Shown here: positions 1 through 64,000 of the stretch, piece by piece
Numbering within the stretch: position 1 is the stretch's first letter
Layout of the letters: every line of letters begins with the position of its first letter
Assembly: GCF_020515625.1 (NCBI RefSeq)
Contig: NZ_JAIWPJ010000003.1
Coordinates: 124,001 to 188,000 of the forward strand
DNA length: 64,000 nt
Direction of reading: 5' to 3'
DNA from: Natrinema amylolyticum
GTDB lineage: Archaea > Halobacteriota > Halobacteria > Halobacteriales > Natrialbaceae
Program-made: the position numbers and the translations under genes
The notes under the pieces: model-generated
What the model was told of the DNA's origin: nothing
What the model saw: only the letters and a program-made list of their open reading frames with translations
The model's database searches: none

Positions 1-143
1 GCGACGTAACCGAGCCCGACGCCGGCCGCCATCGCCGCGAAGATCCACACGGTGAGATACTTGTCCAGGAAGTCCATCGACCGCGGATCGCCACAGCCCT
101 CACAGCCGCAGTTCGGCCCGTGGTCGCGGGTGGCGTTACTCAT
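1..143 (-). CDS. acr3: ACR3-family arsenite efflux transporter (N-terminal fragment)
   Basis: Only the first 47 or so codons are in the window; the gene runs off the left edge. The start ATG (143-141) overlaps the end of arsR by eight bases, so the two are one operon and probably translationally coupled. A Cys-rich cytosolic head (NCGCEGCGDP, residues 11-20) is followed by MDFLDKYLTVWIFAAMAAGV, which matches the first membrane helix of ACR3 arsenite permeases. The family exports As(III) across the cytoplasmic membrane. The N-terminal CxCxxC might bind arsenite or metal, which is inference. Function call rests on this short stretch plus the arsR neighbour. Confidence 0.8.
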   Translation of the reverse strand, partial: MSNATRDHGPNCGCEGCGDPRSMDFLDKYLTVWIFAAMAAGVGLGYV

Positions 144-546
144 CGATCTCGTCCCCCGCGACGCTTCCCTCGAGGACGGTCACGAGGGCCACCGCCCGAT
201 TGGTCGCTCGATACTTCTTCCAGCGGCCGTCCTTCCGGCCGTCGACCAGGCCCGCATCGACGAGCCGCGAGAGCGCGTGACTGAGTCCGCTCTCCGTGAC
301 GTCGACGACCGCGTGGAGCTCGCAAACGCAGAGTTCCTCCCGAGCCGCGACGAGAGTCCGAACCAACCGATACCGCGTCTCGTTTCCCAGCGCCGAGAGC
401 ACGTCGAGTTCAGCCGACATCCGTTCCGCGCCGAGTGCCGCCTCGAGCGTCTCGAGCTCCCCGAGGCGCTGCTCGACGTCGTCGTCTCGACAGTCATCGA
501 GTTCGTCCTCGAGATACCGTTGTAATCGATCCGTCGCTCGTGCCAT
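136..546 (-). CDS. arsR: ArsR-family metalloregulator
   Basis: 136 residues, winged-helix repressor of the ArsR/SmtB family. Residues 1-45 form an acidic helical region. The DNA-binding domain follows, with the core LSALGNETRYRLVRTLVA and the metal-sensing signature ELCVCEL at the start of helix 3, where two cysteines spaced by one residue bind As(III)/Sb(III) in classical ArsR. The recognition helix region TESGLSHALSRLVDAGLV and a basic wing (GRKDGRWKKYRA) follow. It overlaps acr3 downstream and probably represses its own operon by binding the inverted repeat over the transcription start (564-580). Confidence 0.9.
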   Translation of the reverse strand: MARATDRLQRYLEDELDDCRDDDVEQRLGELETLEAALGAERMSAELDVLSALGNETRYRLVRTLVAAREELCVCELHAVVDVTESGLSHALSRLVDAGLVDGRKDGRWKKYRATNRAVALVTVLEGSVAGDEIDE

Positions 547-563
547 CGCCAGTGAGTTGAGAG

Positions 564-600
564 ACTATTCAATTAATAGTTCCGATCAGATTCTATATAG
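564..600 (-). promoter_or_regulatory. arsR-acr3 promoter with inverted-repeat operator
   Basis: Read on the minus strand, a TATA box CTATATAG lies at 593-600. About 20-35 bases downstream, 564-580 is an inverted repeat with arms ACTATT and AATAGT around a 5-base centre. It covers the expected transcription start, 20-odd bases before the arsR ATG at 546. A repressor sitting there would block initiation. The assignment to ArsR is inference from position and symmetry. Confidence 0.6.
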
Positions 601-935
601 CCCACAATAGAGCGTTAAAGGTGCCAGAGAGGAGAAATAGAAGTTCCCCACGAATCGTACTTGTCTACTCTCTCAAATAATGGGATCGGATGAGCGAGGG
701 AGACGTCACGTTCGGTGAGCGGTACAGGGACTGACGTGACTACGCGAATCGATCACTACTCGTCGTCGAGCGGGCGCTCCGAACCAGTCCGGAACGTTCG
801 GCGAGATTCATTCGAGAGTCGTTCGAACGCGGCGACCAGCGGCTGCTCAAGCGACGCGACTCGGCGGAAGGAGTGAAAATGCGACCCCGGAAACGGGGGG
901 TTCGATAACTGCGCGTCGAAGCACCGTCTGCTGGT
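601..935. other. Intergenic region, no gene seen
   Basis: 335 bases between the ars promoter and the 3' end of the ferredoxin gene. I see no convincing ORF, tRNA or strong hairpin. A GGAAACGGGGGG string at 891-902 is the only conspicuous oligomer. Confidence 0.5.
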
Positions 936-1325
936 TTAAATGACGCGGTTCTGCAGGTAGTCGAGGTGCTTGGCGTTGTAGACGATCTTGACCTCGTCGG
1001 TCTCGGCCGATCCGATACAGGTCAGGCGGACGTTCTTCTCTTCGACCTCCTCGTCGGAGAGGATCTGCTGCATGTCCATATCGATCTCGCCCTCGAAGAC
1101 GATCGCGGCACAGTTCGCACAGGCACCGGCGCGGCACGAGAAGGGCCAGTCGTAGCCCTGGGCCTCGGCGGCCTCGAGGATGTACTCGCCCTCGGCGACG
1201 TCGAGCGTGCCGTAGTCCTCATCGTCGAGGCCGGCGTCGGCGGCCTGCTCGAAGAGGTCGTCATCGTCCATGTCCCAGCCCTGGTCGTCCAGTACTTCGT
1301 AGTTGAGGTATTCTACCGTGGGCAT
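936..1325 (-). CDS. fer: Haloarchaeal 2Fe-2S ferredoxin
   Basis: 129 residues; the start is taken at 1325 ([14 protein letters not shown]) as in known haloarchaeal ferredoxins, not the extra ATG three bases upstream. The plant-type cluster ligands are Cys64, Cys69, Cys72 (CRAGACANC) and Cys103 (LTCIG). The acidic insertion in the N-terminal third ([10 protein letters not shown]...DDEDYG) is the halophilic hyperacidic domain of this family. It serves as a soluble electron carrier, for example for oxoacid:ferredoxin oxidoreductases, and could in principle supply Rieske oxygenases. A TATA-like GCTATACC at 1351-1358 sits about 28 bases upstream, so the mRNA is probably leaderless. Confidence 0.95.
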
Positions 1326-1570
1326 CACTCAGCGATTCGAGTCCCGCACTGGTATAGCTTGCTGTTCAGTCCTAAATTGTCTTTGAGTCAGAATTGACCA
1401 ATTCGGAGGAAAGAATACCCCTGTTCGTTACAAGATCGGTTCTCGAACGGAAGAGAAAAAAGAAATGTCCGAACGTATTCGCAGGACGGGTTCGTTTGTT
1501 GCCGGATCCGAAACCGGGTACGGCCGCCGTTGATGTACCGCTGATCCGAGAGATCGATTCCGACGGACCG

Positions 1571-2752
1571 CTACAGCGGCACGACGAGAAAGAACCCGTA
1601 CGCCAGCCCGGCCGAGGCGGAGGGGCCGATGATCCAGAACGCGACGAAGCGCGCGACCGCGTCCGGTCTGACCAGATCGTCCGCCCCGAGGACGTCCTCG
1701 ACCTCCTCCTCGCCGATCTTGGGAACCCGTTCGGGCGTCTCCTGCGTAAGGACGTTCGTCGAGAGCTCGAGCGTGTCCTCACCGCGCGCGAGACCGGCGA
1801 TGCTGGCGGTACGGCTGGCTCGGCCCCAGCCGAGCCCAACGATCGTCATCACGGTCGCCATCACCAGACTGATCGGGATACCGATCGCCGAGAGGAACGT
1901 CGTGATCGAGGCGGCGGTGATGGCAACGATCAGCGCGGCCAACAGCGGGAGTTCGGTGAGGTCGTTGCCGACGGCCTCCATCGTCCGGCGAGCGATCGTA
2001 AAGCCGCCGAGGCTGATCGCGACGGCCCCGATCGCGATGCCGAGATCGGTCCCGTCGTAGCCGCCGATATCGAGCGCGCCGCTGCCGACCAGCGGCGCGA
2101 CCGCGTTTGCGACGTTACTCGCCCCAGCGCCGAAGGCCATGTAACACGCGATAATGACGATCAGGACCGTCGTCGTGAGTTCCTTGCTCGTCGTGCCCGG
2201 CCCCAGAGCCGGTTTCGGGAGGGTCCCGGGCCGCTCGAGCGTGATCAGTGGACCGCTGGACTGGCGAATCTCGAAGTATCGATCGAGGTACGGGTAGAAG
2301 TAGCGACCGACGATCCCGCCGATCCAGAACGCGAGGATCGGGGTGACGACCCACCAAGAGATGATCCGTCCCATGACGGCCATATCTAGCGATCCGGTCG
2401 CCAACCCCAGTCCGGCGATCGCGCCGACAGCGGTCATCGACGTGGGGACCGGGACGCCGAAGAGATTGGCGATCAGCATCCCCAGCCCGATGAAAAACAG
2501 AACGATGATGCTGGCCTGGAGCGTGAATATCTCCGCCGGAACGATGTCGCCGCCCATCGTCTCGATGACGTTCCGGCCGACGGTCCAGCCGCCGATGAAG
2601 ACGAAGACTGACATGAGGGCCGCGGCCGCCGTCTTGCCGATGACGCCCGCACCGACGGCCGGTCCCCAGGCGATCCCCGTCGAGGAGCCGCCGATGTTGA
2701 ACCCGACGAAGATCGCCACGAGAATACCGATCGCGAGAATCGCGGAAACCAT
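1571..2752 (-). CDS. PiT-family inorganic phosphate transporter (tandem copy 1)
   Basis: 393 residues if the second Met (MVSAILAIGILVAIFVGFNI) is used; this aligns with the start of the neighbouring paralogue. An upstream ATG at 2785 would add 11 residues. The PiT duplicated signature is visible twice: GFNIGGSSTGIAWGPAVGAG near the N-terminus and FGAGASNVANAVAPLVG in the middle. About ten hydrophobic helices surround an acidic cytosolic segment (PKIGEEEVEDVLGADD). These proteins import phosphate, usually with a cation. It lies directly downstream of a paralogue on the same strand (81-base gap), a gene duplication. Substrate specificity within PiT (phosphate, sulfate) is not proven. Confidence 0.88.
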   Translation of the reverse strand: MVSAILAIGILVAIFVGFNIGGSSTGIAWGPAVGAGVIGKTAAAALMSVFVFIGGWTVGRNVIETMGGDIVPAEIFTLQASIIVLFFIGLGMLIANLFGVPVPTSMTAVGAIAGLGLATGSLDMAVMGRIISWWVVTPILAFWIGGIVGRYFYPYLDRYFEIRQSSGPLITLERPGTLPKPALGPGTTSKELTTTVLIVIIACYMAFGAGASNVANAVAPLVGSGALDIGGYDGTDLGIAIGAVAISLGGFTIARRTMEAVGNDLTELPLLAALIVAITAASITTFLSAIGIPISLVMATVMTIVGLGWGRASRTASIAGLARGEDTLELSTNVLTQETPERVPKIGEEEVEDVLGADDLVRPDAVARFVAFWIIGPSASAGLAYGFFLVVPL

Positions 2753-2832
2753 ACCCGTAGTCACTCTATCCGCGGGAAAAGACATTTCTGGAAGTCGACA
2801 TGATAGTCATCGACTGCGATAGATACGGGTCG

Positions 2833-4014
2833 TCAGAACCCGAAGATCGGAAGGAACCGGAACGTGAGATAGGCACCGACCGTCGAGATCGCCGGCACGA
2901 CGTTCTGCATGAGGATCACGCGGGCCGTCGTCGAGGGATCGAACAGGTCTGACGCTTTCGGGATGTCTTCGGGTTCCTCCTCGCCGATCTCGGGGGACTG
3001 CTCGCCCGCCTCCTCGGCGGTCAGCGCGCCGACCGAGACGCGGGTCTCCTCGCCGGCCCTGACGCCCGACAACGTCGTCGTCCGGGTCGCCCGTCCCCAG
3101 CCGAGACCGATAATGCTCATCGTCGCCACGACGACGAAGCTCGCGGGAATACCGATCGCCGACAGCGAGATCACGATCGTCGACGCGACGACGGCGACGA
3201 CGATCGCCGCGGTCAGCGGGAGGTTCGTGATGTCGTTGCCGAGCGTGTCGAGCGTTCGGCGAGCGATGGTGAAACAGCCGACGGTGACCGCCGCCGAGCC
3301 GATGAGGATGAGCGGGATCATGTCGACGTCGCCGGTACCGTAGATCGGCGCGATGGCGTTGGCGATGTTGCTCGTCCCCGAGGAGAACGCCATCAGACAG
3401 CCGATGCCGACGACGGCGAACGCGCCGGTGATCTCCCGTCGCGTCGCGTTCTCCCCGAACTGGAACCGCGGAACGACGCCCGAGTAATCCATTTTGATCA
3501 TCTGTCGGCCCTCCCGGTTCCCCTCGATCGCGACCCACGCGTTGATTCGCGGATAGAAGTATCGGCCGACGACGCCCGCAACCCAGAAGCCGATGATCGG
3601 CGCGACGATCCACCAGACGACGATCTCGCCCATCACCGCCCAGTTGAGTTCGTCGGTCGCGAGCCCGAGCGCGGCGATGGCACCGACCGCGGTCATCGAT
3701 GTCGAAGCGGGGACGCCGGCGTAGTTACCGATGAACAGCGCGCCGCCGATGAAGAAGAGCACGGCGACGTTCGACCGCATGGTGAAGATACTGGTGTCCT
3801 GTACCAGTTCTCGGCCGAGCGTGTCGACGACCTGCGGGCCGATCGTGATCGCCCCGAGGAAGAAGAAGATCGACATCAGCGCCGCCGCCATCAGTTTCGT
3901 GATCACGTTGGCTCCGACGGCCGGCCCGAACGCGGGCCCCGTCGTCGAGCCACCGATATTGAATCCGACGAAGATAGCGACGATGATCCCTACGATAAGC
4001 AGTACTTCCGGCAC
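2833..4014 (-). CDS. PiT-family inorganic phosphate transporter (tandem copy 2)
   Basis: 393 residues, same length and architecture as the downstream copy at 1571-2752. The signature appears as GFNIGGSTTGPAFGPAVGAN at the N-terminus and SSGTSNIANAIAPIYG in the second half. A large cytosolic stretch (EIGEEEPEDIPKASDLF) aligns with the EEE segment of the other copy. Identity between the copies is clear but far from complete, so the duplication is old. Upstream, on the same strand, is a broken FetB-like permease; no PhoU-like gene is adjacent. Confidence 0.88.
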   Translation of the reverse strand: MPEVLLIVGIIVAIFVGFNIGGSTTGPAFGPAVGANVITKLMAAALMSIFFFLGAITIGPQVVDTLGRELVQDTSIFTMRSNVAVLFFIGGALFIGNYAGVPASTSMTAVGAIAALGLATDELNWAVMGEIVVWWIVAPIIGFWVAGVVGRYFYPRINAWVAIEGNREGRQMIKMDYSGVVPRFQFGENATRREITGAFAVVGIGCLMAFSSGTSNIANAIAPIYGTGDVDMIPLILIGSAAVTVGCFTIARRTLDTLGNDITNLPLTAAIVVAVVASTIVISLSAIGIPASFVVVATMSIIGLGWGRATRTTTLSGVRAGEETRVSVGALTAEEAGEQSPEIGEEEPEDIPKASDLFDPSTTARVILMQNVVPAISTVGAYLTFRFLPIFGF

Positions 4015-4120
4015 GTTCAGAAGTCACGTGAGCCGACCCTAAAAAGGACGCTATTCGGGGTCGGCTCGGGACCCACCGCCCAAGGCGTCCGCTACCGCAT
4101 CCCGACCGAGACGATGACAC

Positions 4121-4792
4121 TCACGCGCTCGAGCCCCCGCCGATCCGCTTCAACTGCTCGGCACCGGTGAAGACGTACTTGCCGATCAGCAGGCTGCTCG
4201 TCATGCTCGTCAGCCCGCCCGCGACGAAGATCATCGCCATGATGACGAACTGATAGAGCGCGGCGTACAGCGGATTCTCGCCGCCGAGGATCATGCCGGC
4301 CGTGATCCCCGGGATCCAGACCCAGCCGAGGCTCTTCAGGGAGTCGATCGTCGGGATCAGCGACGCCCTGACGCCGGTCTTGACGTGTCGCGAGATGACC
4401 GCACTCGGGGGCGCGCCCAGCGCGAGACCGCTTCGATCTCCGTGCGGTTCTCTTCGATCTCGCCCTTGAATCGGTCGAGCGCGAGCGAGTTGGCCTTCAT
4501 GGCGGTGGCGATGATCATGCTCCCGACGGGGACGAGATTGCGGACGGTCGTCTCGATCGCGCCCGCCAGCGCCATCGTCGAGATGACCAGTCCCGATCCG
4601 ACGACGATCGCGACGAACGACACTCGAATCACTCCGGGAAGCCCCTCGCCGCGGTTCTTCGAGATCCAGGTCGCGCCGGTCATCATTCCCAGGAGGATGA
4701 CGATGCTCCAGGCGAAGTCGGCGGTGAGCAAGAGACCGACGGTTGAGCCCATCGCGACGATCTGGACGCGCACGCCGACAGCGGCATGAAAC
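4121..4792 (-). pseudogene. Broken FetB/UPF0014-type ABC permease
   Basis: The C-terminal half reads in one frame from about 4420 down to 4121 (ISRHVKTGVRASLIPTIDSL, then LGWVWIPGITAGMILGGENP), while the middle reads in another frame from about 4790 to 4425 (VGLLLTADFAWSIVILLGMM, ending GEIEENRTEIEAVS). The expected junction EAVS-LGAPPSAV is broken by two extra bases, a CG duplication in 4421-4424. The N-terminus is also missing: homology begins near the second helix (VQIVAMG) and upstream sequence belongs to the hisA promoter. FetB-type permeases work with an ATPase in metal export; no ATPase gene is adjacent. A sequencing error could explain the frameshift but not the missing start. Confidence 0.72.
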
Positions 4793-4905
4793 GGCCCACA
4801 TCGACCACACGTGTAATAACTCTGTTGAGAGAGGCAACAGTGTCGCGGCGATGGTCGTTCGGCGAAACCGTCGCCTTTACTCGCGCCGGCCGCGCGCACT
4901 CGAGT

Positions 4906-5658
4906 ATGACCGACGACGCGAGCGGTGAGTTCGAGAGCTTCGAGGTGATTCCAGCGGTCGATATCCAGAACGGCGAGGTCGTCCAGCTCGTCCAGGGAGA
5001 GCGCGGCACGGAGAAGACCTACGGCGATCCGGTCGAGGCCGCCCGGAGATGGATCGACGCCGGTGCGGAAACGCTCCACCTCGTCGACCTCGACGGTGCG
5101 TTCGAGGGCGAACGAAAGAACGCGGACGCCATCGATGCCGTGATCGACGCCGTCGACGTACCGACGCAACTGGGCGGGGGCATTCGCACCGCCGAGGGCG
5201 CGATCGATCTCCTCGAGCGCGGCGTCGATCGGGTCATTCTCGGCACCGCGGCGGTCGAGAATCCAGACATTGTCGCCGAGATCAGCGATGACCATCCCGG
5301 CAGCGTCGTCGTCAGCCTCGACGCGAAGGACGGCGAGGTCGTCGTCGAGGGGTGGACCGAAGGCGCGGGAATCAGCCCCGTCGAGGCCGCTCGGCGGTAC
5401 GAGGATCTCGGGGCCGCCGCGATCCTCTTCACCAACGTCGACGTCGAGGGGCGACTCGAGGGGGTCGCGACCGAACCGGTCCGCGAACTGGTCGAGGCAA
5501 CGGACATCCCCGTGATCGCGAGCGGGGGTGTGGCGGCGCTCGAGGACGTGCGCGATCTCGAAGATGCCGGCGCAGCGGCCGTCGTCGTCGGGAGCGCGCT
5601 CTACGAGGGCAATTTCACGCTCGCGGAAGCGCAGACTGCGGTCGATGCGGGCGAGTAA
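4906..5658 (+). CDS. hisA: ProFAR isomerase HisA (histidine biosynthesis)
   Basis: 250 residues from ATG 4906, with a TATA-like CCTTTAC about 28 bases upstream. It is a (beta-alpha)8 barrel catalysing the Amadori rearrangement of ProFAR to PRFAR. Visible motifs: FEVIPAVDIQNGEVVQLVQG with the catalytic Asp in strand 1, HLVDLDGA, QLGGGIRT, RVILGTAA, VVSLDAKDG (second catalytic Asp region), FTNVDVEGRLEG, and the phosphate-binding IASGGVAALED and VVVGSALYEG. Length fits HisA. Other his genes are not contiguous; hisB is 2.8 kb away. Confidence 0.95.
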   Translation: MTDDASGEFESFEVIPAVDIQNGEVVQLVQGERGTEKTYGDPVEAARRWIDAGAETLHLVDLDGAFEGERKNADAIDAVIDAVDVPTQLGGGIRTAEGAIDLLERGVDRVILGTAAVENPDIVAEISDDHPGSVVVSLDAKDGEVVVEGWTEGAGISPVEAARRYEDLGAAAILFTNVDVEGRLEGVATEPVRELVEATDIPVIASGGVAALEDVRDLEDAGAAAVVVGSALYEGNFTLAEAQTAVDAGE

Positions 5659-5745
5659 TCGCCCGTCTTCTGCCTGTCTCGGTCCGGCGAGTCGTGCGCT
5701 CGAGTGGCGATGGGTTGAAGGTGTCGAATATCGAATAGAAAACCG

Positions 5746-5919
5746 ATGGCTGACCGCGACTACCACTGGTCCGATCACGTCCGGATGGCCGCTGTGTTTG
5801 CCCTTCTGCCGGCGATGGTATTCGTCGGCCCGCTCACCGCGATTCTCGGGCTCGCAGTCGTACTGTTCCTGCTTCCCGACGGCGACTCGAACGACGGTGC
5901 GCCATCCGGGACGGCGTAA
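5746..5919 (+). CDS. Small two-helix membrane protein
   Basis: 57 residues, below the size most ORF finders report. Start MADRDYHWSDHVRM, then two hydrophobic segments (AAVFALLPAMVFVGPL and ILGLAVVLFLL) and a short acidic tail. An AT-rich box (CGAATAGAAA, 5733-5742) precedes it. Codon choice is strongly third-position G/C as in real genes here. It follows hisA by 87 bases in the same direction and is followed by the hairpin cluster. I do not recognise a family; function unknown. Confidence 0.6.
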   Translation: MADRDYHWSDHVRMAAVFALLPAMVFVGPLTAILGLAVVLFLLPDGDSNDGAPSGTA

Positions 5920-5953
5920 GCGACTGAGAACAGGCTACTTTCGGTGGCCGGGA

Positions 5954-6296
5954 ACACGGCTCTCGCGTTGCTCGAGCCGTGTGACCCTACGGAAGAGCAA
6001 GCTCTTCGAGCGGCGAGGGACCTCTGGTCCCTCGAGCAGTCGGCGCGAAGCGCCGACGACCTCGCGGAAGCTTCGCTTCCGCTCAACGGGGAAGGGCAGG
6101 CGGTTTCTCGATAGTCACCGCGAGCGAGGCCGCAGGCCGAGCGAGCGGGCCGACGACTGATTCGGAGCGAACGAAGTGAGCGGAGAGGAAGGAGGAGTGC
6201 TTTTATACTGAACTTTGCCGAGGACCGCCTTCGGCGGTTCGTGGTTCGAAAGGCGCGAAGCGCCTTTCGTCATCACGAGAGAGCTCCGCTCTCTCG
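5954..6296. repeat. Hairpin cluster 1 (triloop inverted repeats, some with tandem G-A mismatches)
   Basis: Ten adjacent inverted repeats between convergent gene ends. Perfect stems with a 3-base loop: 6014-6034 (9 bp, loop TCT), 6039-6057 (8 bp, GAA), 6064-6082 (8 bp, TTC, i.e. GAA on the other strand), 6224-6238 (6 bp, TTC), 6247-6269 (10 bp, GAA), 6276-6296 (9 bp, TCC). Stems with internal tandem 5'-GA-3' facing 5'-GA-3': 6118-6148 (14 positions, loop GCA, two such mismatches) and 6167-6181 (loop GAA). Also 5992-6007, and 5954-5982 with a longer loop. The stem sequences differ but the architecture repeats, so this is not one duplicated unit. Confidence 0.85.
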
Positions 6297-6319
6297 AACG
6301 ACAGAGCAAAATTTAGTTC

Positions 6320-7816
6320 TTAGGAACGCCAGAATTCCGGCGTCAACAGGACGAGCACCGGGATTATCTCGATGCGGCCGATCCACATCATGACGATCAT
6401 CACGGTCCGGGTGAACGGCGAGAACGCCAGGTAGTTGTCGAAGGGACCGGCGACGCCGAACGCGGGGCCGATGTTGAGGAAGATCGAGGCGGCCGCACCG
6501 AGGGCGTCGAACTCGTCGACCGGATTCCCGACGCGGGCGGCGTCGGCGACGATGACGACCGTCAGCAGGAAGAAGATCACGAGCGCGAGCGTGACGTAGG
6601 TGAAGACGTCCACGACCGTCTCTTCGTCGACCACCGAGTCGTCAAGTCGGACCGGTCGCACGGCGTTCGGATGGACGGCGATGAACAGGTTCCGGCGAAA
6701 CACCTTGAGAATGACCAGCCAGCGGAGGGACTTGATCGAACACGTCGTCGACCCGGCCATCCCACCGGTGAACATACAGAGGAACAGCATGTGCTTCGCG
6801 CCGGGCGACCAGAGGTCGAAGTTCACCGAGGCGTAGCCCGTCGTCGTCACCATCGACACGACGTTGAACAGGCCGTGACGGATCGTCGGCTCGAGCCCCA
6901 TCGCGAGGTCGGGATCGAGCGCGAGCATGACGACGACGATCGCCGTCACCGACGCGAGGAGGCCGACGTAGAACCGGAACTCGTCGGACTCGAGCGGCCG
7001 CCGGACGTCGCCCCGCGTCACGGCGTAGAGCAGGACGAAGTTGGTCGCGCCGACGATCATCACGGGAATCAGCGTCCACTGGACCGCCGGCGAGAACGCG
7101 CCGATGCTGTCGGGCCGCGGAGAGAAGCCGGCAGTGGAGACGCTGGTGAGCGCGTGTGCGAGGGCGTTGTAGAGGTCCATCTCGGGCGCGAGCCCGACGA
7201 GAGAGAGTGAAACGAGGACGAGCGTCGTGAGGACCGTCAGCCCGATGTAGATCCCCCAGATGAGGCGCGCGGTCTCGTCGAGATGTGGCCGGAGTTTGTG
7301 AACGTTTTGCGTCTGTGATTCGGTCTCCATCAACTGCGCACCGCCGACGAGCAAGTGGGAAAACAGGCCGATAGCGACGATCAGGATACCGAGACCGCCG
7401 AGCCACTGGAGGATCGCTCGCCAGAGCATGATCGCTCGAGAGTGGGCGCTGAAATCCGCGATCACGGTCGCGCCCGTCGTCGTCACGCCGCTCGTGCTCT
7501 CGAAGACGGCGTTGACCGGGTGTGCGAGCACGCCGTTGCCCGCGACGAGGAACGGAATCGCGCCGATCAGCGCCACACCGAGCCACGTCAGTGCCACCAT
7601 CAGGAACGATTCCCGCTGTCCGATCTCGCGGTCGTCGGTCAGCGCCTCGAGACCGATCCCGAGGGCGACGGTGACGGCGATCGTGACGACGAACGGCAGC
7701 GGATCGTCGCCGTCGACGAGTGCGAGAGCGAGCGACCCACCGAGCGGGACGGCGAGCCACTTCAGGATCGTCCCGGTGAGGCTACAACTCGAGCGCCAGT
7801 CGACGCGAATCGCCAT
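6320..7816 (-). CDS. trkH: TrkH-family potassium uptake protein
   Basis: 498 residues, membrane subunit of a Trk/Ktr K+ channel. The four pore loops are recognisable in order: STSGVTTTGATV, SVSTAGFSPRPDSIG, VSMVTTTGYASVNFD and FLNIGPAFGVAGPFDN, each carrying the selectivity-filter glycine. The conserved C-terminal segment TRTVMIVMMWIGRIEIIPVL is present, so the protein is full length. Potassium is the main osmolyte of salt-in haloarchaea, and such cells usually hold several copies. The regulatory TrkA/KtrA partner is not adjacent. Transcription runs towards hairpin cluster 1. Confidence 0.93.
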   Translation of the reverse strand: MAIRVDWRSSCSLTGTILKWLAVPLGGSLALALVDGDDPLPFVVTIAVTVALGIGLEALTDDREIGQRESFLMVALTWLGVALIGAIPFLVAGNGVLAHPVNAVFESTSGVTTTGATVIADFSAHSRAIMLWRAILQWLGGLGILIVAIGLFSHLLVGGAQLMETESQTQNVHKLRPHLDETARLIWGIYIGLTVLTTLVLVSLSLVGLAPEMDLYNALAHALTSVSTAGFSPRPDSIGAFSPAVQWTLIPVMIVGATNFVLLYAVTRGDVRRPLESDEFRFYVGLLASVTAIVVVMLALDPDLAMGLEPTIRHGLFNVVSMVTTTGYASVNFDLWSPGAKHMLFLCMFTGGMAGSTTCSIKSLRWLVILKVFRRNLFIAVHPNAVRPVRLDDSVVDEETVVDVFTYVTLALVIFFLLTVVIVADAARVGNPVDEFDALGAAASIFLNIGPAFGVAGPFDNYLAFSPFTRTVMIVMMWIGRIEIIPVLVLLTPEFWRS

Positions 7817-7928
7817 TGAACGTCTACGGCATGTACAGCGAGACGGAATAACAGTTCGGAAGGGAGACGGTGCGGAACCGACGACGACGGAGAGCGACTG
7901 CGACGATTCGGCGGTCGACGCGACGGAA

Positions 7929-8195
7929 TTAGCTATCGTAGTCGTGACCGACGTAGAGAGCGAAGACGTTGGTCGCCAGCAGGAGGACGAACGTCAGCGT
8001 GACGGCCGGATCGCCGAGCCCCTGTGCGAGGAGGGGGAGATGCACGAAGGGCAGGGCGATGGCGATCCAGAACGACAGGAACTGGACGGGACCTTTGAGC
8101 GATCGGACGAACCGCTCGTAGTAGTCGTGGCTCGGCTCCGCGTCAGGGTTCGACGGGGCGATCGATTCGTTCGAAACGGGGGAGGGATTGGACAT
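7929..8195 (-). CDS. Small haloarchaeal membrane protein
   Basis: 88 residues. A polar N-terminal 25 residues (SNPSPVSNESIAPSNPDAEP) precedes YYERFVRSLKGPVQFLSFWI, then two predicted helices (FWIAIALPFVHLPLLAQGL and VTLTFVLLLATNVFALYVGH). A Shine-Dalgarno GAGGTGA lies nine bases before the ATG and a TATA-like TTATATG around 8240-8248, so this mRNA appears to have a short leader, unlike most neighbours. Function unknown. It sits upstream of trkH on the same strand with a 112-base gap. Confidence 0.7.
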   Translation of the reverse strand: MSNPSPVSNESIAPSNPDAEPSHDYYERFVRSLKGPVQFLSFWIAIALPFVHLPLLAQGLGDPAVTLTFVLLLATNVFALYVGHDYDS

Positions 8196-8471
8196 CGGAA
8201 CGGGTCACCTCTTCTCAACTACGACATTCACCCACTGCATCATATAATCGACCGAAGATTGGCGTCGTTTCGGTCCGTTTCACCCCACTAATGAGAGATG
8301 GGGGACGTTTTGATACTCCCTCAGAACTATTTAGACTTTTTATAACTCATTTTCAAGCGATATTCCGAAATTCGGACTGGACGCGGGAGAGCGGATCGGA
8401 CGACCCCCGTCGACGGGTCCCCGACGGCGACGAGCGGAATCCCCTTGTACCGGGGGCGGCATGACTCTCCC

Positions 8472-9059
8472 ATGAGCGAGCGAACGGCGACTGTCACCCG
8501 GGAGACGGCCGAGACGACGATCGAGTGCACGCTCGAGATAGACGGGAGCGGAACGGCCGCGGTCGACACCGGCATCGGCTTCTTCGATCACATGCTGACG
8601 TCGTTCGCCAAACACGGCCTGTTCGACCTCGAGATCGACTGTGACGGCGATCTCGAGATCGACGACCACCACACGGTCGAGGACGTCGCGATCGTACTCG
8701 GCGAGGCCATCGACGAGGCGCTGGGCGACCGGTCGGGGATCGTCCGCTACGCCGACCGACGGGTCCCGCTGGACGAGGCCGTCGCGGGGACCGTCGTCGA
8801 CGTGAGCGGGCGGCCGCGATTCTATTTCGACGGCAACTTCTCGCAGGCACAGATCGGCGAGTTCACCAGCGACATGGCCCGGCACTTCGGCGAGTCCCTG
8901 GCGATGAACGCCGGACTGACGCTCCACCTCGAGGTCGACGGCGAGAACGCCCACCACGAGGTCGAAGCGCTGTTCAAAGCGCTCGCCCGGAGTCTCGACG
9001 ACGCGACGCGGCTCGACGAGCAACGAGAGGGAACGCCGAGCACGAAAGGCACGCTGTAG
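8472..9059 (+). CDS. hisB: Imidazoleglycerol-phosphate dehydratase HisB
   Basis: 195 residues from the second ATG (8472, [20 protein letters not shown]); an out-of-frame ATG lies at 8461. Family hallmarks are intact: [31 protein letters not shown] and the second metal site [19 protein letters not shown], giving the His and Glu ligands of the di-manganese site. [12 protein letters not shown] is the middle signature. The enzyme dehydrates IGP to imidazole acetol phosphate. The 276-base upstream gap is AT-rich around 8325-8355 and holds divergent promoters. Confidence 0.95.
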
Positions 9060-9138
9060 CCGCCGGCCGGCACAGCGCGGCGTCAGAGCGCGATCACGAC
9101 GCGAGACCTGAGAACACGGACGAGGCCGTCTTCACGCG

Positions 9139-9984
9139 TTACGGACGGCGGAGTTCACCCCCTTTTTCGACGAACTCGCCGTCAGCGACCGCGTAGTCGA
9201 CGATCGCCTCGACCTCGCGGCTCTCGAGGTCGTAGGCCCCCGCCGCCAGCTCCTCGACGGCGCTGCGTTGCATGGGAAACTCACGATTGCGGAGGAGTCG
9301 GACGACCTTGTTGTAGGCCGTCGGCGGGCGAGTCGACGACTCCGTCGCGGCGTCACCGTCGCCACTCGATGACTCGGCGTCCGATGTCTGCGTCGGCCGC
9401 TCGGTCGAGTCGTCCGACGTCTGCGTCGACCGATCGGTCGAGTCGTCCGCGGCCGCCGTCACGGGCTCGGTTCCCCCGTCTCCCGTCCCGGCCGCATCTC
9501 CTCCGTCGGTCTCCTCGCTGTCCGCTCGCTCGTTGCGCTCGAAGGTGATCCCCTCTTCCAGTAGCGAGTCGGACGTCGATTCCGACTGCGATCCGGAGTC
9601 GGAGCCGGGATCGGCCTCGGTCTCCTCGTCGTCTCGAGCGGTCGATCGCTCGTCAGGCTCCGCTGACGCATCTGAGACGGTCGCGTTCGGGCTGGTGGTC
9701 CGGCGTCGCTTCTCCGTCGATTCGTCGGCACTGGCGACGACCGCTCCCGATCCGTCGTGTTCGCCGTCGGTCGCGTCACGATCCCGATCTGCGGCGTCGG
9801 GTCCGCGCTCGGCACCGGCACGGGCGAGCAGCGGGTCGATCAGCGTCTCGAGTCGTTCCTTGCAGTCGCGACAGGGGACGACGCGGCGCTGTTCGCTCTC
9901 GGTCGGCTCGAGTTCGGGCGGGACGATCTCGAACGCGCCGATCGCCTCGGCACCACAGAAGTCACAGCTCCGGAGTTCGCGCAT
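9139..9984 (-). CDS. Haloarchaeal zinc-ribbon protein with C-terminal helical domain
   Basis: 281 residues in three parts. Residues 1-45 carry a CxxC...CxxC zinc ribbon (CDFCGAEAIG and PCRDCKERLETLID). Residues 50-215 are low-complexity Ser/Thr/Asp/Glu, with a near-repeat of DRSTQTSDDSTE followed by RPTQTSD. The C-terminal 60 residues (AYNKVVRLLRNREFPMQRSA onward) form a compact helical, winged-helix-like module ending GEFVEKGGELRRP. Such a layout suggests a nucleic-acid or protein-binding factor. I do not recognise a named family. Confidence 0.65.
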   Translation of the reverse strand: MRELRSCDFCGAEAIGAFEIVPPELEPTESEQRRVVPCRDCKERLETLIDPLLARAGAERGPDAADRDRDATDGEHDGSGAVVASADESTEKRRRTTSPNATVSDASAEPDERSTARDDEETEADPGSDSGSQSESTSDSLLEEGITFERNERADSEETDGGDAAGTGDGGTEPVTAAADDSTDRSTQTSDDSTERPTQTSDAESSSGDGDAATESSTRPPTAYNKVVRLLRNREFPMQRSAVEELAAGAYDLESREVEAIVDYAVADGEFVEKGGELRRP

Positions 9985-10133
9985 AGTATCAGCCTACACG
10001 GGGACGGTGAAAAATCATCCGCAGACGACGTTCCGGGCGACCGACCGGTTCCGACCGAGAGCGAATCGACTGCGACGCCGGGCGAGACCGATCACCGGAC
10101 ATTATACCCGAGCGGCCGTACACTCGTCAACGA

Positions 10134-10637
10134 ATGTTCGACGAGATCATGGAGAAGTTCGAGGGGTCGCCGAGCCAGCAGGCGGTGATCCGCTTGCTGC
10201 TCGAGCGAGGGTTCTCCGTCAACGACGACGGCCGAGTCGTCTCCGGCGGGATCGAAATTCCGAACACGGGGATCGCCCGCGAGATCGGCGTCGACCGACG
10301 CGTCGTCGACTCGACGACCGACGTCATCCTCGAGGATCCCGAACTGCGACGGATCTTCCAGAACATCTCGCAGGTGCCGAGCCTGATGGACCTGGCACCG
10401 GTTCTGGATCTGACGGTGCTCTCCGTCGAGGTGACCGACGCCGAACAGGAGGGGATCGTCTCCGAAGTCACCGGCACGCTGGCCGAACACGGCATCTCGA
10501 TCCGCCAGACGATCAGCGAGGACCCCGAGTTCACCGACGAGCCCCGGCTCTACCTGATCACCGACGAGGAGCTCTCGGGGGAGGTAATCACCGCGATCCG
10601 CGACCTCTCGTTCGTCCGGAAGATCGAGATCCAGTGA
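10134..10637 (+). CDS. HTH-ACT amino-acid-metabolism regulator
   Basis: 167 residues. The N-terminal half is a helix-turn-helix (SQQAVIRLLLERGFSV, then IEIPNTGIAREIGVDRRVVD). From about residue 95 there is an ACT domain (LTVLSVEVTDAEQEGIVSEV ... AEHGISIRQTISEDPEF). This matches the archaeal family of predicted regulators of amino-acid metabolism with an ACT domain. ACT modules usually bind an amino acid, so ligand-responsive DNA binding is likely. A TATA box ATTATACC lies at 10100-10107, giving a near-leaderless mRNA. Targets cannot be told from sequence. Confidence 0.82.
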   Translation: MFDEIMEKFEGSPSQQAVIRLLLERGFSVNDDGRVVSGGIEIPNTGIAREIGVDRRVVDSTTDVILEDPELRRIFQNISQVPSLMDLAPVLDLTVLSVEVTDAEQEGIVSEVTGTLAEHGISIRQTISEDPEFTDEPRLYLITDEELSGEVITAIRDLSFVRKIEIQ

Positions 10638-10644
10638 CCGCCGG

Positions 10645-11058
10645 TCAGTCGCCGCTCTCGCTCTCGACGTCGACGGTGTCCGCGAAGTCGTCGAGCACCG
10701 ACTCGAGCGCGCTGGTGAGTTCCTCGAAGCGCTCCATCGACATGTCGTCGGTCGTCACCCAGACGCCGTGGGGGCCGCGAATGACCCGCGAGAGGTAGCC
10801 GTTCTCGAACATGCGGATGGTCGCCTGGTACTCGCCGAGTTGCGTGTTCCGGTAGGCCGACTGCGAGCGAAAGCCCAGTCGCTCGTGTTCGGCGAAGCCG
10901 ATCAGGTCGGCGGTCTGCTCCAGGTCCGACCGGAGGTAGAGTTGCTCGACGTCGTCTTCAGTGAAGTAGGTGATACTGCGTAGTTCGTCTCCGACCGTCG
11001 TCCGACAGACGCTGTGAATCTCGCTCTCGAGTTCGGAATCGATAGTCTCGCCGTCCAT
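10645..11058 (-). CDS. Conserved haloarchaeal protein of unknown function
   Basis: 137 residues starting at ATG 11058 (MDGETIDSELESEIHSVCRT); the reading frame stays open another 18 codons upstream but that part has unlikely composition. Conserved-looking segments are SVCRTTVGDELRSITYFTED, DVEQLYLRSDLEQ, FENGYLSRVIRGPHGVWVTT and a C-terminal helix MERFEELTSALESVLDDFAD. No membrane helix and no known catalytic motif. It converges with the ACT regulator, with only seven bases between stop codons. Confidence 0.65.
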   Translation of the reverse strand: MDGETIDSELESEIHSVCRTTVGDELRSITYFTEDDVEQLYLRSDLEQTADLIGFAEHERLGFRSQSAYRNTQLGEYQATIRMFENGYLSRVIRGPHGVWVTTDDMSMERFEELTSALESVLDDFADTVDVESESGD

Positions 11059-11259
11059 GTGTCCACACAGCGCACGGAGGACCAATAGCGTACGGGTCCC
11101 AGCGAAACGCACCCGCGAATCGAGCCCGCGTCATCGACTCGAAACGGGCGGGACCGACGGTCTCTTTTCGCGGCCCGACGTATCTCCGCTATGACCCGCG
11201 TCGAGACGTCGCATCCGGGGCGACACGTCCAGCGGCGATACGTCCGTCGGCGACACGAG

Positions 11260-11264
11260 GGAGG
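11260..11264 (+). promoter_or_regulatory. Shine-Dalgarno site deciding the GTG start of the next gene
   Basis: GGAGG nine bases before GTG 11274. No ATG is available near the expected N-terminus, so this site decides the start. Confidence 0.65.
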
Positions 11265-11273
11265 GGGGCGGCC

Positions 11274-11891
11274 GTGAGCCGGGCGTATCGCACCGTCGCG
11301 GAGCCGGCCACCGCCGAGTTCGTCGTCCAGGGCTCTGAGTTCATCGGACACGTCCGACCGGTCGAATCCGTCGACGCGGCCGAGGCGTTCGTCGACGCGG
11401 TCCGCGAGGAGTACGCCGACGCGACCCACAACGTTCCCGCCTATCGGGTCCGAACCGGCGACGAGGAGACGGACGGCCACTTCCTCCGAGAGTACTCGAG
11501 CGACGACGGCGAGCCCTCCGGTTCGGCCGGAAAGCCGGCGCTGAACGTCCTCACGCAGCAGGACCTCGAGAACTGTGCGGTCGTCGTGACGCGCTACTAC
11601 GGCGGAACGAACCTCGGCGTCGGCGGCCTCGTCCGAGCCTACTCCCGCGCGGTGAAAGAGGGCGTCGAGGCGGCCGGAATCGTCGAAGAGCGACCGCACG
11701 AACGGGTCGGGATCACCGTCGAGTACGACGACTCCGGAACTGTGCGGTCGATTCTGGAGAGCGAAGGCTACGAGTTCGAGGCCGACTACGAGGCCGCTGT
11801 CAGCTTCGACGTTCGCGTCCCGGTCGCGGAGGGCGACGCGTTGCGGGATCGGGTCCGGAGCGCGACGAGCGGGCGAGCCGACCTCGAGTAA
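11274..11891 (+). CDS. yigZ: IMPACT/YigZ family protein
   Basis: 205 residues beginning at GTG 11274 behind a strong Shine-Dalgarno. The IMPACT N-domain is plain: SEFIGHVRPVESVDAAEAFV, THNVPAYRV, DDGEPSGSAGKPAL, VVVTRYYGGTNLGVGGLVRA and YSRAVKEGVEAAGIVE. The C-terminal ferredoxin-like DUF1949 part follows (VEYDDSGTVRSILESEGYEF). Bacterial YigZ and eukaryotic IMPACT are linked to translation control and Gcn2 inhibition; the archaeal role is unknown. Confidence 0.88.
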   Translation: MSRAYRTVAEPATAEFVVQGSEFIGHVRPVESVDAAEAFVDAVREEYADATHNVPAYRVRTGDEETDGHFLREYSSDDGEPSGSAGKPALNVLTQQDLENCAVVVTRYYGGTNLGVGGLVRAYSRAVKEGVEAAGIVEERPHERVGITVEYDDSGTVRSILESEGYEFEADYEAAVSFDVRVPVAEGDALRDRVRSATSGRADLE

Positions 11892-11914
11892 AACGGACGA
11901 CGGGTTCGAACGTC

Positions 11915-12757
11915 TCAGGAACTGACTGCAACGGTCGATAGGCGTCGTTCGATTTCCGTCCGGGCCGCCTCGAGGTTCGGAAGTTCGTCGCGATCGAAAC
12001 GAACGTCGAACAGCCTCCGATCGAGCACGAGTTCGTCTTCGCGCAACCGAACGTGAGAGATGTCGTCCCATGGAACGAACGATCGGGTATACGGCCGCTG
12101 TTTGAGGAGACCGCTCTCGTAAACGCGGATTTCGGGCATCCTGCCGATCGATCCGACCTGCCATCTCCCCTCAGCGAGACCGCTGCACGCCCAGAGGATC
12201 GCCAGTCCGGTCCAGACGACCGCTCCCGTCCACTCACCGGCGACGGCGCGACCGGCTCCGAAGAAGAGCCAGAGGGAGAGCACGACGGCGTCCAGTTTTG
12301 GGTTGCCCGGCGGGTCCCACTGCCACGTAGCGACGGGATCGTCGGCCGTGATCGTATCCGCGTAGCGGGTCCCTGCCGTCCACCCCAAGACCGAACCCGA
12401 GATGGCGATGGCGATTGCCGACACGAGCGCGACCAGCACGAACGGCGACTCGAGAGAGACCACTAGCGACGCGCCGGCCGCCGCTCCGAACGGGGCAGCC
12501 GGAAGGACGAGCGCCGCTCGGCGACCGCTGGTTCGGCCGATCCGCACTGCCAGTTCGCGGATCCGTCTCGCGAGGACGCCGCCGGCGAGACCGCCCCCCA
12601 GAAATCCGGCGACGGCCGTCCCGAGAACCGTTATCGGGGGCGCGGTCGTGAGCGAAACCGCGGTCGTCACGAGGCCCGCGACGAGAACACCGACGTAGTC
12701 GCCGACCGCGACCTGCACGGTCGTCTCCGATCCATCGACGAGAGGGGTATCAGTCAC
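11915..12757 (-). CDS. Multi-helix membrane protein with C-terminal PH-like domain
   Basis: 280 residues. Four to six hydrophobic helices occupy residues 20-135 and 155-190 (GDYVGVLVAGLVTTAVSL; LVALVSAIAIAISGSVLGW; DAVVLSLWLFFGAGRAVAGE). The C-terminal 85 residues are soluble and beta-rich (PEIRVYESGLLKQRPYTRSF, then WDDISHVRLREDELVLDRRL), the pattern of bacterial PH-like domains that report membrane position. The protein at 18186-18926 has the same plan. TATTTTAAC 27 bases upstream suggests a leaderless mRNA. Function unknown. Confidence 0.68.
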   Translation of the reverse strand: MTDTPLVDGSETTVQVAVGDYVGVLVAGLVTTAVSLTTAPPITVLGTAVAGFLGGGLAGGVLARRIRELAVRIGRTSGRRAALVLPAAPFGAAAGASLVVSLESPFVLVALVSAIAIAISGSVLGWTAGTRYADTITADDPVATWQWDPPGNPKLDAVVLSLWLFFGAGRAVAGEWTGAVVWTGLAILWACSGLAEGRWQVGSIGRMPEIRVYESGLLKQRPYTRSFVPWDDISHVRLREDELVLDRRLFDVRFDRDELPNLEAARTEIERRLSTVAVSS

Positions 12758-12972
12758 GAGTCGATATAGCCCGAGTCGTGTTAAAATAGTAATGGGTGGG
12801 CGGAGCCCGGTCTCGGCTATCGAACGGGTGGAACGGGATACCGCGCTCCCAGTAGATGATCGGTTCGTCTGGACCGAACGACGGAAAATACGGGGGACGG
12901 GAGCCGGGTTCGACTGGAAACGAGGGGGTTGCAGGGACCACCTATACGGGCCGCTCGCTCGTCGACTCCCGT

Positions 12973-13176
12973 ATGGACAGAAACGTCGGCGGCATGGACC
13001 GTATCGCCCGGTTCCTCCTCGCGGCGACCCTACTCCTGGTCGGCTACCGAAACCGGAATCGAACGCTTGGTACGCTGCTGTTCATCGCCGGGAGCGACGT
13101 CCTTGCGACCGCAGCCATCCAGCGGTGCCCGGCGAACGCGTTGCTCGGGATCGATACCTGCGAACCGACGCAGTAG
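12973..13176 (+). CDS. DUF2892-type small membrane protein
   Basis: 67 residues starting MDRNVGGMDRIARFLLAATL. The 'NVGxxDRxxR' opening, a first helix (FLLAATLLLVGYR), a second (LGTLLFIAGSDVLATAAI) and a CPxNxLLGIDTC tail are typical of DUF2892/YgaP-like membrane segments, often linked with rhodanese or sulfur metabolism. TATA CCTATACGG at 12941-12949 is 28 bases upstream, so the 12973 ATG is preferred over an in-frame ATG at 12856. No rhodanese gene is adjacent. Confidence 0.8.
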   Translation: MDRNVGGMDRIARFLLAATLLLVGYRNRNRTLGTLLFIAGSDVLATAAIQRCPANALLGIDTCEPTQ

Positions 13177-13228
13177 CCGCCCCGCGAGGGGAGGGAAGCA
13201 GTGGCATCGGCCGCTCGAGAATGTGAAC

Positions 13229-13603
13229 CTACTCCTCGGGTTCGTACGGCGCGACGTCGTCGACCGACGGCGCACCGATCGCGACGACCGAGACCGATTC
13301 GTCGGCGTCGTCCGGGTTGTACGCTCGGTGCGGAGAGTTCGGTTGTGCCGCGAACATCGACCCCTCCGGGACCTCGAGTTCGCCCTCAGGCGTCTCCACG
13401 TGGAGGGTGCCCGAGAGGACGAGGAACGCCTCCTCCTGAGTATCGTGGACGTGATAGGCCAACGGCAACTGCTCGCCCGGCTCGGCGTCGAACCGATTGA
13501 TCGCGACGTTGTCCATCCCGGCGGCCTCGCTCAGTCGGCGGAGATCGCAGGGTCGTTCATCGACTCGCTCGAGGTCGTTCGGATCGACGACGCTGTACTC
13601 CAT
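13229..13603 (-). CDS. Cupin-domain protein
   Basis: 124 residues from ATG 13603 (MEYSVVDPNDLERVDERPCD); the frame stays open to 13630. Both cupin motifs are present: LAYHVHDTQEEAFLVLSG, with the HxH and Glu metal ligands, and EGSMFAAQPNSPHRAYNPDD, with the last His ligand. One beta-barrel domain only. Single-domain cupins of this kind bind a metal and range from isomerases to oxygenases or sensors, so substrate is unknown. It is 49 bases beyond the upp stop in the opposite direction of reading, in the same orientation as upp. Confidence 0.8.
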   Translation of the reverse strand: MEYSVVDPNDLERVDERPCDLRRLSEAAGMDNVAINRFDAEPGEQLPLAYHVHDTQEEAFLVLSGTLHVETPEGELEVPEGSMFAAQPNSPHRAYNPDDADESVSVVAIGAPSVDDVAPYEPEE

Positions 13604-13679
13604 AGACGTTCGACTCGCGGCGATCCGCAAAAGTCCGTCGGCACCGGTTCACATCGTGACAGCCGGCGTGGGTGAGCGT

Positions 13680-14357
13680 CTACGTCGTCCGGAACGCGCG
13701 GTCGCCGGCGTCGCCGAGGCCGGGCACGATAAAGCCGTCCTCGTCGAGGCGGTCGTCGATCGAGACCGTCAGCAGGTCGGCCTCGTCGAACTCCTCGTTG
13801 ACGCGGAGCAGTCCCTCCGGCGCTGAAACCGCCGAGAGCACGATCAGGTTCTCCGGTTGGACCGCGTTGTCGACGATGTGCTCGAGGACGGTACACATCG
13901 TACTCCCCGTCGCGAGCATCGGATCGGCGATGATGACCGTGTCCTCCTCGTGGATCTCGGGCAGTTTCACGTAGTCGACCGAGATGGGGAACGAGCCGTC
14001 CTCGGCGCGGCCGGCCTCCTCGTCGCGGCTCGCGCTGATGACACCCTGTCGCGCCCGTGGGAAAGCCTTCAGCAGTCCCTCGACGAACGGCGTCGCCGCG
14101 CGCAAGACGTTGATGATGACCACGTCGTCGAGCCCGCGAACGCGCTCGCCCATCGTGGACTCGAGGGGCGTCTCGATTTCGACGTACTCGGTCTCCATGC
14201 GGCCGTCGATGATTTCGTAGCCACAGATCCGGCCGAGTTTGACCAGCCCCTTCCGAAAGCTGACCTGTTCGGTCTCGACGTCGCGCAGGCGCGAGAGCGT
14301 GTCCTTCGCCAGTGCATGCGTAATGAGATAGGCGTTGTCCCGGTCTTCGATCGGCAT
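13680..14357 (-). CDS. upp: Uracil phosphoribosyltransferase
   Basis: 225 residues starting at ATG 14357 ([20 protein letters not shown]). The PRPP loop is [19 protein letters not shown] and the uracil-binding C-terminus [18 protein letters not shown]; both match [15 protein letters not shown] lies in the flexible hood. It converts uracil and PRPP to UMP in pyrimidine salvage. A longer reading to 14387 adds ten residues of low plausibility. The 276-base region to the next gene holds the divergent promoters. Confidence 0.95.
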
Positions 14358-14633
14358 ATCCCTACAGCCGCTCGCCGGGTAGTTCACAGTGTCGATCAGC
14401 GACGGCCCCCGCGTCGGCTCGCGATTCGAACCAGCGGGGAGCTCGCGAAATACAGTCTTGAGATCGCTAACTCGATGTTACCGACACGTGAGATGGAGAG
14501 ACGGATCGAATTCGACCGTCGTCGCGGCGAGGTGAAAACACCGCTTGGCTGTCGGAAACGGTCGTAACAGTGGACCCGGTTTAATCGATCGATCGGCGTA
14601 GCCCTCGACGCCCCACCACGGGCGTGAATTCCA

Positions 14634-15443
14634 ATGAGTCACCAGTACAACCAACAGCCGCGGCAGGGACAGAGCGGACAGCAGCCGACACGGATGTCGG
14701 GCGAGCAGTCGATGAGCGGCGGCCAGCCGATGGGTGGACAACAATCGATGGGCGGTGGCCAGCAGCCGATGAGCGGCCAGCGGATGGGGGGCCACGGGAC
14801 GAGCGGGAGTCGACAGCCGATGGGTGGTGGACAGCAACAGATGAGCGGCGGTCAACAGCCGATGGGCGGCGGCCAACAGGGCGGCTCCCAGCAGATGAGC
14901 GGTCAACAGCCGTCCGGCCAGGGGATGGCCGGACAGGGAACCCAGGGCCGGCAGTCGTTCGAGAACCACCTCACCAACGAACTGCGGATCGCGCTCGAGG
15001 ACTTCACCGAACTGTCTCACATCGCCGACTGGTGTGCGAAGATGTGCGCGTCGGAAGGCCCACAGCTCGCGACGTGTGCGGCGATCTGTCGCGACATCGC
15101 AGAGTTGGCCGAGTTCAACGAGAAGCTGATCGCGCGCGACTCGATGTTCGGCCCGGAGATGGCGGACACGTTCGTCCGGATCGCCGAGGAGAGCCTGCCC
15201 GAACTCCAGCAGTTCCAGCAACACCCCCACGTCGCCGAGACGATTTCGGCGATCGACCGCACGATCGACTCCTGTACGACGCTGCTCGAGATGGTCGGCG
15301 GCCAGGGAGCGGGCGACCAACAGATGGGCGGCCAGCAGATGGGAACACAGCAGCCCGGCGGCCGAATGGGACAGGGGATGACCGGCGGACAACAAATGAG
15401 CGGGCAGCAGATGGGCGGCCAGAGAACGAGCGGGCAGCGGTAG
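14634..15443 (+). CDS. Met/Gly/Gln-repeat protein with central CxxxC helical-bundle domain
   Basis: 269 residues in three parts. Residues 1-108 are a low-complexity tail of repeated MSGGQQPMGGGQQ-like units, almost only M, G, Q, S and a few R/P. Residues 109-222 fold as amphipathic helices (FENHLTNELRIALEDFTELS) with cysteines paired as CAKMC, CAAIC and one DSC; CxxxC on helices recalls DUF326-type four-helix proteins and copper-storage proteins. Residues 223-269 return to MGGQQMG repeats. It is unusually low in acidic residues in the tails for a haloarchaeal protein. A TATA-like GTTTAATC lies near 14580. Function unknown; metal storage or phase separation are guesses. Confidence 0.75.
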   Translation: MSHQYNQQPRQGQSGQQPTRMSGEQSMSGGQPMGGQQSMGGGQQPMSGQRMGGHGTSGSRQPMGGGQQQMSGGQQPMGGGQQGGSQQMSGQQPSGQGMAGQGTQGRQSFENHLTNELRIALEDFTELSHIADWCAKMCASEGPQLATCAAICRDIAELAEFNEKLIARDSMFGPEMADTFVRIAEESLPELQQFQQHPHVAETISAIDRTIDSCTTLLEMVGGQGAGDQQMGGQQMGTQQPGGRMGQGMTGGQQMSGQQMGGQRTSGQR

Positions 15444-15523
15444 TCCGCGCCGACCACCCCCGTCCACGCGGCTGACGGCAGAGAAGTTTATACCTATCCG
15501 CACGCTATCACTCGCCCAGCCGA

Positions 15524-16246
15524 ATGGAAGAGAGCATCTCGGGGTTCAAAGTTCGCGGTGACTGGGGCGACATCGTCGAACACGGCGAGCGCATCACGCG
15601 CGCGCTTCGAGACGTCGACGTTCACGATCCTGACCAGGAGTACGGCGCGCGCTTCGCGAGCGCCTTCGAGGAGTGGGACGAGTGGCGCCCCAAGGCCCAC
15701 GAAACCCTCGATTCCGACGTCAGTGAAAAGACCGCAGACCAGGCCAGCGTCGAAGAAGGCAAGGGCGAGAAAGCGGGCAAAGAGCCCGACGAGGACATCA
15801 AGACCGCCGGCGAGAAACTCTCGGAGTCCTACGAGCAACTCGAGGACGACGACGCCGGAGCGGCGGTCGACAACTGGAAGGAGTCGATCGATTACGTCGC
15901 GCGCGCGGCCGACTCCGCGAGTCGCAAGGCACTGCGCCGCGTCGAAGACACGGTCTACCAGAACGTGATGACCCAGCTCGCGCCCTACTACTTCGACAAC
16001 GAACTCATCAGCGCCAACATCCAGCAGGCCGCGCGCAACGGCGGGAACGGCGAGCAGTTCGTCTTCGAGGTCAACGTCAACGACGACGACCTCAAGGAGA
16101 GCGTCTCCGACCGACTCGCCGATTACGAGGACGAGGTCGACCGCTGGCACGTCGAAGTCGAGAAAGACACCGACGCGGCCGAGGCCATCGAGGGCGCGGA
16201 GCCGCCGCCGGAGCCCGACGACAACTCCAGGTCGACGACGAACTGA
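15524..16246 (+). CDS. Conserved haloarchaeal DUF5828-like protein
   Basis: 240 residues, soluble, very acidic. Start MEESISGFKVRGDWGDIVEH; TATA GTTTATACC at 15485-15493. Residues 65-105 are a charged, Lys/Glu-rich linker (EKTADQASVEEGKGEKAGKE). The second half is helical with SIDYVARAADSASRKALRRV and ends in a Pro/Asp tail. I associate this with a haloarchaeal family called DUF5828 from memory; no activity is known to me and none is visible in the residues. Confidence 0.6.
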   Translation: MEESISGFKVRGDWGDIVEHGERITRALRDVDVHDPDQEYGARFASAFEEWDEWRPKAHETLDSDVSEKTADQASVEEGKGEKAGKEPDEDIKTAGEKLSESYEQLEDDDAGAAVDNWKESIDYVARAADSASRKALRRVEDTVYQNVMTQLAPYYFDNELISANIQQAARNGGNGEQFVFEVNVNDDDLKESVSDRLADYEDEVDRWHVEVEKDTDAAEAIEGAEPPPEPDDNSRSTTN

Positions 16247-16336
16247 GACGACCCGTCGGGTCGCCGTCTCACTCGGTTCCGTAGCGATTCGCTCGAGAAT
16301 AGCTGAAATTATGTGCTGAAATGACAGAGATATCGT

Positions 16337-16768
16337 ATGGAACGCGACGGACGCGCGACCGCGAAATGGCTTCTCGAGCCGGCCGCTAATGGGGCACCGC
16401 TCAGCGTCGGAATACTGGGATGGATCGTCCTCATCAACGGGATCCGAATCGGTATTCGAGGCAGCAGCGGGGAGACCGCGTTCGGGATCTGGCCATCAAT
16501 CGTCTTAGGTGGGGGAACAGTCGCTCTCGGCTGGACGATCATCACCGGCCGACCGATCGGCCTCGCCGGCGGATTCCTCGCCTGGAGTGTCCACATCACC
16601 TCGGGATTTTTCGGAGTTCTCAACGCAGGTACCGTCGAAGGTGATGTCGACCTACTACTGGGTATCGTGGCCGCCGCAACGCTCTGGCTGACCGGACTCT
16701 GGATCCTGTACAGAAACAGGGATTTCTTTCTCGAGCACGTCGCGACCGATTCCGAGCCAATCGAGTAA
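16337..16768 (+). CDS. Four-helix membrane protein, unknown
   Basis: 143 residues. After a short charged start (MERDGRATAKWLLEPAANGA) come four hydrophobic segments (SVGILGWIVLINGIRIGI; GIWPSIVLGGGTVALGWTII; GLAGGFLAWSVHITSGFFGV; LLLGIVAAATLWLTGLWILY) and a polar C-terminus. Third-codon GC is slightly lower than in neighbours. I do not recognise a family. Confidence 0.62.
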   Translation: MERDGRATAKWLLEPAANGAPLSVGILGWIVLINGIRIGIRGSSGETAFGIWPSIVLGGGTVALGWTIITGRPIGLAGGFLAWSVHITSGFFGVLNAGTVEGDVDLLLGIVAAATLWLTGLWILYRNRDFFLEHVATDSEPIE

Positions 16769-16942
16769 TGCGCGCGGGGTTCCGACGCGACGGAAAACGG
16801 ACACGGTGATCGGGCAGGTGCTCGCGGATCATCCCATCGTATTGACTCGAGCGGAACCCGTGCTACTGCCCTCTCCGCTCGTCCCCGCTGGCAGCCGTAG
16901 GTCGGCACACACTTGTAGGGGCCGCTAATATGAGGCGAGTAG

Positions 16943-18136
16943 ATGGTCGACGTCGCCACGATCGGCACCTTCGCTGTGGCCGCAGTTGCGAGTCTCTTCA
17001 TGGCCTGGGCGATCGGGGCCGGCTCGAGCGGCTCCACCCCGTTCGCCCCGGCCGTCGGTGCGAACGCGATTTCGGTGATGCGAGCGGGCTTTCTCGTCGG
17101 GCTGCTCGGCTTCGCCGGCGCGGTCCTCCAGGGTGCGAACGTCTCCGAAGCGGTCGGCACTGGACTGATCGGTGGGGTAACGCTGTCATCGCTCGCCGCC
17201 ACGATTGCTCTGCTAATCGCGGCCGGACTGGTGGCGATCGGCATCTTCACAGGATATCCGATAGCGACGGCGTTTACGGTCACCGGGGCGGTCATCGGCG
17301 TCGGACTCGCCATGGGCGGCGATCCCGCGTGGGCGAAGTACACCGAGATCGCCACGCTGTGGGTTCTCACACCGTTCGTCGGGGGCGGGATCGCCTACGC
17401 GGTCGCTCGCGCGCTCCGCGCCGAGGCGATCCCCGAAGAGCAACTCGTCGTCGTCCTCGCCGCTCTCGTCGGTGCGATCGTCGCCAACATCGAGTTCGCG
17501 ATCCTCGGATCGCCGGGCGCCGGCGGAAAGTCGATCGCCCAGGCCTCGAGCGGTTGGATCCCCGGCCCGGCGATCGCCGGCACCGCCGCTGCGACGCTCG
17601 CGATCGCGGTGGCCTGGGCCGGCGCGATCGCGCTCGATCTCAATAACGGGACGGAACGCGGCGAGCGCCACTTCCTGCTCGTCCTCGGGGGGCTCGTCGC
17701 CTTCTCCGCCGGCGGCAGTCAGGTCGGACTCGCGGTCGGGCCGCTGATCCCGCTGTCGGGCGAACTCGATCTGCCGCTGATCGCGATGCTCGTCGGCGGC
17801 GGGTTCGGTCTCCTAATCGGGTCGTGGACCGGCGCACCGCGGATGATCAAGGCCATTTCGCAGGACTACTCCTCGCTGGGGCCGCGCCGGTCGATCGCCG
17901 CGCTCATCCCCTCCTTCATCATCGCGCAGGCCGCCGTCTTCTACGGCATCCCGGTCTCGTTCAACGAGATCATCGTCAGCGCGATCATCGGGAGCGGCTA
18001 CGCCGCGGCCGGTGCCGGCGGCGGCGTCAGCGCGCGGAAAATGGGCTTTACCGTGCTCGCGTGGATCGGCTCGCTGGCCGGCGCGATCATCGTCTCCTTT
18101 ATTGGCTACACTGCAGTCGCCGCGATTCTCCTCTGA
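16943..18136 (+). CDS. PiT-family inorganic phosphate transporter (third, divergent copy)
   Basis: 397 residues. PiT signature AIGAGSSGSTPFAPAVGANA at the N-terminus, and a weaker second one (FSAGGSQVGLAVGPLIPLSG) where the usual GxSNVANA is changed to GSQVGLAV. About eleven helices; no acidic EEE loop as in the tandem pair at 1.6-4.0 kb, so it belongs to another PiT subgroup. Likely a phosphate importer, but the altered second motif leaves the substrate open. Followed 49 bases on by a membrane protein in the same direction. Confidence 0.82.
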   Translation: MVDVATIGTFAVAAVASLFMAWAIGAGSSGSTPFAPAVGANAISVMRAGFLVGLLGFAGAVLQGANVSEAVGTGLIGGVTLSSLAATIALLIAAGLVAIGIFTGYPIATAFTVTGAVIGVGLAMGGDPAWAKYTEIATLWVLTPFVGGGIAYAVARALRAEAIPEEQLVVVLAALVGAIVANIEFAILGSPGAGGKSIAQASSGWIPGPAIAGTAAATLAIAVAWAGAIALDLNNGTERGERHFLLVLGGLVAFSAGGSQVGLAVGPLIPLSGELDLPLIAMLVGGGFGLLIGSWTGAPRMIKAISQDYSSLGPRRSIAALIPSFIIAQAAVFYGIPVSFNEIIVSAIIGSGYAAAGAGGGVSARKMGFTVLAWIGSLAGAIIVSFIGYTAVAAILL

Positions 18137-18185
18137 GCCGGACGACATCGAACGGTCTTTACCCGAGAGGTCGTGAGTTCGACGC

Positions 18186-18926
18186 ATGGACGAGGACGCC
18201 GTCGACGTCACCCACACCTCCGACGAGACGATCCAGTGGCGGCGAGACGCCAGTACCTCACGCACCGTGCGGCTCCTGTGGGCGTTCGGCGTCGGTACCT
18301 TCTTCGCCGCGATCGGGACCGTCGTCTGCTGGCGCCTGTACAGGATCGCCGGCGAGGCCGCGGGCGGCCCCGGCCGGACCGTCGTTCTCGCACTCATCGC
18401 GGCGTTCGCCGCGACCGTCCTCGCGCTCGCCGCCTCGAGCAACACCGAGGCGCACCTCGCGCGAGTTGCGAGTGCGCTCCCCATCGACGCGCCGACGGGA
18501 GCGAGCGTAGACCGAGCGATGGACGTCGCTGTCGGCTCGATCGTCGTCGGAATCGTCATCGGCGCGCTGATGGGGATCGGTCGGTACGTCTCGCACAACG
18601 AACTGCTGGCCGTCGGTGCCGGTCCGTTCACCGGACTGGCCGCCCTGTTGATTCCGATCGGGTTCGTCGCACTCGTCCTCGCCTCGTTCCTGCAGTCGGT
18701 CGGCGCGTTCGACCGCGACGACGGGACGATCTACCTCTACGAGCCCGAGCACGCGATCGATCTCGCGGTGATCGACGCCGTCTCGGTCCGCCAGATTGGA
18801 GACGCCGCTATCTTAAAACTCAGATACGCCCAACCGGACGGCCAGTACGTTCAGGGCCCGCGACGGATCGTCGTTCCGCCGGCGGTGGCACGCGACATCG
18901 CAACGCTCGTCAGTTCGCAGAACTGA
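18186..18926 (+). CDS. Membrane protein with C-terminal PH-like domain
   Basis: 246 residues. Helices at about 30-50, 60-85, 115-140 and 145-175 (TVRLLWAFGVGTFFAAIGTV; VVLALIAAFAATVLALAASS; VGSIVVGIVIGALMGIGRYV; LAALLIPIGFVALVLASFLQ), then a soluble beta-rich end (DGTIYLYEPEHAIDLAVIDA, AILKLRYAQPDG). Same general plan as 11915-12757 without clear sequence identity. TATA TCTTTACC about 29 bases upstream. Function unknown. Confidence 0.66.
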   Translation: MDEDAVDVTHTSDETIQWRRDASTSRTVRLLWAFGVGTFFAAIGTVVCWRLYRIAGEAAGGPGRTVVLALIAAFAATVLALAASSNTEAHLARVASALPIDAPTGASVDRAMDVAVGSIVVGIVIGALMGIGRYVSHNELLAVGAGPFTGLAALLIPIGFVALVLASFLQSVGAFDRDDGTIYLYEPEHAIDLAVIDAVSVRQIGDAAILKLRYAQPDGQYVQGPRRIVVPPAVARDIATLVSSQN

Positions 18927-18935
18927 GACTGCGTC

Positions 18936-20342
18936 TCACTCGTCGTTTTCGTCGATCTCGAGGGGTTCGGCCTCGGGTTTCGTCTCCGTCTCGCTCTCCT
19001 CGTCAGCTACCTCGAGTTTCTTGAGACGGGCCATCATGATCCGGGTGTTCTCGACGTCTTCGACGGTGATGCGGACGCCGTCGTAGGTGATCTCTTCGCC
19101 CTCCTCGACGAGTCGGCCGGCACGGTTAAAGATGAAGCCGGCGATGGTCTCGAACTCCTGGCCCTCGGGAAGGTCGATGTCGAGGGCCTCGTTGACGTCC
19201 TCGATGTTGACCTCGCCGCGGACGAGGACGGTTTCGTCGTCGATGGTCTCGATCGGCTGTTCCTCGCCCCCCTCTAAGATCTCGCCGATGATCTCCTCGA
19301 TCATGTCCTCCATCGTCACCAGCCCCTCGGTGGTGCCGAACTCGTCGATGACGATCGCCATGTGCATCCGGTTTTCCCGCATCTCGGACAGCAGTTCGTC
19401 GACGTTCTTGGACTCGGGGACGTGCAGCGTCGGCTGGATGAGATCCGCGAGCTCGAGTTCGTCGTCGCCGGTCTCGCCGTAGTTCAGGTCCCGGACGAGG
19501 TCGCGGATGTGAACGACGCCCTGGACGTTGTCGAGGCTCCCCTCGTAGACCGGGATCCGGGCGTGACCGCTCTGGATACAGGTCTCGATCGCTTCGTCGA
19601 TACTGGCGTCTTTCGGTACCGCCGTCATGTCGAGTCGCGGCGTCATCACCTCCTTGACGATGGTGTTGTTAAAGCGGAAGATCCGCGTGAGCATCTCGTG
19701 TTCCTCTTCCTCCAAGACGCCCTCGCGCTCGCCGGACTCGATCATCTCCTGAATCTCGTCGCGGGTGACGTACGGCGACTCGATCGCCCCCGTCGACCCG
19801 ATGAGCCTGTTGATCTGGCGCGTGAGGTAATCGAAGAGGACGATCAGCGGAAAGAGGAGATACTCCGTGGCCTTCAGCGGCCTCGCGATGCGAATCGACC
19901 ACGTGTCCGCGTTCTCGACGGCGTATGACTTGGGGACGCTCTCGCCGAACAGGAGGACGAGCGCGGTGATCCCGAACGTCGCCAGCAAGACGCCGACCAG
20001 CCCCCCGAAGTGGATCGACAGGATCGCCGTCGCGATCGAGGACATCGCGATGTTGACGATGTTGTTGCCGACCAGAATCGTCACGAGCAGCCGGTGGGGG
20101 TCGTCCTTGAGCCCTTTGACCAGGTCCGCGCCCGGGACATCGTTCTCGATCATCCCCTCGAGGCGGTGTTTCGGCAGGTTGAACATCGCGATCTCGGACG
20201 AGGAGAAAAACGCCGAGAGCCCGATGAGGACGACGATTGCGAACACACCGAGGGTCGTCACCGTGGACTGGTCGAACCCGATACCCACGACTGGAACCTC
20301 ATAGGCGGCCAACGGAACGGCGAACAGCGGAGACAACGCCAT
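18936..20342 (-). CDS. CNNM/CorC/HlyC-type protein (DUF21-CBS-CorC)
   Basis: 468 residues with the complete family layout: DUF21 membrane domain (about 30-205, FSSSEIAMFNLPKHRLEGMI), a CBS pair (about 225-345, TPRLDMTAVPKDASIDEAIE; ARIPVYEGSLDNVQGVVHIR; AIVIDEFGTTEGLVTMEDMI) and the C-terminal CorC_HlyC transporter-associated domain (RGEVNIEDVNEALDIDLPEG). Relatives handle Mg2+/Co2+ export or Na+-linked Mg2+ transport; the name hemolysin is historical. Starts at ATG 20342. Confidence 0.9.
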   Translation of the reverse strand: MALSPLFAVPLAAYEVPVVGIGFDQSTVTTLGVFAIVVLIGLSAFFSSSEIAMFNLPKHRLEGMIENDVPGADLVKGLKDDPHRLLVTILVGNNIVNIAMSSIATAILSIHFGGLVGVLLATFGITALVLLFGESVPKSYAVENADTWSIRIARPLKATEYLLFPLIVLFDYLTRQINRLIGSTGAIESPYVTRDEIQEMIESGEREGVLEEEEHEMLTRIFRFNNTIVKEVMTPRLDMTAVPKDASIDEAIETCIQSGHARIPVYEGSLDNVQGVVHIRDLVRDLNYGETGDDELELADLIQPTLHVPESKNVDELLSEMRENRMHMAIVIDEFGTTEGLVTMEDMIEEIIGEILEGGEEQPIETIDDETVLVRGEVNIEDVNEALDIDLPEGQEFETIAGFIFNRAGRLVEEGEEITYDGVRITVEDVENTRIMMARLKKLEVADEESETETKPEAEPLEIDENDE

Positions 20343-20454
20343 TGATGTGCAGCATTATAGCTGGATCGGTTAACCGTTTCCCATTTTACACCGGATCACG
20401 GTCATCGCCGCCGGCGACGACACGTTTACCCGATCGTTTCCCGTACGTCCATCC

Positions 20455-20760
20455 ATGAGTGAGACCGCCGAGCCACCGATCACGTTCTACCGGCTCCAGG
20501 GCTGTCCGTACTGCGAGCGGGTCACCCGACTGCTAAATCAGTACGACCTGGATTACCGGTCTCGGTTCGTCGAACCGATGCACTCCGAACGCAATGTCGT
20601 CAAACGCGTCGCCGGCGTCCGAACCGTTCCCGTCGTCGTCGACGAGAACACGGGCGTTACGATGGCCGAGAGCGCCAACATCGTCGACTATCTCGAGTCG
20701 ACCTACGGCGAGGGCGACCGCCCCGACGCGGCCGCGGCGGGCGCGGGAGGTGACGACTGA
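20455..20760 (+). CDS. Glutaredoxin/GST-N-type thioredoxin-fold protein
   Basis: 101 residues. Active-site motif CPYC in YRLQGCPYCERVTRLL, followed by the cis-Pro loop RTVPVVVDENTG and AESANIVDYLESTYG, which is the substrate-binding Ser/Asn region of GST N-domains. Length fits a single glutaredoxin. Haloarchaea lack glutathione and use gamma-glutamylcysteine, so the natural dithiol partner may be that. The TGA overlaps the ATG of the next gene by one base, implying co-translation with the redoxin. Confidence 0.85.
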   Translation: MSETAEPPITFYRLQGCPYCERVTRLLNQYDLDYRSRFVEPMHSERNVVKRVAGVRTVPVVVDENTGVTMAESANIVDYLESTYGEGDRPDAAAAGAGGDD

Positions 20761-21275
20761 TGCCGGAGTTCGACGTCGTCGAGTTGGGACCGACGGACCA
20801 CCCCGAACCCGGCGAGGAGGCCCCCGACTTCACCCGACCGCTCGTCACCGACGAGTTCTGGGAGGACCGGACCCTCTCGGAACTCGTCGGCGAGGCCGAC
20901 GGCCGAACGATCCTCGTCTTCACGCCGATGACCGGCTCGTTTGTCGCCAAGTACGTCTGGGACGAGTTGACGGACCGAAACTGGGACGATCGCGCGGGAC
21001 GGGTCGTCGGCGTCACGGCATCGACCCCCTACGGCGTCAAGCGGTTCCTCGGGGACAACGACTACCCCTTCACGTTCTTTACCGATCCGAACAACGAGGT
21101 CGCCGACTCGTACGGCATCGCCCACGACCTCGACGGGATGACCGGCCTCAGTGAACCCCGCGTCGCCTTCTTCGCGCTCGACGGCGATCGCACGGTCGAG
21201 GGCGCGTGGGTCGCCACCGACTGGCCCGACTTCCCCGACTACGACGCCCTCGAGTCCGAACTCGGGCTCGAGTGA
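20760..21275 (+). CDS. Redoxin-fold protein without cysteine
   Basis: 171 residues with the AhpC/TSA fold order (PGEEAPDFTRPLVTDEFWED; GRTILVFTPMTGSFVAKYVW; VVGVTASTPYGVKRFLGDND; YPFTFFTDPNNEVADSYGIA). Where peroxiredoxins have the peroxidatic Cys (TPxCT/S), this protein has TPMTGS, and no cysteine occurs anywhere in it. It cannot be an ordinary thiol peroxidase. It is coupled to the CPYC glutaredoxin upstream. It may bind rather than reduce a partner, or be a structural relic; family function in haloarchaea is unknown to me. Confidence 0.78.
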   Translation: MPEFDVVELGPTDHPEPGEEAPDFTRPLVTDEFWEDRTLSELVGEADGRTILVFTPMTGSFVAKYVWDELTDRNWDDRAGRVVGVTASTPYGVKRFLGDNDYPFTFFTDPNNEVADSYGIAHDLDGMTGLSEPRVAFFALDGDRTVEGAWVATDWPDFPDYDALESELGLE

Positions 21276-21292
21276 CCGGCGCTGAGCGACAG

Positions 21293-21298
21293 TTTTTT
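21293..21298 (+). terminator. T-tract after the redoxin gene
   Basis: Six consecutive T on the coding strand 18 bases after the redoxin stop; archaeal RNA polymerase terminates at such oligo-T runs. Confidence 0.5.
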
Positions 21299-21325
21299 CC
21301 TCGGCATCCGCCGAGTTCGAACCGA

Positions 21326-21913
21326 ATGAGCGAGTTCGACCGCGCGGCCGAGGCGATCGCGGACGGGAACCTCGTCGTCTACCCGACCGAGACGGTCTAC
21401 GGCCTCGCCGCGGACGCCCTTGACCCCGCCGCCGTCGAGCGGGTCTTCGAAGTGAAAGGCCGGGACCGCTCGAAGCCGATCTCCTTCGCGGTGCCCTCGG
21501 TCCCGTCTGCGCTGCAACACGTCCACGCGACCGAGCGGGAACGGCAGTTCATGGGAACGTTTCTCCCCGGCCCCGTGACGGTCCTCTGTCGGCGACGCGA
21601 GGCCGTCCCGGACGAACTCACGGAAGGGCGAGACCGCGTCGGGGTCCGGGTACCGGACCACGCGGTCGCGCTGCGGCTCTGTGAGCGGGCCGGAACGCCG
21701 ATCACGTCGACCAGCGCGAACGTCAGCGGCCGTGAGAGCGCCCGACGGCCCGCAGACCTCGATCCCGAGATTCGGGAGGCGGCCGCGGTCGTCCTCGACG
21801 GGGGCGAGACCGACGGCGGGACCGAGAGCACCGTCGTCGACGTCTCGAGCGAAACGATCCACCGACGGGGCGCGATGGCCGACGAGATCGAGGCCTGGCT
21901 CGAGGACTCGTAA
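21326..21913 (+). CDS. Threonylcarbamoyl-AMP synthase (Sua5/TsaC)
   Basis: 195 residues from ATG 21326. YrdC-fold motifs: GNLVVYPTETVYGLAADALD, VKGRDRSKPISFAVPS, FLPGPVTVLCRRR, RVGVRVPDHAVALRLCERAG, PITSTSANVSGRESA and the late STVVDVSSETIHRRGAM. It makes L-threonylcarbamoyl-AMP from Thr, bicarbonate and ATP for the t6A37 modification of ANN-decoding tRNAs. It lacks the extra C-terminal Sua5 domain, so it is the short TsaC-like form. Confidence 0.9.
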   Translation: MSEFDRAAEAIADGNLVVYPTETVYGLAADALDPAAVERVFEVKGRDRSKPISFAVPSVPSALQHVHATERERQFMGTFLPGPVTVLCRRREAVPDELTEGRDRVGVRVPDHAVALRLCERAGTPITSTSANVSGRESARRPADLDPEIREAAAVVLDGGETDGGTESTVVDVSSETIHRRGAMADEIEAWLEDS

Positions 21914-21991
21914 CAGAGGGGAATGTGGACAGTAGCGGGGACCACTGTCTCACTTCGGACCGGTCAACCGGTGTGTGGTGGCGCGCGCTGT

Positions 21992-22172
21992 GCTGCGGTG
22001 AGTTACTGACGAACCGCAGCCTGAAGCCGTGCGAGGTCTTCGTGAACGGAGTGAACGAAGGCGTGGAAGACGCGAAGCGTCTTCCAGTGGATGAGCGAAC
22101 GAACAGAGTGAGTGAGCGTTAGCGCGGAACCGACGGTTCCGCGAACCATACGAACGGGCACGAAGTGCCCGT
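21992..22172. repeat. Hairpin cluster 2 (triloop inverted repeats with tandem G-A mismatches)
   Basis: Six consecutive hairpins: 21992-22020 (8 bp, tandem G-A mismatch, 2 bp, loop TACTG), 22038-22060 (6 bp, tandem G-A, 2 bp, loop GGA), 22064-22086 (10 bp, loop GAA), 22095-22117 (2 bp, tandem G-A, 2 bp, tandem G-A, 2 bp, loop AGA), 22123-22143 (9 bp, GAC) and 22154-22172 (8 bp, GAA). Each mismatch has 5'-GA-3' opposite 5'-GA-3' between a 5' pyrimidine and a 3' purine. Same construction as cluster 1; again between convergent genes. The flanks to 21914 and 22323 hold nothing else I can identify. Confidence 0.85.
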
Positions 22173-22323
22173 GAGTAGAAATCGGCTGGGGAGGACGTGG
22201 CGATTCCCTGTTGCCACGGTAGCAGGATACTTCATCTCACACGTTCCCAGTCGACTCCACTGCTCCGTTCACACCTCATCGAAGGCTCCAACTCGAGGCG
22301 AGGAGCAGAACTGCGGGCAATCA

Positions 22324-23010
22324 CTATTCGAACCCCAGCAACGACCGCAGGGTCCGCGTCTTGACCCCACATTCGGCCGCGAACTCGCAGGACTCGCACT
22401 TCGAGCGGTTGGTCGTCCGCGCCGGCGGACCGTCTAACTCGCGGACCGCCCGGAGCGCGCTCCGATACTGCGCCTTCCGTCGCGTCGTCAACTCGAGCGA
22501 CCGAATCACACCGTAGGCCGGATACTCGAGCCAGGCCCGATCGACCGACTGCTGGTGCTCCCAGGCCAGCGCCTTCGCGGCCGCGACCGCGTGAACGGAC
22601 TGGGACTCCCAGACGCCGTTTTCGGGCGGCTCCCCGGACGAAATCAGCGCCGGCTCGAGCGGATCGGCGAGCACCTTGTGAACGACGCCGCGACAGTCGC
22701 GGCCGGTCGCGAACACCTCTCGGTCGGCGGGTTCGCAGAGGCGGTCCCACTGGCCCGCGTCCGCGAGTCGGTCGCGGGTCGCGCCCAGTCGATCGCGGTA
22801 GCGAACGGCCGGGACGGCGATCGGCTCCGACTCGAGGGTTCCCGACGGGGCCTCGAGCAGTTCGTCGTAGCGGGTCGCGAGCACTCGGATCGAGTCGACC
22901 TCGGGCGGCGGCTCGCGGTCCTCGTCGGCCTGCCTCCGCTGATAGTAACACTTCCGCGGGCAGTAGGCGGCGGTCCGCAGATCGCTGAACGAGACGAGCG
23001 CGCGGGTCAC
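22324..23010 (-). CDS. Stand-alone Cas4/RecB-like Fe-S protein
   Basis: 228 residues if started at GTG 23010 (VTRALVSFSDLRTAAYCPRK); an upstream ATG at 23100 would put the TATA box inside the gene. The Cas4-type Fe-S ligands are visible: one N-terminal Cys in AAYCPRKCYYQRR and three near the end (KCESCEFAAECG). In between is the nuclease-fold region (GRDCRGVVHKVLADPLEPAL). Active Cas4 has a metal-binding Asp where this has His (GVVHKV) and an E/D-x-K motif I cannot find, so nuclease activity is doubtful. No cas genes or array nearby. Confidence 0.75.
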   Translation of the reverse strand: MTRALVSFSDLRTAAYCPRKCYYQRRQADEDREPPPEVDSIRVLATRYDELLEAPSGTLESEPIAVPAVRYRDRLGATRDRLADAGQWDRLCEPADREVFATGRDCRGVVHKVLADPLEPALISSGEPPENGVWESQSVHAVAAAKALAWEHQQSVDRAWLEYPAYGVIRSLELTTRRKAQYRSALRAVRELDGPPARTTNRSKCESCEFAAECGVKTRTLRSLLGFE

Positions 23011-23030
23011 GAACCGTCTGGCCGCGCCCT

Positions 23031-23040
23031 CGTATAAGAA
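23031..23040 (-). promoter_or_regulatory. TATA box of the Cas4-like gene
   Basis: TTCTTATACG on the minus strand, centred 25 bases before GTG 23010. It fits a leaderless start and is the reason for choosing that codon. Confidence 0.6.
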
Positions 23041-23156
23041 GTCTCGGTCGCATCTGGATAGCGATTCGCCTACGGAGCAGCGGAATCGACTGCAGTGCAA
23101 TCCGTCACACCGAACGCGAGCGCGGCGAGCGAGGACCCCGTGAAAACGTTCGGTAC

Positions 23157-23747
23157 TTAGAAGTCGACCTCGGTCTCCATCCCCTCTGTCGCGTCCTCGA
23201 GGCCGTCCTCGCGGAGATCGGACGTCATGCGTTCGGAGAGGTCGGCGTCGGCGAGGATACTGTCGAACTCGTCGCGGTAGCGGTCGTTCGCCGCTCGAGA
23301 CTGGTCCTCTGCCGCCGCGACCCGGCGGTAGCGGCGGATCCGAGCCTCGCTGACGTCGTACTCCTCGGCCAGCGTCGCGTCGTCTTCCTCGCGGTCGCGG
23401 ATTGCCACGAGGTCGACCTCGTCGGCGTCGTCCTCGGCCACGAGGTGGAGCGACAGTCGGGCCTCGAAGACCTCGTCGGCGTCGACGCCCAGTTCGTCGG
23501 CGATCTCCTCGTCGCTTCGGTCGTCGTAGAAGCCCCTGGCGACCGTGAGCAAATCATCGTTCGAGAGGGGCGTCTCGAACTCGTAGCGCTCGCGCATCTG
23601 CTGGACGACGCTCTCGAGGCGTTCCTCGTCCGATCGCTCGTCTCGCTCGATCGAGCCGCGGGTGTTCTCCTGCGATTCGGTGACGGTCTCCTCGCCGTCG
23701 GTGACGTTGGTGAAGATATCCCGGAGTTCTTCGGTTTTATCGTTCAT
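23157..23747 (-). CDS. Acidic haloarchaeal protein (conditioned-medium-induced protein 4-like)
   Basis: 196 residues, soluble and strongly acidic. N-terminal MNDKTEELRDIFTNVTDGEE, a Gln/Glu-rich middle, then two successive helix-turn-helix-like segments ([20 protein letters not shown] and DATLAEEYDVSEARIRRYRR), each followed by charged helices. I associate this opening with an archaeal annotation 'conditioned medium-induced protein 4', from memory and with modest certainty. The two HTH-like segments suggest DNA binding. TATA CTTAAATAG at 23770-23778 gives a leaderless or near-leaderless mRNA. Confidence 0.65.
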   Translation of the reverse strand: MNDKTEELRDIFTNVTDGEETVTESQENTRGSIERDERSDEERLESVVQQMRERYEFETPLSNDDLLTVARGFYDDRSDEEIADELGVDADEVFEARLSLHLVAEDDADEVDLVAIRDREEDDATLAEEYDVSEARIRRYRRVAAAEDQSRAANDRYRDEFDSILADADLSERMTSDLREDGLEDATEGMETEVDF

Positions 23748-23928
23748 GGGTGGACACTCCAGACGGGAGTCTATTTAAGCCTGTTGCCAGATCACGTTGG
23801 ATCGCTAAGTCAAACATGGATGATAATTATAAACTCAGAATAGTAGGAAAATTTTCGCAAGACGGCGACGGGGTTGTCTTCCAGGTGGTGTGGCAAGAAT
23901 TAAGTTACAGCCATCCGCCTCATTGGAT

Positions 23929-26115
23929 ATGAACGCCTTCGCACAGTCAGACGTAGCCAGGGAGACGTACTGGGGGATCACCAGCGTCGAGTACGCGGTG
24001 TTTTACCTCCTCGCGTTTACCGCTATCGCCGTCTTCACGTACGGCGTCTATCAGCGGTTCTCCCGCTACGCTGCGGGTGACGACGATTCGTTCCCGCGGC
24101 TCGACGATCTGCAGAACCGCATCGCGAGCGCGACCAAGATCGCGTTCTCGAACGAGAAACAGTTCAACAGGGACCTCTACGGCGGACTGATGCACTCGTT
24201 TATTCTGTGGGGATTCCTGACGCTGTTCGTCGCGACGCTCATCCTGATGGCCGAGGAGTACGCCGCACAGAAGCTCCTCCACATGTCGTTCTGGAACGGT
24301 GACTTCTATCTCGCCTACCAGTTCATGGTCGACGCACTGGGGCTCCTGTTCGTCGTCGGCATCGGGATGGCGATGTACCGACGCTACTGGGTTCGCAACC
24401 ACCGTCTCTGGGACCGACACACCTCCACCGAGGACGATGCCTTCATCTGGACCCTGTTCGCGCTCGGCGTCGGTGGCTTCCTCCTCGAGGGGCTACGCGT
24501 CTACAGCGCCGGCATTCCGGACCACGAGATCGTCAGCTTCGTCTCCTACGGCATGGCACTCGGCTTCGACGCGATCGGACTCCCGACGCTGGGGGCCCAA
24601 GAGGCCGGGCTCAACGGTGGCGGCCTGAACGTCGAGAACCTCCACTGGCTCGCGTGGTGGTCCCACTCGCTGCTCGCGTTCTTCTTCATCGCGTGGATCC
24701 CCTACGCCAAGCCGTTCCACATGATCTCCTCGTTCGCGAACGTCGTCACGCGCGACGAGAAAGCGGGACAGCGCCTGCCCAACGTCCCCTCGGATCTGGA
24801 CGCGACCAACGCCGAGTCCATCGACGACTTCACCTGGAAGGAAATTCTGGATCAGGACGCCTGTACCAAGTGCGGCCGCTGTTCTTCGGTCTGTCCCGCC
24901 AAGGCCTCCGACCGGCCGCTGGATCCGCGAAACGTGATCCTCGACCTGAAGTCCTACCGCGAGGATCTCGACGCCGGCGGCGAGGAGCAACCTATCATCG
25001 CCGACGGCGGCACGAGCGTCATCAACTCGGAGACCATGGAGTCCTGTATGGCCTGTATGGCCTGTATGGACGCTTGTCCCGTCGAAATCGAACACCTCAA
25101 GAGCTTCACCCGACTCAACCGCCAGATGACCGACCAGGGCGACGTCGCTCCCAGCATGCAGGACGTCTTCCAGAACGTCATGCAGAACGGCAATACGTTC
25201 GGCGACTCGCCGCGCAACCGGGGCGACTGGGCCGACGAACTCGAGTTCGACGTCACGGACGCCCGCGAGGAGGAGGTCGACTACCTCTGGTACGTCGGGG
25301 ACTTCCCGAGTTACGACGAGCGCAACAAGCAGGTCGCCCGCTCGCTGGCGACCATCCTCAAGGAAGCCGACGTCAGCTTCGGCATCCTCTTCGACGACGA
25401 GAAGTTCGATGGTAACGACATCCGCCGCGTCGGCGAGGAACTGCTCTACGTCGAACTGGCCGGCCACCACGTCGAGACGTGGGAAGACTGCGAGTTCGAC
25501 AAGATCGTCTGTACGGACCCCCACTCCTACAACACGTTCAAGAACGAGTATCCGGAGGTCAACTTCGACGAGTTCGCCGACGACCCCATGATGCCCTTCG
25601 AGTACGAAGAGCAGTGGAACGAAGACGGCGAGATCGACGTGCTCCACTGGACCCAGGCCGTCGAGGAGCTCGTCGCCGACGGGAAGCTCGATCTGTCGGG
25701 CACCGAACTCGACTACACGGTCACCTACCACGACCCGTGTCATCTGGGCCGGTACAACGACGAGTACGAGGCTCCGCGCGAACTCATCAAAGCGACGGGC
25801 TGTACGTTAGACGAGATGCCCCGCAACCGCAGCAACTCCTTCTGCTGTGGCGGCGGCGGTGGCGGCCTCTGGATGGACTTCGAAGAAGAGCCCAAACCCA
25901 GCGAGGAGCGGATTCGAGAAGCGCTCGAGGACACCGACGCCGGCAGCGGTATCGAGAAGTTCGTCGTCGCCTGTCCGATGTGCATGACGATGTACGAGGA
26001 CGGTCGCAAGACCGGCGACTACGAGGACGAGATCGAGATCGTCGACGTCGCCGAACTCATCGTCGAGGCCATCGGCAAGGAAGACGAAGCGCAGGTCGAA
26101 GTCGCTGCCGACTGA
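23929..26115 (+). CDS. HdrD/EtfD-like membrane Fe-S oxidoreductase (candidate ETF:menaquinone oxidoreductase)
   Basis: 728 residues from ATG 23929. Residues 15-290 form a cytochrome-b-like membrane domain of five or six helices with conserved His (GLMHSFILWGFLTLFVATLI; HWLAWWSHSLLAFFFIAWIP). Two 4Fe-4S motifs follow at about 312 (CTKCGRCSSVCPAKAS) and 374 (CMACMACMDACPVEIEH). The C-terminal half holds two CCG/HdrD modules: the first (about 490-540) has lost its cysteines (DEKFDGNDIRRVGEE; DPHSYNT), the second is intact (CHLGRY; FCCGGGGGG near 638; CPMC near 682). EtfD-type relatives pass electrons from electron-transfer flavoprotein to menaquinone in fatty-acid oxidation. No etf genes are adjacent. 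Could also be a lactate/glycolate-type oxidoreductase. Confidence 0.85.
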   Translation: MNAFAQSDVARETYWGITSVEYAVFYLLAFTAIAVFTYGVYQRFSRYAAGDDDSFPRLDDLQNRIASATKIAFSNEKQFNRDLYGGLMHSFILWGFLTLFVATLILMAEEYAAQKLLHMSFWNGDFYLAYQFMVDALGLLFVVGIGMAMYRRYWVRNHRLWDRHTSTEDDAFIWTLFALGVGGFLLEGLRVYSAGIPDHEIVSFVSYGMALGFDAIGLPTLGAQEAGLNGGGLNVENLHWLAWWSHSLLAFFFIAWIPYAKPFHMISSFANVVTRDEKAGQRLPNVPSDLDATNAESIDDFTWKEILDQDACTKCGRCSSVCPAKASDRPLDPRNVILDLKSYREDLDAGGEEQPIIADGGTSVINSETMESCMACMACMDACPVEIEHLKSFTRLNRQMTDQGDVAPSMQDVFQNVMQNGNTFGDSPRNRGDWADELEFDVTDAREEEVDYLWYVGDFPSYDERNKQVARSLATILKEADVSFGILFDDEKFDGNDIRRVGEELLYVELAGHHVETWEDCEFDKIVCTDPHSYNTFKNEYPEVNFDEFADDPMMPFEYEEQWNEDGEIDVLHWTQAVEELVADGKLDLSGTELDYTVTYHDPCHLGRYNDEYEAPRELIKATGCTLDEMPRNRSNSFCCGGGGGGLWMDFEEEPKPSEERIREALEDTDAGSGIEKFVVACPMCMTMYEDGRKTGDYEDEIEIVDVAELIVEAIGKEDEAQVEVAAD

Positions 26116-26239
26116 CGGCTCCGTCTCCGTTCGAACCGCTGTTTTCGCTGCTCGTATCGACGACTCGGAGAGTGAGGGGATCGAATACCGATTCTACCCT
26201 CGCCTAAATCGCCAGTGAGAAATCGAGCGGCCGCTCCGT

Positions 26240-26980
26240 TCAGTCGGATCGGCCGACGCCGGCCGATGGCTCCTGCTTTGTCGCGTCGGCGGCGAGATCG
26301 CCGGCCCTCACCTCGCGGACGAACTCGAGGAAGTTGTCGAAGACGAGTTTCGCCTCGCAGGCCTCGCGGTAGTTCGCCTCGGTGATCTGGCCGAGGATCG
26401 ACTCGAGGCGTTCGTCGGAGAGTTCCTTGCGGTGGACGAGTTCCCGGGCGGTTCGCATGTCGTACTCGGGGTGGAACTGGACGCCGAAGACCCGGTCCTT
26501 ACGGAAGCCGTGGTTGGAGTAGTCGTTCTCGGCGAGAGGCTCGGCACCGGGCGGGAGCTCGGTGACCGCGTCGGAGTGGCTGGTGAAGGCGGTGAAGGTC
26601 TCGTCGATCCCGTCGAACAGCCGCGACTCTGCGGTCTGCTCGATCTCGCTGTAGCCGACCTCGTAGACGCCCATGTCCGCGACGGTGCCGCCGAGGACGT
26701 CGGCGAGCAGCTGGTGGCCCCAACAGACGCCGAGGAAGGGGATCCCGCGATCGATCGCGTCGCCGACCCACTCCTTGACCGGTGCCATCCACTCGTCGTC
26801 CCAGTAGACCGACGACCGGGAGCCGGTGACGACGGCGCCGTCGTAGTCGAAGCCGTCCGGGACCGTCCCGTCGGTGGCGTCGAACTCCGCCAGCGAGGCG
26901 TCGAGTTCGCGCCGGAAGTTCCGCGTCGTGTTCTCGTCCCGATGAGCCGCGTTCAGGACGGCGATTCGCAGTTGACTCAT
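26240..26980 (-). CDS. Class I glutamine amidotransferase-like protein
   Basis: 246 residues from ATG 26980 (MSQLRIAVLNAAHRDENTTR). Catalytic triad is complete: nucleophile elbow FLGVCWGHQLLADVLGG (Cys), and GVQFHPEYDMRTAREL (His and Glu). SRSSVYWDDEWM resembles GMP-synthase-like stand-alone GATases that hydrolyse gamma-glutamyl or related amides, not the fused GuaA. Specific substrate unknown. The 5' flank carries no recognisable extension; the reading frame up to 27160 is spurious. Confidence 0.85.
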   Translation of the reverse strand: MSQLRIAVLNAAHRDENTTRNFRRELDASLAEFDATDGTVPDGFDYDGAVVTGSRSSVYWDDEWMAPVKEWVGDAIDRGIPFLGVCWGHQLLADVLGGTVADMGVYEVGYSEIEQTAESRLFDGIDETFTAFTSHSDAVTELPPGAEPLAENDYSNHGFRKDRVFGVQFHPEYDMRTARELVHRKELSDERLESILGQITEANYREACEAKLVFDNFLEFVREVRAGDLAADATKQEPSAGVGRSD

Positions 26981-27123
26981 TACGCTGTAGTGGCGACTCG
27001 ATAAAAATAGTCTTTCCGCCCGGTGCCGGGGTTGCCGCAACCGCGGACGGCTAGCTCGTCGCTGACGCGCGGAGCGAAGAAATCGAAATCGGTCACGATC
27101 GCCCCACGGCGTCTCGTTGGCGG

Positions 27124-27205
27124 TATAGTAGCCACTGAAAGTTACTGCACCTAATCGCACGATTGCGTTGCGATTAGCGTGTAAATCGTTTCAGTGGCTA
27201 CTATA
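27124..27205. mobile_element. MITE-like element, copy 1 (82 bp)
   Basis: Perfect 17-bp terminal inverted repeats (TATAGTAGCCACTGAAA at 27124-27140 and its complement at 27189-27205) enclose a second 9-bp stem (27151-27159 with 27169-27177). No coding capacity. No target-site duplication is evident. Its right end supplies the last four codons and the stop of the truncated ligase gene (reading YSSH-stop), so it inserted into that gene. A second copy lies at 48243-48326. Confidence 0.85.
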
Positions 27206-28432
27206 ATAGACCCCCGTCTCGTCCCGGCGGAACCGGTCGCCCGTGTCGAACCAATCGCCCGCGAATCGACCGCGGTCCTCGGCCTCGTCGTAGTCGTCGC
27301 TCTCGAGTTCGGCCGGCTCGTACCAGTTCTCGTCGTCGGTACCGGCAGCGTTCACGTAGCCGTCGGCGACCATCGGTCCCGACAGCTGGAGTCGCCCCTC
27401 GGCCGCTCCGTCGAGGACCGTCTCGTCGTCGACTAATCGCGCCCGGCACTCCGCAACCGGTCGCCCGACGGGAGAGCCGTCGACGTCGGTCGCGGTCGAA
27501 TCGTCCGCGAAGCCGGTGCTCAGCGCGGTCGGACACTCGAGGCGGCCGTAGACCCGCGCGACCGGGACGTCGCGGTCCCGGTATGCCGCGATCACGTCGT
27601 CCGCGACCGGGGCCGCACAGATCGCCCGCTCGAGCGAGTCGGCGGCCGCGTCGAAGCCGGATTCGGCCGCGATATCGCGGAGGGTCGTCTCCCGGCCGGG
27701 CAGCAGCGTCGCCCCCTCCTCGACGATCGCGGTCGCGGCGTCGCCGGGGTCGAAGGCGCGGTCGAGCAGGAGCGTCCCGCCGACGTACAGCACCGACAGC
27801 GCGACCCGGACGAGACCGTCCACGGCCGACAGTCGCGAGGTAAGCGGAACGGTATCGTTCGCGGCGAGCCCCCACGCCGCGACGCCCGTTTCGCAGTTGC
27901 GCTCGATAGTCTCGGCTGAGTAGCCGGCGATCGGGCGACCCGAATCGCCGTGGACGGCCAGCGCCGGATTCGCTCCCGACGGCTGCTCGTCGACGTCGAC
28001 ATCGGCACGGTCCGTCTCGGCGAGTTCCTCGAGCGTCACCGCCCGATCGAACGGGATCGATCGCACCAGATCACGCTGGGCCGCTTCCGAGACGACGATA
28101 TCGGGCTCTAAGACGTCGAAGGGGCGCTCGACGGACGCCGGCGTCAACAGGTGTGAGATCGGCGCGAACGTCGCCCCGAGGCGTCGGCAGGCGAAAAACA
28201 GCGCGAGTGCGGCGACCCGGTTTCGCGTGACGAGACAGACGGTGTCGTCCGAGCCGATGTCCAGCGCCGCGAGCCGTTCGGCCGTCCGCGTCGCGATCGT
28301 CGAGAGTTCGTCGTAGGAGACACGATCCTCGTGAATCGTCTCCGCGGGCGCGTACAGCCGCCGCTCGGAGATATCGACGACCGCCGTCCGATCCGGGAAC
28401 TGCTCGGCCCGACGCGCCAGCGAGAGAGTCAC
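27191..28432 (-). pseudogene. Acyl-CoA ligase-like gene truncated by MITE insertion
   Basis: 413 residues from GTG 28432 (VTLSLARRAEQFPDRTAVVD); full-length AMP-forming ligases are 500-550. The N-domain is recognisable (FACRRLGATFAPISHLLTPA; VARVYGRLECPTALSTGF; GDWFDTGDRFRRDETGVY), but the whole C-terminal lid domain with the catalytic Lys is missing, replaced by YSSH and a stop from the MITE. The ATP-binding P-loop, normally TSGTTGxPKG, has become VHGDSGRPIAGYS. It therefore cannot be an ordinary CoA ligase. It follows an alpha/beta hydrolase in the same direction with a 79-base gap. Whether the decayed P-loop predates the insertion is unknown. Confidence 0.75.
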
Positions 28433-28511
28433 GACTGGGACGTCCACGCTCGAGTACGTAGTAGATAGGGGGTCAGTCGCAAGCACGGGAGCCGGCCGCG
28501 ACTCGTCCGAT

Positions 28512-29297
28512 TCACTCCGGATCGTCGGTCTGTGCCTCGAGAAAGCCGAGCAGCCGATCGTTGACCGTCCGCGAGCGCTCGACGAAACAGAGATGCCCCG
28601 CGCCCTCGAGCCGTCCGAACTCCCCGCGGGGAAGCCCGCGCGCCAGCTCCTCTCCGGCCGCCGGCGACACGAGTTCGTCCGCACCGCCGTGGATCACCCG
28701 CGTCGGTTGGGTCACCTCGACCAGCCAGTCCGTCGCGTCGAAGCCCTCGAGCGCCGCGGTCTGCGCCTCCCAGCCCTCGCGGTCCGCGTCGCCGTCGGCT
28801 CGCCAGTCGACGATCCCCTCTAGCACGTCGGGCTGGGCCTCGAGGAAGTCTTCGGAGAACCCCGCCTCGAGCGACCGGCGGAGCGCGTCCGGATCGGCCG
28901 GCGACGCGAAGAGCGGTTCGAGGTCGAATGCAGCGCTCCGAGCCGCGGTTCCGAACAACGTCAGCGTCTCGACGCGACTCGAGGTCCGGGCCGCCCGGAG
29001 CGCGATCGCGCCGCCGAGCCCGCAGCCCACGAGGTGGGCGTTGCGGAACTCGCAGTCGGCGAGGATCGCCTCGAGGTCGGCGACGAGCGTCTCGAGGTCG
29101 TAGGGACCGGGCGGCGCGTCGGAACGACCCGTTCCGCGGAGGTCCCAGACGACGGCCTCGTGGGGACCGGCGACGGCGGCGTGTTGCCAGCCCCACAGCC
29201 AGCCGCCGAGTCCGGCCTCGGGGACGAAGACGACGGGGTCGCCCTCCCCCGCGCGATCGTAGTACAGCGAGGTGGTCCCGTTCGTTGCAGTGGGCAT
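28512..29297 (-). CDS. Alpha/beta-hydrolase-fold protein lacking the Ser nucleophile
   Basis: 261 residues. Fold landmarks: DPVVFVPEAGLGGWLWGWQH (oxyanion loop), AVVWDLRGTGRSDAPPGPYD, late acid THGGADELV-like IHGGADELVSP and catalytic-His motif GAGHLCFVERS. At the nucleophile elbow, the usual GHSxGG reads GCGLGG: Ser is replaced by Gly, with a Cys one position earlier. It may be non-hydrolytic or use another mechanism. It heads a two-gene unit with the truncated ligase. Confidence 0.8.
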   Translation of the reverse strand: MPTATNGTTSLYYDRAGEGDPVVFVPEAGLGGWLWGWQHAAVAGPHEAVVWDLRGTGRSDAPPGPYDLETLVADLEAILADCEFRNAHLVGCGLGGAIALRAARTSSRVETLTLFGTAARSAAFDLEPLFASPADPDALRRSLEAGFSEDFLEAQPDVLEGIVDWRADGDADREGWEAQTAALEGFDATDWLVEVTQPTRVIHGGADELVSPAAGEELARGLPRGEFGRLEGAGHLCFVERSRTVNDRLLGFLEAQTDDPE

Positions 29298-29375
29298 GTG
29301 GGAATCGACGGGACGGCAGTGAAAGAAGGGGACGGTTTCGACTCGAGCGAGGGAGGTGACGGCGGCTCTCGGTGA

Positions 29376-32153
29376 TCAGGCGTTCAGGACCTGTCGTAAC
29401 ACGTCGGGGGCGTCCTCGAGCGCGTCGTCGAGATCGTCGACGTTGGGGCCGCCGCCCTGGGCGAAGTCCGGCGGGCCGCCACCGCCGCCGCCGACCTTCG
29501 CGGCGAGTTCGCCGACGACCTCGCCGGCGTTGACGCCGACGTCGTCCGGGACGGCGACGACGAACTGGGCACCGCTCTCGCCGCTGCCCAGCACCGCGAT
29601 TTTGCCCTCCTCGGCGAGGGCGTTCGCGGTCGCTCGCAGTTCGCCCATGTCGGCGTCGAGGCGCTGGACGACGGCGGTCGTCTCGCCGACCTCGACCTCC
29701 TCGCCGCCGCCACCGCCGCCGGCGCGGGCCTCGGCGAGCTGTTCCGTCAGGTCCTCGATCTCCTTGCCTCGCGCCTTCCACTCCTCGAAGAAGCGTTCGG
29801 CGGTCTCGGGCACGTCTTCGGGCGAGACGTCGAGGATCTCGGCGGCCTCGTAGAGGGCGTCCTCTTTGACCTGCGTCGCCCCGATGGCGGCCTCGCCGGC
29901 CGCGAAGGTGATCCGCTCGACGCCGTCCTGGACGCGCTCGGTGTTCAGAACCTTGATCGCGCCGATATCACCGGTGCGAGCGACGTGGGTCCCACCGCAG
30001 GCCTGCGTGTCCTCGGCGACGTGGATCAGCCGGATCTGCTCGCCCGGCGGGATCCCGCCCTGGTAGAGGTCGAAGCCGTGTTCGGCCTCGGCGTCGTGGC
30101 GGTCGGGCCACTCCTGGGAGACCGCGGTGTTGTCCATCACGATCTCGTTCGCGCGGTCCTCGATTCGCTTGACGTCCTCGCGGTCGATTCGGTCGTAGTG
30201 GCGAACGTCGATTCGCGAGGAGTCGACGCCCTTCTGGGCACCGGCCTGGCGGATGTGCTCGCCGAGGACCTGCCGCGCGGCGTGGATGACGATGTGGGTC
30301 GCCGTGTGATGGCGCATGAGCTGTCGCCGGCGGCCGCCGTCGACCTGCCCGTTGACCAGTTCGCCCTTACCGGGATCCTCGTCGGTCCGATGGAGGATGA
30401 CGCCGTCCTCGATCTGGACGTCCTCGACCTCGACGGTCGCGTCGTCGGTCGAGAGCGTCCCCGTGTCCGCGGGCTGGCCACCGCCCTCGGGGTAGAACAT
30501 CGTCTGATCGAGGACGACGTCGTAGCCGTCCTCGCGCTCGAAGACGTCCAAGACGACCGCCTCGAACTGCGTTCGCTGCTGGTCGTCGTAGTAGAGCTTC
30601 TCCGTCTCCGGGAGGTCCTCGAAGCGCTCGTCCTCCTCGTCCTCGGCCTCCGCGACGGCCTCGGGCGTGTCGTGGCGCTTCGCGACGAGGCTGTAGAAGT
30701 CGTCGGGAACCTCGACGTCCGCGCCGGTCTCCTCGGCGATCTCGGCGACCATATCGGGCTGGATGCCGTGGGAGTCGTAGAGTTCGATCAGTTCGTCGGT
30801 CGGGATCGGCTCGCCCTTCTTCGCGTACTCTTCGGCCAGCGTCTCGACCCGGCGACCGCCCCGCTCGAGCGTCTCGCGGTACTTCTCGACCTCGGTGCGG
30901 ACGATGTCGCGGATCGTGTCGCGGTTCTCGTACTCGAGGCGCTCGGCCTGCATATCGACGAGTTCGTCCAGCGGCGCGTCGACGCCGACCGTGTCACAGA
31001 GCCGCTTCGTTCGGCGCAGGACCATCCGCGCGAGATAGCCCGTCCCGACGTTCGAGGGGACGATGCCGTCGCCGAGCATATATGCGAGGGTGCGGCAGTG
31101 GTCCGCGATCGCGTAGATGTCCTCGAGGGGTTCCATCAGTTCCTCGAGTTCCGCGGCGTCGACGCCGAGTTCGTCGGCGATCTCGCCGCGGGCGGTCTCC
31201 ATGTCCTCGGCCTCGTCGATGTCCATGTGACCCGCGAGCTTGGCGGCCCGGTGGATGAGTTCCTCCTGCTCGTCGGAGTGGTCGATCCCCGCGTTGTCCT
31301 TCAGGAAGGCGATCATGTCGGGGTAGACCGCCTCGTAGACGGTCGGGGTGCCCTGGGAGACCCAGGTCCACCGCTCGAGCCCGTAACCTGTGTCGACGAT
31401 GTAGGTGTCCATCGGGCTGTAGCGGTTCCCGTCTTTCATCTCGTACTCGCCGTCCGGATCCTGCTCCATCGACATGAAGACGAGCGTGGCGAGTTCGACG
31501 CCGCGGTAGATGACCTCGATGGCGGGCCCGGCGTTGCCGCCGCCGACCCACGGGTCCTCGATGTAGATGACCTCCTCGAGATCGACGCCCATCGACTCGA
31601 AGAAGCCGTCGCAGAGTTCGACGGTGTGATCCTTCCAGTACACCTCGCCGTGGTAGGCGTACTCGTCCTCGGGGACGTCCTCGCGCGTGTTGAAGGCGTG
31701 GTGGGCCATCATCTCGAAGGCCATCGTATGTCGCCCGGTCTTGCCCACGTTGTCGATGTCCTGCATCCGGATGCAGGGCTGGGAAACTGTCAGCGGGTTC
31801 GCGGGCGGGGGCGTCTCGCCGCTGGTGACCAGCGGCTGGAAGTCGTAGATCGACGCCTGCGTCAACAGGACGTCGTCGCGCCAGCGGTTGGCCGCGACGG
31901 GGTAGGGTTCGATTCGCTCGTGCTCGTTAGCCTCGAAGTAAGAGAGAAAGGCCTCGCGCATCTCCGTCAGGTCGTACGACTCGTCGAATCCCGAGTTGTC
32001 GATGAAGTCGTACTCCGCGCAGGGCGGCTCGCCGCAGGTCACCCTGCTCTCGTCGCGCGTCCAGAAGTGAGCGCCGCACTCCGGGCACTCCTTGCGCTCG
32101 AATCCTTCCTCCTCGAAGTACTCGAGGCGGTACTCCTCCTCTAGTTCGCTCAT
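29376..32153 (-). CDS. alaS: Alanyl-tRNA synthetase
   Basis: 925 residues from ATG 32151-32153 ([20 protein letters not shown]). Archaeal type: an N-terminal zinc-ribbon extension ([20 protein letters not shown]), class II catalytic core ([40 protein letters not shown]), the editing domain with HHTATH and CGGTH ([38 protein letters not shown]), and a C-terminal Gly-rich C-Ala end ([18 protein letters not shown]). It charges tRNA-Ala and clears Ser/Gly mischarging. The open frame to 32300 is upstream noise. Confidence 0.97.
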
Positions 32154-32316
32154 TACGCGTGTATTGGCCCTGCAGCGCGTAAAACAGTTCCGCAACTGGC
32201 GTCGGCGAAACGATCGTCCGACGGAACGTGATCGACCAGGGCACCGACGGAAGACGGCGATCGTCGAGTGAAATGATAGGTAATTAATAAATAGCTGCAA
32301 ATTAAATTCGGCGGTA

Positions 32317-32436
32317 ATGGTAGGAATAGAACGAGATCGGACGAGTACCGAGATGGCCCGATTCGGCGTACTGAATCAGTCGATGGCGAATCGCACCGCG
32401 AGCGATCACGAGCGGGAGAGCGAAGGCGAGCGCTGA
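32317..32436 (+). CDS. Possible 39-codon small ORF ahead of the Tat-exported protein
   Basis: Reads [20 protein letters not shown] and ends [15 protein letters not shown], two bases before the next ATG. An AT-rich box (AATTAATAAATAG, 32282-32294) is centred about 27 bases upstream of its ATG, as for a leaderless start. Composition is polar with no known motif. It may simply be the leader of the next gene; translation is not shown. Confidence 0.3.
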
Positions 32437-32438
32437 CG

Positions 32439-33095
32439 ATGTCGACGCGACGGTCCGTGCTCCGAAAGGTCGGGCTGGCCGGGATCGGAACGACCGCCGG
32501 CGTCGCCCTCCTCCCGTCACCGCCCGACGCGACCGATCCCAGCGGTACGGTCGAGGCAGCGACTCCCCCCGAGGAAATCGCCGACTGGCTCGACGAGCCG
32601 ATCACCGACGAGAGCGACGCGCCGATCGGCCGCTACCACTACGAACCGACGAGCGACGGCTACCGCGCGACCGCGCCGTTCAACGTCGTGCTCCTCCCCG
32701 ACGCCGACGGCGAACGCGGCCTCGAGCGGGTCATGTCCGTCCTCACGAACGAAGGGTGGGTCCGCAACCCCGAGGAGTACACCCGATTCGCCTGGGATCG
32801 GACCGACGAGACGTACGTCCGTCAGGAGGCGACGGCCGCGCAAACGTACTACGGGACCAACGGCCGGCGACACGTTCGCTGCTGGTCGTTCGAGAGCGTC
32901 GTCTCGATGCAAGCCCACGAGGACACGAGCGCGCGCCCGAAACACGGGATCGCCTCCTATCAGCGCGGGCGGGACACCGTCGAGGCGATCTTCGCCGCCG
33001 ACGGCTGGGCGGTTAGTCCGGGCGCGATCGACCTGCGAAACGAGAAGGGACCCGACCACGACGGGGTCGCGACGGTCATCGCGGAGTCGCCATGA
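32439..33095 (+). CDS. Predicted Tat-exported protein
   Basis: 218 residues. The N-terminus has a twin-arginine signal (MSTRRSVLRKVGLAGIGTTA) with hydrophobic stretch to about residue 27, so the protein is probably exported folded. The mature part (RYHYEPTSDGYRATAPFNVV; RVMSVLTNEGWVRNPEEYTR; RHVRCWSFESVVSMQAHEDT) resembles the C-terminal domain of LssY-like proteins, which is a weak similarity. The TGA overlaps the ATG of the following membrane protein by 4 bases, so the two are co-translated. Confidence 0.7.
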   Translation: MSTRRSVLRKVGLAGIGTTAGVALLPSPPDATDPSGTVEAATPPEEIADWLDEPITDESDAPIGRYHYEPTSDGYRATAPFNVVLLPDADGERGLERVMSVLTNEGWVRNPEEYTRFAWDRTDETYVRQEATAAQTYYGTNGRRHVRCWSFESVVSMQAHEDTSARPKHGIASYQRGRDTVEAIFAADGWAVSPGAIDLRNEKGPDHDGVATVIAESP

Positions 33096-33787
33096 GTCCC
33101 GAGACGGGCGACCGCCGATCGGTCGGCGTCCGGACGGCCGTCGGGACTGCCCTCGAGCACCCGCTGCTCGGCCTCGACCGTCAGCGGACGGCGCTCACGG
33201 TGGCCGCGCTGCTCGGACTGATCGCGGCGCTTCTCGCCAGCCATCTCGGAACGAGGGTCCCGATCGCGGACGCCCTCCGCAGTACGGTGACGACGGGGTT
33301 GGACGCGCTCAGCATGGTCTTCATCGCGCTGGTGACGCCGACGATCCTGCTCGTCCCGTTCTGCTATGCGGCTTGGAACGGCGGCCCGGGGCTCTCGTTC
33401 GTCCTCCCGCTCGTCCCGGTCGGCATCGGGGACGCCGTCGCCGGCGCGTACGTACTCGACCTCGACGTCGCGATCGCGCTGACCGTCGGCGCGGCCGCCG
33501 CCGCAATCGCACTCGTCTCCGCTGACGTCCGGCGAGCGGACTCGCTCCGAGTCTGGCGGGCGGGGACTGTCGACGAAAATCGGTTGCTATTCGTCACGGG
33601 GAGCGCGATCGTCGCCGCCGTTGGCGTCGGTCGATTCCTCGACGCCGCGCCCGCCTACATGCTCGAGTGGTACGCACCGGTCGGCAGCCTCTGGCTCGTG
33701 ACCGGCGCCGTCATCGGCTGCTACTGGCTCGCCGCGATCCGTTCGATGTGGCACACCGGTGATGACCGCGCGACCGCGGAGTCGTAG
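33092..33787 (+). CDS. Multi-helix membrane protein coupled to the Tat substrate
   Basis: 231 residues, overlapping the previous gene by ATGA. Six or so hydrophobic helices (LTVAALLGLIAALLASHLGT; SMVFIALVTPTILLVPFCYA; VAIALTVGAAAAAIALVSAD; ITGSAIVA-type VTGSAIVAAVGVGRFLDAAP; SLWLVTGAVIGCYWLAAIRS). No transporter signature. It may anchor or process the exported partner; that is inference from coupling. Confidence 0.7.
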   Translation: MSPETGDRRSVGVRTAVGTALEHPLLGLDRQRTALTVAALLGLIAALLASHLGTRVPIADALRSTVTTGLDALSMVFIALVTPTILLVPFCYAAWNGGPGLSFVLPLVPVGIGDAVAGAYVLDLDVAIALTVGAAAAAIALVSADVRRADSLRVWRAGTVDENRLLFVTGSAIVAAVGVGRFLDAAPAYMLEWYAPVGSLWLVTGAVIGCYWLAAIRSMWHTGDDRATAES

Positions 33788-33926
33788 CGCGAGCGCTCGC
33801 CGATCGCGGCCGTCGGTTTCGATTTCGACTCCGTCGATCGCCGCGGACGACTCAGCGATCGATACGGACGGCAAAGTTTTATCCTGACAGAGAGTCACGC
33901 CATATAGACAATTGAACGCCGACGGG

Positions 33927-36110
33927 ATGAGGGACGCGTCAGCGACCCAGCGACCGCGAACAGTGCTCTACGTGGCCGACGCGGAGACGGACGCCAGCGA
34001 CGGCGCCGGCGCTCTCGAGGCGATCGAATCCGGGCCCGAGCGGTCGGTCCACGCCGTCACGACCGTCGATCGCGTCCGTAACTGGGCTCCCGAAGCCGAC
34101 TGCGTCGTCTTCGCCGAGACGCCGACGACGGCGGCGGGCTCCTCCCTGCTCGAAGTCGTCGAGGCCTGCGGCTCGACGCCGGTGGTTCTCTTCACCGACG
34201 CGTCGTTCGCGCCGACCGCCGCGCGGTCGACCGAGGGCATCGACGGCTACGTCCGACGGAATACCGACGACGCCGTCGCGCACCTCGCGGACGAGATCGA
34301 GTGGGTCTGTCGCGGCGCGGAGAGCGCGGAAGACGCCGACCGCGCAGCGTCGACTCCCGGGCCCGCCGATCGCTTCCTCGAGTCGGTCCCCGAACTGGCG
34401 GCCCGCCGCGACCGCGATCCGCTCTTCGAGCTGCTGGTCGAGACCGCTGCCGACGCCCTCGACTGCGAGTACTGCTGGCTGTCGACGGTTCACTTCGGTG
34501 AGTTCACGCCGCGGGCGACCGCGCTGGGAGTCCCGGACGACGATCTCGAGCCGGTCTCGCGCGACGGGGTCCTCGACGAGGCCCTCCGGACGGGCGAGCC
34601 GCTTCGCGTCGACGATCTCGCGACCGACGACCGGCTGACGGCCCCTCTCGAAGGGATCACGTCGCTGTGTTGCGTTCCGATCGGCGATATCGGCATCCTC
34701 CAGGTCGCCGCCGAGGAGCCGGCGGCGTTCGACGAGCGCAACTGCGACTCGCTCGCCGCGTGGTGTCGCTCCGCCGCCGCGGTCCTCGAGCGAATCGACG
34801 CCGACGCGAGCCGGCGCACGGCTCGCGAGCAGCTGCGTCGGGAACGCGACCGACTGGAGACGGAGCGGGATCGGCTGGCGAGCGAACGCGACGACCTCGC
34901 GGCCGAGCGCGACCGCCTCGCCGACGAACGCGATCGCTTCCGGGCCCTGTTCGCGAACATCCCGGAGCCGGCGGTCCGCTACGAGATCGACGACGGGCGA
35001 CCGATCGTCCGGGACAGCAACGACACCTTCAGCGAGGTCTTCGGCACCGACCCCGAGGGGATCGTCGGCGAGCCCGTCGACGAGGACACCGTCCCGCCGG
35101 GGCTCGAGCAACGGCGAGCGACGCTTCTCGAGTCGCTCCGGGCCGGCGAGCGCCGCCAGCTCGTCAGTCGTCGGGAGACCGTCGACGGCGTCCGCGAGTT
35201 CCTGTTGACGCTGGTGCCGGTCGACGCGGGCGCGAGCGGCGATGGGGCCACCAATGACGGGACCACCGACGCCGGCGGCGAGCGGGCCGATCACAATCCC
35301 GAAGGGCTGATCGTCTACAGCGACGTGACCGAGGCCAACCGCCGCGAGCGGGAGCTGGCCGCCGCCCGAGCGCGACTCGAGACGATCGCGGAGCTGGTCG
35401 ACGAGGACGTGCGGACGCCGCTGAACGTCGCTCGGGGCTACCTCGAGCTCGCCGACGAGACCGGCGACGCCGAGCACTTCGCGGAGGTCGACGATGCACA
35501 GGAGCGGTTACGGGAACTCGTCGATCAGCTCGTCGCGATCGCCCGGCAGGACGACGTGCTCGTCGAGACCGAACCCGTCGCCATCCACGACGTCGCGCGG
35601 CGGGCCTGGGTCGCCGTCGAGACCGGCGACGCGCGGCTCGTGACTCGAGCGCCCGACGACCGCGTGCTCGAGGCGGACAAAGCGCGGCTGCGGGAGCTGT
35701 TCGAGCATCTGCTGGGAGCCGTGATCGACGAGGACAGCGGTGGCGAGTCCGGTGACGAGAGTGGCGACGAAACAACCGATACAGACTATGATACGGCCGG
35801 TATGGGCGACGAGACGGCGAGCACGGCCGACGGAACGACGGTGGTCACCGTCGGCGCGACCGAGGACGGCTTCTACGTCGCTCGACGCGACCCCAAGACC
35901 GACGCCCCGGACGCCGACAGCGAGATCGAGACGGATCCCGTCCCCGGCCAGTTGGCCGCGGCCGACGGAACCGGCTTCGGGCTCGGCACTGTCGAACGCA
36001 TCGCCGACGCCCACGGCTGGAACGTCGGCGTCGCGGAGGACGATGGTCGCATCGCCTTCGCGTTCCGCGGCGTCGACGCCGGCGACGGCAGCGCCGGCGA
36101 TGGAGACTAA
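33927..36110 (+). CDS. Histidine-kinase-like sensor without the phosphoacceptor His
   Basis: 727 residues from ATG 33927 (a TTG at 33912 is also open). Order: a receiver-like domain lacking the usual Asp cluster (1-130), a GAF domain (about 155-290), a heptad coiled coil (RDRLETERDRLASERDDLAA), a PAS domain (about 330-470), a HisKA-like helix pair and an HATPase-like end. The H-box reads DEDVRTPLNVARGYLEL: Glu493 stands where His should be. The N-box is eroded (LRELFEHLLGAVID), but the G-box GTGFGLGTVERIADAHGW remains. Probably a signalling pseudokinase or scaffold. TATA CATATAG is at 33901-33907. Confidence 0.82.
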   Translation: MRDASATQRPRTVLYVADAETDASDGAGALEAIESGPERSVHAVTTVDRVRNWAPEADCVVFAETPTTAAGSSLLEVVEACGSTPVVLFTDASFAPTAARSTEGIDGYVRRNTDDAVAHLADEIEWVCRGAESAEDADRAASTPGPADRFLESVPELAARRDRDPLFELLVETAADALDCEYCWLSTVHFGEFTPRATALGVPDDDLEPVSRDGVLDEALRTGEPLRVDDLATDDRLTAPLEGITSLCCVPIGDIGILQVAAEEPAAFDERNCDSLAAWCRSAAAVLERIDADASRRTAREQLRRERDRLETERDRLASERDDLAAERDRLADERDRFRALFANIPEPAVRYEIDDGRPIVRDSNDTFSEVFGTDPEGIVGEPVDEDTVPPGLEQRRATLLESLRAGERRQLVSRRETVDGVREFLLTLVPVDAGASGDGATNDGTTDAGGERADHNPEGLIVYSDVTEANRRERELAAARARLETIAELVDEDVRTPLNVARGYLELADETGDAEHFAEVDDAQERLRELVDQLVAIARQDDVLVETEPVAIHDVARRAWVAVETGDARLVTRAPDDRVLEADKARLRELFEHLLGAVIDEDSGGESGDESGDETTDTDYDTAGMGDETASTADGTTVVTVGATEDGFYVARRDPKTDAPDADSEIETDPVPGQLAAADGTGFGLGTVERIADAHGWNVGVAEDDGRIAFAFRGVDAGDGSAGDGD

Positions 36111-36128
36111 AAGGGAGGTGGCTGACAG

Positions 36129-37121
36129 TCAGTTGTCCGCGTCGAGCGCCAGCGACGCCAGCATCGCCTCGAGTTGCAGGCGCTCGTTCGCGCCCTCGGT
36201 GATCCGGTAGTCGACCTCGCCGAGGCGCTCGAGCAGTCGCACGGTCGCTTGCTCCGGAATGTCGAACTCCCAGGCGGAGCGGTGCAGTTGGTCGATGACG
36301 TCGCCGCCGGCGAGCCCGCGCTCGGTGAGGAGGTCCTCTAGGGCGGCGCGGGCGGCGGTGAAGTCGCCGTCGATGGCGTGTTCGACCATCGCCTCGACCT
36401 CTTCGGGGCGGGCGGTGGCGGTGATCGCGAAGACGGTCTCCTCGTCGACGGTCTCGCCCATTACGGCGGCGGCCTGGAGGGCGTTGATCGCCTTCCGCAT
36501 GTCGCCGTCGGCCGCGTAGACTAGGGCGTCGACGCCGTCGTCGGTCACCTCGATATCTTCGGTCGCGGCGATCTCTCGGACCTGCGCCTCGATGGCGTCC
36601 GCGGTGAGTTCGGTGAAGCGGAAGACCGCACACCGCGACTGGATGGGGTCGATGATCTGGCTCGAGTAGTTACACGAGAGGATGAACCGCGTGTTGTTCG
36701 AGAACTGCTCCATCGTCCGGCGCAGGGCGGACTGGGCGTCTGAGGTCAGCGCGTCGGCCTCGTCCAGAAAGATGATGCGGTGATCGTAGCCGCCGAACGA
36801 CGAACGCGCGAAGTCCTTGATCCGATCGCGGACGACGTCGATCCCGCGCTGGTCGGAGGCGTTGAGCTCGAGGAAGTTCTCGCGCCAGTCGTCGTCGTAG
36901 ACTTCGCGGGCGATGGCCTGTGCAGCGGTCGTTTTCCCGGTTCCGGCCGGCCCCGCGAACATGAGGTGGGGGAGGTCGTCCTGCTCGACGTAGTTCTCGA
37001 GCCGCGGAACGATGTCCTCGTGGCCCTTGATGTCGTCGAGCCGCTCCGGGCGGTACTTCTCGATCCAGACTTCGGTCTTGCCGGGTGTGGGCTCCGCCGC
37101 CTCGGCGTCGGCCTCGCTCAT
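36129..37121 (-). CDS. rfcS: Replication factor C small subunit
   Basis: 330 residues from ATG 37121 ([20 protein letters not shown]). Clamp-loader AAA+ motifs: [18 protein letters not shown], Walker [21 protein letters not shown], Walker [21 protein letters not shown], sensor 1 [20 protein letters not shown] with the SRC arginine finger, and [16 protein letters not shown] (sensor 2). It loads the PCNA sliding clamp. Haloarchaeal rfcS genes often carry inteins at the Walker A; none is present here. Confidence 0.95.
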
Positions 37122-37286
37122 ACCGGTCGAAGGCGGGGCCGCAAGATAAAACGACCGAAGGTCGGCGTCGGACCGCGCCACCGGCGGCCCATCGTCGGTG
37201 ACGAACTGGTCACGTAATCGGACGGTTTCCGGCCCTGAAACCGTGGTGACGGGTTTTACACCCTGCTCGAGGAAGGAACACTCGTA

Positions 37287-38387
37287 ATGGTTGGAAACGA
37301 CACACTATCACGACTCGGCATTGCAGTGCTGGTCGCCCTCGTCGTCGTCGGGACCGTCCCGGCGACGGTCGCCGCCCAGACCAACGGGCAGACCGGGGGG
37401 ACGGTCGTCGTCGAGGAGGGCGAGACGGTCGACAGTCTCGAGGCGTTCGGCGGGAGCGTCGTCGTCCGCGGCACCGTCACCGGCGACGTCAGCGCCGTCG
37501 GGGGCGACGTGCGGATCGAACGCACCGGCGAAGTCGGCGGCGACCTCGAGGCCGCCGGCGGGGGCGTGATCATCGCCGGGACAGTCGACGGCGACGTGGA
37601 TGTCGGCGCGGGGAGCCTCACGATCACCGAGGATGGCACCGTCGGCGACGACCTCACGGCCGGTGTCGGGAGCGCGACGATCGACGGGACGGTCGACGGG
37701 AGCGCCGAGATCGGCGCCGAGACGATTCGACTGGGGGAGAGCGCGTCGATCGCGGGCGATCTGCGGTACGACGGCGACCTCGAGGGGAACACCGACGCGG
37801 TCGCGGGCGACATCGTGGAGGACTCCTCGCTCGGCGTCGACGTCGCACCGACGATTCAGCCCTTCGCGTCGTGGCTGTTCGCGGCCTACGTGCTGGCGGT
37901 GAACCTGCTGCTCGGAGCCGCGTTGCTCGCGCTGTTCCCGCGGTTCTCCGATGGGGTCGCAGACCGCGTCGCGTCGAGCCCCCTGCGCTCCGGGGGAGTC
38001 GGACTGCTCGTGTTCGTGGGGGTTCCGATCCTCCTGATCGCGCTCGCGATCACCGTCGTCGGCATCCCGCTCTCGATGATCGGGGGCTTCGCGTTCGCCC
38101 TGTTGGTCTGGATCGGCGTCGTCTACGGTCGTTTCGCCGTCGCGGCGTGGCTCCTCTCGCTGGTCGGCCTGGACAACCGCTGGCTCGCGCTCGTCATCGG
38201 GCTGGTCGCCGGCGCCGCCCTCTCCCGGCTGCCGGTCCCGTTCGTCGGCGACGCGATCAACCTGCTCGTCCTCCTGCTCGGACTCGGCGCGCTCGCTCGC
38301 GGTCTCTACGGCCAGTGGCGCACCGCCCGAAACCGCGACCGAGAACGGCGAGTCGGAACCGGGTCCGACGAACCGACCGCGGACTGA
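37287..38387 (+). CDS. Bactofilin/polymer-forming-type membrane protein
   Basis: 366 residues. Signal peptide 1-31 ([20 protein letters not shown]). Residues 38-180 are a right-handed beta-solenoid of about 17-residue rungs ([40 protein letters not shown]), the polymer-forming or bactofilin fold. Residues 195-345 have five hydrophobic helices. An exported solenoid plus membrane part resembles what I remember of halofilin-type archaeal bactofilins, but the assignment is tentative. Role in envelope shape is possible. Confidence 0.78.
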
Positions 38388-38449
38388 GCGTCGGTCCCGA
38401 ACCGGCGCTCGAGCGATGCGCTCAAGGCCGCGCTCGCGTAACGCGAGGT

Positions 38450-38704
38450 ATGCACGTCACCGTCGACGTCAAGGGCGAGGACACCTACGAACTCGATCTC
38501 GAGGCGGTGGCGGGAGCCGCGGCCGACGCCGACGCGACCGGCGGACCCGTCGCCGACCCGACGCCGACGTACGCGGACCTGCTCCGCGAGGTCGAGTTGA
38601 GTCCCCACGAGGTGAGCGTCCTCGTCGACGGGCGTCCGGTTCCCGAGGATCAGCCGGTCGAGAGCGACCACGTGACGGTACTGCGGCTGATCAAGGGCGG
38701 GTGA
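38450..38704 (+). CDS. samp2: Ubiquitin-like small archaeal modifier, SAMP2-type
   Basis: 84 residues with a beta-grasp fold and the exposed C-terminal diglycine (VTVLRLIKGG). The C-terminal half TYADLLREVELSPHEVSVLV / DGRPVPEDQPVESDHVTVLR is almost the same as Haloferax SAMP2 as I recall it. Differences: an Ala/Asp/Gly-rich insertion of about 18 residues after the first strands (residues 19-38), and Thr in place of Lys58, the residue used for SAMP2 chain formation. SAMP2 is both a protein modifier and the sulfur carrier for tRNA thiolation; the E1 enzyme is not in the window. Confidence 0.88.
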   Translation: MHVTVDVKGEDTYELDLEAVAGAAADADATGGPVADPTPTYADLLREVELSPHEVSVLVDGRPVPEDQPVESDHVTVLRLIKGG

Positions 38705-38842
38705 GGTCGTCGGCTCGCGCGGCGACGTGAGTCGCGAGGACGGCTCGCTCGTAGGGGCCTCGCACCGACGGCCCGAGACTCCCTTGAACGGGTCGATCAC
38801 CTGCGATCAAGATACTTGAGTGGATTCCCCGATTGGTGTGGT

Positions 38843-40087
38843 ATGTCGGACCACATCAAGGAGAGCGATCCGGCGGTCGCCGACGCCGTCGAACGCGAAC
38901 GCGAGCGCCAGGAGTCGACGCTGGGAATGATCGCCTCGGAGAACCACGTTTCCGAAGCCGTTCTCGCCGCGCAGGGGACCGCGATGACCAACAAATACGC
39001 GGAGGGGTATCCCGGTGCGCGATACTACGGCGGCTGCGAGCACGTCGACGAGGTCGAACGGTTGGCGATCGAGCGAGCGAAGTCACTGTGGGGAGCCGAT
39101 CACGTCAACGTCCAGCCACACTCGGGAACCCAGGCGAACATGGGCGTCTACTTCGCCGCCCTCGAGCCGGGTGAGACGATCCTCTCGCTGGATCTCACCC
39201 ACGGCGGACACCTCAGCCACGGTCACCACGTTAACTTCTCCGGGCAGCTCTACGAGGTCGAGCAGTACGAAGTCGACCCGGAAACGGGGTACATCGACTA
39301 CGACGCGCTCGCCGAACGGGCTCGCGCGGTCGAGCCGGCGATGATCGTCAGCGGCTCCTCGGCGTACCCGCGCGAGTTCGACTGGGAGCGCATCGGCGAG
39401 ATCGCGGACACCGTCGACGCCGACCACCTCGCTGATATCGCCCACATCACCGGGCTTGTCGCGGCGGGCGTCCACTCGAGTCCGATCGAGCACGCCGACT
39501 TCGTCACCGGGAGCACGCACAAGACCATCCGGTCCGGCCGGGGCGGGATCATCATGTGCGACGAGACTCACGCCGACGACGTCGACAGCGCAGTCTTCCC
39601 CGGGAGTCAGGGCGGGCCGCTCATGCACAACATTGCCGGCAAGGCCGTCGGTTTCGGGGAAGCCCTCGAGCCCGAGTTCGAGGACTACGCCTCCCGGACC
39701 GTCGAAAACGCATCGGCGCTCGCGGCTGTCCTCCGCGATCGGGGACTGTCGCTGGTCTCCGGCGGTACCGACAAACACCTCGTGCTCGTCGACCTGCGGG
39801 AGTCCCATCCCGATCTCACCGGTGACGACGCCGAAGCGGCCCTCTCGGACGTCGGCATCGTCCTCAACAAGAACACCGTCCCGGGGGAGACCCGGTCACC
39901 GTTCGTCACCAGCGGGATCCGGATCGGCACGCCCGCCCTGACGACCCGCGGGTTCGGCCCCGAGGAAATCGAGACGGTCGCCCACCACATCGCCGACGTG
40001 CTCGACGCGCCCGACGACGACGCGACGCTCGAGCGAGTCTCAGAGTCGGTCGACGAGCTTTGCGAAACGTTCCCCGTGTACGAATAG
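38843..40087 (+). CDS. glyA: Serine hydroxymethyltransferase
   Basis: 414 residues from ATG 38843 (MSDHIKESDPAVADAVERER); the frame opens at 38816. SHMT motifs: LGMIASENHVSEAVLAAQGT, NKYAEGYPGARYYGGCEHVD, HSGTQANMGVYFA, HLADIAHITGLVAAG, and the PLP lysine in TGSTHKTIRSGRGGI, which forms the internal aldimine. It interconverts serine and glycine with tetrahydrofolate carrying the one-carbon unit. It flanks the betaine-degradation genes, where it could condense glycine with methylene-folate made by the dimethylglycine dehydrogenase. Confidence 0.96.
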   Translation: MSDHIKESDPAVADAVERERERQESTLGMIASENHVSEAVLAAQGTAMTNKYAEGYPGARYYGGCEHVDEVERLAIERAKSLWGADHVNVQPHSGTQANMGVYFAALEPGETILSLDLTHGGHLSHGHHVNFSGQLYEVEQYEVDPETGYIDYDALAERARAVEPAMIVSGSSAYPREFDWERIGEIADTVDADHLADIAHITGLVAAGVHSSPIEHADFVTGSTHKTIRSGRGGIIMCDETHADDVDSAVFPGSQGGPLMHNIAGKAVGFGEALEPEFEDYASRTVENASALAAVLRDRGLSLVSGGTDKHLVLVDLRESHPDLTGDDAEAALSDVGIVLNKNTVPGETRSPFVTSGIRIGTPALTTRGFGPEEIETVAHHIADVLDAPDDDATLERVSESVDELCETFPVYE

Positions 40088-40129
40088 CGCTGTCGGAGCG
40101 GCGCTTGCTCCGCTTCTAGCCGTCTCGCC

Positions 40130-40396
40130 TTACTCTTTCGTGCCCAGCACGTCGAGCCCCTCGTCCGTCACGCGGACGTAGAGGAGGGTATCGTCCGGAT
40201 CCGGATCGATCACGTCGTCGAGTTCGGGGGCACAACCCATCATTCCGACGTCGTTGAAGCCACAGGCCTCGCAGACCGCCGCATCGGACAGCGGCTCGTA
40301 CTCGCCGTCGCGTTCGGTGGCCGGGAGGTAGCCCGTGTCCTCGATCTCTTCGCCGCACTCCGCACAGTACAGCGTCGGTGTCGAGACGAGTTCCAT
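40130..40396 (-). CDS. Small zinc-ribbon protein
   Basis: 88 residues with two CxxC pairs (LYCAECGEEIEDTG and AVCEACGFNDVG) forming one zinc ribbon, then an acidic loop and a beta-hairpin (DDTLLYVRVTDEGLDVLGTK). No other motif. It converges with glyA, 42 bases between stops. A 7-bp hairpin (40440-40446 with 40459-40465) lies in its upstream region, which is 237 bases long and otherwise featureless. Function unknown. Confidence 0.68.
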   Translation of the reverse strand: MELVSTPTLYCAECGEEIEDTGYLPATERDGEYEPLSDAAVCEACGFNDVGMMGCAPELDDVIDPDPDDTLLYVRVTDEGLDVLGTKE

Positions 40397-40633
40397 ACGC
40401 TGACTCTAGCGGACCGACCACATAGCATTGCGTGATGAGAACCGTCTCCGAACTGCCCGACGGTTTCATCGTTCGGACCAGTGACTGAATCGAGTCGCCG
40501 AGACGGTGTCCCAGCAGAGTCCATAACCGTTGACTCGAGCCGTCCAGCCACTCAGGCGGACTTCTGTAAGTCAGTTCCGGCGCATTCGCGACCCGCCACG
40601 CGAGTGCGCCGGTAAACAGTACAGTAGACCGTC

Positions 40634-42259
40634 TCAGTCGTCGTCGGAGGTGGCCGGCCCGGTCGGGGTGGTGGAACGATCCTCTTCGCGTAAGAACACC
40701 GCCCGACGGCTGCCGAAGACCCAGATCATGACGCCGACGGCGAGTAACGTGATGATCGCGAAGGGGCCGCCGGCGATGATCGCGGCCTGTTGGAGCGCCG
40801 AGGTGCCGCCGGCGACCATCAACAGCGAGGCCAGTGCGCCCATGAGGCCGCCCCAGATGACGCGGTTGATCGTCGACGGCTTCTGCTTGCCGCCGGTGGT
40901 GAGCATCCCCAGCGCGAGCGTCGAGGAGTCCGCCGACGTGACGAAGAACGTCGTCACCAGCACCAGGAAGAGCACGGTGAGCAACTCGCCGGCCGGCAGC
41001 GCCTCGAACAGCGGGTAGCCGGCGACGGCCTCGTTGAACCCCCAGGCCTCGAGCGTGCCGAGGATGTCGGCCTGGCCGTTCGACTGCATGAAGATGGACG
41101 TCCCGCCCATCGTCGCGAACCAGGGGATCGTGATGGCCGTGGACGCGACGACGCCGGTCGCGGCGACCTGTCGAACGGTCCGGCCGCGAGAAATGCGGGC
41201 GATGAACAGCCCGACGAACGGCGCCCAGGAGAACCACCACGCCCAGTAGAAGACGGTCCAGGCGCCGACGAAGCCGGAGTCGGCACCCTGTCCGCCGGTT
41301 TCACTCGCTCCCATGAAGAGGCTCATCGAGACGAACTCGTTGATGTATGCTCCCAGCGCCTGGGTCCCGACGGTCATGATGTACACCGTCGGCCCGAGGA
41401 TGAACGCCGCGGCCGTCAGGACGACGAACAGCGCCATGTTGAAGTAGGAGATGCGGCGGATACCGCGCTCGACGCCGAGTGCGACCGAGATCGTAAACGC
41501 CACGGTCAGTCCAGTGATCACGAGGATGGTCCCCGCGTCGCCGAACTCGACGCCGCCAGCGTACTCGAGGCCGACGAGGAACTGGTTCCCGACGAGACCG
41601 AGCGTCGTCGCGATGCCACCGATGGTCGCGAAGACGGCGAGGATGTCCACGAGCTTCGCCCAGGGACTGTCGAGATTGTCGAACCCGATGATGGGGCCGA
41701 TGATCGTCGAGATCCGCATCGGTGCGTCCCTGCGGTAGGCGAAGTAGGCGATCGGAATTGCTACGATCACGTACGCCGACCACGCCGAGAGCCCCCAGTG
41801 GAAGAACGTGTACTGGAGCGCGCTGACGGCGGCACCCGTCGACTCCGCTTCGACCCCGGAGAAGGGCGAGGGAGTCGAGTAGTGGAAGATCGCCTCCGCC
41901 GGGCCCCAGAAGACGATCCCGGCTGCGATCCCCGCGGAGTACAGCATCGCGAAGTACGCGAGGAAGCTGAACTCGGGATCCTCGTCTTCCTCCCCCAGCT
42001 TGATGTTGCCCCACGGGCCGAAGATGAGGTACAGTACGAACGCCACGAGGGCGAACATCGAGACGAGATACGCCCAGCCGAAACTCGTCCACAGGAACTC
42101 GTTGGTTCCCTCCATGATATCGAGCGTCTGGCTCTCGCGGAAGAGAAACGCTGCGACGACCAGGACGGCGACGACGAACCCGATCCCGAAGACGGTGGGA
42201 TCGAGTTCGTCGAGGAACGTTTGGACCGCGCCGTCCGCCTCTCGTTCGCGGTCACTCAT
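40634..42259 (-). CDS. BCCT-family transporter (betaine/carnitine/choline type)
   Basis: 541 residues, twelve helices. BCCT signatures: FGPWGNIKLGEEDEDPEFSF, YSAGIAAGIVFWGPAEAIFH, FHWGLSAWSAYVIVAIPIAY and the Trp-rich substrate segment TVFYWAWWFSWAPFVGLFIA. GMGxG-like YSAGIAAGI and FVTSADSSTLALGMLTTG are also typical. These carriers import glycine betaine or related quaternary amines with Na+ or H+. It lies downstream of serine/threonine ammonia-lyase and dimethylglycine dehydrogenase, pointing to uptake for catabolism as well as osmoprotection. Its ATG overlaps a 45-codon upstream ORF by eight bases. Confidence 0.93.
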   Translation of the reverse strand: MSDREREADGAVQTFLDELDPTVFGIGFVVAVLVVAAFLFRESQTLDIMEGTNEFLWTSFGWAYLVSMFALVAFVLYLIFGPWGNIKLGEEDEDPEFSFLAYFAMLYSAGIAAGIVFWGPAEAIFHYSTPSPFSGVEAESTGAAVSALQYTFFHWGLSAWSAYVIVAIPIAYFAYRRDAPMRISTIIGPIIGFDNLDSPWAKLVDILAVFATIGGIATTLGLVGNQFLVGLEYAGGVEFGDAGTILVITGLTVAFTISVALGVERGIRRISYFNMALFVVLTAAAFILGPTVYIMTVGTQALGAYINEFVSMSLFMGASETGGQGADSGFVGAWTVFYWAWWFSWAPFVGLFIARISRGRTVRQVAATGVVASTAITIPWFATMGGTSIFMQSNGQADILGTLEAWGFNEAVAGYPLFEALPAGELLTVLFLVLVTTFFVTSADSSTLALGMLTTGGKQKPSTINRVIWGGLMGALASLLMVAGGTSALQQAAIIAGGPFAIITLLAVGVMIWVFGSRRAVFLREEDRSTTPTGPATSDDD

Positions 42260-42389
42260 CGCGGATCACACGCCACTGGCGTCCGGTAACTCGCTCTCTC
42301 GAACGGTTCATCTCGAGTTCGGTTACGGGCGACTCGACGAACGCACCCTCGTTCCGCACCGGCACGGGGTTTGTGCCATTGTGAGCCAT
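42252..42389 (-). CDS. Small ORF overlapping the BCCT start
   Basis: 45 codons: MAHNGTNPVPVRNEGAFVES ... GRQWRVIRDE. The stop lies inside the BCCT start (ATGAGTGA overlap), as in translationally coupled genes. A TATA-like TTATGC near 42413-42418 is 27 bases upstream, allowing a leaderless mRNA. No known family. Could be a coupling leader peptide controlling transporter synthesis; translation not proven. Confidence 0.4.
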   Translation of the reverse strand: MAHNGTNPVPVRNEGAFVESPVTELEMNRSRERVTGRQWRVIRDE

Positions 42390-42451
42390 GATCTCATACA
42401 CCGTGGGGAAGCATAACAAGTACCTCAATCAAGATTTATCTTAATAACCGG

Positions 42452-42465
42452 CGTTACTTTTATAC
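42452..42465 (-). promoter_or_regulatory. Strong TATA box upstream of the BCCT gene
   Basis: GGTATAAAAGTAAC on the minus strand, the best TATA match in this gap, with further A/T-rich sequence (42431-42447) downstream. Initiation there would give the transporter mRNA a leader of about 175 bases including the small ORF. Confidence 0.5.
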
Positions 42466-42518
42466 CACCGACCGAATCGATTCGCGAGCAGGGTGGGGAT
42501 AGTCCGGGGCGGAGATAG

Positions 42519-43763
42519 CTACGCGTTAACGTGCCTGACCTCGTAACCGTGATCTCGGATCGACCGGACGATCGTCCGCGACTGGCCCGAGCCGCTGGTT
42601 TCGATCTGGAAGACGAGATGCGCCTCGCCCACGTCGAGTTCGGGTGCCGAGCGGTCGTGGCGGACGGTCTGGATATTCGCACCGTGTTCGGCGATGATCC
42701 CCGAAACGTCCTCCATCTTGCCGGGTCGGTCGTCGATCCGGACGCGCAGTCGCAGCAGTTGCTCGCGGTCGGTCAGCGCGTGAACGAGCACGGTCTGTAA
42801 CATCGTCATATCGAGGTTGCCGCCGCCCAACAACGGCATGACCGTCTCGCCGCGCACGTCGAGTTCGTCGCTGATGATCGCGGCGACCGACGCCGCGCCG
42901 GCGCCCTCGACGACCTGTTTGGCGCGCTCGAGCAAGAGGAGAACGGCCCGTGCGATCTCACCGTCCGTGACGGTAACGACTTCGTCGACGTGCTCGTCGA
43001 TCAGCGAGAGCGTCAGCTCCGAGATGCCGCCGGTCGCGATGCCGTCCGCGATCGTGTCCACGGAGTCGAGCGCGACGGGCGTTCCCTTCCGAAGACTCTC
43101 GGAGACGGTCGCCGCGCCGCTCGACTGCACGCCGACGATGCGTGTCTCCGGCGAGCGTTCCGCGAAGGCCGTCGCGATCCCCGAGATGAGTCCGCCACCG
43201 CCGATCGGAACGACGACGGTCTCCACCGACGGGAGGTCGTCGGCCATCTCGAGGCCCAGCGTCCCCTGTCCGGCGACGATCGCGGGGTCGTCGTAGGCGT
43301 GAACGAACGCCGTCCGCTCGTCGTCGACGAGCCCCTTCGCGTGCGCCATCGCCTCGCGAAAGTCGCTGCCGACGAGTTCGACGTCGGCGCCGTAGCTCCG
43401 GGTGGCGTCGACCTTCGCCTGGGGCGCCCCTCTGGGCATGACGATCGTCGAGTCGACGCCGAGTTTCGTCGCCGCGAGCGCGACGCCCTGCGCGTGATTG
43501 CCGGCGCTGGCCGCGACGACGCGCTCCGTTTCGCCCTCGGCGACGCACTGTGCGATCTTGTTGTACGCGCCGCGGGTCTTGAACGAGCCCGTCCACTGGA
43601 GGTGCTCCATCTTGAGGTGGACCTCGCCGCCGGTCAGGTCGTCCAGGGACGTGCTCCGTTCGACCGGGGTGTGCTTGACGACCGACTCGTCGTCGAGCCG
43701 GTCGCGGGCCGCTTCGATGTCAGCGAACTCGACGGTTCGTCCCATCTGGTTCATGGCTGTCAC
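42519..43763 (-). CDS. Serine/threonine ammonia-lyase (PLP) with ACT domain
   Basis: 414 residues if started at GTG 43763, which overlaps the preceding TGA by four bases (GTGA); ATGs follow at codons 4 and 7. Fold-type II PLP enzyme: the lysine is in WTGSFKTRGAYNKIAQ, the phosphate loop is GGGGLISGIATAF and SAGNHAQGVALAATKL binds the carboxylate. A single ACT domain fills the last 85 residues (RLRVRIDDRPGKMEDVSGII). It is usually named IlvA/TdcB, converting threonine to 2-oxobutyrate, but the family also deaminates serine to pyruvate. Coupling to dimethylglycine dehydrogenase suggests serine as the local substrate (inference). Confidence 0.9.
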   Translation of the reverse strand: MTAMNQMGRTVEFADIEAARDRLDDESVVKHTPVERSTSLDDLTGGEVHLKMEHLQWTGSFKTRGAYNKIAQCVAEGETERVVAASAGNHAQGVALAATKLGVDSTIVMPRGAPQAKVDATRSYGADVELVGSDFREAMAHAKGLVDDERTAFVHAYDDPAIVAGQGTLGLEMADDLPSVETVVVPIGGGGLISGIATAFAERSPETRIVGVQSSGAATVSESLRKGTPVALDSVDTIADGIATGGISELTLSLIDEHVDEVVTVTDGEIARAVLLLLERAKQVVEGAGAASVAAIISDELDVRGETVMPLLGGGNLDMTMLQTVLVHALTDREQLLRLRVRIDDRPGKMEDVSGIIAEHGANIQTVRHDRSAPELDVGEAHLVFQIETSGSGQSRTIVRSIRDHGYEVRHVNA

Positions 43764-46276
43764 CGAATCATCTTCTCGCGCTCGGGATCGAACAGCGGTT
43801 CGTCCCGAACCGTCGCGGGGTGGCGTTCGTTCTCGTAGCCGATCTCGACGTCGCGGCCCGCCTCGGCGTCGGCCGCCGGCAGATAGGCGTACGCGATCCC
43901 CGCGTCGATCGTGTAGCCGTAGTCCGCGCGGGCGACGTCACCGAGCACCTCGCCGCTGTCGGGATCGAGCACCGGATGCCCGGTGTCGACGACCGCGCCG
44001 GGTTCGTCGAGCGTGATCGGAGCGATCTTTCGGTCGACCCCGCCGTCGCGAGCCTCGAGAAGCGCCTCCTTCCCGACGAACTCCGTCTCGAGGTCGACCG
44101 CGAAGCCGATTCCCGCCTCGTATGGGTTGTACTCGGGAGTGACGTCGGTTCCCCACAGCCGGAACCCCTTCTCCATGCTCGTCGAATCGAGGGCTTTCCA
44201 GCCCATCGGAACGATACCGTACTCCTCGCCAGCGTCCTCGATTCGCTCCCAGAGCTGCGCACCGTACTCCATCGGCGCGTACAGTTCCCAGCCCAGCTCG
44301 CCGGCGTAGGAGAGCCGGAGCATCGTGACCGGAACGCTCTCGAGGTAGCTCTCCTGGGCGGTGTAGAACGGGAACGCGTCGTTCGAGAGGTCCGCCTCGA
44401 CGAGCGACGACAGGACGTTCCGTGCCTCGGGGCCGAAGACGCCGATCCCGCACATGCTCGAGTCGTGGGTCGTTATCGACACGGAGCCGTCGTCGGGCGC
44501 GTGCTCGCGGATCCACCGAGAGTGTAGCGTCGCGGAGTTGCCGCCGCCGGTGAACACCACGTACCGGTCGTCCGCGAACCGAGCGACCGTCACGTCCGCG
44601 AGGATCCCGCCGTCCTCGTTGCACATCGCCGCGTATCGGATCCGGCCCGGCGAGACGTCGATATCGTTCGTCAGAAGCCCCTGGAGGAGGGCCGTCGCGC
44701 CGTCACCGGTCACCTCGATCCCGGTGTAGGTGGTCATGTCGACCATCCCGACGCGGTCGCGGACCGCCTGGTGCTCGACGCCCTGTGCTTTCGACCAGTT
44801 GCGGCCGAGCCAGTCGGGCCTGTCCGGAACGTCGTACTCCTCGAGCAGGGGCTCGTTCGTCTCGTACCACTGCGGCGTCTCCCAGCCGCCCGAGTCGTAG
44901 AACTCAGCGCCGAGTTCCTGCTGGCGTCGGTAGAACGGACTTCGGCGGAGCCCGCGCTGGCCCTGGGGCTGTTCGCGCGGGTGGATCAGCTGGTAGACCT
45001 CCTGGTACTGCTGTGCGCCGCGGCCTCGCGTGTACTCCCGCGAACCGGCGTGGGGTTGGAACCGCGAGATGTGCGCACCCGTGGCGTCGACGCGCTCCCC
45101 GTCAAGGCGGGGGACGCCGTCTTCCATCCAGTGGGCGACGATGCTCCCAGCACCGCCCGACTGGGTGACCCAGATCGCGAGCGCCCACCAGAGCCCGTCG
45201 ATTTCTTCCGTCGGTCCGAGGATCGGCATCCCGTCGGGGGTGAAACAGAACATCCCGTTGATCCCGGACTCGAACTCGGCGTCCCGCAGCGAGGGAACGA
45301 GTTCGCAGGCCGCGTCGTAGGCCGTCTGTTCGTGATCCGGGTGAGTGTTCTCGTAGAAGTGTTCTGCGGTGAACTCCCGCAGCGAGGGGTACTCGAGGCC
45401 CAGATCCTCGAGTTTCTCCGGGCCGTAAATGTCCGCGGGATCGACTAGCAGCGGTTCGTGGTTGTACGAGCCGACGCCGTAGCGCTCGCCGTGCTGGCGG
45501 AAGTACAGCGACCGATCTTGGTGGCGGAGCAGCGGCTGCTCGATCTCGCGGCTCGCGCCCGCGAGTTCCGGCAGGTCGTCGGAGACGAGGTACTGGTGGG
45601 CACAGGGGATCAGCGGGATATCGACGTCGACCATGTCGCCGAACAGCGGGCCCCAGATGTTCGTCGCGAGGAGTACCTCGTCGGCCTCGATGCGCCCGCG
45701 GTCGGTAACGACCGCCCGAATTTCGCCGCCTGCGACCTCGAGATCGGTCACCGTCGTCTCGCCGTAGAACTCGGCACCTGCGGCTCGAGCCGACTCGGCC
45801 ATCGTCGCCGAGGCGTCGACGGCGTGGGCCTTGCCGTCCGTCGGCACGTAGTAGCCGCCGCGGATGACCGACTCGTCGACCTGCGGGACGCGGTCGGCGA
45901 CCGCGGCGGGAGAGAGGAGTTCTCCGTTCTCGATGCCGTAAGCCTGGCCCCGTTCGCGCTTTCTCTTCAGGTAGTCCCAGCGGTCATCGGTGTACGCGAC
46001 CTCGATGCCGCCGGACGTCCGGAAGCTCTCGAGGTCCTCGTACAGTTCGCGCGTGTACGACGCCATCCGGGTCATCAGCTTGTTGCCGCCCGTTTGGAAG
46101 ACCAGTCCGGGGGCGTGGGAGGTGGAGCCGCCGGTCTCGAACAGCGGCCCCTGATCGACGACCACCACGTCCTCGCGGCCGAGACGGGTGAGGTGGTAGG
46201 CGGCGCTACAGCCGACGCAGCCGGCGCCGACGATGACGGTTCCCGCGTCGTCGGGAAGTGTGGTCCCTGTACTCAT
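43760..46276 (-). CDS. Dimethylglycine/sarcosine dehydrogenase (FAD plus GcvT domains)
   Basis: 838 residues. Residues 10-400 are a DAO-type FAD domain with the dinucleotide motif TVIVGAGCVGCSAAYHLTRL and STSHAPGLVFQTGG, where the His matches the residue that binds FAD covalently in mammalian DMGDH. A linker FAO_M region follows (SREYTRGRGAQQYQ), then a folate-binding GcvT domain from about 470 (DRVGMVDMTTYTGIEVTGDG; GGILADVTVARFADDRYVVF; GELGWELYAPMEYGAQLWER) and the GcvT C-terminal barrel. The reaction removes an N-methyl group and passes it to tetrahydrofolate as methylene. Dimethylglycine or sarcosine specificity cannot be read from sequence. First gene of a unit with the ammonia-lyase. 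Confidence 0.9.
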   Translation of the reverse strand: MSTGTTLPDDAGTVIVGAGCVGCSAAYHLTRLGREDVVVVDQGPLFETGGSTSHAPGLVFQTGGNKLMTRMASYTRELYEDLESFRTSGGIEVAYTDDRWDYLKRKRERGQAYGIENGELLSPAAVADRVPQVDESVIRGGYYVPTDGKAHAVDASATMAESARAAGAEFYGETTVTDLEVAGGEIRAVVTDRGRIEADEVLLATNIWGPLFGDMVDVDIPLIPCAHQYLVSDDLPELAGASREIEQPLLRHQDRSLYFRQHGERYGVGSYNHEPLLVDPADIYGPEKLEDLGLEYPSLREFTAEHFYENTHPDHEQTAYDAACELVPSLRDAEFESGINGMFCFTPDGMPILGPTEEIDGLWWALAIWVTQSGGAGSIVAHWMEDGVPRLDGERVDATGAHISRFQPHAGSREYTRGRGAQQYQEVYQLIHPREQPQGQRGLRRSPFYRRQQELGAEFYDSGGWETPQWYETNEPLLEEYDVPDRPDWLGRNWSKAQGVEHQAVRDRVGMVDMTTYTGIEVTGDGATALLQGLLTNDIDVSPGRIRYAAMCNEDGGILADVTVARFADDRYVVFTGGGNSATLHSRWIREHAPDDGSVSITTHDSSMCGIGVFGPEARNVLSSLVEADLSNDAFPFYTAQESYLESVPVTMLRLSYAGELGWELYAPMEYGAQLWERIEDAGEEYGIVPMGWKALDSTSMEKGFRLWGTDVTPEYNPYEAGIGFAVDLETEFVGKEALLEARDGGVDRKIAPITLDEPGAVVDTGHPVLDPDSGEVLGDVARADYGYTIDAGIAYAYLPAADAEAGRDVEIGYENERHPATVRDEPLFDPEREKMIR

Positions 46277-46451
46277 GTGTCATGGGTACTGCCAGACGGG
46301 CGAGCATAGCTATCCGGGTGGATAATCTGTGGCGTATAACAGTCGCGGATTCGAAACCGCTCCCGGCCCGCGGTTCGGTGCGACCGGGCCGGTCCGCTCG
46401 AGAAGGGGGAGATCGAGGTCGCCGTCGCCGTTGACCGAACGGCGGGCAGAT

Positions 46452-46877
46452 CTATCGGGTAACCAAGACGACCCCGATAACTGCGAAGGCTATCCCGACG
46501 AGTCTCGTTATCGTAACTTCGTCTCCAAGGACGACCATACCGATGATGGCCGCGATAACGAAGTACATCGCACCGAGCGTAGAGACGATCGTCGTCGACC
46601 CGCCGGAGAGGCCGACGTACATCGAAATCAGCCCTATTCCGGTGAACAATCCGGCCGTACCAGCGAGCAGTCCGCCTCTCACAGTAATAGCAAGCGATGC
46701 GTCCGAAGCGATTATGAATCCGAGTGCGAGGGGTCCCGCAACAAGATAGGAGATCGCAGCGGCCGTCCTCGGGTCGATCGACTCCGACGCAGCGTTGCCC
46801 AAGACGACCCAGATTCCCCACGTTACCATCGTAATCGACCCAAAGAACACAGCCGAATCAATCTCGGGGAGACCCAT
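46452..46877 (-). CDS. EamA/DMT-type half transporter
   Basis: 141 residues with five helices (FFGSITMVTWGIWVVLGNAA; RTAAAISYLVAGPLALGFII; RGGLLAGTAGLFTGIGLISM; TTIVSTLGAMYFVIAAIIGM; RLVGIAFAVIGVVLVTR). It is one EamA unit, half the usual ten-helix DMT carrier, so it would have to dimerise as small multidrug resistance proteins do. TATA TATTTAAG near 46933-46940. Its place between dimethylglycine dehydrogenase and sarcosine oxidase suggests movement of a methylamine intermediate, unproven. Confidence 0.75.
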   Translation of the reverse strand: MGLPEIDSAVFFGSITMVTWGIWVVLGNAASESIDPRTAAAISYLVAGPLALGFIIASDASLAITVRGGLLAGTAGLFTGIGLISMYVGLSGGSTTIVSTLGAMYFVIAAIIGMVVLGDEVTITRLVGIAFAVIGVVLVTR

Positions 46878-47001
46878 CGGTGTAGGGCTCTATGGCCACT
46901 GGAAAACACCTCCCTCTTCATTATCTGCGATTCTTAAATAGCCGCTGTTCAAGCGTAGAGCGCGCTACTTCGCTGTACGTGCAGTAGGCTACTATCTACT
47001 G

Positions 47002-48150
47002 CTACGCGTCATCGAACCGATCGAGGCCGAACATATCGATCGGATGATCGGTTGCGCCGTCGACCGCGAGATCGGCGAGAATCTCGCCGATGACGCTGGC
47101 GAACTTGAAGCCGTGGCCCGAGAAGCCCGCCCCGACGGCCACCTGCGGATGATCGGGAAGCGTATCGAGAATGAAGTGCTCGTCGGGGGAGTTCGTGAAC
47201 ATGCAGGTCGCGAGCCGCATCGTCGGGCCGGCCGCTTCGGGGAAGTAGTTCGCCGTGACCTCCCGGAGCAGGCGCTCGTCCTCGAGTCCGGGTTCGGTGT
47301 CGTAGTCGTCCGGATCGACCTGCTCGTCGCGGTGGTGGTACTTGCCGATCTTGAACCCCGGCACGTCATAGATCGGGAGGCCGTAAAAACGGCCCTCGGG
47401 AACTTTGAGGTTCCAGACCGGGAAGTTCTCGGGTTCGAACGTCGACGGTCGCTCGGGCTGGAACCAGCCGAGCACCTGTCGTTCGGGAACCGCGAGCCCC
47501 TCGAGCGCGTCGGCGAACTTGTGGTTCCAGGCACCGGCGGCGAGCACCATGTTCTCGGCGGCGTACGTTCCGCGGTCGGTTTCGACGCGGACGCCACCGT
47601 CGGGCGTCGGCTCCCACTCGAGGACCCGTTCGCGGGCGCGGACCTCGGCGCCCGCCGCCTGCGCCATCTCGACGTGACCGACGATCGCCTGTTCGGGGAC
47701 GACGAACCCGCCGTCGGGCTGGTACAGGGCTCTGTACCCCTCCGGAAGATCGTAGCCGGGGAACCGGTCGGTGACCTCCTCGCTCGTGAGCACCTCGTGG
47801 GGAATGTCGTGTTCCTCGCAGGAGCGCAGCGACCCCTCGAAAACGATGTTGTCCTCCGGGCCGGCATCGATCGACCCCGTCCGGTGGATCACCTCGCGAC
47901 CGGTCTCGTCCGCGAGGTCGTCCCAGAGTTCGTAGGCCCGTTCGATGAGCGGGATGTAGGAGGGATGTTCGTAGTACGCGCGACGGATAATCCGCGTGAT
48001 GCCGTGTGACGACCCCATCGTGTGAGGCACGTCGTAGCGCTCGAGTCCCAGCACGTCGAGACCGCGGTCGGCGAGGTGGAAGGCCGTCGCGCTGCCCATC
48101 CCGCCGACGCCGATCACGACGACGTCGTATCGGTCTCCTGTCGGAGGCAT
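47002..48150 (-). CDS. Monomeric sarcosine oxidase (SoxA/SolA family)
   Basis: 382 residues. FAD-binding YDVVVIGVGGMGSATAFHLA, then the DAO fold with SSHGITRIIRRAYYEHPSYI, typical of monomeric sarcosine oxidase and N-methyltryptophan oxidase. The covalent-flavin cysteine is in MRLATCMFTNSPDEHFILDT, and the C-terminal AVGAGFSGHGFKFASVIGEI matches too. Oxidises sarcosine to glycine, formaldehyde and H2O2. A 7-bp hairpin (46981-46987 with 46996-47002) overlaps the stop and may end the transcript. Divergent from the Rieske gene, with the second MITE copy between. Confidence 0.9.
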   Translation of the reverse strand: MPPTGDRYDVVVIGVGGMGSATAFHLADRGLDVLGLERYDVPHTMGSSHGITRIIRRAYYEHPSYIPLIERAYELWDDLADETGREVIHRTGSIDAGPEDNIVFEGSLRSCEEHDIPHEVLTSEEVTDRFPGYDLPEGYRALYQPDGGFVVPEQAIVGHVEMAQAAGAEVRARERVLEWEPTPDGGVRVETDRGTYAAENMVLAAGAWNHKFADALEGLAVPERQVLGWFQPERPSTFEPENFPVWNLKVPEGRFYGLPIYDVPGFKIGKYHHRDEQVDPDDYDTEPGLEDERLLREVTANYFPEAAGPTMRLATCMFTNSPDEHFILDTLPDHPQVAVGAGFSGHGFKFASVIGEILADLAVDGATDHPIDMFGLDRFDDA

Positions 48151-48242
48151 ACTGCCGACCGATTCGACGACGCGCCCCTTGATTGTTAGTCCGTCTCATA
48201 TCATCCCTTTTTGAACTCTCGGCGAACGAGCGGCGTCGGAAC

Positions 48243-48326
48243 TATAGTAGCCACTGACAGTCATTGCACATCTGATCGCACGACAGCGTTGCGATCAGTA
48301 TGTAAATCGTTTCAGTGGCTACTATA
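48243..48326. mobile_element. MITE-like element, copy 2 (84 bp)
   Basis: Termini 48243-48259 and 48310-48326 repeat those of the copy at 27124-27205 with one mismatch. The inner 9-bp stem (48272-48280 with 48290-48298) carries a compensated change: the A-T pair of copy 1 is G-C here. It sits in the promoter region between sarcosine oxidase and the Rieske oxygenase. No coding capacity and no evident target duplication. Confidence 0.85.
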
Positions 48327-48492
48327 TCGGCCGACCGTCATCGCGGTTCGGGCCCGACCGTTCTATCCCGACTATTCGGTCGACCACGACTCGAGGCCCT
48401 CGGCGGCGGGCTCTGCGGCCGTCATCACTTATACGTACGAACTACCTGCGATCAAGTCTTATTGAACGATGAGACATGGGATAGCACACAGC

Positions 48493-49632
48493 ATGACCCG
48501 GTGGAACAACGGACGCGACGAGGTCGAACCGGTCAGCCCCGATATCACCGACGAGACGAACGCCCTGCCGGCGCGGTACTTCACCGATCCGGACGTCCAC
48601 GAGATGGAGAAGGAGAACGTGTTCGGTCGATACTGGGTGTACGCGGGACACGCGAACTGTATTCCGGAGCCGGGAGACCACTTCACCCGGACCATCGGCG
48701 ATCGGGAGATCATCGTCGTTCGGACTCACGACGGCGACATCGAGGCGTTCTACAACGTCTGCGCGCATCGCGGGTCGGCGATGGTCGAGGAGACACCGAT
48801 GACCGACCCGGGCAACGCGAGCCGAATCCAGTGTCCGTACCACCTCTGGACGTACGATCTCGAGGGGGAACTCGCGAGCACGCCGAAGAGTTTCGAGGAC
48901 GCGCGACTGAACCCCGACCTCGCGGACGAGGACGTCTCCCCGGTCGACCCCGACGAGAACGCTCTCATGTCGGTCCACACCGATCGTATCGGCCCGTTCG
49001 TCTTCGTCAACTTCGACGAGGAGCCGATGAGCCTCGCGGAGCAGGCCGGCACGATGAAGACCGAACTCGAGTCGCTTCCGCTCGAGGAGTACCACCTCGC
49101 CCGGCGTATCGTCTCGGAGGTAAAGTGTAACTGGAAGGTCTTCGCCGGCAACTACTCCGAGTGCGACCACTGCCAGGCCAACCACCAGGACTGGGTCAAG
49201 GACCTCGAACTCCTCGACTCCGAACTCGAGGTCAACGACTACCACTGGATCCTCCACTACAAACACGGGGAAGACGTCGAGGACGAGATGCGCATCCACG
49301 AGGAGCACGAGGCGAAGTTCTACTACTTCTGGCCGAACTTCACGGTCAACATGTACGGGACCGCCGACGGCTACGGGACCTACATCATCGACCCCATCGA
49401 CGAGGGGCGCTTCCAGCTCGTCGCGGACTACTACTTCAGGGATCCCGACCTGACCGAGGAGGAGGAGACGTTCATCCGGACGAGCAGGCAGCTCCAGGAG
49501 GAGGACATCGAACTCGTCGAGCGTCAGCAGCGCGGCCTCGATTCGGGCGCGATCGCGCAGGCTCGGCTCGGTCCGAACGAACACACCGTCCACAGGCTCC
49601 ACCGCCTCGCACAGGAGGCCTACGAGGCCTGA
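48493..49632 (+). CDS. GbcA-like Rieske oxygenase alpha subunit (candidate glycine betaine monooxygenase)
   Basis: 379 residues from ATG 48493; an in-frame ATG at 48469 would add eight. Rieske cluster ligands CAHRG (Cys90, His92) and CPYH (Cys114, His117), with a spacer of 21 residues, a little longer than usual. The catalytic domain shows the mononuclear-iron site in NWKVFAGNYSECDHCQANHQ, with two His. TATA boxes CTTATACG (48428-48435) and CTTATTG (48457-48463) precede. GbcA-type enzymes demethylate glycine betaine to dimethylglycine; adjacency to dimethylglycine and sarcosine oxidising genes supports this. The reductase partner (GbcB) is not in the window. Confidence 0.82.
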   Translation: MTRWNNGRDEVEPVSPDITDETNALPARYFTDPDVHEMEKENVFGRYWVYAGHANCIPEPGDHFTRTIGDREIIVVRTHDGDIEAFYNVCAHRGSAMVEETPMTDPGNASRIQCPYHLWTYDLEGELASTPKSFEDARLNPDLADEDVSPVDPDENALMSVHTDRIGPFVFVNFDEEPMSLAEQAGTMKTELESLPLEEYHLARRIVSEVKCNWKVFAGNYSECDHCQANHQDWVKDLELLDSELEVNDYHWILHYKHGEDVEDEMRIHEEHEAKFYYFWPNFTVNMYGTADGYGTYIIDPIDEGRFQLVADYYFRDPDLTEEEETFIRTSRQLQEEDIELVERQQRGLDSGAIAQARLGPNEHTVHRLHRLAQEAYEA

Positions 49633-49657
49633 TCGCCCGCTCTATCCGCCTTCGCTC

Positions 49658-50014
49658 ATGACTCACCAACGACAGTCCGCGTTCACGGCCGCGTGTCGAG
49701 AGTGCGGCATCGACATGGAACCCGACTCGGCGAACGAGATCGTCGACTTCTATCGCCGACACCGTCGGCAGACGGATCACGACGTGATTCTCACGCGTGC
49801 CGAGTTCGAGTTCGATCCCCCGACCGACGACGACCTCGTGACCGTCATCGCCGACCTCGAGAATCGCTACGAGAACGGCGTCCCGATCGGCATCGTCGCG
49901 GCGGCGATGAGCGAGCGGGGGTTCTCCGTCGGCGAAACGCTCGACGAGATCCACGAGGTGCGAATGACCGGTGCGCTCTACGAACCCCGCGACGATCACC
50001 TCGCCACTCTCTGA
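49658..50014 (+). CDS. Small zinc/winged-helix protein downstream of the Rieske gene
   Basis: 118 residues, 25 bases after the Rieske gene, same direction. N-terminus FTAACRECGIDMEPDSANEI with CxxC and nearby His (RRHRRQTDHDV), perhaps one metal site. The C-terminal half (NRYENGVPIGIVAAAMSERG; ALYEPRDDHLATL) resembles the winged helix at the end of archaeal MCM proteins (ending xYEPxxxHLRTT). Probably DNA- or protein-binding. Role in betaine metabolism is only suggested by position. Confidence 0.65.
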   Translation: MTHQRQSAFTAACRECGIDMEPDSANEIVDFYRRHRRQTDHDVILTRAEFEFDPPTDDDLVTVIADLENRYENGVPIGIVAAAMSERGFSVGETLDEIHEVRMTGALYEPRDDHLATL

Positions 50015-50061
50015 GGCGACCGCACCGTCCGGCTCACCCGATCCTGCCGTGATCTCGCGAG

Positions 50062-50706
50062 TCACTCCTCGAGAAGCGTCGTCTCGACGAGTTTCCCGGT
50101 CCCGCGACGGATGCGTCCGCCGACGGCCGTCGGGGAGATATCGAGACGTTCGGCGAGTTCCTCGAGCGAGGTTTCGCGGGGCTCCTCGAAGTAGCCCTCC
50201 TCGTGGGCGCGTACCAGCGCGACGCGCTGTTCGTCGGTCAACTCCGGAACCGTCTCGCCGGTCCACTCGTCCTGCCGAAACATCCGGTGCAGTTCGAACG
50301 AGATGTCCGTTTCCTCACAGCATTCCCAGAGCGCGGCGAGCGCTTCCCGATCGGGAAGGTGGAGGCGATTGGTCCAGCCCCGATCGTTGGTCTCCGCCTT
50401 CAACAGCAGCCCGCCGAGTTCGGTCGCCATCGGTGAGATGAGTACGGCGTCCTCGGTGTGCTGAAGCCGATAAACGCGCGTCGAGCCGTGATCGTCGACG
50501 AGCATCCAGTCCGCGACCGTGTGATCGCGCTCGAGCACGTCCTCGAACGCGTCGTCCGCGCCCTCGACGAGATAGAAGAACAGGCCGGTCTCCGGATCAG
50601 TCGTCGAGTGAGGAACGACCTCGATGGACGCGTCCGGGCAATCACGGATCGTCGGTGTCAGCGCGAGATCCGGGTGTGCGATATCGAGAATTGCGATCAG
50701 GCTCAC
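50062..50706 (-). CDS. Bat-type HTH transcriptional regulator
   Basis: 214 residues. An N-terminal sensor region (SLIAILDIAHPDLALTPTIR ... FYLVEGADDAFEDVLERD) of the haloarchaeal Bat-associated type and a C-terminal HTH_10 domain (LTDEQRVALVRAHEEGYFEE; SLEELAERLDISPTAVGGRI). It ends 47 bases from the small zinc protein and faces the betaine genes, so it is a candidate controller of them. The 317-base region 50707-51023 upstream holds divergent promoters (AT-rich 50820-50850) and nothing else clear. Confidence 0.82.
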   Translation of the reverse strand: MSLIAILDIAHPDLALTPTIRDCPDASIEVVPHSTTDPETGLFFYLVEGADDAFEDVLERDHTVADWMLVDDHGSTRVYRLQHTEDAVLISPMATELGGLLLKAETNDRGWTNRLHLPDREALAALWECCEETDISFELHRMFRQDEWTGETVPELTDEQRVALVRAHEEGYFEEPRETSLEELAERLDISPTAVGGRIRRGTGKLVETTLLEE

Positions 50707-51023
50707 GGTTGTTCACACCGACGGCTGTCGTCTCGCTGTTCGGTTCGGGAATCGTCTCCCGATCGGGTATTTTTCGCTCGGCCGTTAACGGGAACGCCGT
50801 ACTCCCATCGCATCTTGGTAATAGTTACCACATACTATCACTTAATCGTTCCCTCCTACACGGAACGGGAATTGCAACCGGTACCAGTTACTCGCCGGAT
50901 CCCCGAAGTACGCGAATCGAGCCCCGTGAGAGCGAATCGACCGCCGATCGAGGACACACCCGACGGCGGCCACTCGGTCAGTGAAAGCCCAGCCGCTTTG
51001 CCGGCCGACGCGGTACGCCGCAT

Positions 51024-51566
51024 ATGACCGAAACTGTGCTCGAGGTCCCTCTCCCGAACGTCGGTCCCGGACCGGATCCCCTGACGCTCGCGGACCTGAC
51101 GGCACCGGTCGCACCGGCGGATCCGACGACCGCCGACGTGGCGGCGCCCGCCTACGAGGCTATCGTTCTGTTACTCCACCGCGACCACCACGCCGGACAG
51201 TGTCGCCGACAGGTCCGGGCCGTCGCCGACCGATACGACGAGTTCCGCGAGCGGGGCTGTGCGGTCGTCTCGGTCGTCCCGGAGCCGCGCGAGCGCGTCC
51301 GAGAGTGGCAGGACCGGTACGATCTCCCCTATCCCATCTGTGCGGACCCGGACGCGATCCTCGGGGACGCCTTCGACCAGCCCGTTCGCCTCGGAGCCCT
51401 CGGTCGCCGCTTCGACCTCGTCGGTCGCATGCCCGCTGCGATCGTCCTCGACGTACGGGACGCCGATACCGACGATCTGACGGTCGCCGCGGCCGATCGC
51501 GGCCGGACCATCTTCGATCGACCCGAAATCGATGCGTTGTTGGCCCGCGCAGACCGACGGACCTGA
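51024..51566 (+). CDS. AhpC/TSA-like redoxin
   Basis: 180 residues. Thioredoxin fold with YEAIVLLLHRDHHAGQCRRQ, one Cys at the peroxidatic-like position (CRRQ), then ERGCAVVSVVPEPRERVREW and LPYPICADPDAILGDAF. Resembles the AhpC/TSA 'CxxQ' redoxins. Electron donor unknown. Three bases separate it from the acetyltransferase, so they form one transcript. Confidence 0.78.
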   Translation: MTETVLEVPLPNVGPGPDPLTLADLTAPVAPADPTTADVAAPAYEAIVLLLHRDHHAGQCRRQVRAVADRYDEFRERGCAVVSVVPEPRERVREWQDRYDLPYPICADPDAILGDAFDQPVRLGALGRRFDLVGRMPAAIVLDVRDADTDDLTVAAADRGRTIFDRPEIDALLARADRRT

Positions 51567-51569
51567 CGA

Positions 51570-51998
51570 ATGTTCGTCCGCACCGCCACCGACGACGACG
51601 CCCTCGAGGTCCGCCGGATCCTCGACGCAGCGATGCTCGAACCCGGCGACGTCGAGCGCCGAATCGCTGACGGCGACGTCCTCGTCGCGGGCGACCGACG
51701 GGGAGGCTCCGAGCCGACCGGCGACGCCGGCGGGAGCGAACGGATCCTGGGCGCGGCCGTCCTCGCACCTCTCGAGGGCGAGCCGGGAGCCCACGTCGGG
51801 GCGATCGGCGTCCGCCGTCGCCACCGGGGGCGGGGAATCGGCTCGACGCTGCTCGACCGCGCGCTCGAGCGAGAGGGGCGGCTCACGGCCCGATTCGACG
51901 ACGGCGTCAGGCCGTTCTACGAGCGGCTGGGGTTTTCGATCGAACCGATCGACGAGCGGCGCCACCGCGGCGTCGCGGTGTCGGCTGGACGGCGCTGA
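51570..51998 (+). CDS. GNAT-family N-acetyltransferase
   Basis: 142 residues. Acetyl-CoA-binding motif A is RRRHRGRGIGSTLLDRALER, preceded by GAHVGAIGVR and followed by FYERLGFSIEP, the usual C-terminal GNAT strand. Substrate unknown. Co-transcribed with the redoxin upstream. Confidence 0.85.
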   Translation: MFVRTATDDDALEVRRILDAAMLEPGDVERRIADGDVLVAGDRRGGSEPTGDAGGSERILGAAVLAPLEGEPGAHVGAIGVRRRHRGRGIGSTLLDRALEREGRLTARFDDGVRPFYERLGFSIEPIDERRHRGVAVSAGRR

Positions 51999-52091
51999 CC
52001 GCCGCACTCGGAGCGCCGACGACCCCACTCATGGGGACCCGTCGCCTGCCGGCGCAGTCTTATCCGACGTGAGCGTGGTACGTGTCTCCGC

Positions 52092-52457
52092 ATGGCGCTC
52101 CAACGGATGCTCAGCGGCGATCCGTCGAAGAGTTCAAAGGTCTATCTGGCGATCGGAGCTCTCTCGCTGGTGAAAGCGATCGCGGTCCGCAACGACCGAG
52201 AGCGGTTCCGGCGCGAGTTAGTCGACGCCGGGCTGTTCCTCGGCGTCGGCTTCGCGCTCCGCCGGTTCAGCAAGATGAAGGCACAGAAACGGCAGGAGCT
52301 CGAGTCGCAGGTTCCCGACTGGGCGGCCGACATGATGACCTCCGAAGCGACCTCGAAGGGGCTGGAAAGGCTCGCGAAGCAGCGGCTCGGGAGTCAGTCC
52401 GAACCCGAACCGGAAACGGTTCGCGACCGTGCCCGCAGCGTCTTCTCGAACCGGTAA
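52092..52457 (+). CDS. Haloarchaeal protein of unknown function
   Basis: 121 residues, unusual for being Arg/Lys-rich and basic among acidic neighbours. Start MALQRMLSGDPSKSSKVYLA; one hydrophobic segment (VYLAIGALSLVKAIAV) and a second weaker (GLFLGVGFALRRF), then RFSKMKAQKRQELESQVPDW and a helical tail. TATA TCTTATCC lies at 52056-52063. Possibly a membrane-bound, surface-facing protein. No family recognised. Confidence 0.6.
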   Translation: MALQRMLSGDPSKSSKVYLAIGALSLVKAIAVRNDRERFRRELVDAGLFLGVGFALRRFSKMKAQKRQELESQVPDWAADMMTSEATSKGLERLAKQRLGSQSEPEPETVRDRARSVFSNR

Positions 52458-52485
52458 CCGCGCCGGCCGTCGGTCGCTCCTTCCG

Positions 52486-53865
52486 TCACTCCATCCCCCC
52501 GTCAGCAGCGGTCACAGCCTCTGATTCGATCGGACTGAGCGTCGCCGAAAAGTGACGCAGCTCCGGGACCGCGGGCTCGGAGACGATCTCGAGGCCGGAC
52601 AGCTCGTCGCGCCGCTCGAGGACGGCTTCGGCCGTCTCGACGACGTGATCGAAGTGTTCCCGGTGGTAGGTCCGACGCGGGACCGCGAGCCGAACCAGTT
52701 CCGGCCGGTCGGAGTCGGGGAACGCGAAGCTCCCGAGTTCGACGCCCCTGACGCCGCCTTCCCGATACAGTTCGCAGACCAGCGCCTGTCCCGGAAACTC
52801 GTCGGCCGGAATCGCCGGGAGCATCGCTCCCGCGTCGAGATAGACCGCGTGTCCGCCGATCGGCGTGTACACCGGGATACCGGCCGCCGCGAGCATCGCG
52901 CCGAACTCGCGGACCTGGTCGATCCGATCCTCGACGTACGACTCCTCGACGGCCTCGCGCAGGCCGACCGCCATCGCGGCGACGTCTCGACCGGCCATGC
53001 CGCCGTACGTGGGAAACCCCTCGTAGAGAATCGCGCGCTGTTTACACCGCTCGAAGAGGTCCTCGTCGTCGGTCGCGACGAAGCCGCCGACGTTCGCGAG
53101 CCCGTCTTTCTTCCCGCTCATGACGAGTGCATCGGCGTGGCCGAGCTGCTCGCGCGCCACCTCGGCGACCGTCGCGTCCGCGAACTCGTCTTCGCGCCGG
53201 GTCACGAAGGCGGCGTTCTCCGCGAACCGACAGGCGTCGATCACGAAGGTGGCGTCGATCTCGTCGGCGAATTTCCGAACGCGACGGGTGTTCTCGACGC
53301 TGACCGGTTGACCCGCCGCCGAGTTATTCGTGATCGTCAGGATCACCAGCGGGACCCGCTCCGCGCCGACCTCGTCGACGACCGCGCGGGCCCGCTCGAG
53401 CGAGAAGTTCCCCTTGAACGGCTCGTCCGCATCCGGGTCGTGAGCGCTCGGAATCGGACAGTCGACCGGATCGGCGCCCTGATTCGCGACGTGCGCTCGC
53501 GTCGTATCGAAATGAGTGTTGTTGAGCGCGACGTCGCCCTCGGAGAGCAGGGTGCCGTAGAGGACGTTCTCCGCGCCGCGACCCTGGTGGGTCGGCACCA
53601 CGCGCTCGAACCCCATCACGTCCGCGACCGCGGACTCGAGGCGGTCGAAGCTCGACGAGCCGGCGTACGCCTCGTCGCCCCGAAGCAGCGCGGCCCACTG
53701 GTCGTCGCTCATCGCGCCCGTCCCGCTGTCCGTCAGGAGGTCGACGAAGACGTCGTCCGCCGCGAGATTGAACGCGTTGTATCCGGCCTCGTCCAGTGCT
53801 CGCGTTCGCTGCTCTCTCGAGGGGAGGCGAATCCGCTCGACGACTTTCGACTTATAGGCGACCAT
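52486..53865 (-). CDS. tnaA: Tryptophanase
   Basis: 459 residues, fold-type I PLP enzyme of the tryptophanase/tyrosine phenol-lyase family: AGYNAFNLAADDVFVDLLTD, RVVPTHQGRGAENVLYGTL, NNTHFDTTRAHV, ITNNSAAGQPVSVENTRRVR, VIDACRFAENAAFV and the PLP lysine in ALVMSGKKDGLANVGGFVA. It splits tryptophan to indole, pyruvate and ammonia; tyrosine lyase is an alternative. A GACGGC/GCCGTC hairpin stands in front of the gene at about 53900, but I see no TnaC-like leader peptide. Confidence 0.9.
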   Translation of the reverse strand: MVAYKSKVVERIRLPSREQRTRALDEAGYNAFNLAADDVFVDLLTDSGTGAMSDDQWAALLRGDEAYAGSSSFDRLESAVADVMGFERVVPTHQGRGAENVLYGTLLSEGDVALNNTHFDTTRAHVANQGADPVDCPIPSAHDPDADEPFKGNFSLERARAVVDEVGAERVPLVILTITNNSAAGQPVSVENTRRVRKFADEIDATFVIDACRFAENAAFVTRREDEFADATVAEVAREQLGHADALVMSGKKDGLANVGGFVATDDEDLFERCKQRAILYEGFPTYGGMAGRDVAAMAVGLREAVEESYVEDRIDQVREFGAMLAAAGIPVYTPIGGHAVYLDAGAMLPAIPADEFPGQALVCELYREGGVRGVELGSFAFPDSDRPELVRLAVPRRTYHREHFDHVVETAEAVLERRDELSGLEIVSEPAVPELRHFSATLSPIESEAVTAADGGME

Positions 53866-54078
53866 AGCGGTCGGACGCCGCCCATCGTGTTCAGTCTAGC
53901 TGACGGCTTCTGGCCGTCGATGGCTCGAGACGCCCCTCTCCGGACGGATCGGCGCATCGATGGACGGAATCGGCGCGCCCGGTACGGGAGAATCAGCGCA
54001 CGTGGCACGGACGCGCACCCGGTATAGGCGGAACCGACGGTGACAGCGGGACGGTCGGTCCCGATCACGTCTACCGGC

Positions 54079-54819
54079 TCAGCGAGCGTCGACCCCAGCG
54101 CTGTCGAAGGTATCGTCGCTGATCCGCGTCGGCGTCGGCTCGGGGCCGACGAGTTCCAGATCGTCGGTGTCGCTCCCGCGAATGGTGAGCCGGCCTGACG
54201 AGGCGGTGGCGTCGGTCGAGCCGATGGCGTCTATCGAGCCGGCATCGAGAGACGCGGCGGTTTCGACGCGGTCGTCGGAGTCGGTGAGATCAGTCGACTC
54301 GGCGGAAACGGGGTCAGTCGGGTCGTCGGAGCCGGGTGACTCGGCAGAGACCGGTTCAGCCGGGTCGGACGCGGTGAGCGCGCCGAGTTCCGCCGCCGTG
54401 TCGTCGATCACGTCGCCGTCGTCCCGGACGGTCACGTCCGAGTCGCCGATGAACTCGAACGCGAGGTCCGCACGCGTCGGGGCTCCGTCGTCGGCCTCGT
54501 CGAATCGACTCGTCCCGTCAGAGTCGGCGGCCGTGGTGTCCGTTCTGTTGGAATCGACGATCCTGGAGTCTGCATCTGCCATTTCACTGTCCGTAGCGTT
54601 CGACTCCGGCGTCTCGACGTCCGCGAGGTCAGCGAACAGTTCGGTCGCCGTCGTGTCGACGACGTCGTCCGGTCTCGGGTCGTGGTCGCCGCTGGGGTCG
54701 TGGTCGCCGCCGGCGTCGACGAGGTCGGCGGGCGAGTCCGCGTCGAACGCCGCGAGGATCGCGTCCGGATCGGCCTCGACCTCCTCGAAGACCTCCGTCG
54801 CTGTCGGGTCGGTGCTCAT
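54079..54819 (-). CDS. Acidic low-complexity haloarchaeal protein
   Basis: 246 residues, nearly all Asp, Ser, Thr, Ala, Glu; predicted disordered. A short motif recurs: TATEVFEEVEADPDAILAAF at the start, TTATELFADLADVETPES near 57, and DTAAELGALTASDP near 140. The middle has ADLAFEFIGDSDVTVRDDGD, the C-terminus GRLTIRGSDTDDLELVGPEP. No known domain. Repeated short motifs in a disordered chain suggest docking to a partner. The 213-base gap towards tnaA and the 184-base gap towards lysC hold only promoters. Confidence 0.6.
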   Translation of the reverse strand: MSTDPTATEVFEEVEADPDAILAAFDADSPADLVDAGGDHDPSGDHDPRPDDVVDTTATELFADLADVETPESNATDSEMADADSRIVDSNRTDTTAADSDGTSRFDEADDGAPTRADLAFEFIGDSDVTVRDDGDVIDDTAAELGALTASDPAEPVSAESPGSDDPTDPVSAESTDLTDSDDRVETAASLDAGSIDAIGSTDATASSGRLTIRGSDTDDLELVGPEPTPTRISDDTFDSAGVDAR

Positions 54820-55003
54820 ACTCCTCCCTGCACCGTTCTCCCCCTTGGTTACGAGTCTATTACCGCTGTATTACCCACTGAATACTCCGATTGCTATGAA
54901 AGTAATAGGTTGTTAGGAGTGGATTCGGTCCGAGTTGAGTGGACCGAACCCGTGAGTCGATCCCGGCGCGGAGTCTCGAGACGAACTCGAGGACGGGCGC
55001 GAG

Positions 55004-56182
55004 CTAGAACAGGTCCTGGGTTAGCTCGAGGGTCTCCTCGCGGTCGTCCCAGTCGACGAAGAGAGCAACGCTGGTCGCGCTGGTGATGATGTCCTGGAGG
55101 TGGATCCGAGCCTCGGCGAGCGGGTTGACGATCTCGCTAATGATGCCCGGCTGGTTGGGGAGCTCGCCGCCGGTCACGCGGATGACGGCGACCGGCGAGT
55201 CGACGGTGACGCTCGAGAGTTCGTCGCGGGCGATGACCTCCCGGTGGAGGATGTTCTCGGCGCGTTCGGCCTCCTCCTCGTCGATGTAGAACGTGACGGT
55301 GTCCATGCCGCTCGCGACGGCGTCGATGTTGACGTCGCTCTCGGCCAGCGCCTCCGAGAGGTGGTTGAAGATGCCCGGTTGATTGCGGATCGCGCGGCCG
55401 GCGACGGTCAGACACGCGAGGGGGCGCTCGCGCAGGTCGACGAGGTTCTTGAACTCGCCTTCGATGCTCGTCCCGCCGGAGAGGAGATCGCCGTGCTGGT
55501 AGTGGACGACGCGGACGTCTAAGTTGCCGTCCTTGTAGGAGAGCGCGGAGGGAGCGACGACTTCGGCCCCACGGAACGAGAGGTTCCGGAGTTCGTCGAC
55601 GGAGATCTCGCCGACGTTGCGGGCTCCTTCGACGACGTGTGGGTCGCCGGTCATGACGCCCTCGACGTCGGTCACGATGACGACCTCGTCGGCGTCCATG
55701 TACTTGCCCATCATGACCGCAGAGGTGTCGCTGCCGCCGCGGCCCAGCGTCGTGATCGAGCCGTCCGGCCCCTCCGCGAGGAAGCCGGTGATGACCGGCA
55801 CCGTCTCGTCGAGGTCCGCTGCGACTTCCTTGGCGCGTTTCTCGGTCTCCTCGACGTTGACCTCGCCGTACTCGTCGGTGACGACGGGCCACCGATCGCT
55901 GCCGGGCTCGAGGAAGATCGCATCGATCCCGCGAGCCGACAGTGCGGCCTTGAGCATGCGGACCGACGTCCGCTCGCCCATGCTGACGATCTGAGCGCGG
56001 TCAGCCTCGTCGGTCTCGAAGGAGATCTCGTCGAGCAGTTCGTCGGTGGTCGACCCCATGGCGCTGGCGACGACGGCGATCTCGTGGCCGTCCTCGACGG
56101 CCGCGGCGATCGAGTCCGCGGCGCGGTTGATCCGGTCCCCGCTTCCGAGACTCGTGCCGCCGAACTTGGCTATGACTCGCAT
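55004..56182 (-). CDS. lysC: Aspartate kinase
   Basis: 392 residues from ATG 56182 (MRVIAKFGGTSLGSGDRINR). Kinase domain motifs: KFGGTSLG, VVASAMGSTTDELLDEI, SMGERTSVRMLKAAL, and TTLGRGGSDTSAVMMGKYMD. Two ACT domains close it (TVAGRAIRNQPGIFNHLSEA; RVTGGELPNQPGIISEIVNP), the site of feedback by lysine or threonine. It makes aspartyl phosphate for Thr, Met and (if present) Lys synthesis. Stand-alone, no homoserine dehydrogenase fusion. Confidence 0.95.
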   Translation of the reverse strand: MRVIAKFGGTSLGSGDRINRAADSIAAAVEDGHEIAVVASAMGSTTDELLDEISFETDEADRAQIVSMGERTSVRMLKAALSARGIDAIFLEPGSDRWPVVTDEYGEVNVEETEKRAKEVAADLDETVPVITGFLAEGPDGSITTLGRGGSDTSAVMMGKYMDADEVVIVTDVEGVMTGDPHVVEGARNVGEISVDELRNLSFRGAEVVAPSALSYKDGNLDVRVVHYQHGDLLSGGTSIEGEFKNLVDLRERPLACLTVAGRAIRNQPGIFNHLSEALAESDVNIDAVASGMDTVTFYIDEEEAERAENILHREVIARDELSSVTVDSPVAVIRVTGGELPNQPGIISEIVNPLAEARIHLQDIITSATSVALFVDWDDREETLELTQDLF

Positions 56183-56413
56183 ACCGACACCTCACGGGCC
56201 GCGTGCGTTACGATGGTGTGACTCATACTCGGTCCGTAACCAGAGCGGGCAGATAACTGTGTCCCATCGTCTGCATTTTTACCTGCTCGTCGATGCGCCC
56301 CCTATCGGCAGCGAACCGGCTCGAACGCGTAGCGCGTCCCGATCAGCGTCGGGCGGTCGGGAGGGCGAGCCGCGACCGGGATTTATTGTCGTGCACCACA
56401 TTACCATACGTCG

Positions 56414-56851
56414 ATGAACGTACGGGACGCACTCGAGGCTGATGCCGACGCGCTCGCGTCGATCGCCGACTCTCCAACGGACGTGATGCGCAATCTCGTC
56501 CACGATCGAACGGTCCGCGTCGCCGAGGACGGGAGCCACGATCCGAACGCGGACGTGTCGGACTCGCAGTACAGCGGCTCCGATCCGGAGGACCTGCTGG
56601 GATTCATTAGCTTCGATGCGCGCGAGGATACCGTCCACGTCACCCAACTCGACGGAACGCGCGAGGCGTGCAAACGGCTACTGGCCGAACCGGTTCGGTT
56701 CGCCGAACGCGAGTCGATGGCCGTCGAAGTACTTGCGGCGCGGGACGCCGACTCGATCGAGACGGCCGCCGAGGATCTCGGCTTCGAACGACGCGGCCGC
56801 GGCCCGCGGTTCGACGGCTCCCCGACGGTCCGGTTTCGACTCGAGCCCTGA
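56414..56851 (+). CDS. GNAT-fold protein
   Basis: 145 residues. MNVRDALEADADALASIADS and RTVRVAEDG open like a GNAT domain, DLLGFISFDAREDTVHVTQL is the central sheet, and LAEPVRFAERESMAVEVLAA / IETAAEDLGFERRGRG give the late helices. The acetyl-CoA pyrophosphate loop (Q/RxxGxG/A) is not clear, so activity is uncertain. TATA ATTTATTG at 56382-56389. Confidence 0.65.
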   Translation: MNVRDALEADADALASIADSPTDVMRNLVHDRTVRVAEDGSHDPNADVSDSQYSGSDPEDLLGFISFDAREDTVHVTQLDGTREACKRLLAEPVRFAERESMAVEVLAARDADSIETAAEDLGFERRGRGPRFDGSPTVRFRLEP

Positions 56852-57078
56852 TCGACGGCGACCGGAATCGCAGTCGCGTCAGCCGACGTGACTCGAGCGC
56901 CGTCGACTCTGTAGTCGCGCCGGTATCTGGCGTCGCCTCGAGTCCGTTTCCACGCTCGGACACAGTCCGTGCGAAGGTCACGGCCGCTCCAGTCCCTGAT
57001 GAGAACTGCGTGCCGAATACGGCGGTGGAGTGCGCTCTCGTCGGAAATATTATAGAAAGCCGCGTCGGAAAACTGGAT

Positions 57079-57513
57079 ATGGGAATGCAGTCGGTTCTCT
57101 CGATATTTGGGCGGGGCCTATCCGAAGACTCGGTCCGTTCGAACTGGCCGAGTAGGTATTCGGACGCGATACTGGCGCTCTACGGTACGGAAACGGACCC
57201 CGGAGGCGGACTCTCTGCCCACATCGAATCGACGTACGACAGAGAACACGAAGCGTTTCTCCCGGCCCTGCTTCGGTCGATACCCGGTGCAACGCTCGTC
57301 GTCCTCACCCAAATGAACGATACGACAGATAGCGGGGCTGCTTGGGGATATCGAAACCGGGGCGAGGAGGTCGAGTACCTCGGAAAAGTGCGCGGTGAGG
57401 AGGGCGGATTCGGTCGAGACGTCGTCGACCACTACGAGACGGAGTACGACGTCCGAATCTGGACGCTGTGGGAGGCGTTCGATTACCGGTTCGCGCGCGA
57501 TTCCGAGGAGTGA
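57079..57513 (+). CDS. Unknown protein
   Basis: 144 residues from ATG 57079; a TATA box AATATTATAG at 57045-57054 about 29 bases upstream fixes this start over longer frames from 56668. Contains MGMQSVLSIFGRGLSEDSVR, HIESTYDREHEAFLPALLRS, TLVVLTQMNDTTDSGAAWGY and VVDHYETEYDVRIWTLWEAF. No membrane helix or known motif. Local base composition is slightly less GC-rich than neighbours. Confidence 0.6.
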   Translation: MGMQSVLSIFGRGLSEDSVRSNWPSRYSDAILALYGTETDPGGGLSAHIESTYDREHEAFLPALLRSIPGATLVVLTQMNDTTDSGAAWGYRNRGEEVEYLGKVRGEEGGFGRDVVDHYETEYDVRIWTLWEAFDYRFARDSEE

Positions 57514-57878
57514 ACGCGAACGCAAGTCGCCATTCGATCGCGTACGATGGTGAGAGCGGTATCGCGCCGATTGACCCTTATGTACGTCCGACCTTGAGGC
57601 GCTGTTGCGGAAAGAGACGGCGACGGCCCCGAGGACGAGGTCGAGTGCTGCCAGGACCGCCAGTGCGGGGACGAGCGTGTTCCACATGCCGCCGAAGGCC
57701 GACACCTCGAGCACCGTCATCACGTCCTGACCGAACATCAGGGCGCGACGTCGACCGATAGCGACAGTTCGTCGCACCACAGACGCCGGACGGGACGGAC
57801 TCGAGCGGATTTATCTCCGGATCGTCGGCTGTGTAACCATCCGGAGCAATTATTGCCGAAAGCGATGGCGTCCGAGGT
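57514..57878. other. Intergenic region with a possible gene remnant
   Basis: 365 bases. On the minus strand 57738-57590 reads a hydrophobic piece (VSAFGGMWNTLVPALAVLAA, LDLVLGAVAVSF) that soon runs into the neighbouring gene's antisense. It may be a decayed small membrane protein. TATA GCAATTATTG (57846-57855) at the right end serves the next gene. Confidence 0.35.
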
Positions 57879-59561
57879 ATGGTATCGGAGCACAACATGG
57901 CCGACTACGAGCAGGTACGGGAGGGCTTCGCGTGGGATGACATCGACGAGGCGGCCGACTGGGACGCGCCGTCGGAACTCAACATCGCACACGAGGTCTG
58001 CGATCGCCACGCCGAGAACAGGGAGAAGGTGGCACTGTACCAAGTGAGCGAGGACGGCGAATTGACCACGCTGACTTTCTGGGAACTCGCCGAGGCGACG
58101 AATCGGTTCGCGAACGTCCTCGAGTCGCTGGGAATCGAGCGGGGCGATCGCGTCTTCTCGTATATGCCGCGGATCCCCGAACACTACGTCGCGATGGTCG
58201 GGACGCTCAAGCGCGGAGCCGTCTTCGGCGGCATCAACGAGCGGTTCGGCCCCGACGGGATCTCCTATCGGGTAGACGACTGCGACGCGAAAGCGATCGT
58301 CACCACTGCGGCGAACCGGGATACCGTGGCTGACGCGCTCGAGGACGCGCCCTCCGTCGAACACGTCATCGTCGTCAGCGACGACGGAACCGGACTCCGG
58401 CGCGGCGATGTCAGCTATCGCAGCGAAATGGCGACCGCGAGCCGCGAGTACGAGGCGGCCGACACCGGCGGCGAGGACGATGCACTGCTGTACTACACCA
58501 GCGGGACGACCGGGCTCGCGAAGGGCGTCCTGCACAAACATCGGTGGGTCGCCGGCGTCGCCGCCACCCAGAAGTACGCCGTCGATCTCCGGGAGGGGGA
58601 TCTGTACTGGTCGACGGCGGACCTCGGCTGGCTGACCGGACCGATCAACACGCTCGGTGCTTGGTTCTGGGGGGCCGCGCTGTTCACCTATGAGGGCGAA
58701 TTTGACCCCGAGACGTGGGCCGACTTGCTCGACACCTACCCCGTCTCTGTCCTGTTCTCGGTTCCGACGGCCTACCGCATGCTCCGCGAGCACGAGGACG
58801 TCCTCGCGGACGTCTCATTGGACCTGCGCCACGCCCTCTCGATCGGCGAACCGCTCTCGGCCGGCGTCGTCGAGTGGGGCGAGGAGACCCTTGGCGTCAC
58901 GATTCATGACACCTACGGCCAGACCGAGACGGGCAATATGATCATCAACAACTACCCGACGATGGACGTTCGGCCGGGCTCGATGGGCAAACCCCTGCCC
59001 GGCATCGAGGCCGCCGTCGTCGACCCCGAGACTGGCGAGGTGCTCGAGCCGGGTGAGACGGGCGAAATCGCCCAACGCGGGGATTACCCCTGCTTCTTCG
59101 CGGAGTACTGGGAGAAGCCGGAGAAAACGGCGGACTGCTTCATCGACGGCCCCGACGGCGAGTGGTACCTTTCGGGGGATTTGGCCCACGCGGACGAGGA
59201 CGGCTACTTCTGGTTCGAGGGTCGGGCCGATGACGTCATCCTCTCTTCGGGGTACCGGATCGGCCCCTTCGAGGTCGAGAGTTCGCTGGGCGAGCACGAG
59301 GCCGTCGCCGAGGCCGCCGTCGTCCCGAAACCGCACTCGGAGCGCGGGAACATCGTGAAGGCCTACATCGTCCCCAGCGAAGCTGCGACGCCCTCCGAGG
59401 ACCTGAAAGAAGACATCCGAACGCACGTCAAATCGGAGCTCTCGGCCCACGAGTACCCCCGTGAAATCGAGTTCCGCGACGAACTGCCGAAGACGGTCAC
59501 CGGAAAGATCCGCCGAACGGAGCTCCAGGACGAGGTCGAAGCGGAAGCCGAAACGACCTGA
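57879..59561 (+). CDS. AMP-forming acyl-CoA synthetase (acetyl-CoA synthetase-like)
   Basis: 560 residues; the start ATG 57879 is 28 bases after a TATA box, though MADYEQ at 57897 is also possible. All ANL motifs are intact: P-loop [21 protein letters not shown]5 [21 protein letters not shown]7 [21 protein letters not shown]8 [20 protein letters not shown], and the catalytic Lys in [14 protein letters not shown]. Activates acetate, propionate or medium-chain acids to CoA esters; the exact acid is not visible. In contrast to the decayed ligase at 27 kb this one should be active. Confidence 0.88.
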
Positions 59562-59645
59562 CGACCGGGCTCGAGGATCGACGACCCAATCGCTCCGCTG
59601 CGAGTCGGATAGTGAGGATCCGATGCGATCTCGGCGGACCGATCG

Positions 59646-61226
59646 TTAGCTGAACTTCTGGACCGTCACGTCCAGCGTGTCCAGATCGACGATGGGTGCG
59701 AAGCCGGCGTCGGGATCGATGTTGACGCTCTTCTGGAAGTCCGTCTGGGCCTGCCAGCAGCCGGAATTGATCGCGAGCACGTCGTGATACTTGCCGAATC
59801 CGAGCTTGTGGACGTGACCAGTATGGAAGATATCCGGTACCTCGTCGATGATGAGATAGTCCTTCTCCTCGGGAGCCAGCCGGGTGTGACCGCCGAACTG
59901 CGGCGCGACGTGGCGCTTCTTGAGGAGGTGATACATCGCCTTGTGCGGGTCGTCGTAGCTGGCCTTCGCCTCGGGAAGCTCGGCGATGACCTCGTCCAGC
60001 GAGACCCCGTGGTACATCAGGACGGAGACGCCCTCGAGGGTCACCATCGACGGGTTGCTCACGATCTGTGGGTCGTGTGCGGACATGATTTCCCGAAGTT
60101 CCTCGTCGAATCCGGGCTGGGGCTCGGCGAGGCGGACCGCGTCGTGGTTCCCCGGAATCATGACGACCTCGATATCGCCCGGGATCTTTTTTAAGTGCTC
60201 GCTGAACGCCTCGTACTGCTCGTAGATGTCGACGATGTCGAGTTCGTCGTCCTGATCGGGGTAGACGCCGACGCCCTCGACCATGTCGCCCGCGAGCAAC
60301 AGGTACTCGACGTGTTGGGCTTCGGGAGTGTGCAGCCAGTCGGCGAACGCGTTCCACGCGTCGGCCATGAACTCCTGACTGCCGACGTGGACGTCGCTGA
60401 TCAGCGCCGCCTGCACGTGGCGATCCGCCGTCGACGGCTCGTGAGTGCGGGGAACGTCCGGAAAGTGCATCGAGTCGACGAACGCGATTCCCGAATCGTC
60501 CGCCAGGGTCCCCTCCATCGCCAGCACCTCGTCACAGAGCAGTTCGTTGACGAGGTCGGCGTAGTCCCTGTCTTTCATCACCAGCCAGGGGAAGGTCCCG
60601 GTCGCGTCCTCGAGTTCGATCAGCCAGTGGCCGCTGGCCGTCGACCGGATATCGTTGACCAGCCCGACCATCGCCACCTCGCTGCCGCCCGGCATGTCCT
60701 GAATGGCCGTCGCCGGGCGGTGATTGACCCGTCCCCGCAGTTTCGCGCCCAGTCGATCGAGCCGGTCGCGAAAGACGGAGACGAAGTCGCTGTACTCGCC
60801 CGTCCCCGTGCTCTGACCGGTCATATCGCCGACGATCTCGAGCGATCGCTGGGCGGGATCGGCGGACCGATCGGCTGACGGAGACCCCTCCGTTTCAACT
60901 GGAGATCGACCGGTCGATCCGCCCCCCTGAGGCGGCTCGGTTCCAGTTGAAACGGAGGGGGTCGAATCGGCGGGCGAGGGCTCGTCTCCGGTCGCAGCGA
61001 CGGGATCGGCTTCGGATCCCGCCGACCCCGCATCGGCCGTCGACAGAACGGTCTCGACGTGTTCGGTCCGGACGACCAGTGCGTCGTCCGGAATCTCCTC
61101 GAGGACGCGCTCGAGTGCCGCATTCGGGTCCTCGGCCGCCGCGAGCCGCGTCACCGCCTCGCGTTCGGCGTTGTACCCGCGGCTCGTGAGTTCGCCGACG
61201 ATCCGAGCGGGGGCCTCGAGTGGCAC
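59646..61226 (-). CDS. polD1: DNA polymerase D small subunit (DP1)
   Basis: 526 residues from GTG 61226 (VPLEAPARIVGELTSRGYNA); the frame continues upstream to 61625 but with unlikely composition. An N-terminal helical domain (1-65), a Ser/Thr/Pro/Gly linker (about 70-140), an OB fold (GLVNDIRSTASGHWLIELED) and a calcineurin-type phosphoesterase (ALISDVHVGSQEFM; LLLAGDMVEGVGVYPD; VVMIPGNHDAVRLAEP; MYHGVSLDEV; IFHTGHVHKLGFGKYH). All metal-binding residues for 3'-5' exonuclease action are present. With DP2 it forms the archaeal replicative polymerase D. No intein. Confidence 0.93.
   Translation of the reverse strand: MPLEAPARIVGELTSRGYNAEREAVTRLAAAEDPNAALERVLEEIPDDALVVRTEHVETVLSTADAGSAGSEADPVAATGDEPSPADSTPSVSTGTEPPQGGGSTGRSPVETEGSPSADRSADPAQRSLEIVGDMTGQSTGTGEYSDFVSVFRDRLDRLGAKLRGRVNHRPATAIQDMPGGSEVAMVGLVNDIRSTASGHWLIELEDATGTFPWLVMKDRDYADLVNELLCDEVLAMEGTLADDSGIAFVDSMHFPDVPRTHEPSTADRHVQAALISDVHVGSQEFMADAWNAFADWLHTPEAQHVEYLLLAGDMVEGVGVYPDQDDELDIVDIYEQYEAFSEHLKKIPGDIEVVMIPGNHDAVRLAEPQPGFDEELREIMSAHDPQIVSNPSMVTLEGVSVLMYHGVSLDEVIAELPEAKASYDDPHKAMYHLLKKRHVAPQFGGHTRLAPEEKDYLIIDEVPDIFHTGHVHKLGFGKYHDVLAINSGCWQAQTDFQKSVNIDPDAGFAPIVDLDTLDVTVQKFS
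60885..60960. repeat. 19-bp inverted repeat inside polD1 resembling a pair of ORB elements
   Basis: 60885-60903 (CCCCTCCGTTTCAACTGGA) and 60942-60960 (its exact complement) face each other 38 bases apart; 60904-60919 between them is a 16-bp palindrome (GATCGACC/GGTCGATC). Each arm reads TCCAGTTGAAACGGAGGGG, close to archaeal origin-recognition boxes (a TCCA..GAAAC core then a G-run) as I remember them. It occupies codons 89-114 of the disordered DP1 linker, about 2.7 kb from the end of orc1. The repeat is certain; ORB identity is inference. Confidence 0.7.
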
Positions 61227-61384
61227 ACCTCTCGCATTCGCGAGCGAGGGCAAAAGGGTAGCGGATCCCCCCGTTCGCGGTGGGCGTTTTCCGGTGATCG
61301 AGTTGACTCGAGTCGTCGGTCTGACCTCCCGCGAACCGAGGGCCGCCGGAAGGTTGATACCCAGTTCGGAGAAAGCGATCCGCA

Positions 61385-62350
61385 ATGGACGGTCCCGACG
61401 GCGGCGAGCGTGATGACGATCGGTCCGGATCCCGCAACGAGCGCTCGAGACCGGATCCGTCTCGGGGAGACGAAACCGGGAATCGTACGCCCGAATCGCG
61501 TGATCGCACATCCGAATCCGCCGACCGGACGTCCGAACGCGACGACCGGGCGTCCGACTCCGGAACGCGAGACCGGACGACTCGCGACGATCGGGGTCGC
61601 GCGACCCGCGACGACGGCGTCGCAATCGAGGACGGCATCGGTCGCTGGCTGCTCGAGAGCGACGACTGGCGAGTCACTGCGTGTCGAGACGTCGCGACGA
61701 GTCTCGCGATCATTGCGGTCCTCGTCCTCCTCCTGTTCGGAATCAGCGGGACCTGGCCGTCGTTCGTCGCCGTCGAGAGCGGCAGCATGGAGCCGAACGT
61801 CCGGGAGGGAGACCTCGTCTTCGTCGTCGACGACGATCGGTTCGCCGGGGGGAGCGCCGTCGCCGAAACCGGTGTCGTCACCCTCGAGAGCGGACGAGCC
61901 AGCGGGCACGAGAGATTCGCCAGCCCCGGCGACGTCGTCATCTTCGTGCCGAACGGCGATCCGACGGAGACGCCGACGATCCACCGTGCCCACTTCTGGG
62001 TCGAAGCGGGCGAGCGATGGGTCGAGACCAAAGCCGATCCCGACTCCCTGAACGGTGCGACCTGCAACGAAATCGTCACCTGTCCGGCACCTCACGACGG
62101 ATTCGTCACGAAAGGCGACGCCAATCCCGGCTACGACCAACTGCCGCGCTCGGGCGCGGACACGACGATCGTCAGTCCGGACTGGATCACCGGGAAGGCG
62201 ATGCTTCGGGTTCCGTGGATCGGAGAGTTCCGGCTGGCGGTCGGGTCGGCGGGTGCAGCGACCGGGTTGGGACCGACGGCTACCTTCGTCGCGACGGGCG
62301 TGATCGCGCTCGTCTTGTTCGGGATGGCCGGCGGGGAACGCGAGTCGTGA
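61385..62350 (+). CDS. Signal peptidase I, S26 family (copy 1)
   Basis: 321 residues. The first 75 are an acidic, Arg/Asp/Ser-rich cytosolic tail (RTSESADRTSERDDRASDSG). One N-terminal helix (SLAIIAVLVLLLFGISGTWP) is followed by catalytic Ser in AVESGSMEPNVREGDLVFVV, His in TIHRAHFWVEAGERWVET, and TKGDANPGYDQ with the Asp, as in archaeal/ER-type Sec11. A C-terminal helix (FVATGVIALVLFGMAGG) ends it. It removes Sec signal peptides. Tandem with a paralogue, next to polD1. Confidence 0.9.
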   Translation: MDGPDGGERDDDRSGSRNERSRPDPSRGDETGNRTPESRDRTSESADRTSERDDRASDSGTRDRTTRDDRGRATRDDGVAIEDGIGRWLLESDDWRVTACRDVATSLAIIAVLVLLLFGISGTWPSFVAVESGSMEPNVREGDLVFVVDDDRFAGGSAVAETGVVTLESGRASGHERFASPGDVVIFVPNGDPTETPTIHRAHFWVEAGERWVETKADPDSLNGATCNEIVTCPAPHDGFVTKGDANPGYDQLPRSGADTTIVSPDWITGKAMLRVPWIGEFRLAVGSAGAATGLGPTATFVATGVIALVLFGMAGGERES

Positions 62351-62414
62351 GGCGACGGGCGAACGATCCCCGCGAACGGAAAGTTGATTGGGCGGCCCGG
62401 CAAAACCAGTGACG

Positions 62415-63392
62415 ATGAGCGGTTCTAGTGCCGGGAACCCCCCGGACGATTCCGGCGACGACGATCGCGCGCAGGATCGAAGCGCCGGCAGTTCGCAAAC
62501 GCCGCCCGCACCCGAGAAACCGTCCCGGAGTGCCGCCGACTCCGACTCCAATGCCGACGGCGTGACGATCGACGACGACGGGATCCTCCGCTGGTTCCTC
62601 AAGACCGACGACGAGACCGTCATGGTGGCGCGGGATCTCTTGAGTAGCATCGCCATCGTCGCCGTCGTCGGCCTCCTCCTATTCGGCGTCAGCGGCATCT
62701 GGCCCCCGCTCGTCGCCGTCGAGAGCGGCAGCATGGAGCCCAACATGCACAGGGGCGATCTCATCTTCGTCGCGGACGAGGGCCGATTCGCCGGTGACGC
62801 TTCCGTCGCCGGAACCGGCGTCGTCACCCTCGAGAACGGCCAGGAGAGCGGCCACGACAAGTTCGGCAATCCCGGCGACGTGATTATCTTCCGACCCAAC
62901 GGCAATGCGGCCGAAACGCCGGTGATCCACCGCGCCCACTTCTGGGTCGAAGAAGGGGAACACTGGGTCGATACCAAGGCCAGCGAGGAGATCGTCGGCG
63001 ATGCGACCTGTGAGGAAGTCGTGACCTGTCCCGCCGATCACGCCGGCTTCGTTACGAAAGGTGACAACAACGGCGGCTACGATCAGCTGAGAGGATCCGG
63101 TGCCAGAACCGATATCGTCAAATCCGAATGGGTCACCGGGAAAGCCATGTTCCGGATCCCGTGGCTCGGCCACGTGCGCCTGACCTTCGACAAGGTCCTC
63201 GGTGGGATGCTTGCTCCGACGTCGCCCTCGAGCGCGACGCTACATGGACCGACACCGGCGATGACGCCGACGCTCGCCGGTCCGGACACTGCTGGTACTG
63301 GCCCCGGACTGGACGGTGAACTCGCCGGCGTCGCCGCCATTGCCAGTACCGGAGCCGGGGCCACGATCGCGATCGGCCGATACCGTAACTGA
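62415..63392 (+). CDS. Signal peptidase I, S26 family (copy 2)
   Basis: 325 residues from ATG 62415 (MSGSSAGNPPDDSGDDDRAQ). Same layout as copy 1: acidic tail, helix SSIAIVAVVGLLLFGVSGIW, Ser in AVESGSMEPNMHRGDLIFVA, His in VIHRAHFWVEEGEHWVDT, Asp in VTKGDNNGGYDQL. The C-terminus is diverged (Pro/Thr/Gly-rich, then GVAAIASTGAGATIAIG). Between polD1 and orc1 it holds the position of sec11b in Haloferax. Sixty-four bases separate it from copy 1. Confidence 0.88.
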   Translation: MSGSSAGNPPDDSGDDDRAQDRSAGSSQTPPAPEKPSRSAADSDSNADGVTIDDDGILRWFLKTDDETVMVARDLLSSIAIVAVVGLLLFGVSGIWPPLVAVESGSMEPNMHRGDLIFVADEGRFAGDASVAGTGVVTLENGQESGHDKFGNPGDVIIFRPNGNAAETPVIHRAHFWVEEGEHWVDTKASEEIVGDATCEEVVTCPADHAGFVTKGDNNGGYDQLRGSGARTDIVKSEWVTGKAMFRIPWLGHVRLTFDKVLGGMLAPTSPSSATLHGPTPAMTPTLAGPDTAGTGPGLDGELAGVAAIASTGAGATIAIGRYRN

Positions 63393-63476
63393 GCCCGGAA
63401 TCGACCGCTCAGTTCTTCACCTCTCTCCTCGAAGCTCCGTCGCAACTCGAGATGCAGACGTGTCGAGTCTCGAGAG

Positions 63477-63481
63477 TTTTT
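63477..63481 (+). terminator. T-tract after signal peptidase copy 2
   Basis: Five T on the coding strand 84 bases after the stop, preceded by a TCGAGTCTCGA-type dyad; a plausible archaeal terminator. Confidence 0.35.
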
Positions 63482-63498
63482 CGCGGTCCATGAGGAGG

Positions 63499-63519
63499 CT
63501 CGAGTCGAAATAGGGGGGT
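63499..63519 (+). promoter_or_regulatory. ORB-like sequence between signal peptidase and orc1
   Basis: Reads CTCGAGTCGAAATAGGGGGGT. It matches the right arm of the polD1 inverted repeat at most core positions (C.AGT.GAAA then a G-run and T). It lies between convergent genes, so it is not under coding constraint. Weak single site. Confidence 0.35.
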
Positions 63520-63649
63520 CCGAACGCGACGCTGGGAAGTCGACCTGTCTAATCGGACGAACGGTACCGGCGAATGGTTTCGGAAGGCGAGACTGAGGGG
63601 TGTGCAGCCGAAGTCCAGAGAAGTCGAGGGAGCGGACGTGAGCCGACAG

Positions 63650-64000
63650 TCAGTTCTCGAACCGCGCCTGAACGAACGGCTGGACGTCGTCGATATCGCT
63701 CAGTCGGGAGTCGCTCAGTAACACGGCCTCCGTCTCTTCGAGTGGAACGGAGAGACTGATCTCCTTGGTCCGGCCGTACCGTCCCTTCGAGACGACGACG
63801 GCGTTGACGATCCCGAGCATGTCGAGTTCGCTGATGAGATCCGTCACGCGCCGCTGGGTCAACACGTCCGCGTCGATCTCCTCGCAGAGGCGCTTGTAGA
63901 TGTTGAACACCTCGCCCGTGTTGATGCTATGAACGCCGTTTTTCTCGAGCAGGATGATCGCGAAGAGGACGAGTTTGCTCTGGGTGGGCAGCGTGCGGAC
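63650..64000 (-). CDS. orc1: Orc1/Cdc6 replication initiator (C-terminal fragment)
   Basis: 117 codons including the stop, open to the right edge. The fragment is the end of the AAA+ lid and the winged-helix domain: TLPTQSKLVLFAIILLEKNG, TGEVFNIYKRLCEEIDADVL, RRVTDLISELDMLGIVNAVV and SKGRYGRTKEISLSV. This binds ORB sequences at archaeal origins. The order orc1 - signal peptidase - polD1 matches my memory of the main Haloferax origin region, so this is likely the oriC1-associated copy. The promoter and origin would be beyond base 64000. Confidence 0.92.
   Translation of the reverse strand, partial: VRTLPTQSKLVLFAIILLEKNGVHSINTGEVFNIYKRLCEEIDADVLTQRRVTDLISELDMLGIVNAVVVSKGRYGRTKEISLSVPLEETEAVLLSDSRLSDIDDVQPFVQARFEN

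Follow-up and report, generated by a model that had tools for sequence, protein, structure and literature searches.

The six-hairpin cluster at positions 21992-22172 of the window (the whole stretch of 64,000 nucleotides of Natrinema amylolyticum DNA that was analysed) is one copy of a high-copy, chromosomal, non-coding repeat that occurs across the haloarchaea and is new to the RNA family library that we searched. With slightly better than even confidence, we read the cluster as the interior of a haloarchaea-wide dispersed structured repeat of RNA type, with a putative action as RNA and a putative binding role for its ladder of G-A mismatches.

Results

The hairpin cluster and its flanking genes

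A first-pass annotation had described six hairpins between convergent genes, and all six were recovered at the positions it gave (Table 1). The central hairpin, said to alternate tandem GA mismatches with CA/TG pairs around an AGA loop, does read GC-GA-AC-GA-AC-AGA-GT-GA-GT-GA-GC, and the claimed placement of every mismatch between pyrimidine and purine holds for 86 of the 92 GA mismatches among family members (alignment A2, below). The convergent setting is also correct, with a plus-strand Sua5/YrdC gene ending at 21913 and a minus-strand gene ending at 22324.

Single-stranded 21966-22235 folded far better than 200 dinucleotide shuffles, both as DNA (z -5.0) and as RNA (z -5.3). A strict census, restricted to hairpins with a single tandem mismatch, gave four matches in the cluster, one hairpin being entered with two loop choices, and all four were GA/GA (0.026 GA/GA expected from 500 shuffles). 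Over the whole window GA/GA made up 5 of 216 tandem-mismatch hairpins, with about 4.3 expected. When both strands of the window were scanned for a double-rung GA ladder, matches were found at 22097-22115, 6122-6144 and 32400-32423, and 20 block shuffles of the window gave two matches in total.

Table 1. Coordinates of the element in the window, its parts and the flanking genes.
Feature	Position	Strand	Evidence
Whole element, model R1	21973..22234	+	Split matches 21973-22110 and 22114-22234; cmsearch E 1.7e-12 and 1.7e-14
Conserved 5' box GGTGGCGCGCGCTG	21977..21990	+	Upstream of core with 0-3 edits in 41/42 aligned copies
Helix P1, 5' strand CGCGCG	21982..21987	+	Pairs with 22028-22033 CGTGCG; R1 alignment
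Hairpin hp1, one tandem GA: GCTGCGGT-GA-GT-TACTG-AC-GA-ACCGCAGC	21992..22020	+	Mismatch census; family stem covaries
Helix P1, 3' strand CGTGCG	22028..22033	+	R1 alignment and covariation
Extra hairpin module, tandem GA: CTTCGT-GA-AC-GGA-GT-GA-ACGAAG	22038..22060	+	Mismatch census
Extra hairpin module, exact stem, GAA loop	22064..22086	+	Exact-stem listing
Central GA-ladder hairpin hp2 (key hairpin of the first-pass annotation)	22095..22117	+	Letters, ladder scan, family-wide test
Extra hairpin module, exact stem	22123..22143	+	Exact-stem listing
Extra hairpin module, tandem GA: TAC-GA-ACGGGCAC-GAA-GTGCCCGT-GA-GTA	22149..22177	+	Exact stems and mismatch census
Conserved box AATCGGCTGGGGAGG	22180..22194	+	42 own-genome copies; A1 columns near-invariant
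3' part: CGTGGC...GCCACG hairpin, tail GTAGCAGGAYAC	22195..22234	+	Copy alignment, A1
Upstream convergent gene, Sua5/YrdC-family domain	21206..21913	+	PF01300, E 1.8e-54; true start probably downstream
Downstream convergent gene, marginal Cas4-like match	22324..23100	-	PF01930, 21 bits, under cut-off 22.7

A high-copy repeat across the haloarchaea

A search of the same genome with 21900-22250 returned 73 matching pieces. The cluster is therefore not unique and forms the interior of a dispersed element, which extends past the annotated hairpins on either side. We retrieved 39 places and aligned 42 copies of the conserved 3' core. The six hairpins are bracketed by conserved ends, GGTGGCGCGCGCTG and AATCGGCTGGGGAGG...AGCAGGACACT, and the consensus of the short copies consists of GGTGGCGCGCGCTG, a variable hairpin, GCGAGGGATGA, a GA-rich hairpin and AATCGGCTGGGGAGGGCGTGG...GTTGCCACGGTAGCAGGACACT. 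A few of the looser matches to the 5' box (L015, L033, L046) look like chance. The element measures about 150-260 bp, and the copy in the window is of the long type and carries extra hairpins; modules of the type at 22038-22060 are missing in short copies and swapped between orthologues. A relative 91% identical to the window copy lies about 25 kb away (G000:C3:120366-120609). By eye, a tail like AGCAGGAC was seen in some other genera.

A covariance model, R1, was made from 18 short copies. In the genome of origin it gave 70 matches at E <=1 and 52 at E <=1e-6, or about 50 copies. For counting, 49 copies were used: split matches were merged by hand, C2:701488 (39.7 bits), C1:16517 (30.7 bits) and C3:583727 (30.6 bits) were excluded along with separate matches of at most 24.4 bits, and C3:24251 (26.3 bits), in which the core box is present, was retained. 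Match lists for two further Natrinema genomes, G014 and G011, were merged likewise and gave 42 and 45 copies. R1 matched 25 of 29 Natrinema genomes, with none in G002, G007, G008 and G017 and 102 copies in G023; the range is 0 to about 100, and since 107 candidates were scored per genome the high counts may be too low. In a sample of the Halobacteria, under strict filters and with ten candidates scored per genome, R1 matched (E <=1e-4) 131 of 292 genomes and 43 of 77 genera. The boxes CGTGCGAGGGATGA and AATCGGCTGGGGAGG are retained in copies from other families.

A pattern scan of species genomes found at least 120 stretches; 80 were among the matches listed, all under haloarchaeal titles. The same pattern had no match in viral contigs, BLAST with the element had none in phage records, and only three plasmid records matched the element. 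All listed copies of G014 lie on contig C1, and in the genome of origin 2 of the 49 merged copies fall outside contigs C1-C3. The window had no match among the 4227 families of Rfam, and when three elements were searched at E <=5 none came near threshold, with one chance miRNA match (17.3 bits, cut-off 80). Among the listings returned from the open-licence literature on haloarchaeal repeats, REPs and structured RNAs we found no description of this element family, and no title about haloarchaea appeared among the matches listed for the motif letters.

The fold is supported by covariation

Covariation across the order supports the predicted fold. Alignment A2, which was fitted to the model, drew on 100 loci and comprised 111 sequences; 59 rows came from a motif scan that demanded GGGATGAGYGA and ATCGGYTGGGGAGG, so that the 5' GA letters are forced in them, and the 52 non-scan rows were counted separately. 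Over the seven helices of P1, hp1 and hp2, 95.7% of cells in the 111 sequences were paired (76.0% when shuffled), and 24 of 26 pairs had double changes. The covariation score was 0.492, against 0.173 for shuffled and at most 0.082 for slid alignments. P1 was paired in 99.1% of cells over the 111 sequences, with double changes at all six of its pairs, or at three of six in the 52 non-scan rows; in those same rows the hp1 stem had double changes at 13 of 13 pairs. The 3' helices of the model had few double changes in A2 and gained no covariation support. A 3' pseudoknot drawn by eye (GGGGA/TTCCC with CGTGGC/GCCACG) is for this reason not claimed.

Tandem GA mismatches are a selected feature

Because A2 is fitted to a model and holds the 59 scan rows, the key test was repeated without model or alignment. 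We took 114 distinct hp2 sequences lying between the anchors GAGGGATG and RTCGGYTGGGG, from loci that did not come from the motif scan. The four GA positions were retained in 113, 106, 108 and 107 of them. The first 2-bp step between mismatches (rung 1) paired in 105 of the 114, against 73.2 with shuffled partners (maximum 82), and rung 2 in 99, against 43.6 (maximum 55). The rungs vary as GC, AC/GT, GT/AC and GG/CC while still pairing. Among 29 instances from other genera they paired in 25 and 23 (12.3 and 10.9 when shuffled); in the genome of origin alone (26 hp2), rung 1 stayed within the shuffles (22, maximum 23) and rung 2 went beyond them (23, maximum 16). Conserved GA letters, with the pairs between them free to change together, run contrary to the expectation for GA words arising by chance. 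Compensatory changes in the helices, as looked for in a structured element, were thus found in A2, in the count over its 52 non-scan rows and in the model-free test.

In 41 copies of the element, GA/GA accounted for 42 of 67 tandem-mismatch hairpins, with 0.64 expected. The density of tandem GA hairpins per kb was 2.08 around the conserved core, 0.264 in other intergenic DNA (about 8-fold lower) and 0.141 in coding DNA. We conclude that the tandem GA mismatches are under selection, because they are near-invariant across the order, the surrounding pairs covary and such hairpins are about eight times denser near the core. From the core density and the model-free test, the words GAGCGAACGAA..GTGAG, which the first-pass annotation had noticed as common in haloarchaeal intergenic DNA and thought might be explained by such hairpins, appear to be largely the hp2 hairpin.

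A strand-specific signal

The 41 copies carried 42 GA/GA hairpins on the plus strand and no TC/TC hairpin. In the helices from P1 to hp2 there were 224 G-U cells and 14 A-C cells, and one pair took U-G as its commonest form (60 of 104 cells). This strand-specific pattern is not expected of a double-stranded cruciform. The tests suggested in the first-pass annotation were for single-stranded DNA; in the aligned copies, the preference for G-U leans towards RNA. G-T may be better tolerated than A-C in single-stranded DNA too, so this is a lean and not a proof. Triloops had looked telling as proof of single-stranded DNA, with 25 triloops and one tetraloop in 49 long stems of the 41 copies. This argument was dropped because the wider loop census was weak (43 triloops and 22 tetraloops in core regions, 233 and 234 in coding DNA).

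Copies are enriched between convergent genes

Gene neighbours were taken from a simple codon-usage gene caller. Of the 49 copies in the genome of origin, 28 lie between convergent genes, 8 between divergent genes and 13 between codirectional genes (7 sense, 6 antisense). Counted by spacer, 19 of 38 spacers with the element were convergent, compared with 12 of 89 without it (Fisher P = 2.9e-5), and 7 of the 38 were divergent. At the other haloarchaeal loci convergent spacers were likewise enriched (35/106 with the element, 52/347 without; P = 1.1e-4) and divergent spacers avoided (14/106 and 93/347; P = 0.004). The 71 placements of copies from other genomes, from which the duplicates L057 and L059 were excluded, comprised 19 convergent, 19 sense, 14 divergent and 12 antisense, with 7 lacking a callable neighbour. 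The sense bias in codirectional spacers was not significant (26 sense, 18 antisense; P = 0.29). The divergent copies and the lack of a significant sense excess fit a pure 3'-UTR role poorly. The convergent enrichment is explained equally well by avoidance of promoters and by a role between convergent genes.

Site inheritance and exchange between copies

The 12 of 20 G014 loci with an orthologue among 20 sampled G011 loci were 88.1% identical in the element, 92.0% in the coding flanks and 75.0% in other spacer DNA. For five of the other eight G014 loci, the G011 flanks lie at the distance of an occupied site. Element identity was widely spread, at 97.5-100% for four loci, 87.5-91.2% for three and 69.7-81.0% for five, and the best match was a copy at another site for L330 (one copy), L332, L333, L335 and L336. 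This pattern of divergence looks like strong constraint combined with replacement of one copy by another. One element, L328 compared with L349, is identical at 138 of 138 positions in two species, compared with 89.7% identity in the flanking coding DNA.

At the Sua5 spacer, 6 of 29 Natrinema genomes carry the element, 8 have about 330-360 bp without it, 14 have 0-51 bp and one was left unresolved. The six occupied spacers differ in their hairpin sets. In L105, L107-L110, L114, L115 and L117, a short open frame or small gene, judged by eye, fills the approximately 330-360 bp in place of the element. We found no clean insertion with a target-site signature; at two sites where one relative lacks the core, hairpin remnants are retained. 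These comparisons show that sites are mostly inherited vertically, that copies swap blocks and that extra hairpins of similar design are gained, lost and exchanged as modules.

Copies that neighbour each other within 700 bp were all inverted, with their 3' ends facing, in three Natrinema genomes (7/7, 7/7 and 8/8; 22/22 together, six pairs being orthologous between G014 and G011). In other genera some neighbouring copies are 5'-to-5'. In one orthologous facing pair (L321 in G014, L345 in G011) the tails and the gap between them run in opposite directions in the two species, changing over, by eye, at the GGCTGGGGAGG box, and the outer parts are not inverted; this is the one clear case in the six orthologous pairs.

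Search for a mobiliser

The Y1 transposase domain (Y1_Tnp, PF01797) was not found in 8 of the 29 Natrinema genomes (G003, G010, G011, G012, G013, G019, G023 and G028). Five of these are rich in copies (G011, 48; G012, 44; G019, 52; G023, 102; G028, 85), and G008 has seven Y1 matches and no copy. Since Y1_Tnp was not found in copy-rich genomes, mobilisation by a RAYT or other Y1 enzyme was rejected as a requirement. R1 had no significant match at the 2 Y1 and 16 TnpB-type loci of the genome of origin (best E 0.18), and an origin from PATE or IS605 elements was rejected on this result. These searches yielded no protein as the mobiliser. Both Y1 genes and most of the TnpB-type genes lie on the small contigs C4, C7, C8 and C10, where none of the 49 copies is found. 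The median R1 score, used as an approximate stand-in for the published test of identity, was about 105 bits for 14 paired copies and about 99 bits for 35 single copies.

Discussion

On the reading that we favour, the plus strand folds with P1 closing the variable hp1, followed by the GA ladder of hp2, the nearly invariant GGCTGGGGAGG box and the 3' tail. Covariation supports this fold from P1 to hp2; it would work mainly as RNA once transcription enters the spacer, with the GA ladder as a putative protein-binding or packing motif. Copies would be made by a copying process and would last best in convergent spacers, where they may do least harm or may help to separate both transcripts. A bolder and distinctly doubtful extension is that these elements form a new archaeal class of structured RNA, for which the GA ladder would be diagnostic, which would be recognised by a protein of its own and propagate along an RNA-guided or templated route without Y1, and whose facing pairs would flank a flippable segment.

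The uniform facing arrangement of close pairs in three Natrinema genomes, together with the intergenic, multi-copy and strand-specific character of the fold, could also come from REPIN-like mobile DNA that folds as a single strand and whose unit of replication would be the facing doublet, moved in trans by a Y1/HUH transposase (RAYT or IS200 TnpA). We consider this unlikely, as copies abound where Y1_Tnp was not found and G008 has Y1 matches and no copy, the Y1 and TnpB-type loci of the genome of origin lack significant R1 matches, paired and single copies score alike, and neighbours in some other genera stand 5'-to-5'. Similarly, the first-pass annotation had proposed a terminator or insulator between convergent genes, acting in both directions. 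Half of the element-bearing spacers in the genome of origin are convergent, and a pyrimidine-rich stretch often follows the tail, much as in Haloferax volcanii, for which intergenic 3' ends after T stretches and one hairpin with 59% termination are reported (PMC7237163). Its simple form fails on the frequent divergent and antisense copies, on the lack of significant sense bias (26 versus 18) and on the Sua5 locus, where 14 of 29 genomes lack the element and leave 0-51 bp between the two genes. Such a role is possible for convergent copies and, given the divergent and antisense placements, cannot be a general one; as an account of the family we think it quite unlikely.

A site acting at the DNA level, either an AGCGA-rich quadruplex or a binding site for chromosome architecture with RNA irrelevant, is very improbable. 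The hairpin hp2 often contains AGCGA words, AGCGA-quadruplexes have been described as a fold of DNA (PMC5442326), and all listed copies of G014 share one contig; the rungs, however, vary freely provided that pairing is kept, a pattern that suits a hairpin duplex and not an AGCGA repeat of fixed sequence, and the signal is strand-specific. Composition alone might produce such hairpins by chance in GC-rich intergenic DNA, and many tandem-mismatch hairpins do occur in coding DNA too. We give this explanation almost no credence: simple chance was rejected by the excess of GA/GA hairpins (42 against 0.64), by covariation over 111 sequences and by the model-free test of hp2.

The closest system in the way it works is the REP/REPIN family. 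Like REP, BIME and REPIN sequences, the element is short, structured, intergenic, present in many copies per genome and found as inverted doublets (PMC3116915). In both, singlets occur alongside doublets (PMC3116915). Inverted doublets are over-represented in our three Natrinema genomes and not universally elsewhere, doublets are no better conserved than singlets by the rough comparison of R1 scores, and the Y1 loci of the genome of origin lack the element. The element falls outside the family on two counts, the transposase and the rough comparison of doublets. The fold is also different in kind, having multiple covarying helices over 150-260 nt where REP sequences have one palindrome of 20-40 bp; and unlike bacterial REP/RAYT systems, the element is independent of Y1 transposases and the matches listed are all haloarchaeal. 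Haloquadratum PATEs and SMRs are likewise haloarchaeal, non-coding, palindrome-bearing and too short for a transposase (PMC3119063). PATE ends are reported to be related to IS605-type transposons (PMC3119063), whereas the 18 IS200/IS605-type loci of the genome of origin have no R1 match. Compared with archaeal terminators, the element shares with the Haloferax 3' ends a hairpin followed by a pyrimidine-rich stretch, often at gene ends (PMC7237163), but it is not tied to sense orientation and has a long conserved sequence.

The omegaRNAs of IS605-type elements are structured and non-coding, lie at the ends of the transposons and also have stand-alone copies. These sit at the right end of tnpB elements, whereas R1 has no match at the 16 TnpB-type loci of the genome of origin. 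A kink-turn is a three-nucleotide bulge beside tandem G-A pairs. The element resembles kink-turns and other motifs of tandem sheared G-A pairs in placing tandem 5'-GA/5'-GA between helices, mostly as Py-GA-Pu, but its rungs are symmetric, lack a 3-nt bulge and alternate with 2-bp steps. We know of no described case of nearly invariant tandem GA alternating with covarying 2-bp steps. Because this alternation is kept throughout the order, it provides direct evidence that a helix built with mismatches has been under selection. Diffuse words of haloarchaeal intergenic DNA (GAGCGAACGAA..GTGAG) resolve into a defined, covarying element that lends itself to cloning, probing and searching, and assigning the cluster to it makes a puzzling part of haloarchaeal non-coding DNA testable. 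It also raises the question of which enzyme spreads such repeats in genomes without Y1 transposases.

Other GA-ladder hairpins in the window

The hairpin at 32400-32423 (plus strand, GAGCGATCACGAGCGGGAGAGCGA) is a third that resembles a GA ladder and may be chance. An earlier cluster in the window, cluster 1, had been said to share the design and not the sequence of the present one, and this stands: it contains hairpins of the same kind, with a GA ladder at 6122-6144 and a minus-strand tandem-GA hairpin at 5954-5982, and scores at most 7.6 bits with R1. The first-pass annotation had also allowed that the clusters might prove to be one decayed mobile element. The picture reached here is close to that of a mobile element, but the two clusters do not belong to a single family and the present one is not decayed. 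Cluster 1 (5954-6300) looks like part of another dispersed repeat, judging from its segment at about 6118-6300, which matches spacers in the Natrinema loci L105, L112, L122-L125 and L127, and in L254 as well. Five genomes with matches to cluster 1 (G006, G007, G008, G021 and G024) carry only 0-2 copies of the R1 element.

Follow-up and report, generated by a model that had tools for sequence, protein, structure and literature searches.

In bacteria, the datA locus promotes the hydrolysis of DnaA-ATP together with IHF. Like other DnaA-box clusters it is initiator-binding DNA, which lies near the origin and is replicated early. In the archaeon Haloarcula hispanica, the non-origin origin recognition boxes (ORBs) of oriC2D, located near cdc6E, restrain the origin oriC2, and a titration of Cdc6E has been proposed (PMC3936714). 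As few as two of these ORBs suffice for an intermediate effect (PMC3936714). oriC2D is intergenic, lies downstream of cdc6E and contains 11 ORBs for Cdc6E. The Orc1/Cdc6A origin oriC1, described e.g. for Halobacterium, Haloferax and Haloarcula, carries ORBs with the core TCCANYYGAAACGRAGGGG in an outward inverted orientation, 190-900 bp apart and in the neighbourhood of orc1. Published surveys of haloarchaeal origins searched only the intergenic regions beside orc/cdc6 genes (PMC3528665).

In the window, i.e. the whole stretch of 64,000 nucleotides from Natrinema amylolyticum analysed here, a pair of such boxes is situated inside a gene. This gene, polD1 (59646-61226, minus strand), encodes DP1, the small (exonuclease) subunit of DNA polymerase D. 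About 0.3 kb into it, within its first fifth, there are two 19-nt arms at 60885-60903 and 60942-60960, which are 100% complementary and separated by 38 nt. The left arm reads TCCAGTTGAAACGGAGGGG on the minus strand and the right arm reads the same on the plus strand, both with the G-string outwards and both kept class-wide. The 38-bp spacer (60904-60941) has a fixed length and an unconserved sequence. At protein level the pair corresponds to a disordered linker of DP1, about residues 90-116. The perfect 19-bp inverted repeat in the polD1 linker noted in the first-pass annotation is exact, and the given distance of 2.7 kb to the gene of the Orc1/Cdc6 initiator agrees with the orc1 stop codon at 63650 (3' part at 63650-64000, minus strand, running past the window; whole gene at L009:3650-5440). 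The 16-bp palindrome named as part of the same element, GATCGACCGGTCGATC at 60904-60919, exists as well, but we treat it as incidental and rejected it as a functional part, because it adjoins the left arm, is off-centre, occurs in only a few close genomes and lacks conservation within the genus. Between DP1 and orc1, two signal-peptidase-like genes with similar sequences follow each other in tandem (61385-62350 and 62388-63392).

Judged by its motif, TCCAGTTGAAACGGAGGGG is an oriC1-type ORB, since the DP1 arms contain the core dyad TCCANYYGAAAC together with the short G-string RAGGGG. The oriC1 of this genome is located about 5 kb from the pair, beyond the window and upstream of orc1 (G000:C3:190029-190384). 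Its ORBs TCCACCCGAAACGAAGGGG (minus strand) and TCCACTCGAAACGAAGGGG (plus strand) point outwards like the DP1 pair and are 337 bp apart around AT-rich DNA. The earlier suggestion of a resemblance to archaeal ORBs is therefore borne out by motif and orientation. The proposal built on it, a satellite Orc1-binding site in a tolerant linker, is supported in all parts that can be computed; the absence of a similar motif from the origin itself, which would have spoken against such a site, does not apply because oriC1 beyond position 64,000 carries the same core. The exact sequence TCCANTNGAAACGNAGGGG was found at four places in the 4.7-Mb genome (both DP1 arms, one of the oriC1 ORBs, and a further site at a distance of 34 kb from oriC1) and the reversed control at none; allowing 2 mismatches, the same genome contains 13 sites compared to 1 for the control. 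The TCCANYYGAAACGRAGGGG pattern is present in 132 of the 145 class genomes, and none of them contains the reversed control pattern.

The DP1 pair shares with the haloarchaeal oriC1 ORBs the core, the outward inverted orientation and the orc1 neighbourhood, but it is intragenic, spaced by 57 bp and devoid of two further features of oriC1. We detected no AT-rich unwinding element between its inverted ORBs, where the 38-bp spacer is GC-rich (mean GC 0.67 for DP1 spacers vs 0.51 between oriC1 ORBs). The extended halophile G-string follows 57 of 74 and 74 of 74 arms at oriC1 but only 1 of 95 right and 1 of 95 left arms in DP1. In Haloarcula hispanica, mutation of the extended G-string abolishes oriC1 function (PMC3936714). 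Because both the AT-rich element and the extended G-string are missing, the DP1 pair should hold Orc1 without firing, and it is unlikely to be a replication origin. It is similar to oriC2D, whose ORBs are likewise not expected to fire and are close to, yet separate from, the origin and the initiator gene (here 5 kb from oriC1 and 2.7 kb from orc1). Unlike oriC2D, it comprises a single pair, predicted to serve the conserved Orc1, and it is intragenic and class-wide. The likeness to datA and the DnaA-box clusters is a functional analogy only; initiator and motif are unrelated.

A protein search located DP1 in each of the 145 class genomes, and 131 DP1 genes from 10 families were scanned, an outward pair being accepted with up to 6 of the 32 specified positions off. 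Such a pair was present in 119 of the 131 genes, with a start-to-start spacing of 57 bp in 105, 54 bp in 11 and 69 or 75 bp in three. All 28 complete DP1 genes of the genus hold the pair, and a search of the family with the strict outward pattern matched 24 genomes, with the sites in DP1 and zero matches for the control. In the phylum (296 genomes) the core pair is confined to Halobacteria save for one isolated candidate, G438, the single match of the loose pair pattern among approximately 224 genomes of other classes. The distance from the pair to the start codon takes 42 distinct values and that to the next conserved block, DMTG, 22, so that the spacing of the pair is maintained independently of the remaining linker. 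The linker around the pair varies freely while the pair is kept, as expected of a site embedded in a tolerant region. Deviations were found in Haloferax, where the pairs are degraded (L314, L318, L320 and L321), and in g32, a large genus of the same family, where DP1 keeps only one ORB, a perfect one. These losses are natural cases which can be compared against differences in origin use.

The codons show that the oriC1-type pair inside the DP1 gene of Halobacteria is kept by selection on DNA. For each gene, 40 synonymous recodings were drawn according to the codon usage of that gene, and none of the 5240 recodings contained the pair at up to 2 mismatches, compared to 60% of the real DP1 genes. 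In a comparison of one DP1 gene per genus (60 genera), the arm codons were near-fixed though rare in these GC-rich genes: ACT in 47 of 47 (9% elsewhere in the same genes), GTT in 42 of 43 (10%), GGA in 47 of 48 (13%), CCA in 50 of 53 (11%) and GAA in 56 of 56 (30%), whereby these counts are not independent events because the sequences are related, but span ten families. Amino acid substitutions in the arms preserve the third base of the codon, and with it the ORB base (GCT, GGT, GCA), and free codon variation is found mainly at degenerate positions of the ORB consensus, e.g. GTT/GTC and TCA/TCG. The question raised beforehand, whether the linker DNA is conserved more than its protein in relatives, can be answered with yes, by far and class-wide.

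Further ORBs were found around the origin. A census, which is a sample, covered 148 exact ORBs among the matches listed from 50 genomes: 86 lay no more than 3 kb from orc1 and 26 inside DP1. Another 4 were on contigs other than that of orc1, and of the remaining 32 listed sites, on the same contig, 31 were within 71 kb of orc1. This clustering recalls bacterial parS or initiator-titration sites around origins. A lone oriC1-type ORB, 34 kb from oriC1 (G000:C3:224628-224646; L010:4628-4646), follows tRNA-Gln(CTG) at a distance of about 45-50 bp. It is conserved in the genus, and two further families carry such an ORB at this tRNA (L195:1439; L214:5049). In one family, an ABC-transporter ATPase gene situated about 8 kb from orc1 contains an ORB within its coding sequence (L207:1533; similar copy at L203:1522), translated in the frame that DP1 uses (PVETKG). 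Other satellites are located downstream of unrelated genes, and the satellites outside DP1 differ between families.

The specificity of Orc1 for ORBs is established. Together with the identity of the motif it indicates that two Orc1 monomers very probably bind the DP1 pair, presumably with their winged-helix ends inwards and the G-strings outwards at the fixed 57-bp spacing. There is about an even chance that the pair and its satellites form a non-firing, Orc1-holding locus near the origin which limits re-initiation. Orc1 would be held close to oriC1 without firing; the pair, being beside the origin, would be copied just after initiation and thus be available in duplicate, and together with the satellites within about 70 kb it would lower the Orc1 available to oriC1. 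This might be titration or negative control, parallel to the action of oriC2D on oriC2 in Haloarcula. Against titration, two sites may be few compared to the Orc1 copy number in polyploid cells, and the degraded pair of Haloferax and the single ORB of g32 also count against it. The literature searched yielded neither ChIP nor footprint nor expression data on the haloarchaeal Orc1 at the DP1 pair.

The main rival to titration is a control of DP1 transcription, in which Orc1 on an intragenic operator would block or modulate transcription and couple the supply of polymerase D to initiator activity. We consider it possible, though rather unlikely. The position close to the beginning of the gene, in its first fifth, is consistent with an operator, and bacterial DnaA regulates polA and nrdAB (PMC8203912). 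The site also travels with the gene: in 17 sampled genomes DP1 is relocated 14-222 kb from orc1, and most keep the pair (g32 one perfect ORB), which is retained in DP1 genes at 14-194 kb from orc1. A loss of the pair when DP1 leaves orc1 was considered and rejected, there being no significant effect of distance (p = 0.17 within family f4); outside f4, DP1 genes far from orc1 retain it. Retention in relocated genes fits DP1 regulation at least as well as titration, and alone does not show the latter. However, a role specific to DP1 would not explain the whole set, because other exact ORBs near the origin are in unrelated genes or between genes (ABC ATPase, tRNA-Gln).

It is doubtful that Orc1 on scattered ORBs bridges or marks the origin domain, as an architecture or segregation mark comparable to bacterial parS. 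The strong clustering of satellites around orc1 and the fixed geometry of the pair would suit such a mark, but the satellites outside DP1 vary between families, haloarchaea are polyploid and we know of no archaeal bridging role for Orc1. Very improbable is a backup or secondary origin inside DP1, for which the inverted, outward ORBs would speak, given the short GC-rich spacer and the lack of the G-string whose mutation kills oriC1 function (PMC3936714). The recurring peptide PSVSTG...SPVETEG and the complementary arms would suggest that a protein motif or an RNA stem is the target of selection, but this can practically be dismissed: synonymous recoding and codon fixation exclude the former, the independently varying arms rule out the latter (in 38 of 92 pairs the two arms do not have the same position 7, which disrupts the stem, and they are not significantly associated), and the same word occurs at oriC1 and in non-coding DNA.

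A review places DP1 near oriC1 (PMC7776575), and a text search of it gave no hit for an ORB inside this gene. In the literature covered, which includes only a minority of the subscription papers, no intragenic ORB came up, in DP1 or elsewhere, so that our priority is uncertain. Surveys restricted to intergenic regions missed these conserved ORBs. The DP1 pair has the look of a cryptic element that controls the initiation of chromosome replication, and as a class-wide, DNA-selected non-origin pair in a replisome gene it is a precise target for studies of how archaea prevent an origin from firing twice. Tentatively, and with less than even confidence, we propose that Halobacteria might possess an origin-linked network of non-firing Orc1 sites with the DP1 pair as its ancient core, coupling initiator level, re-initiation control and the supply of replicative polymerase. 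Silent mutations remove the pair and leave the protein untouched, therefore initiation control or initiator-polymerase coupling is directly testable, and Haloarcula already has the oriC1 genetics for such tests. In two genomes (G009 and G010), about 155 kb separates the oriC1-like ORBs from the cluster of orc1 and DP1; a rearrangement appears to have split the origin from the initiator gene.
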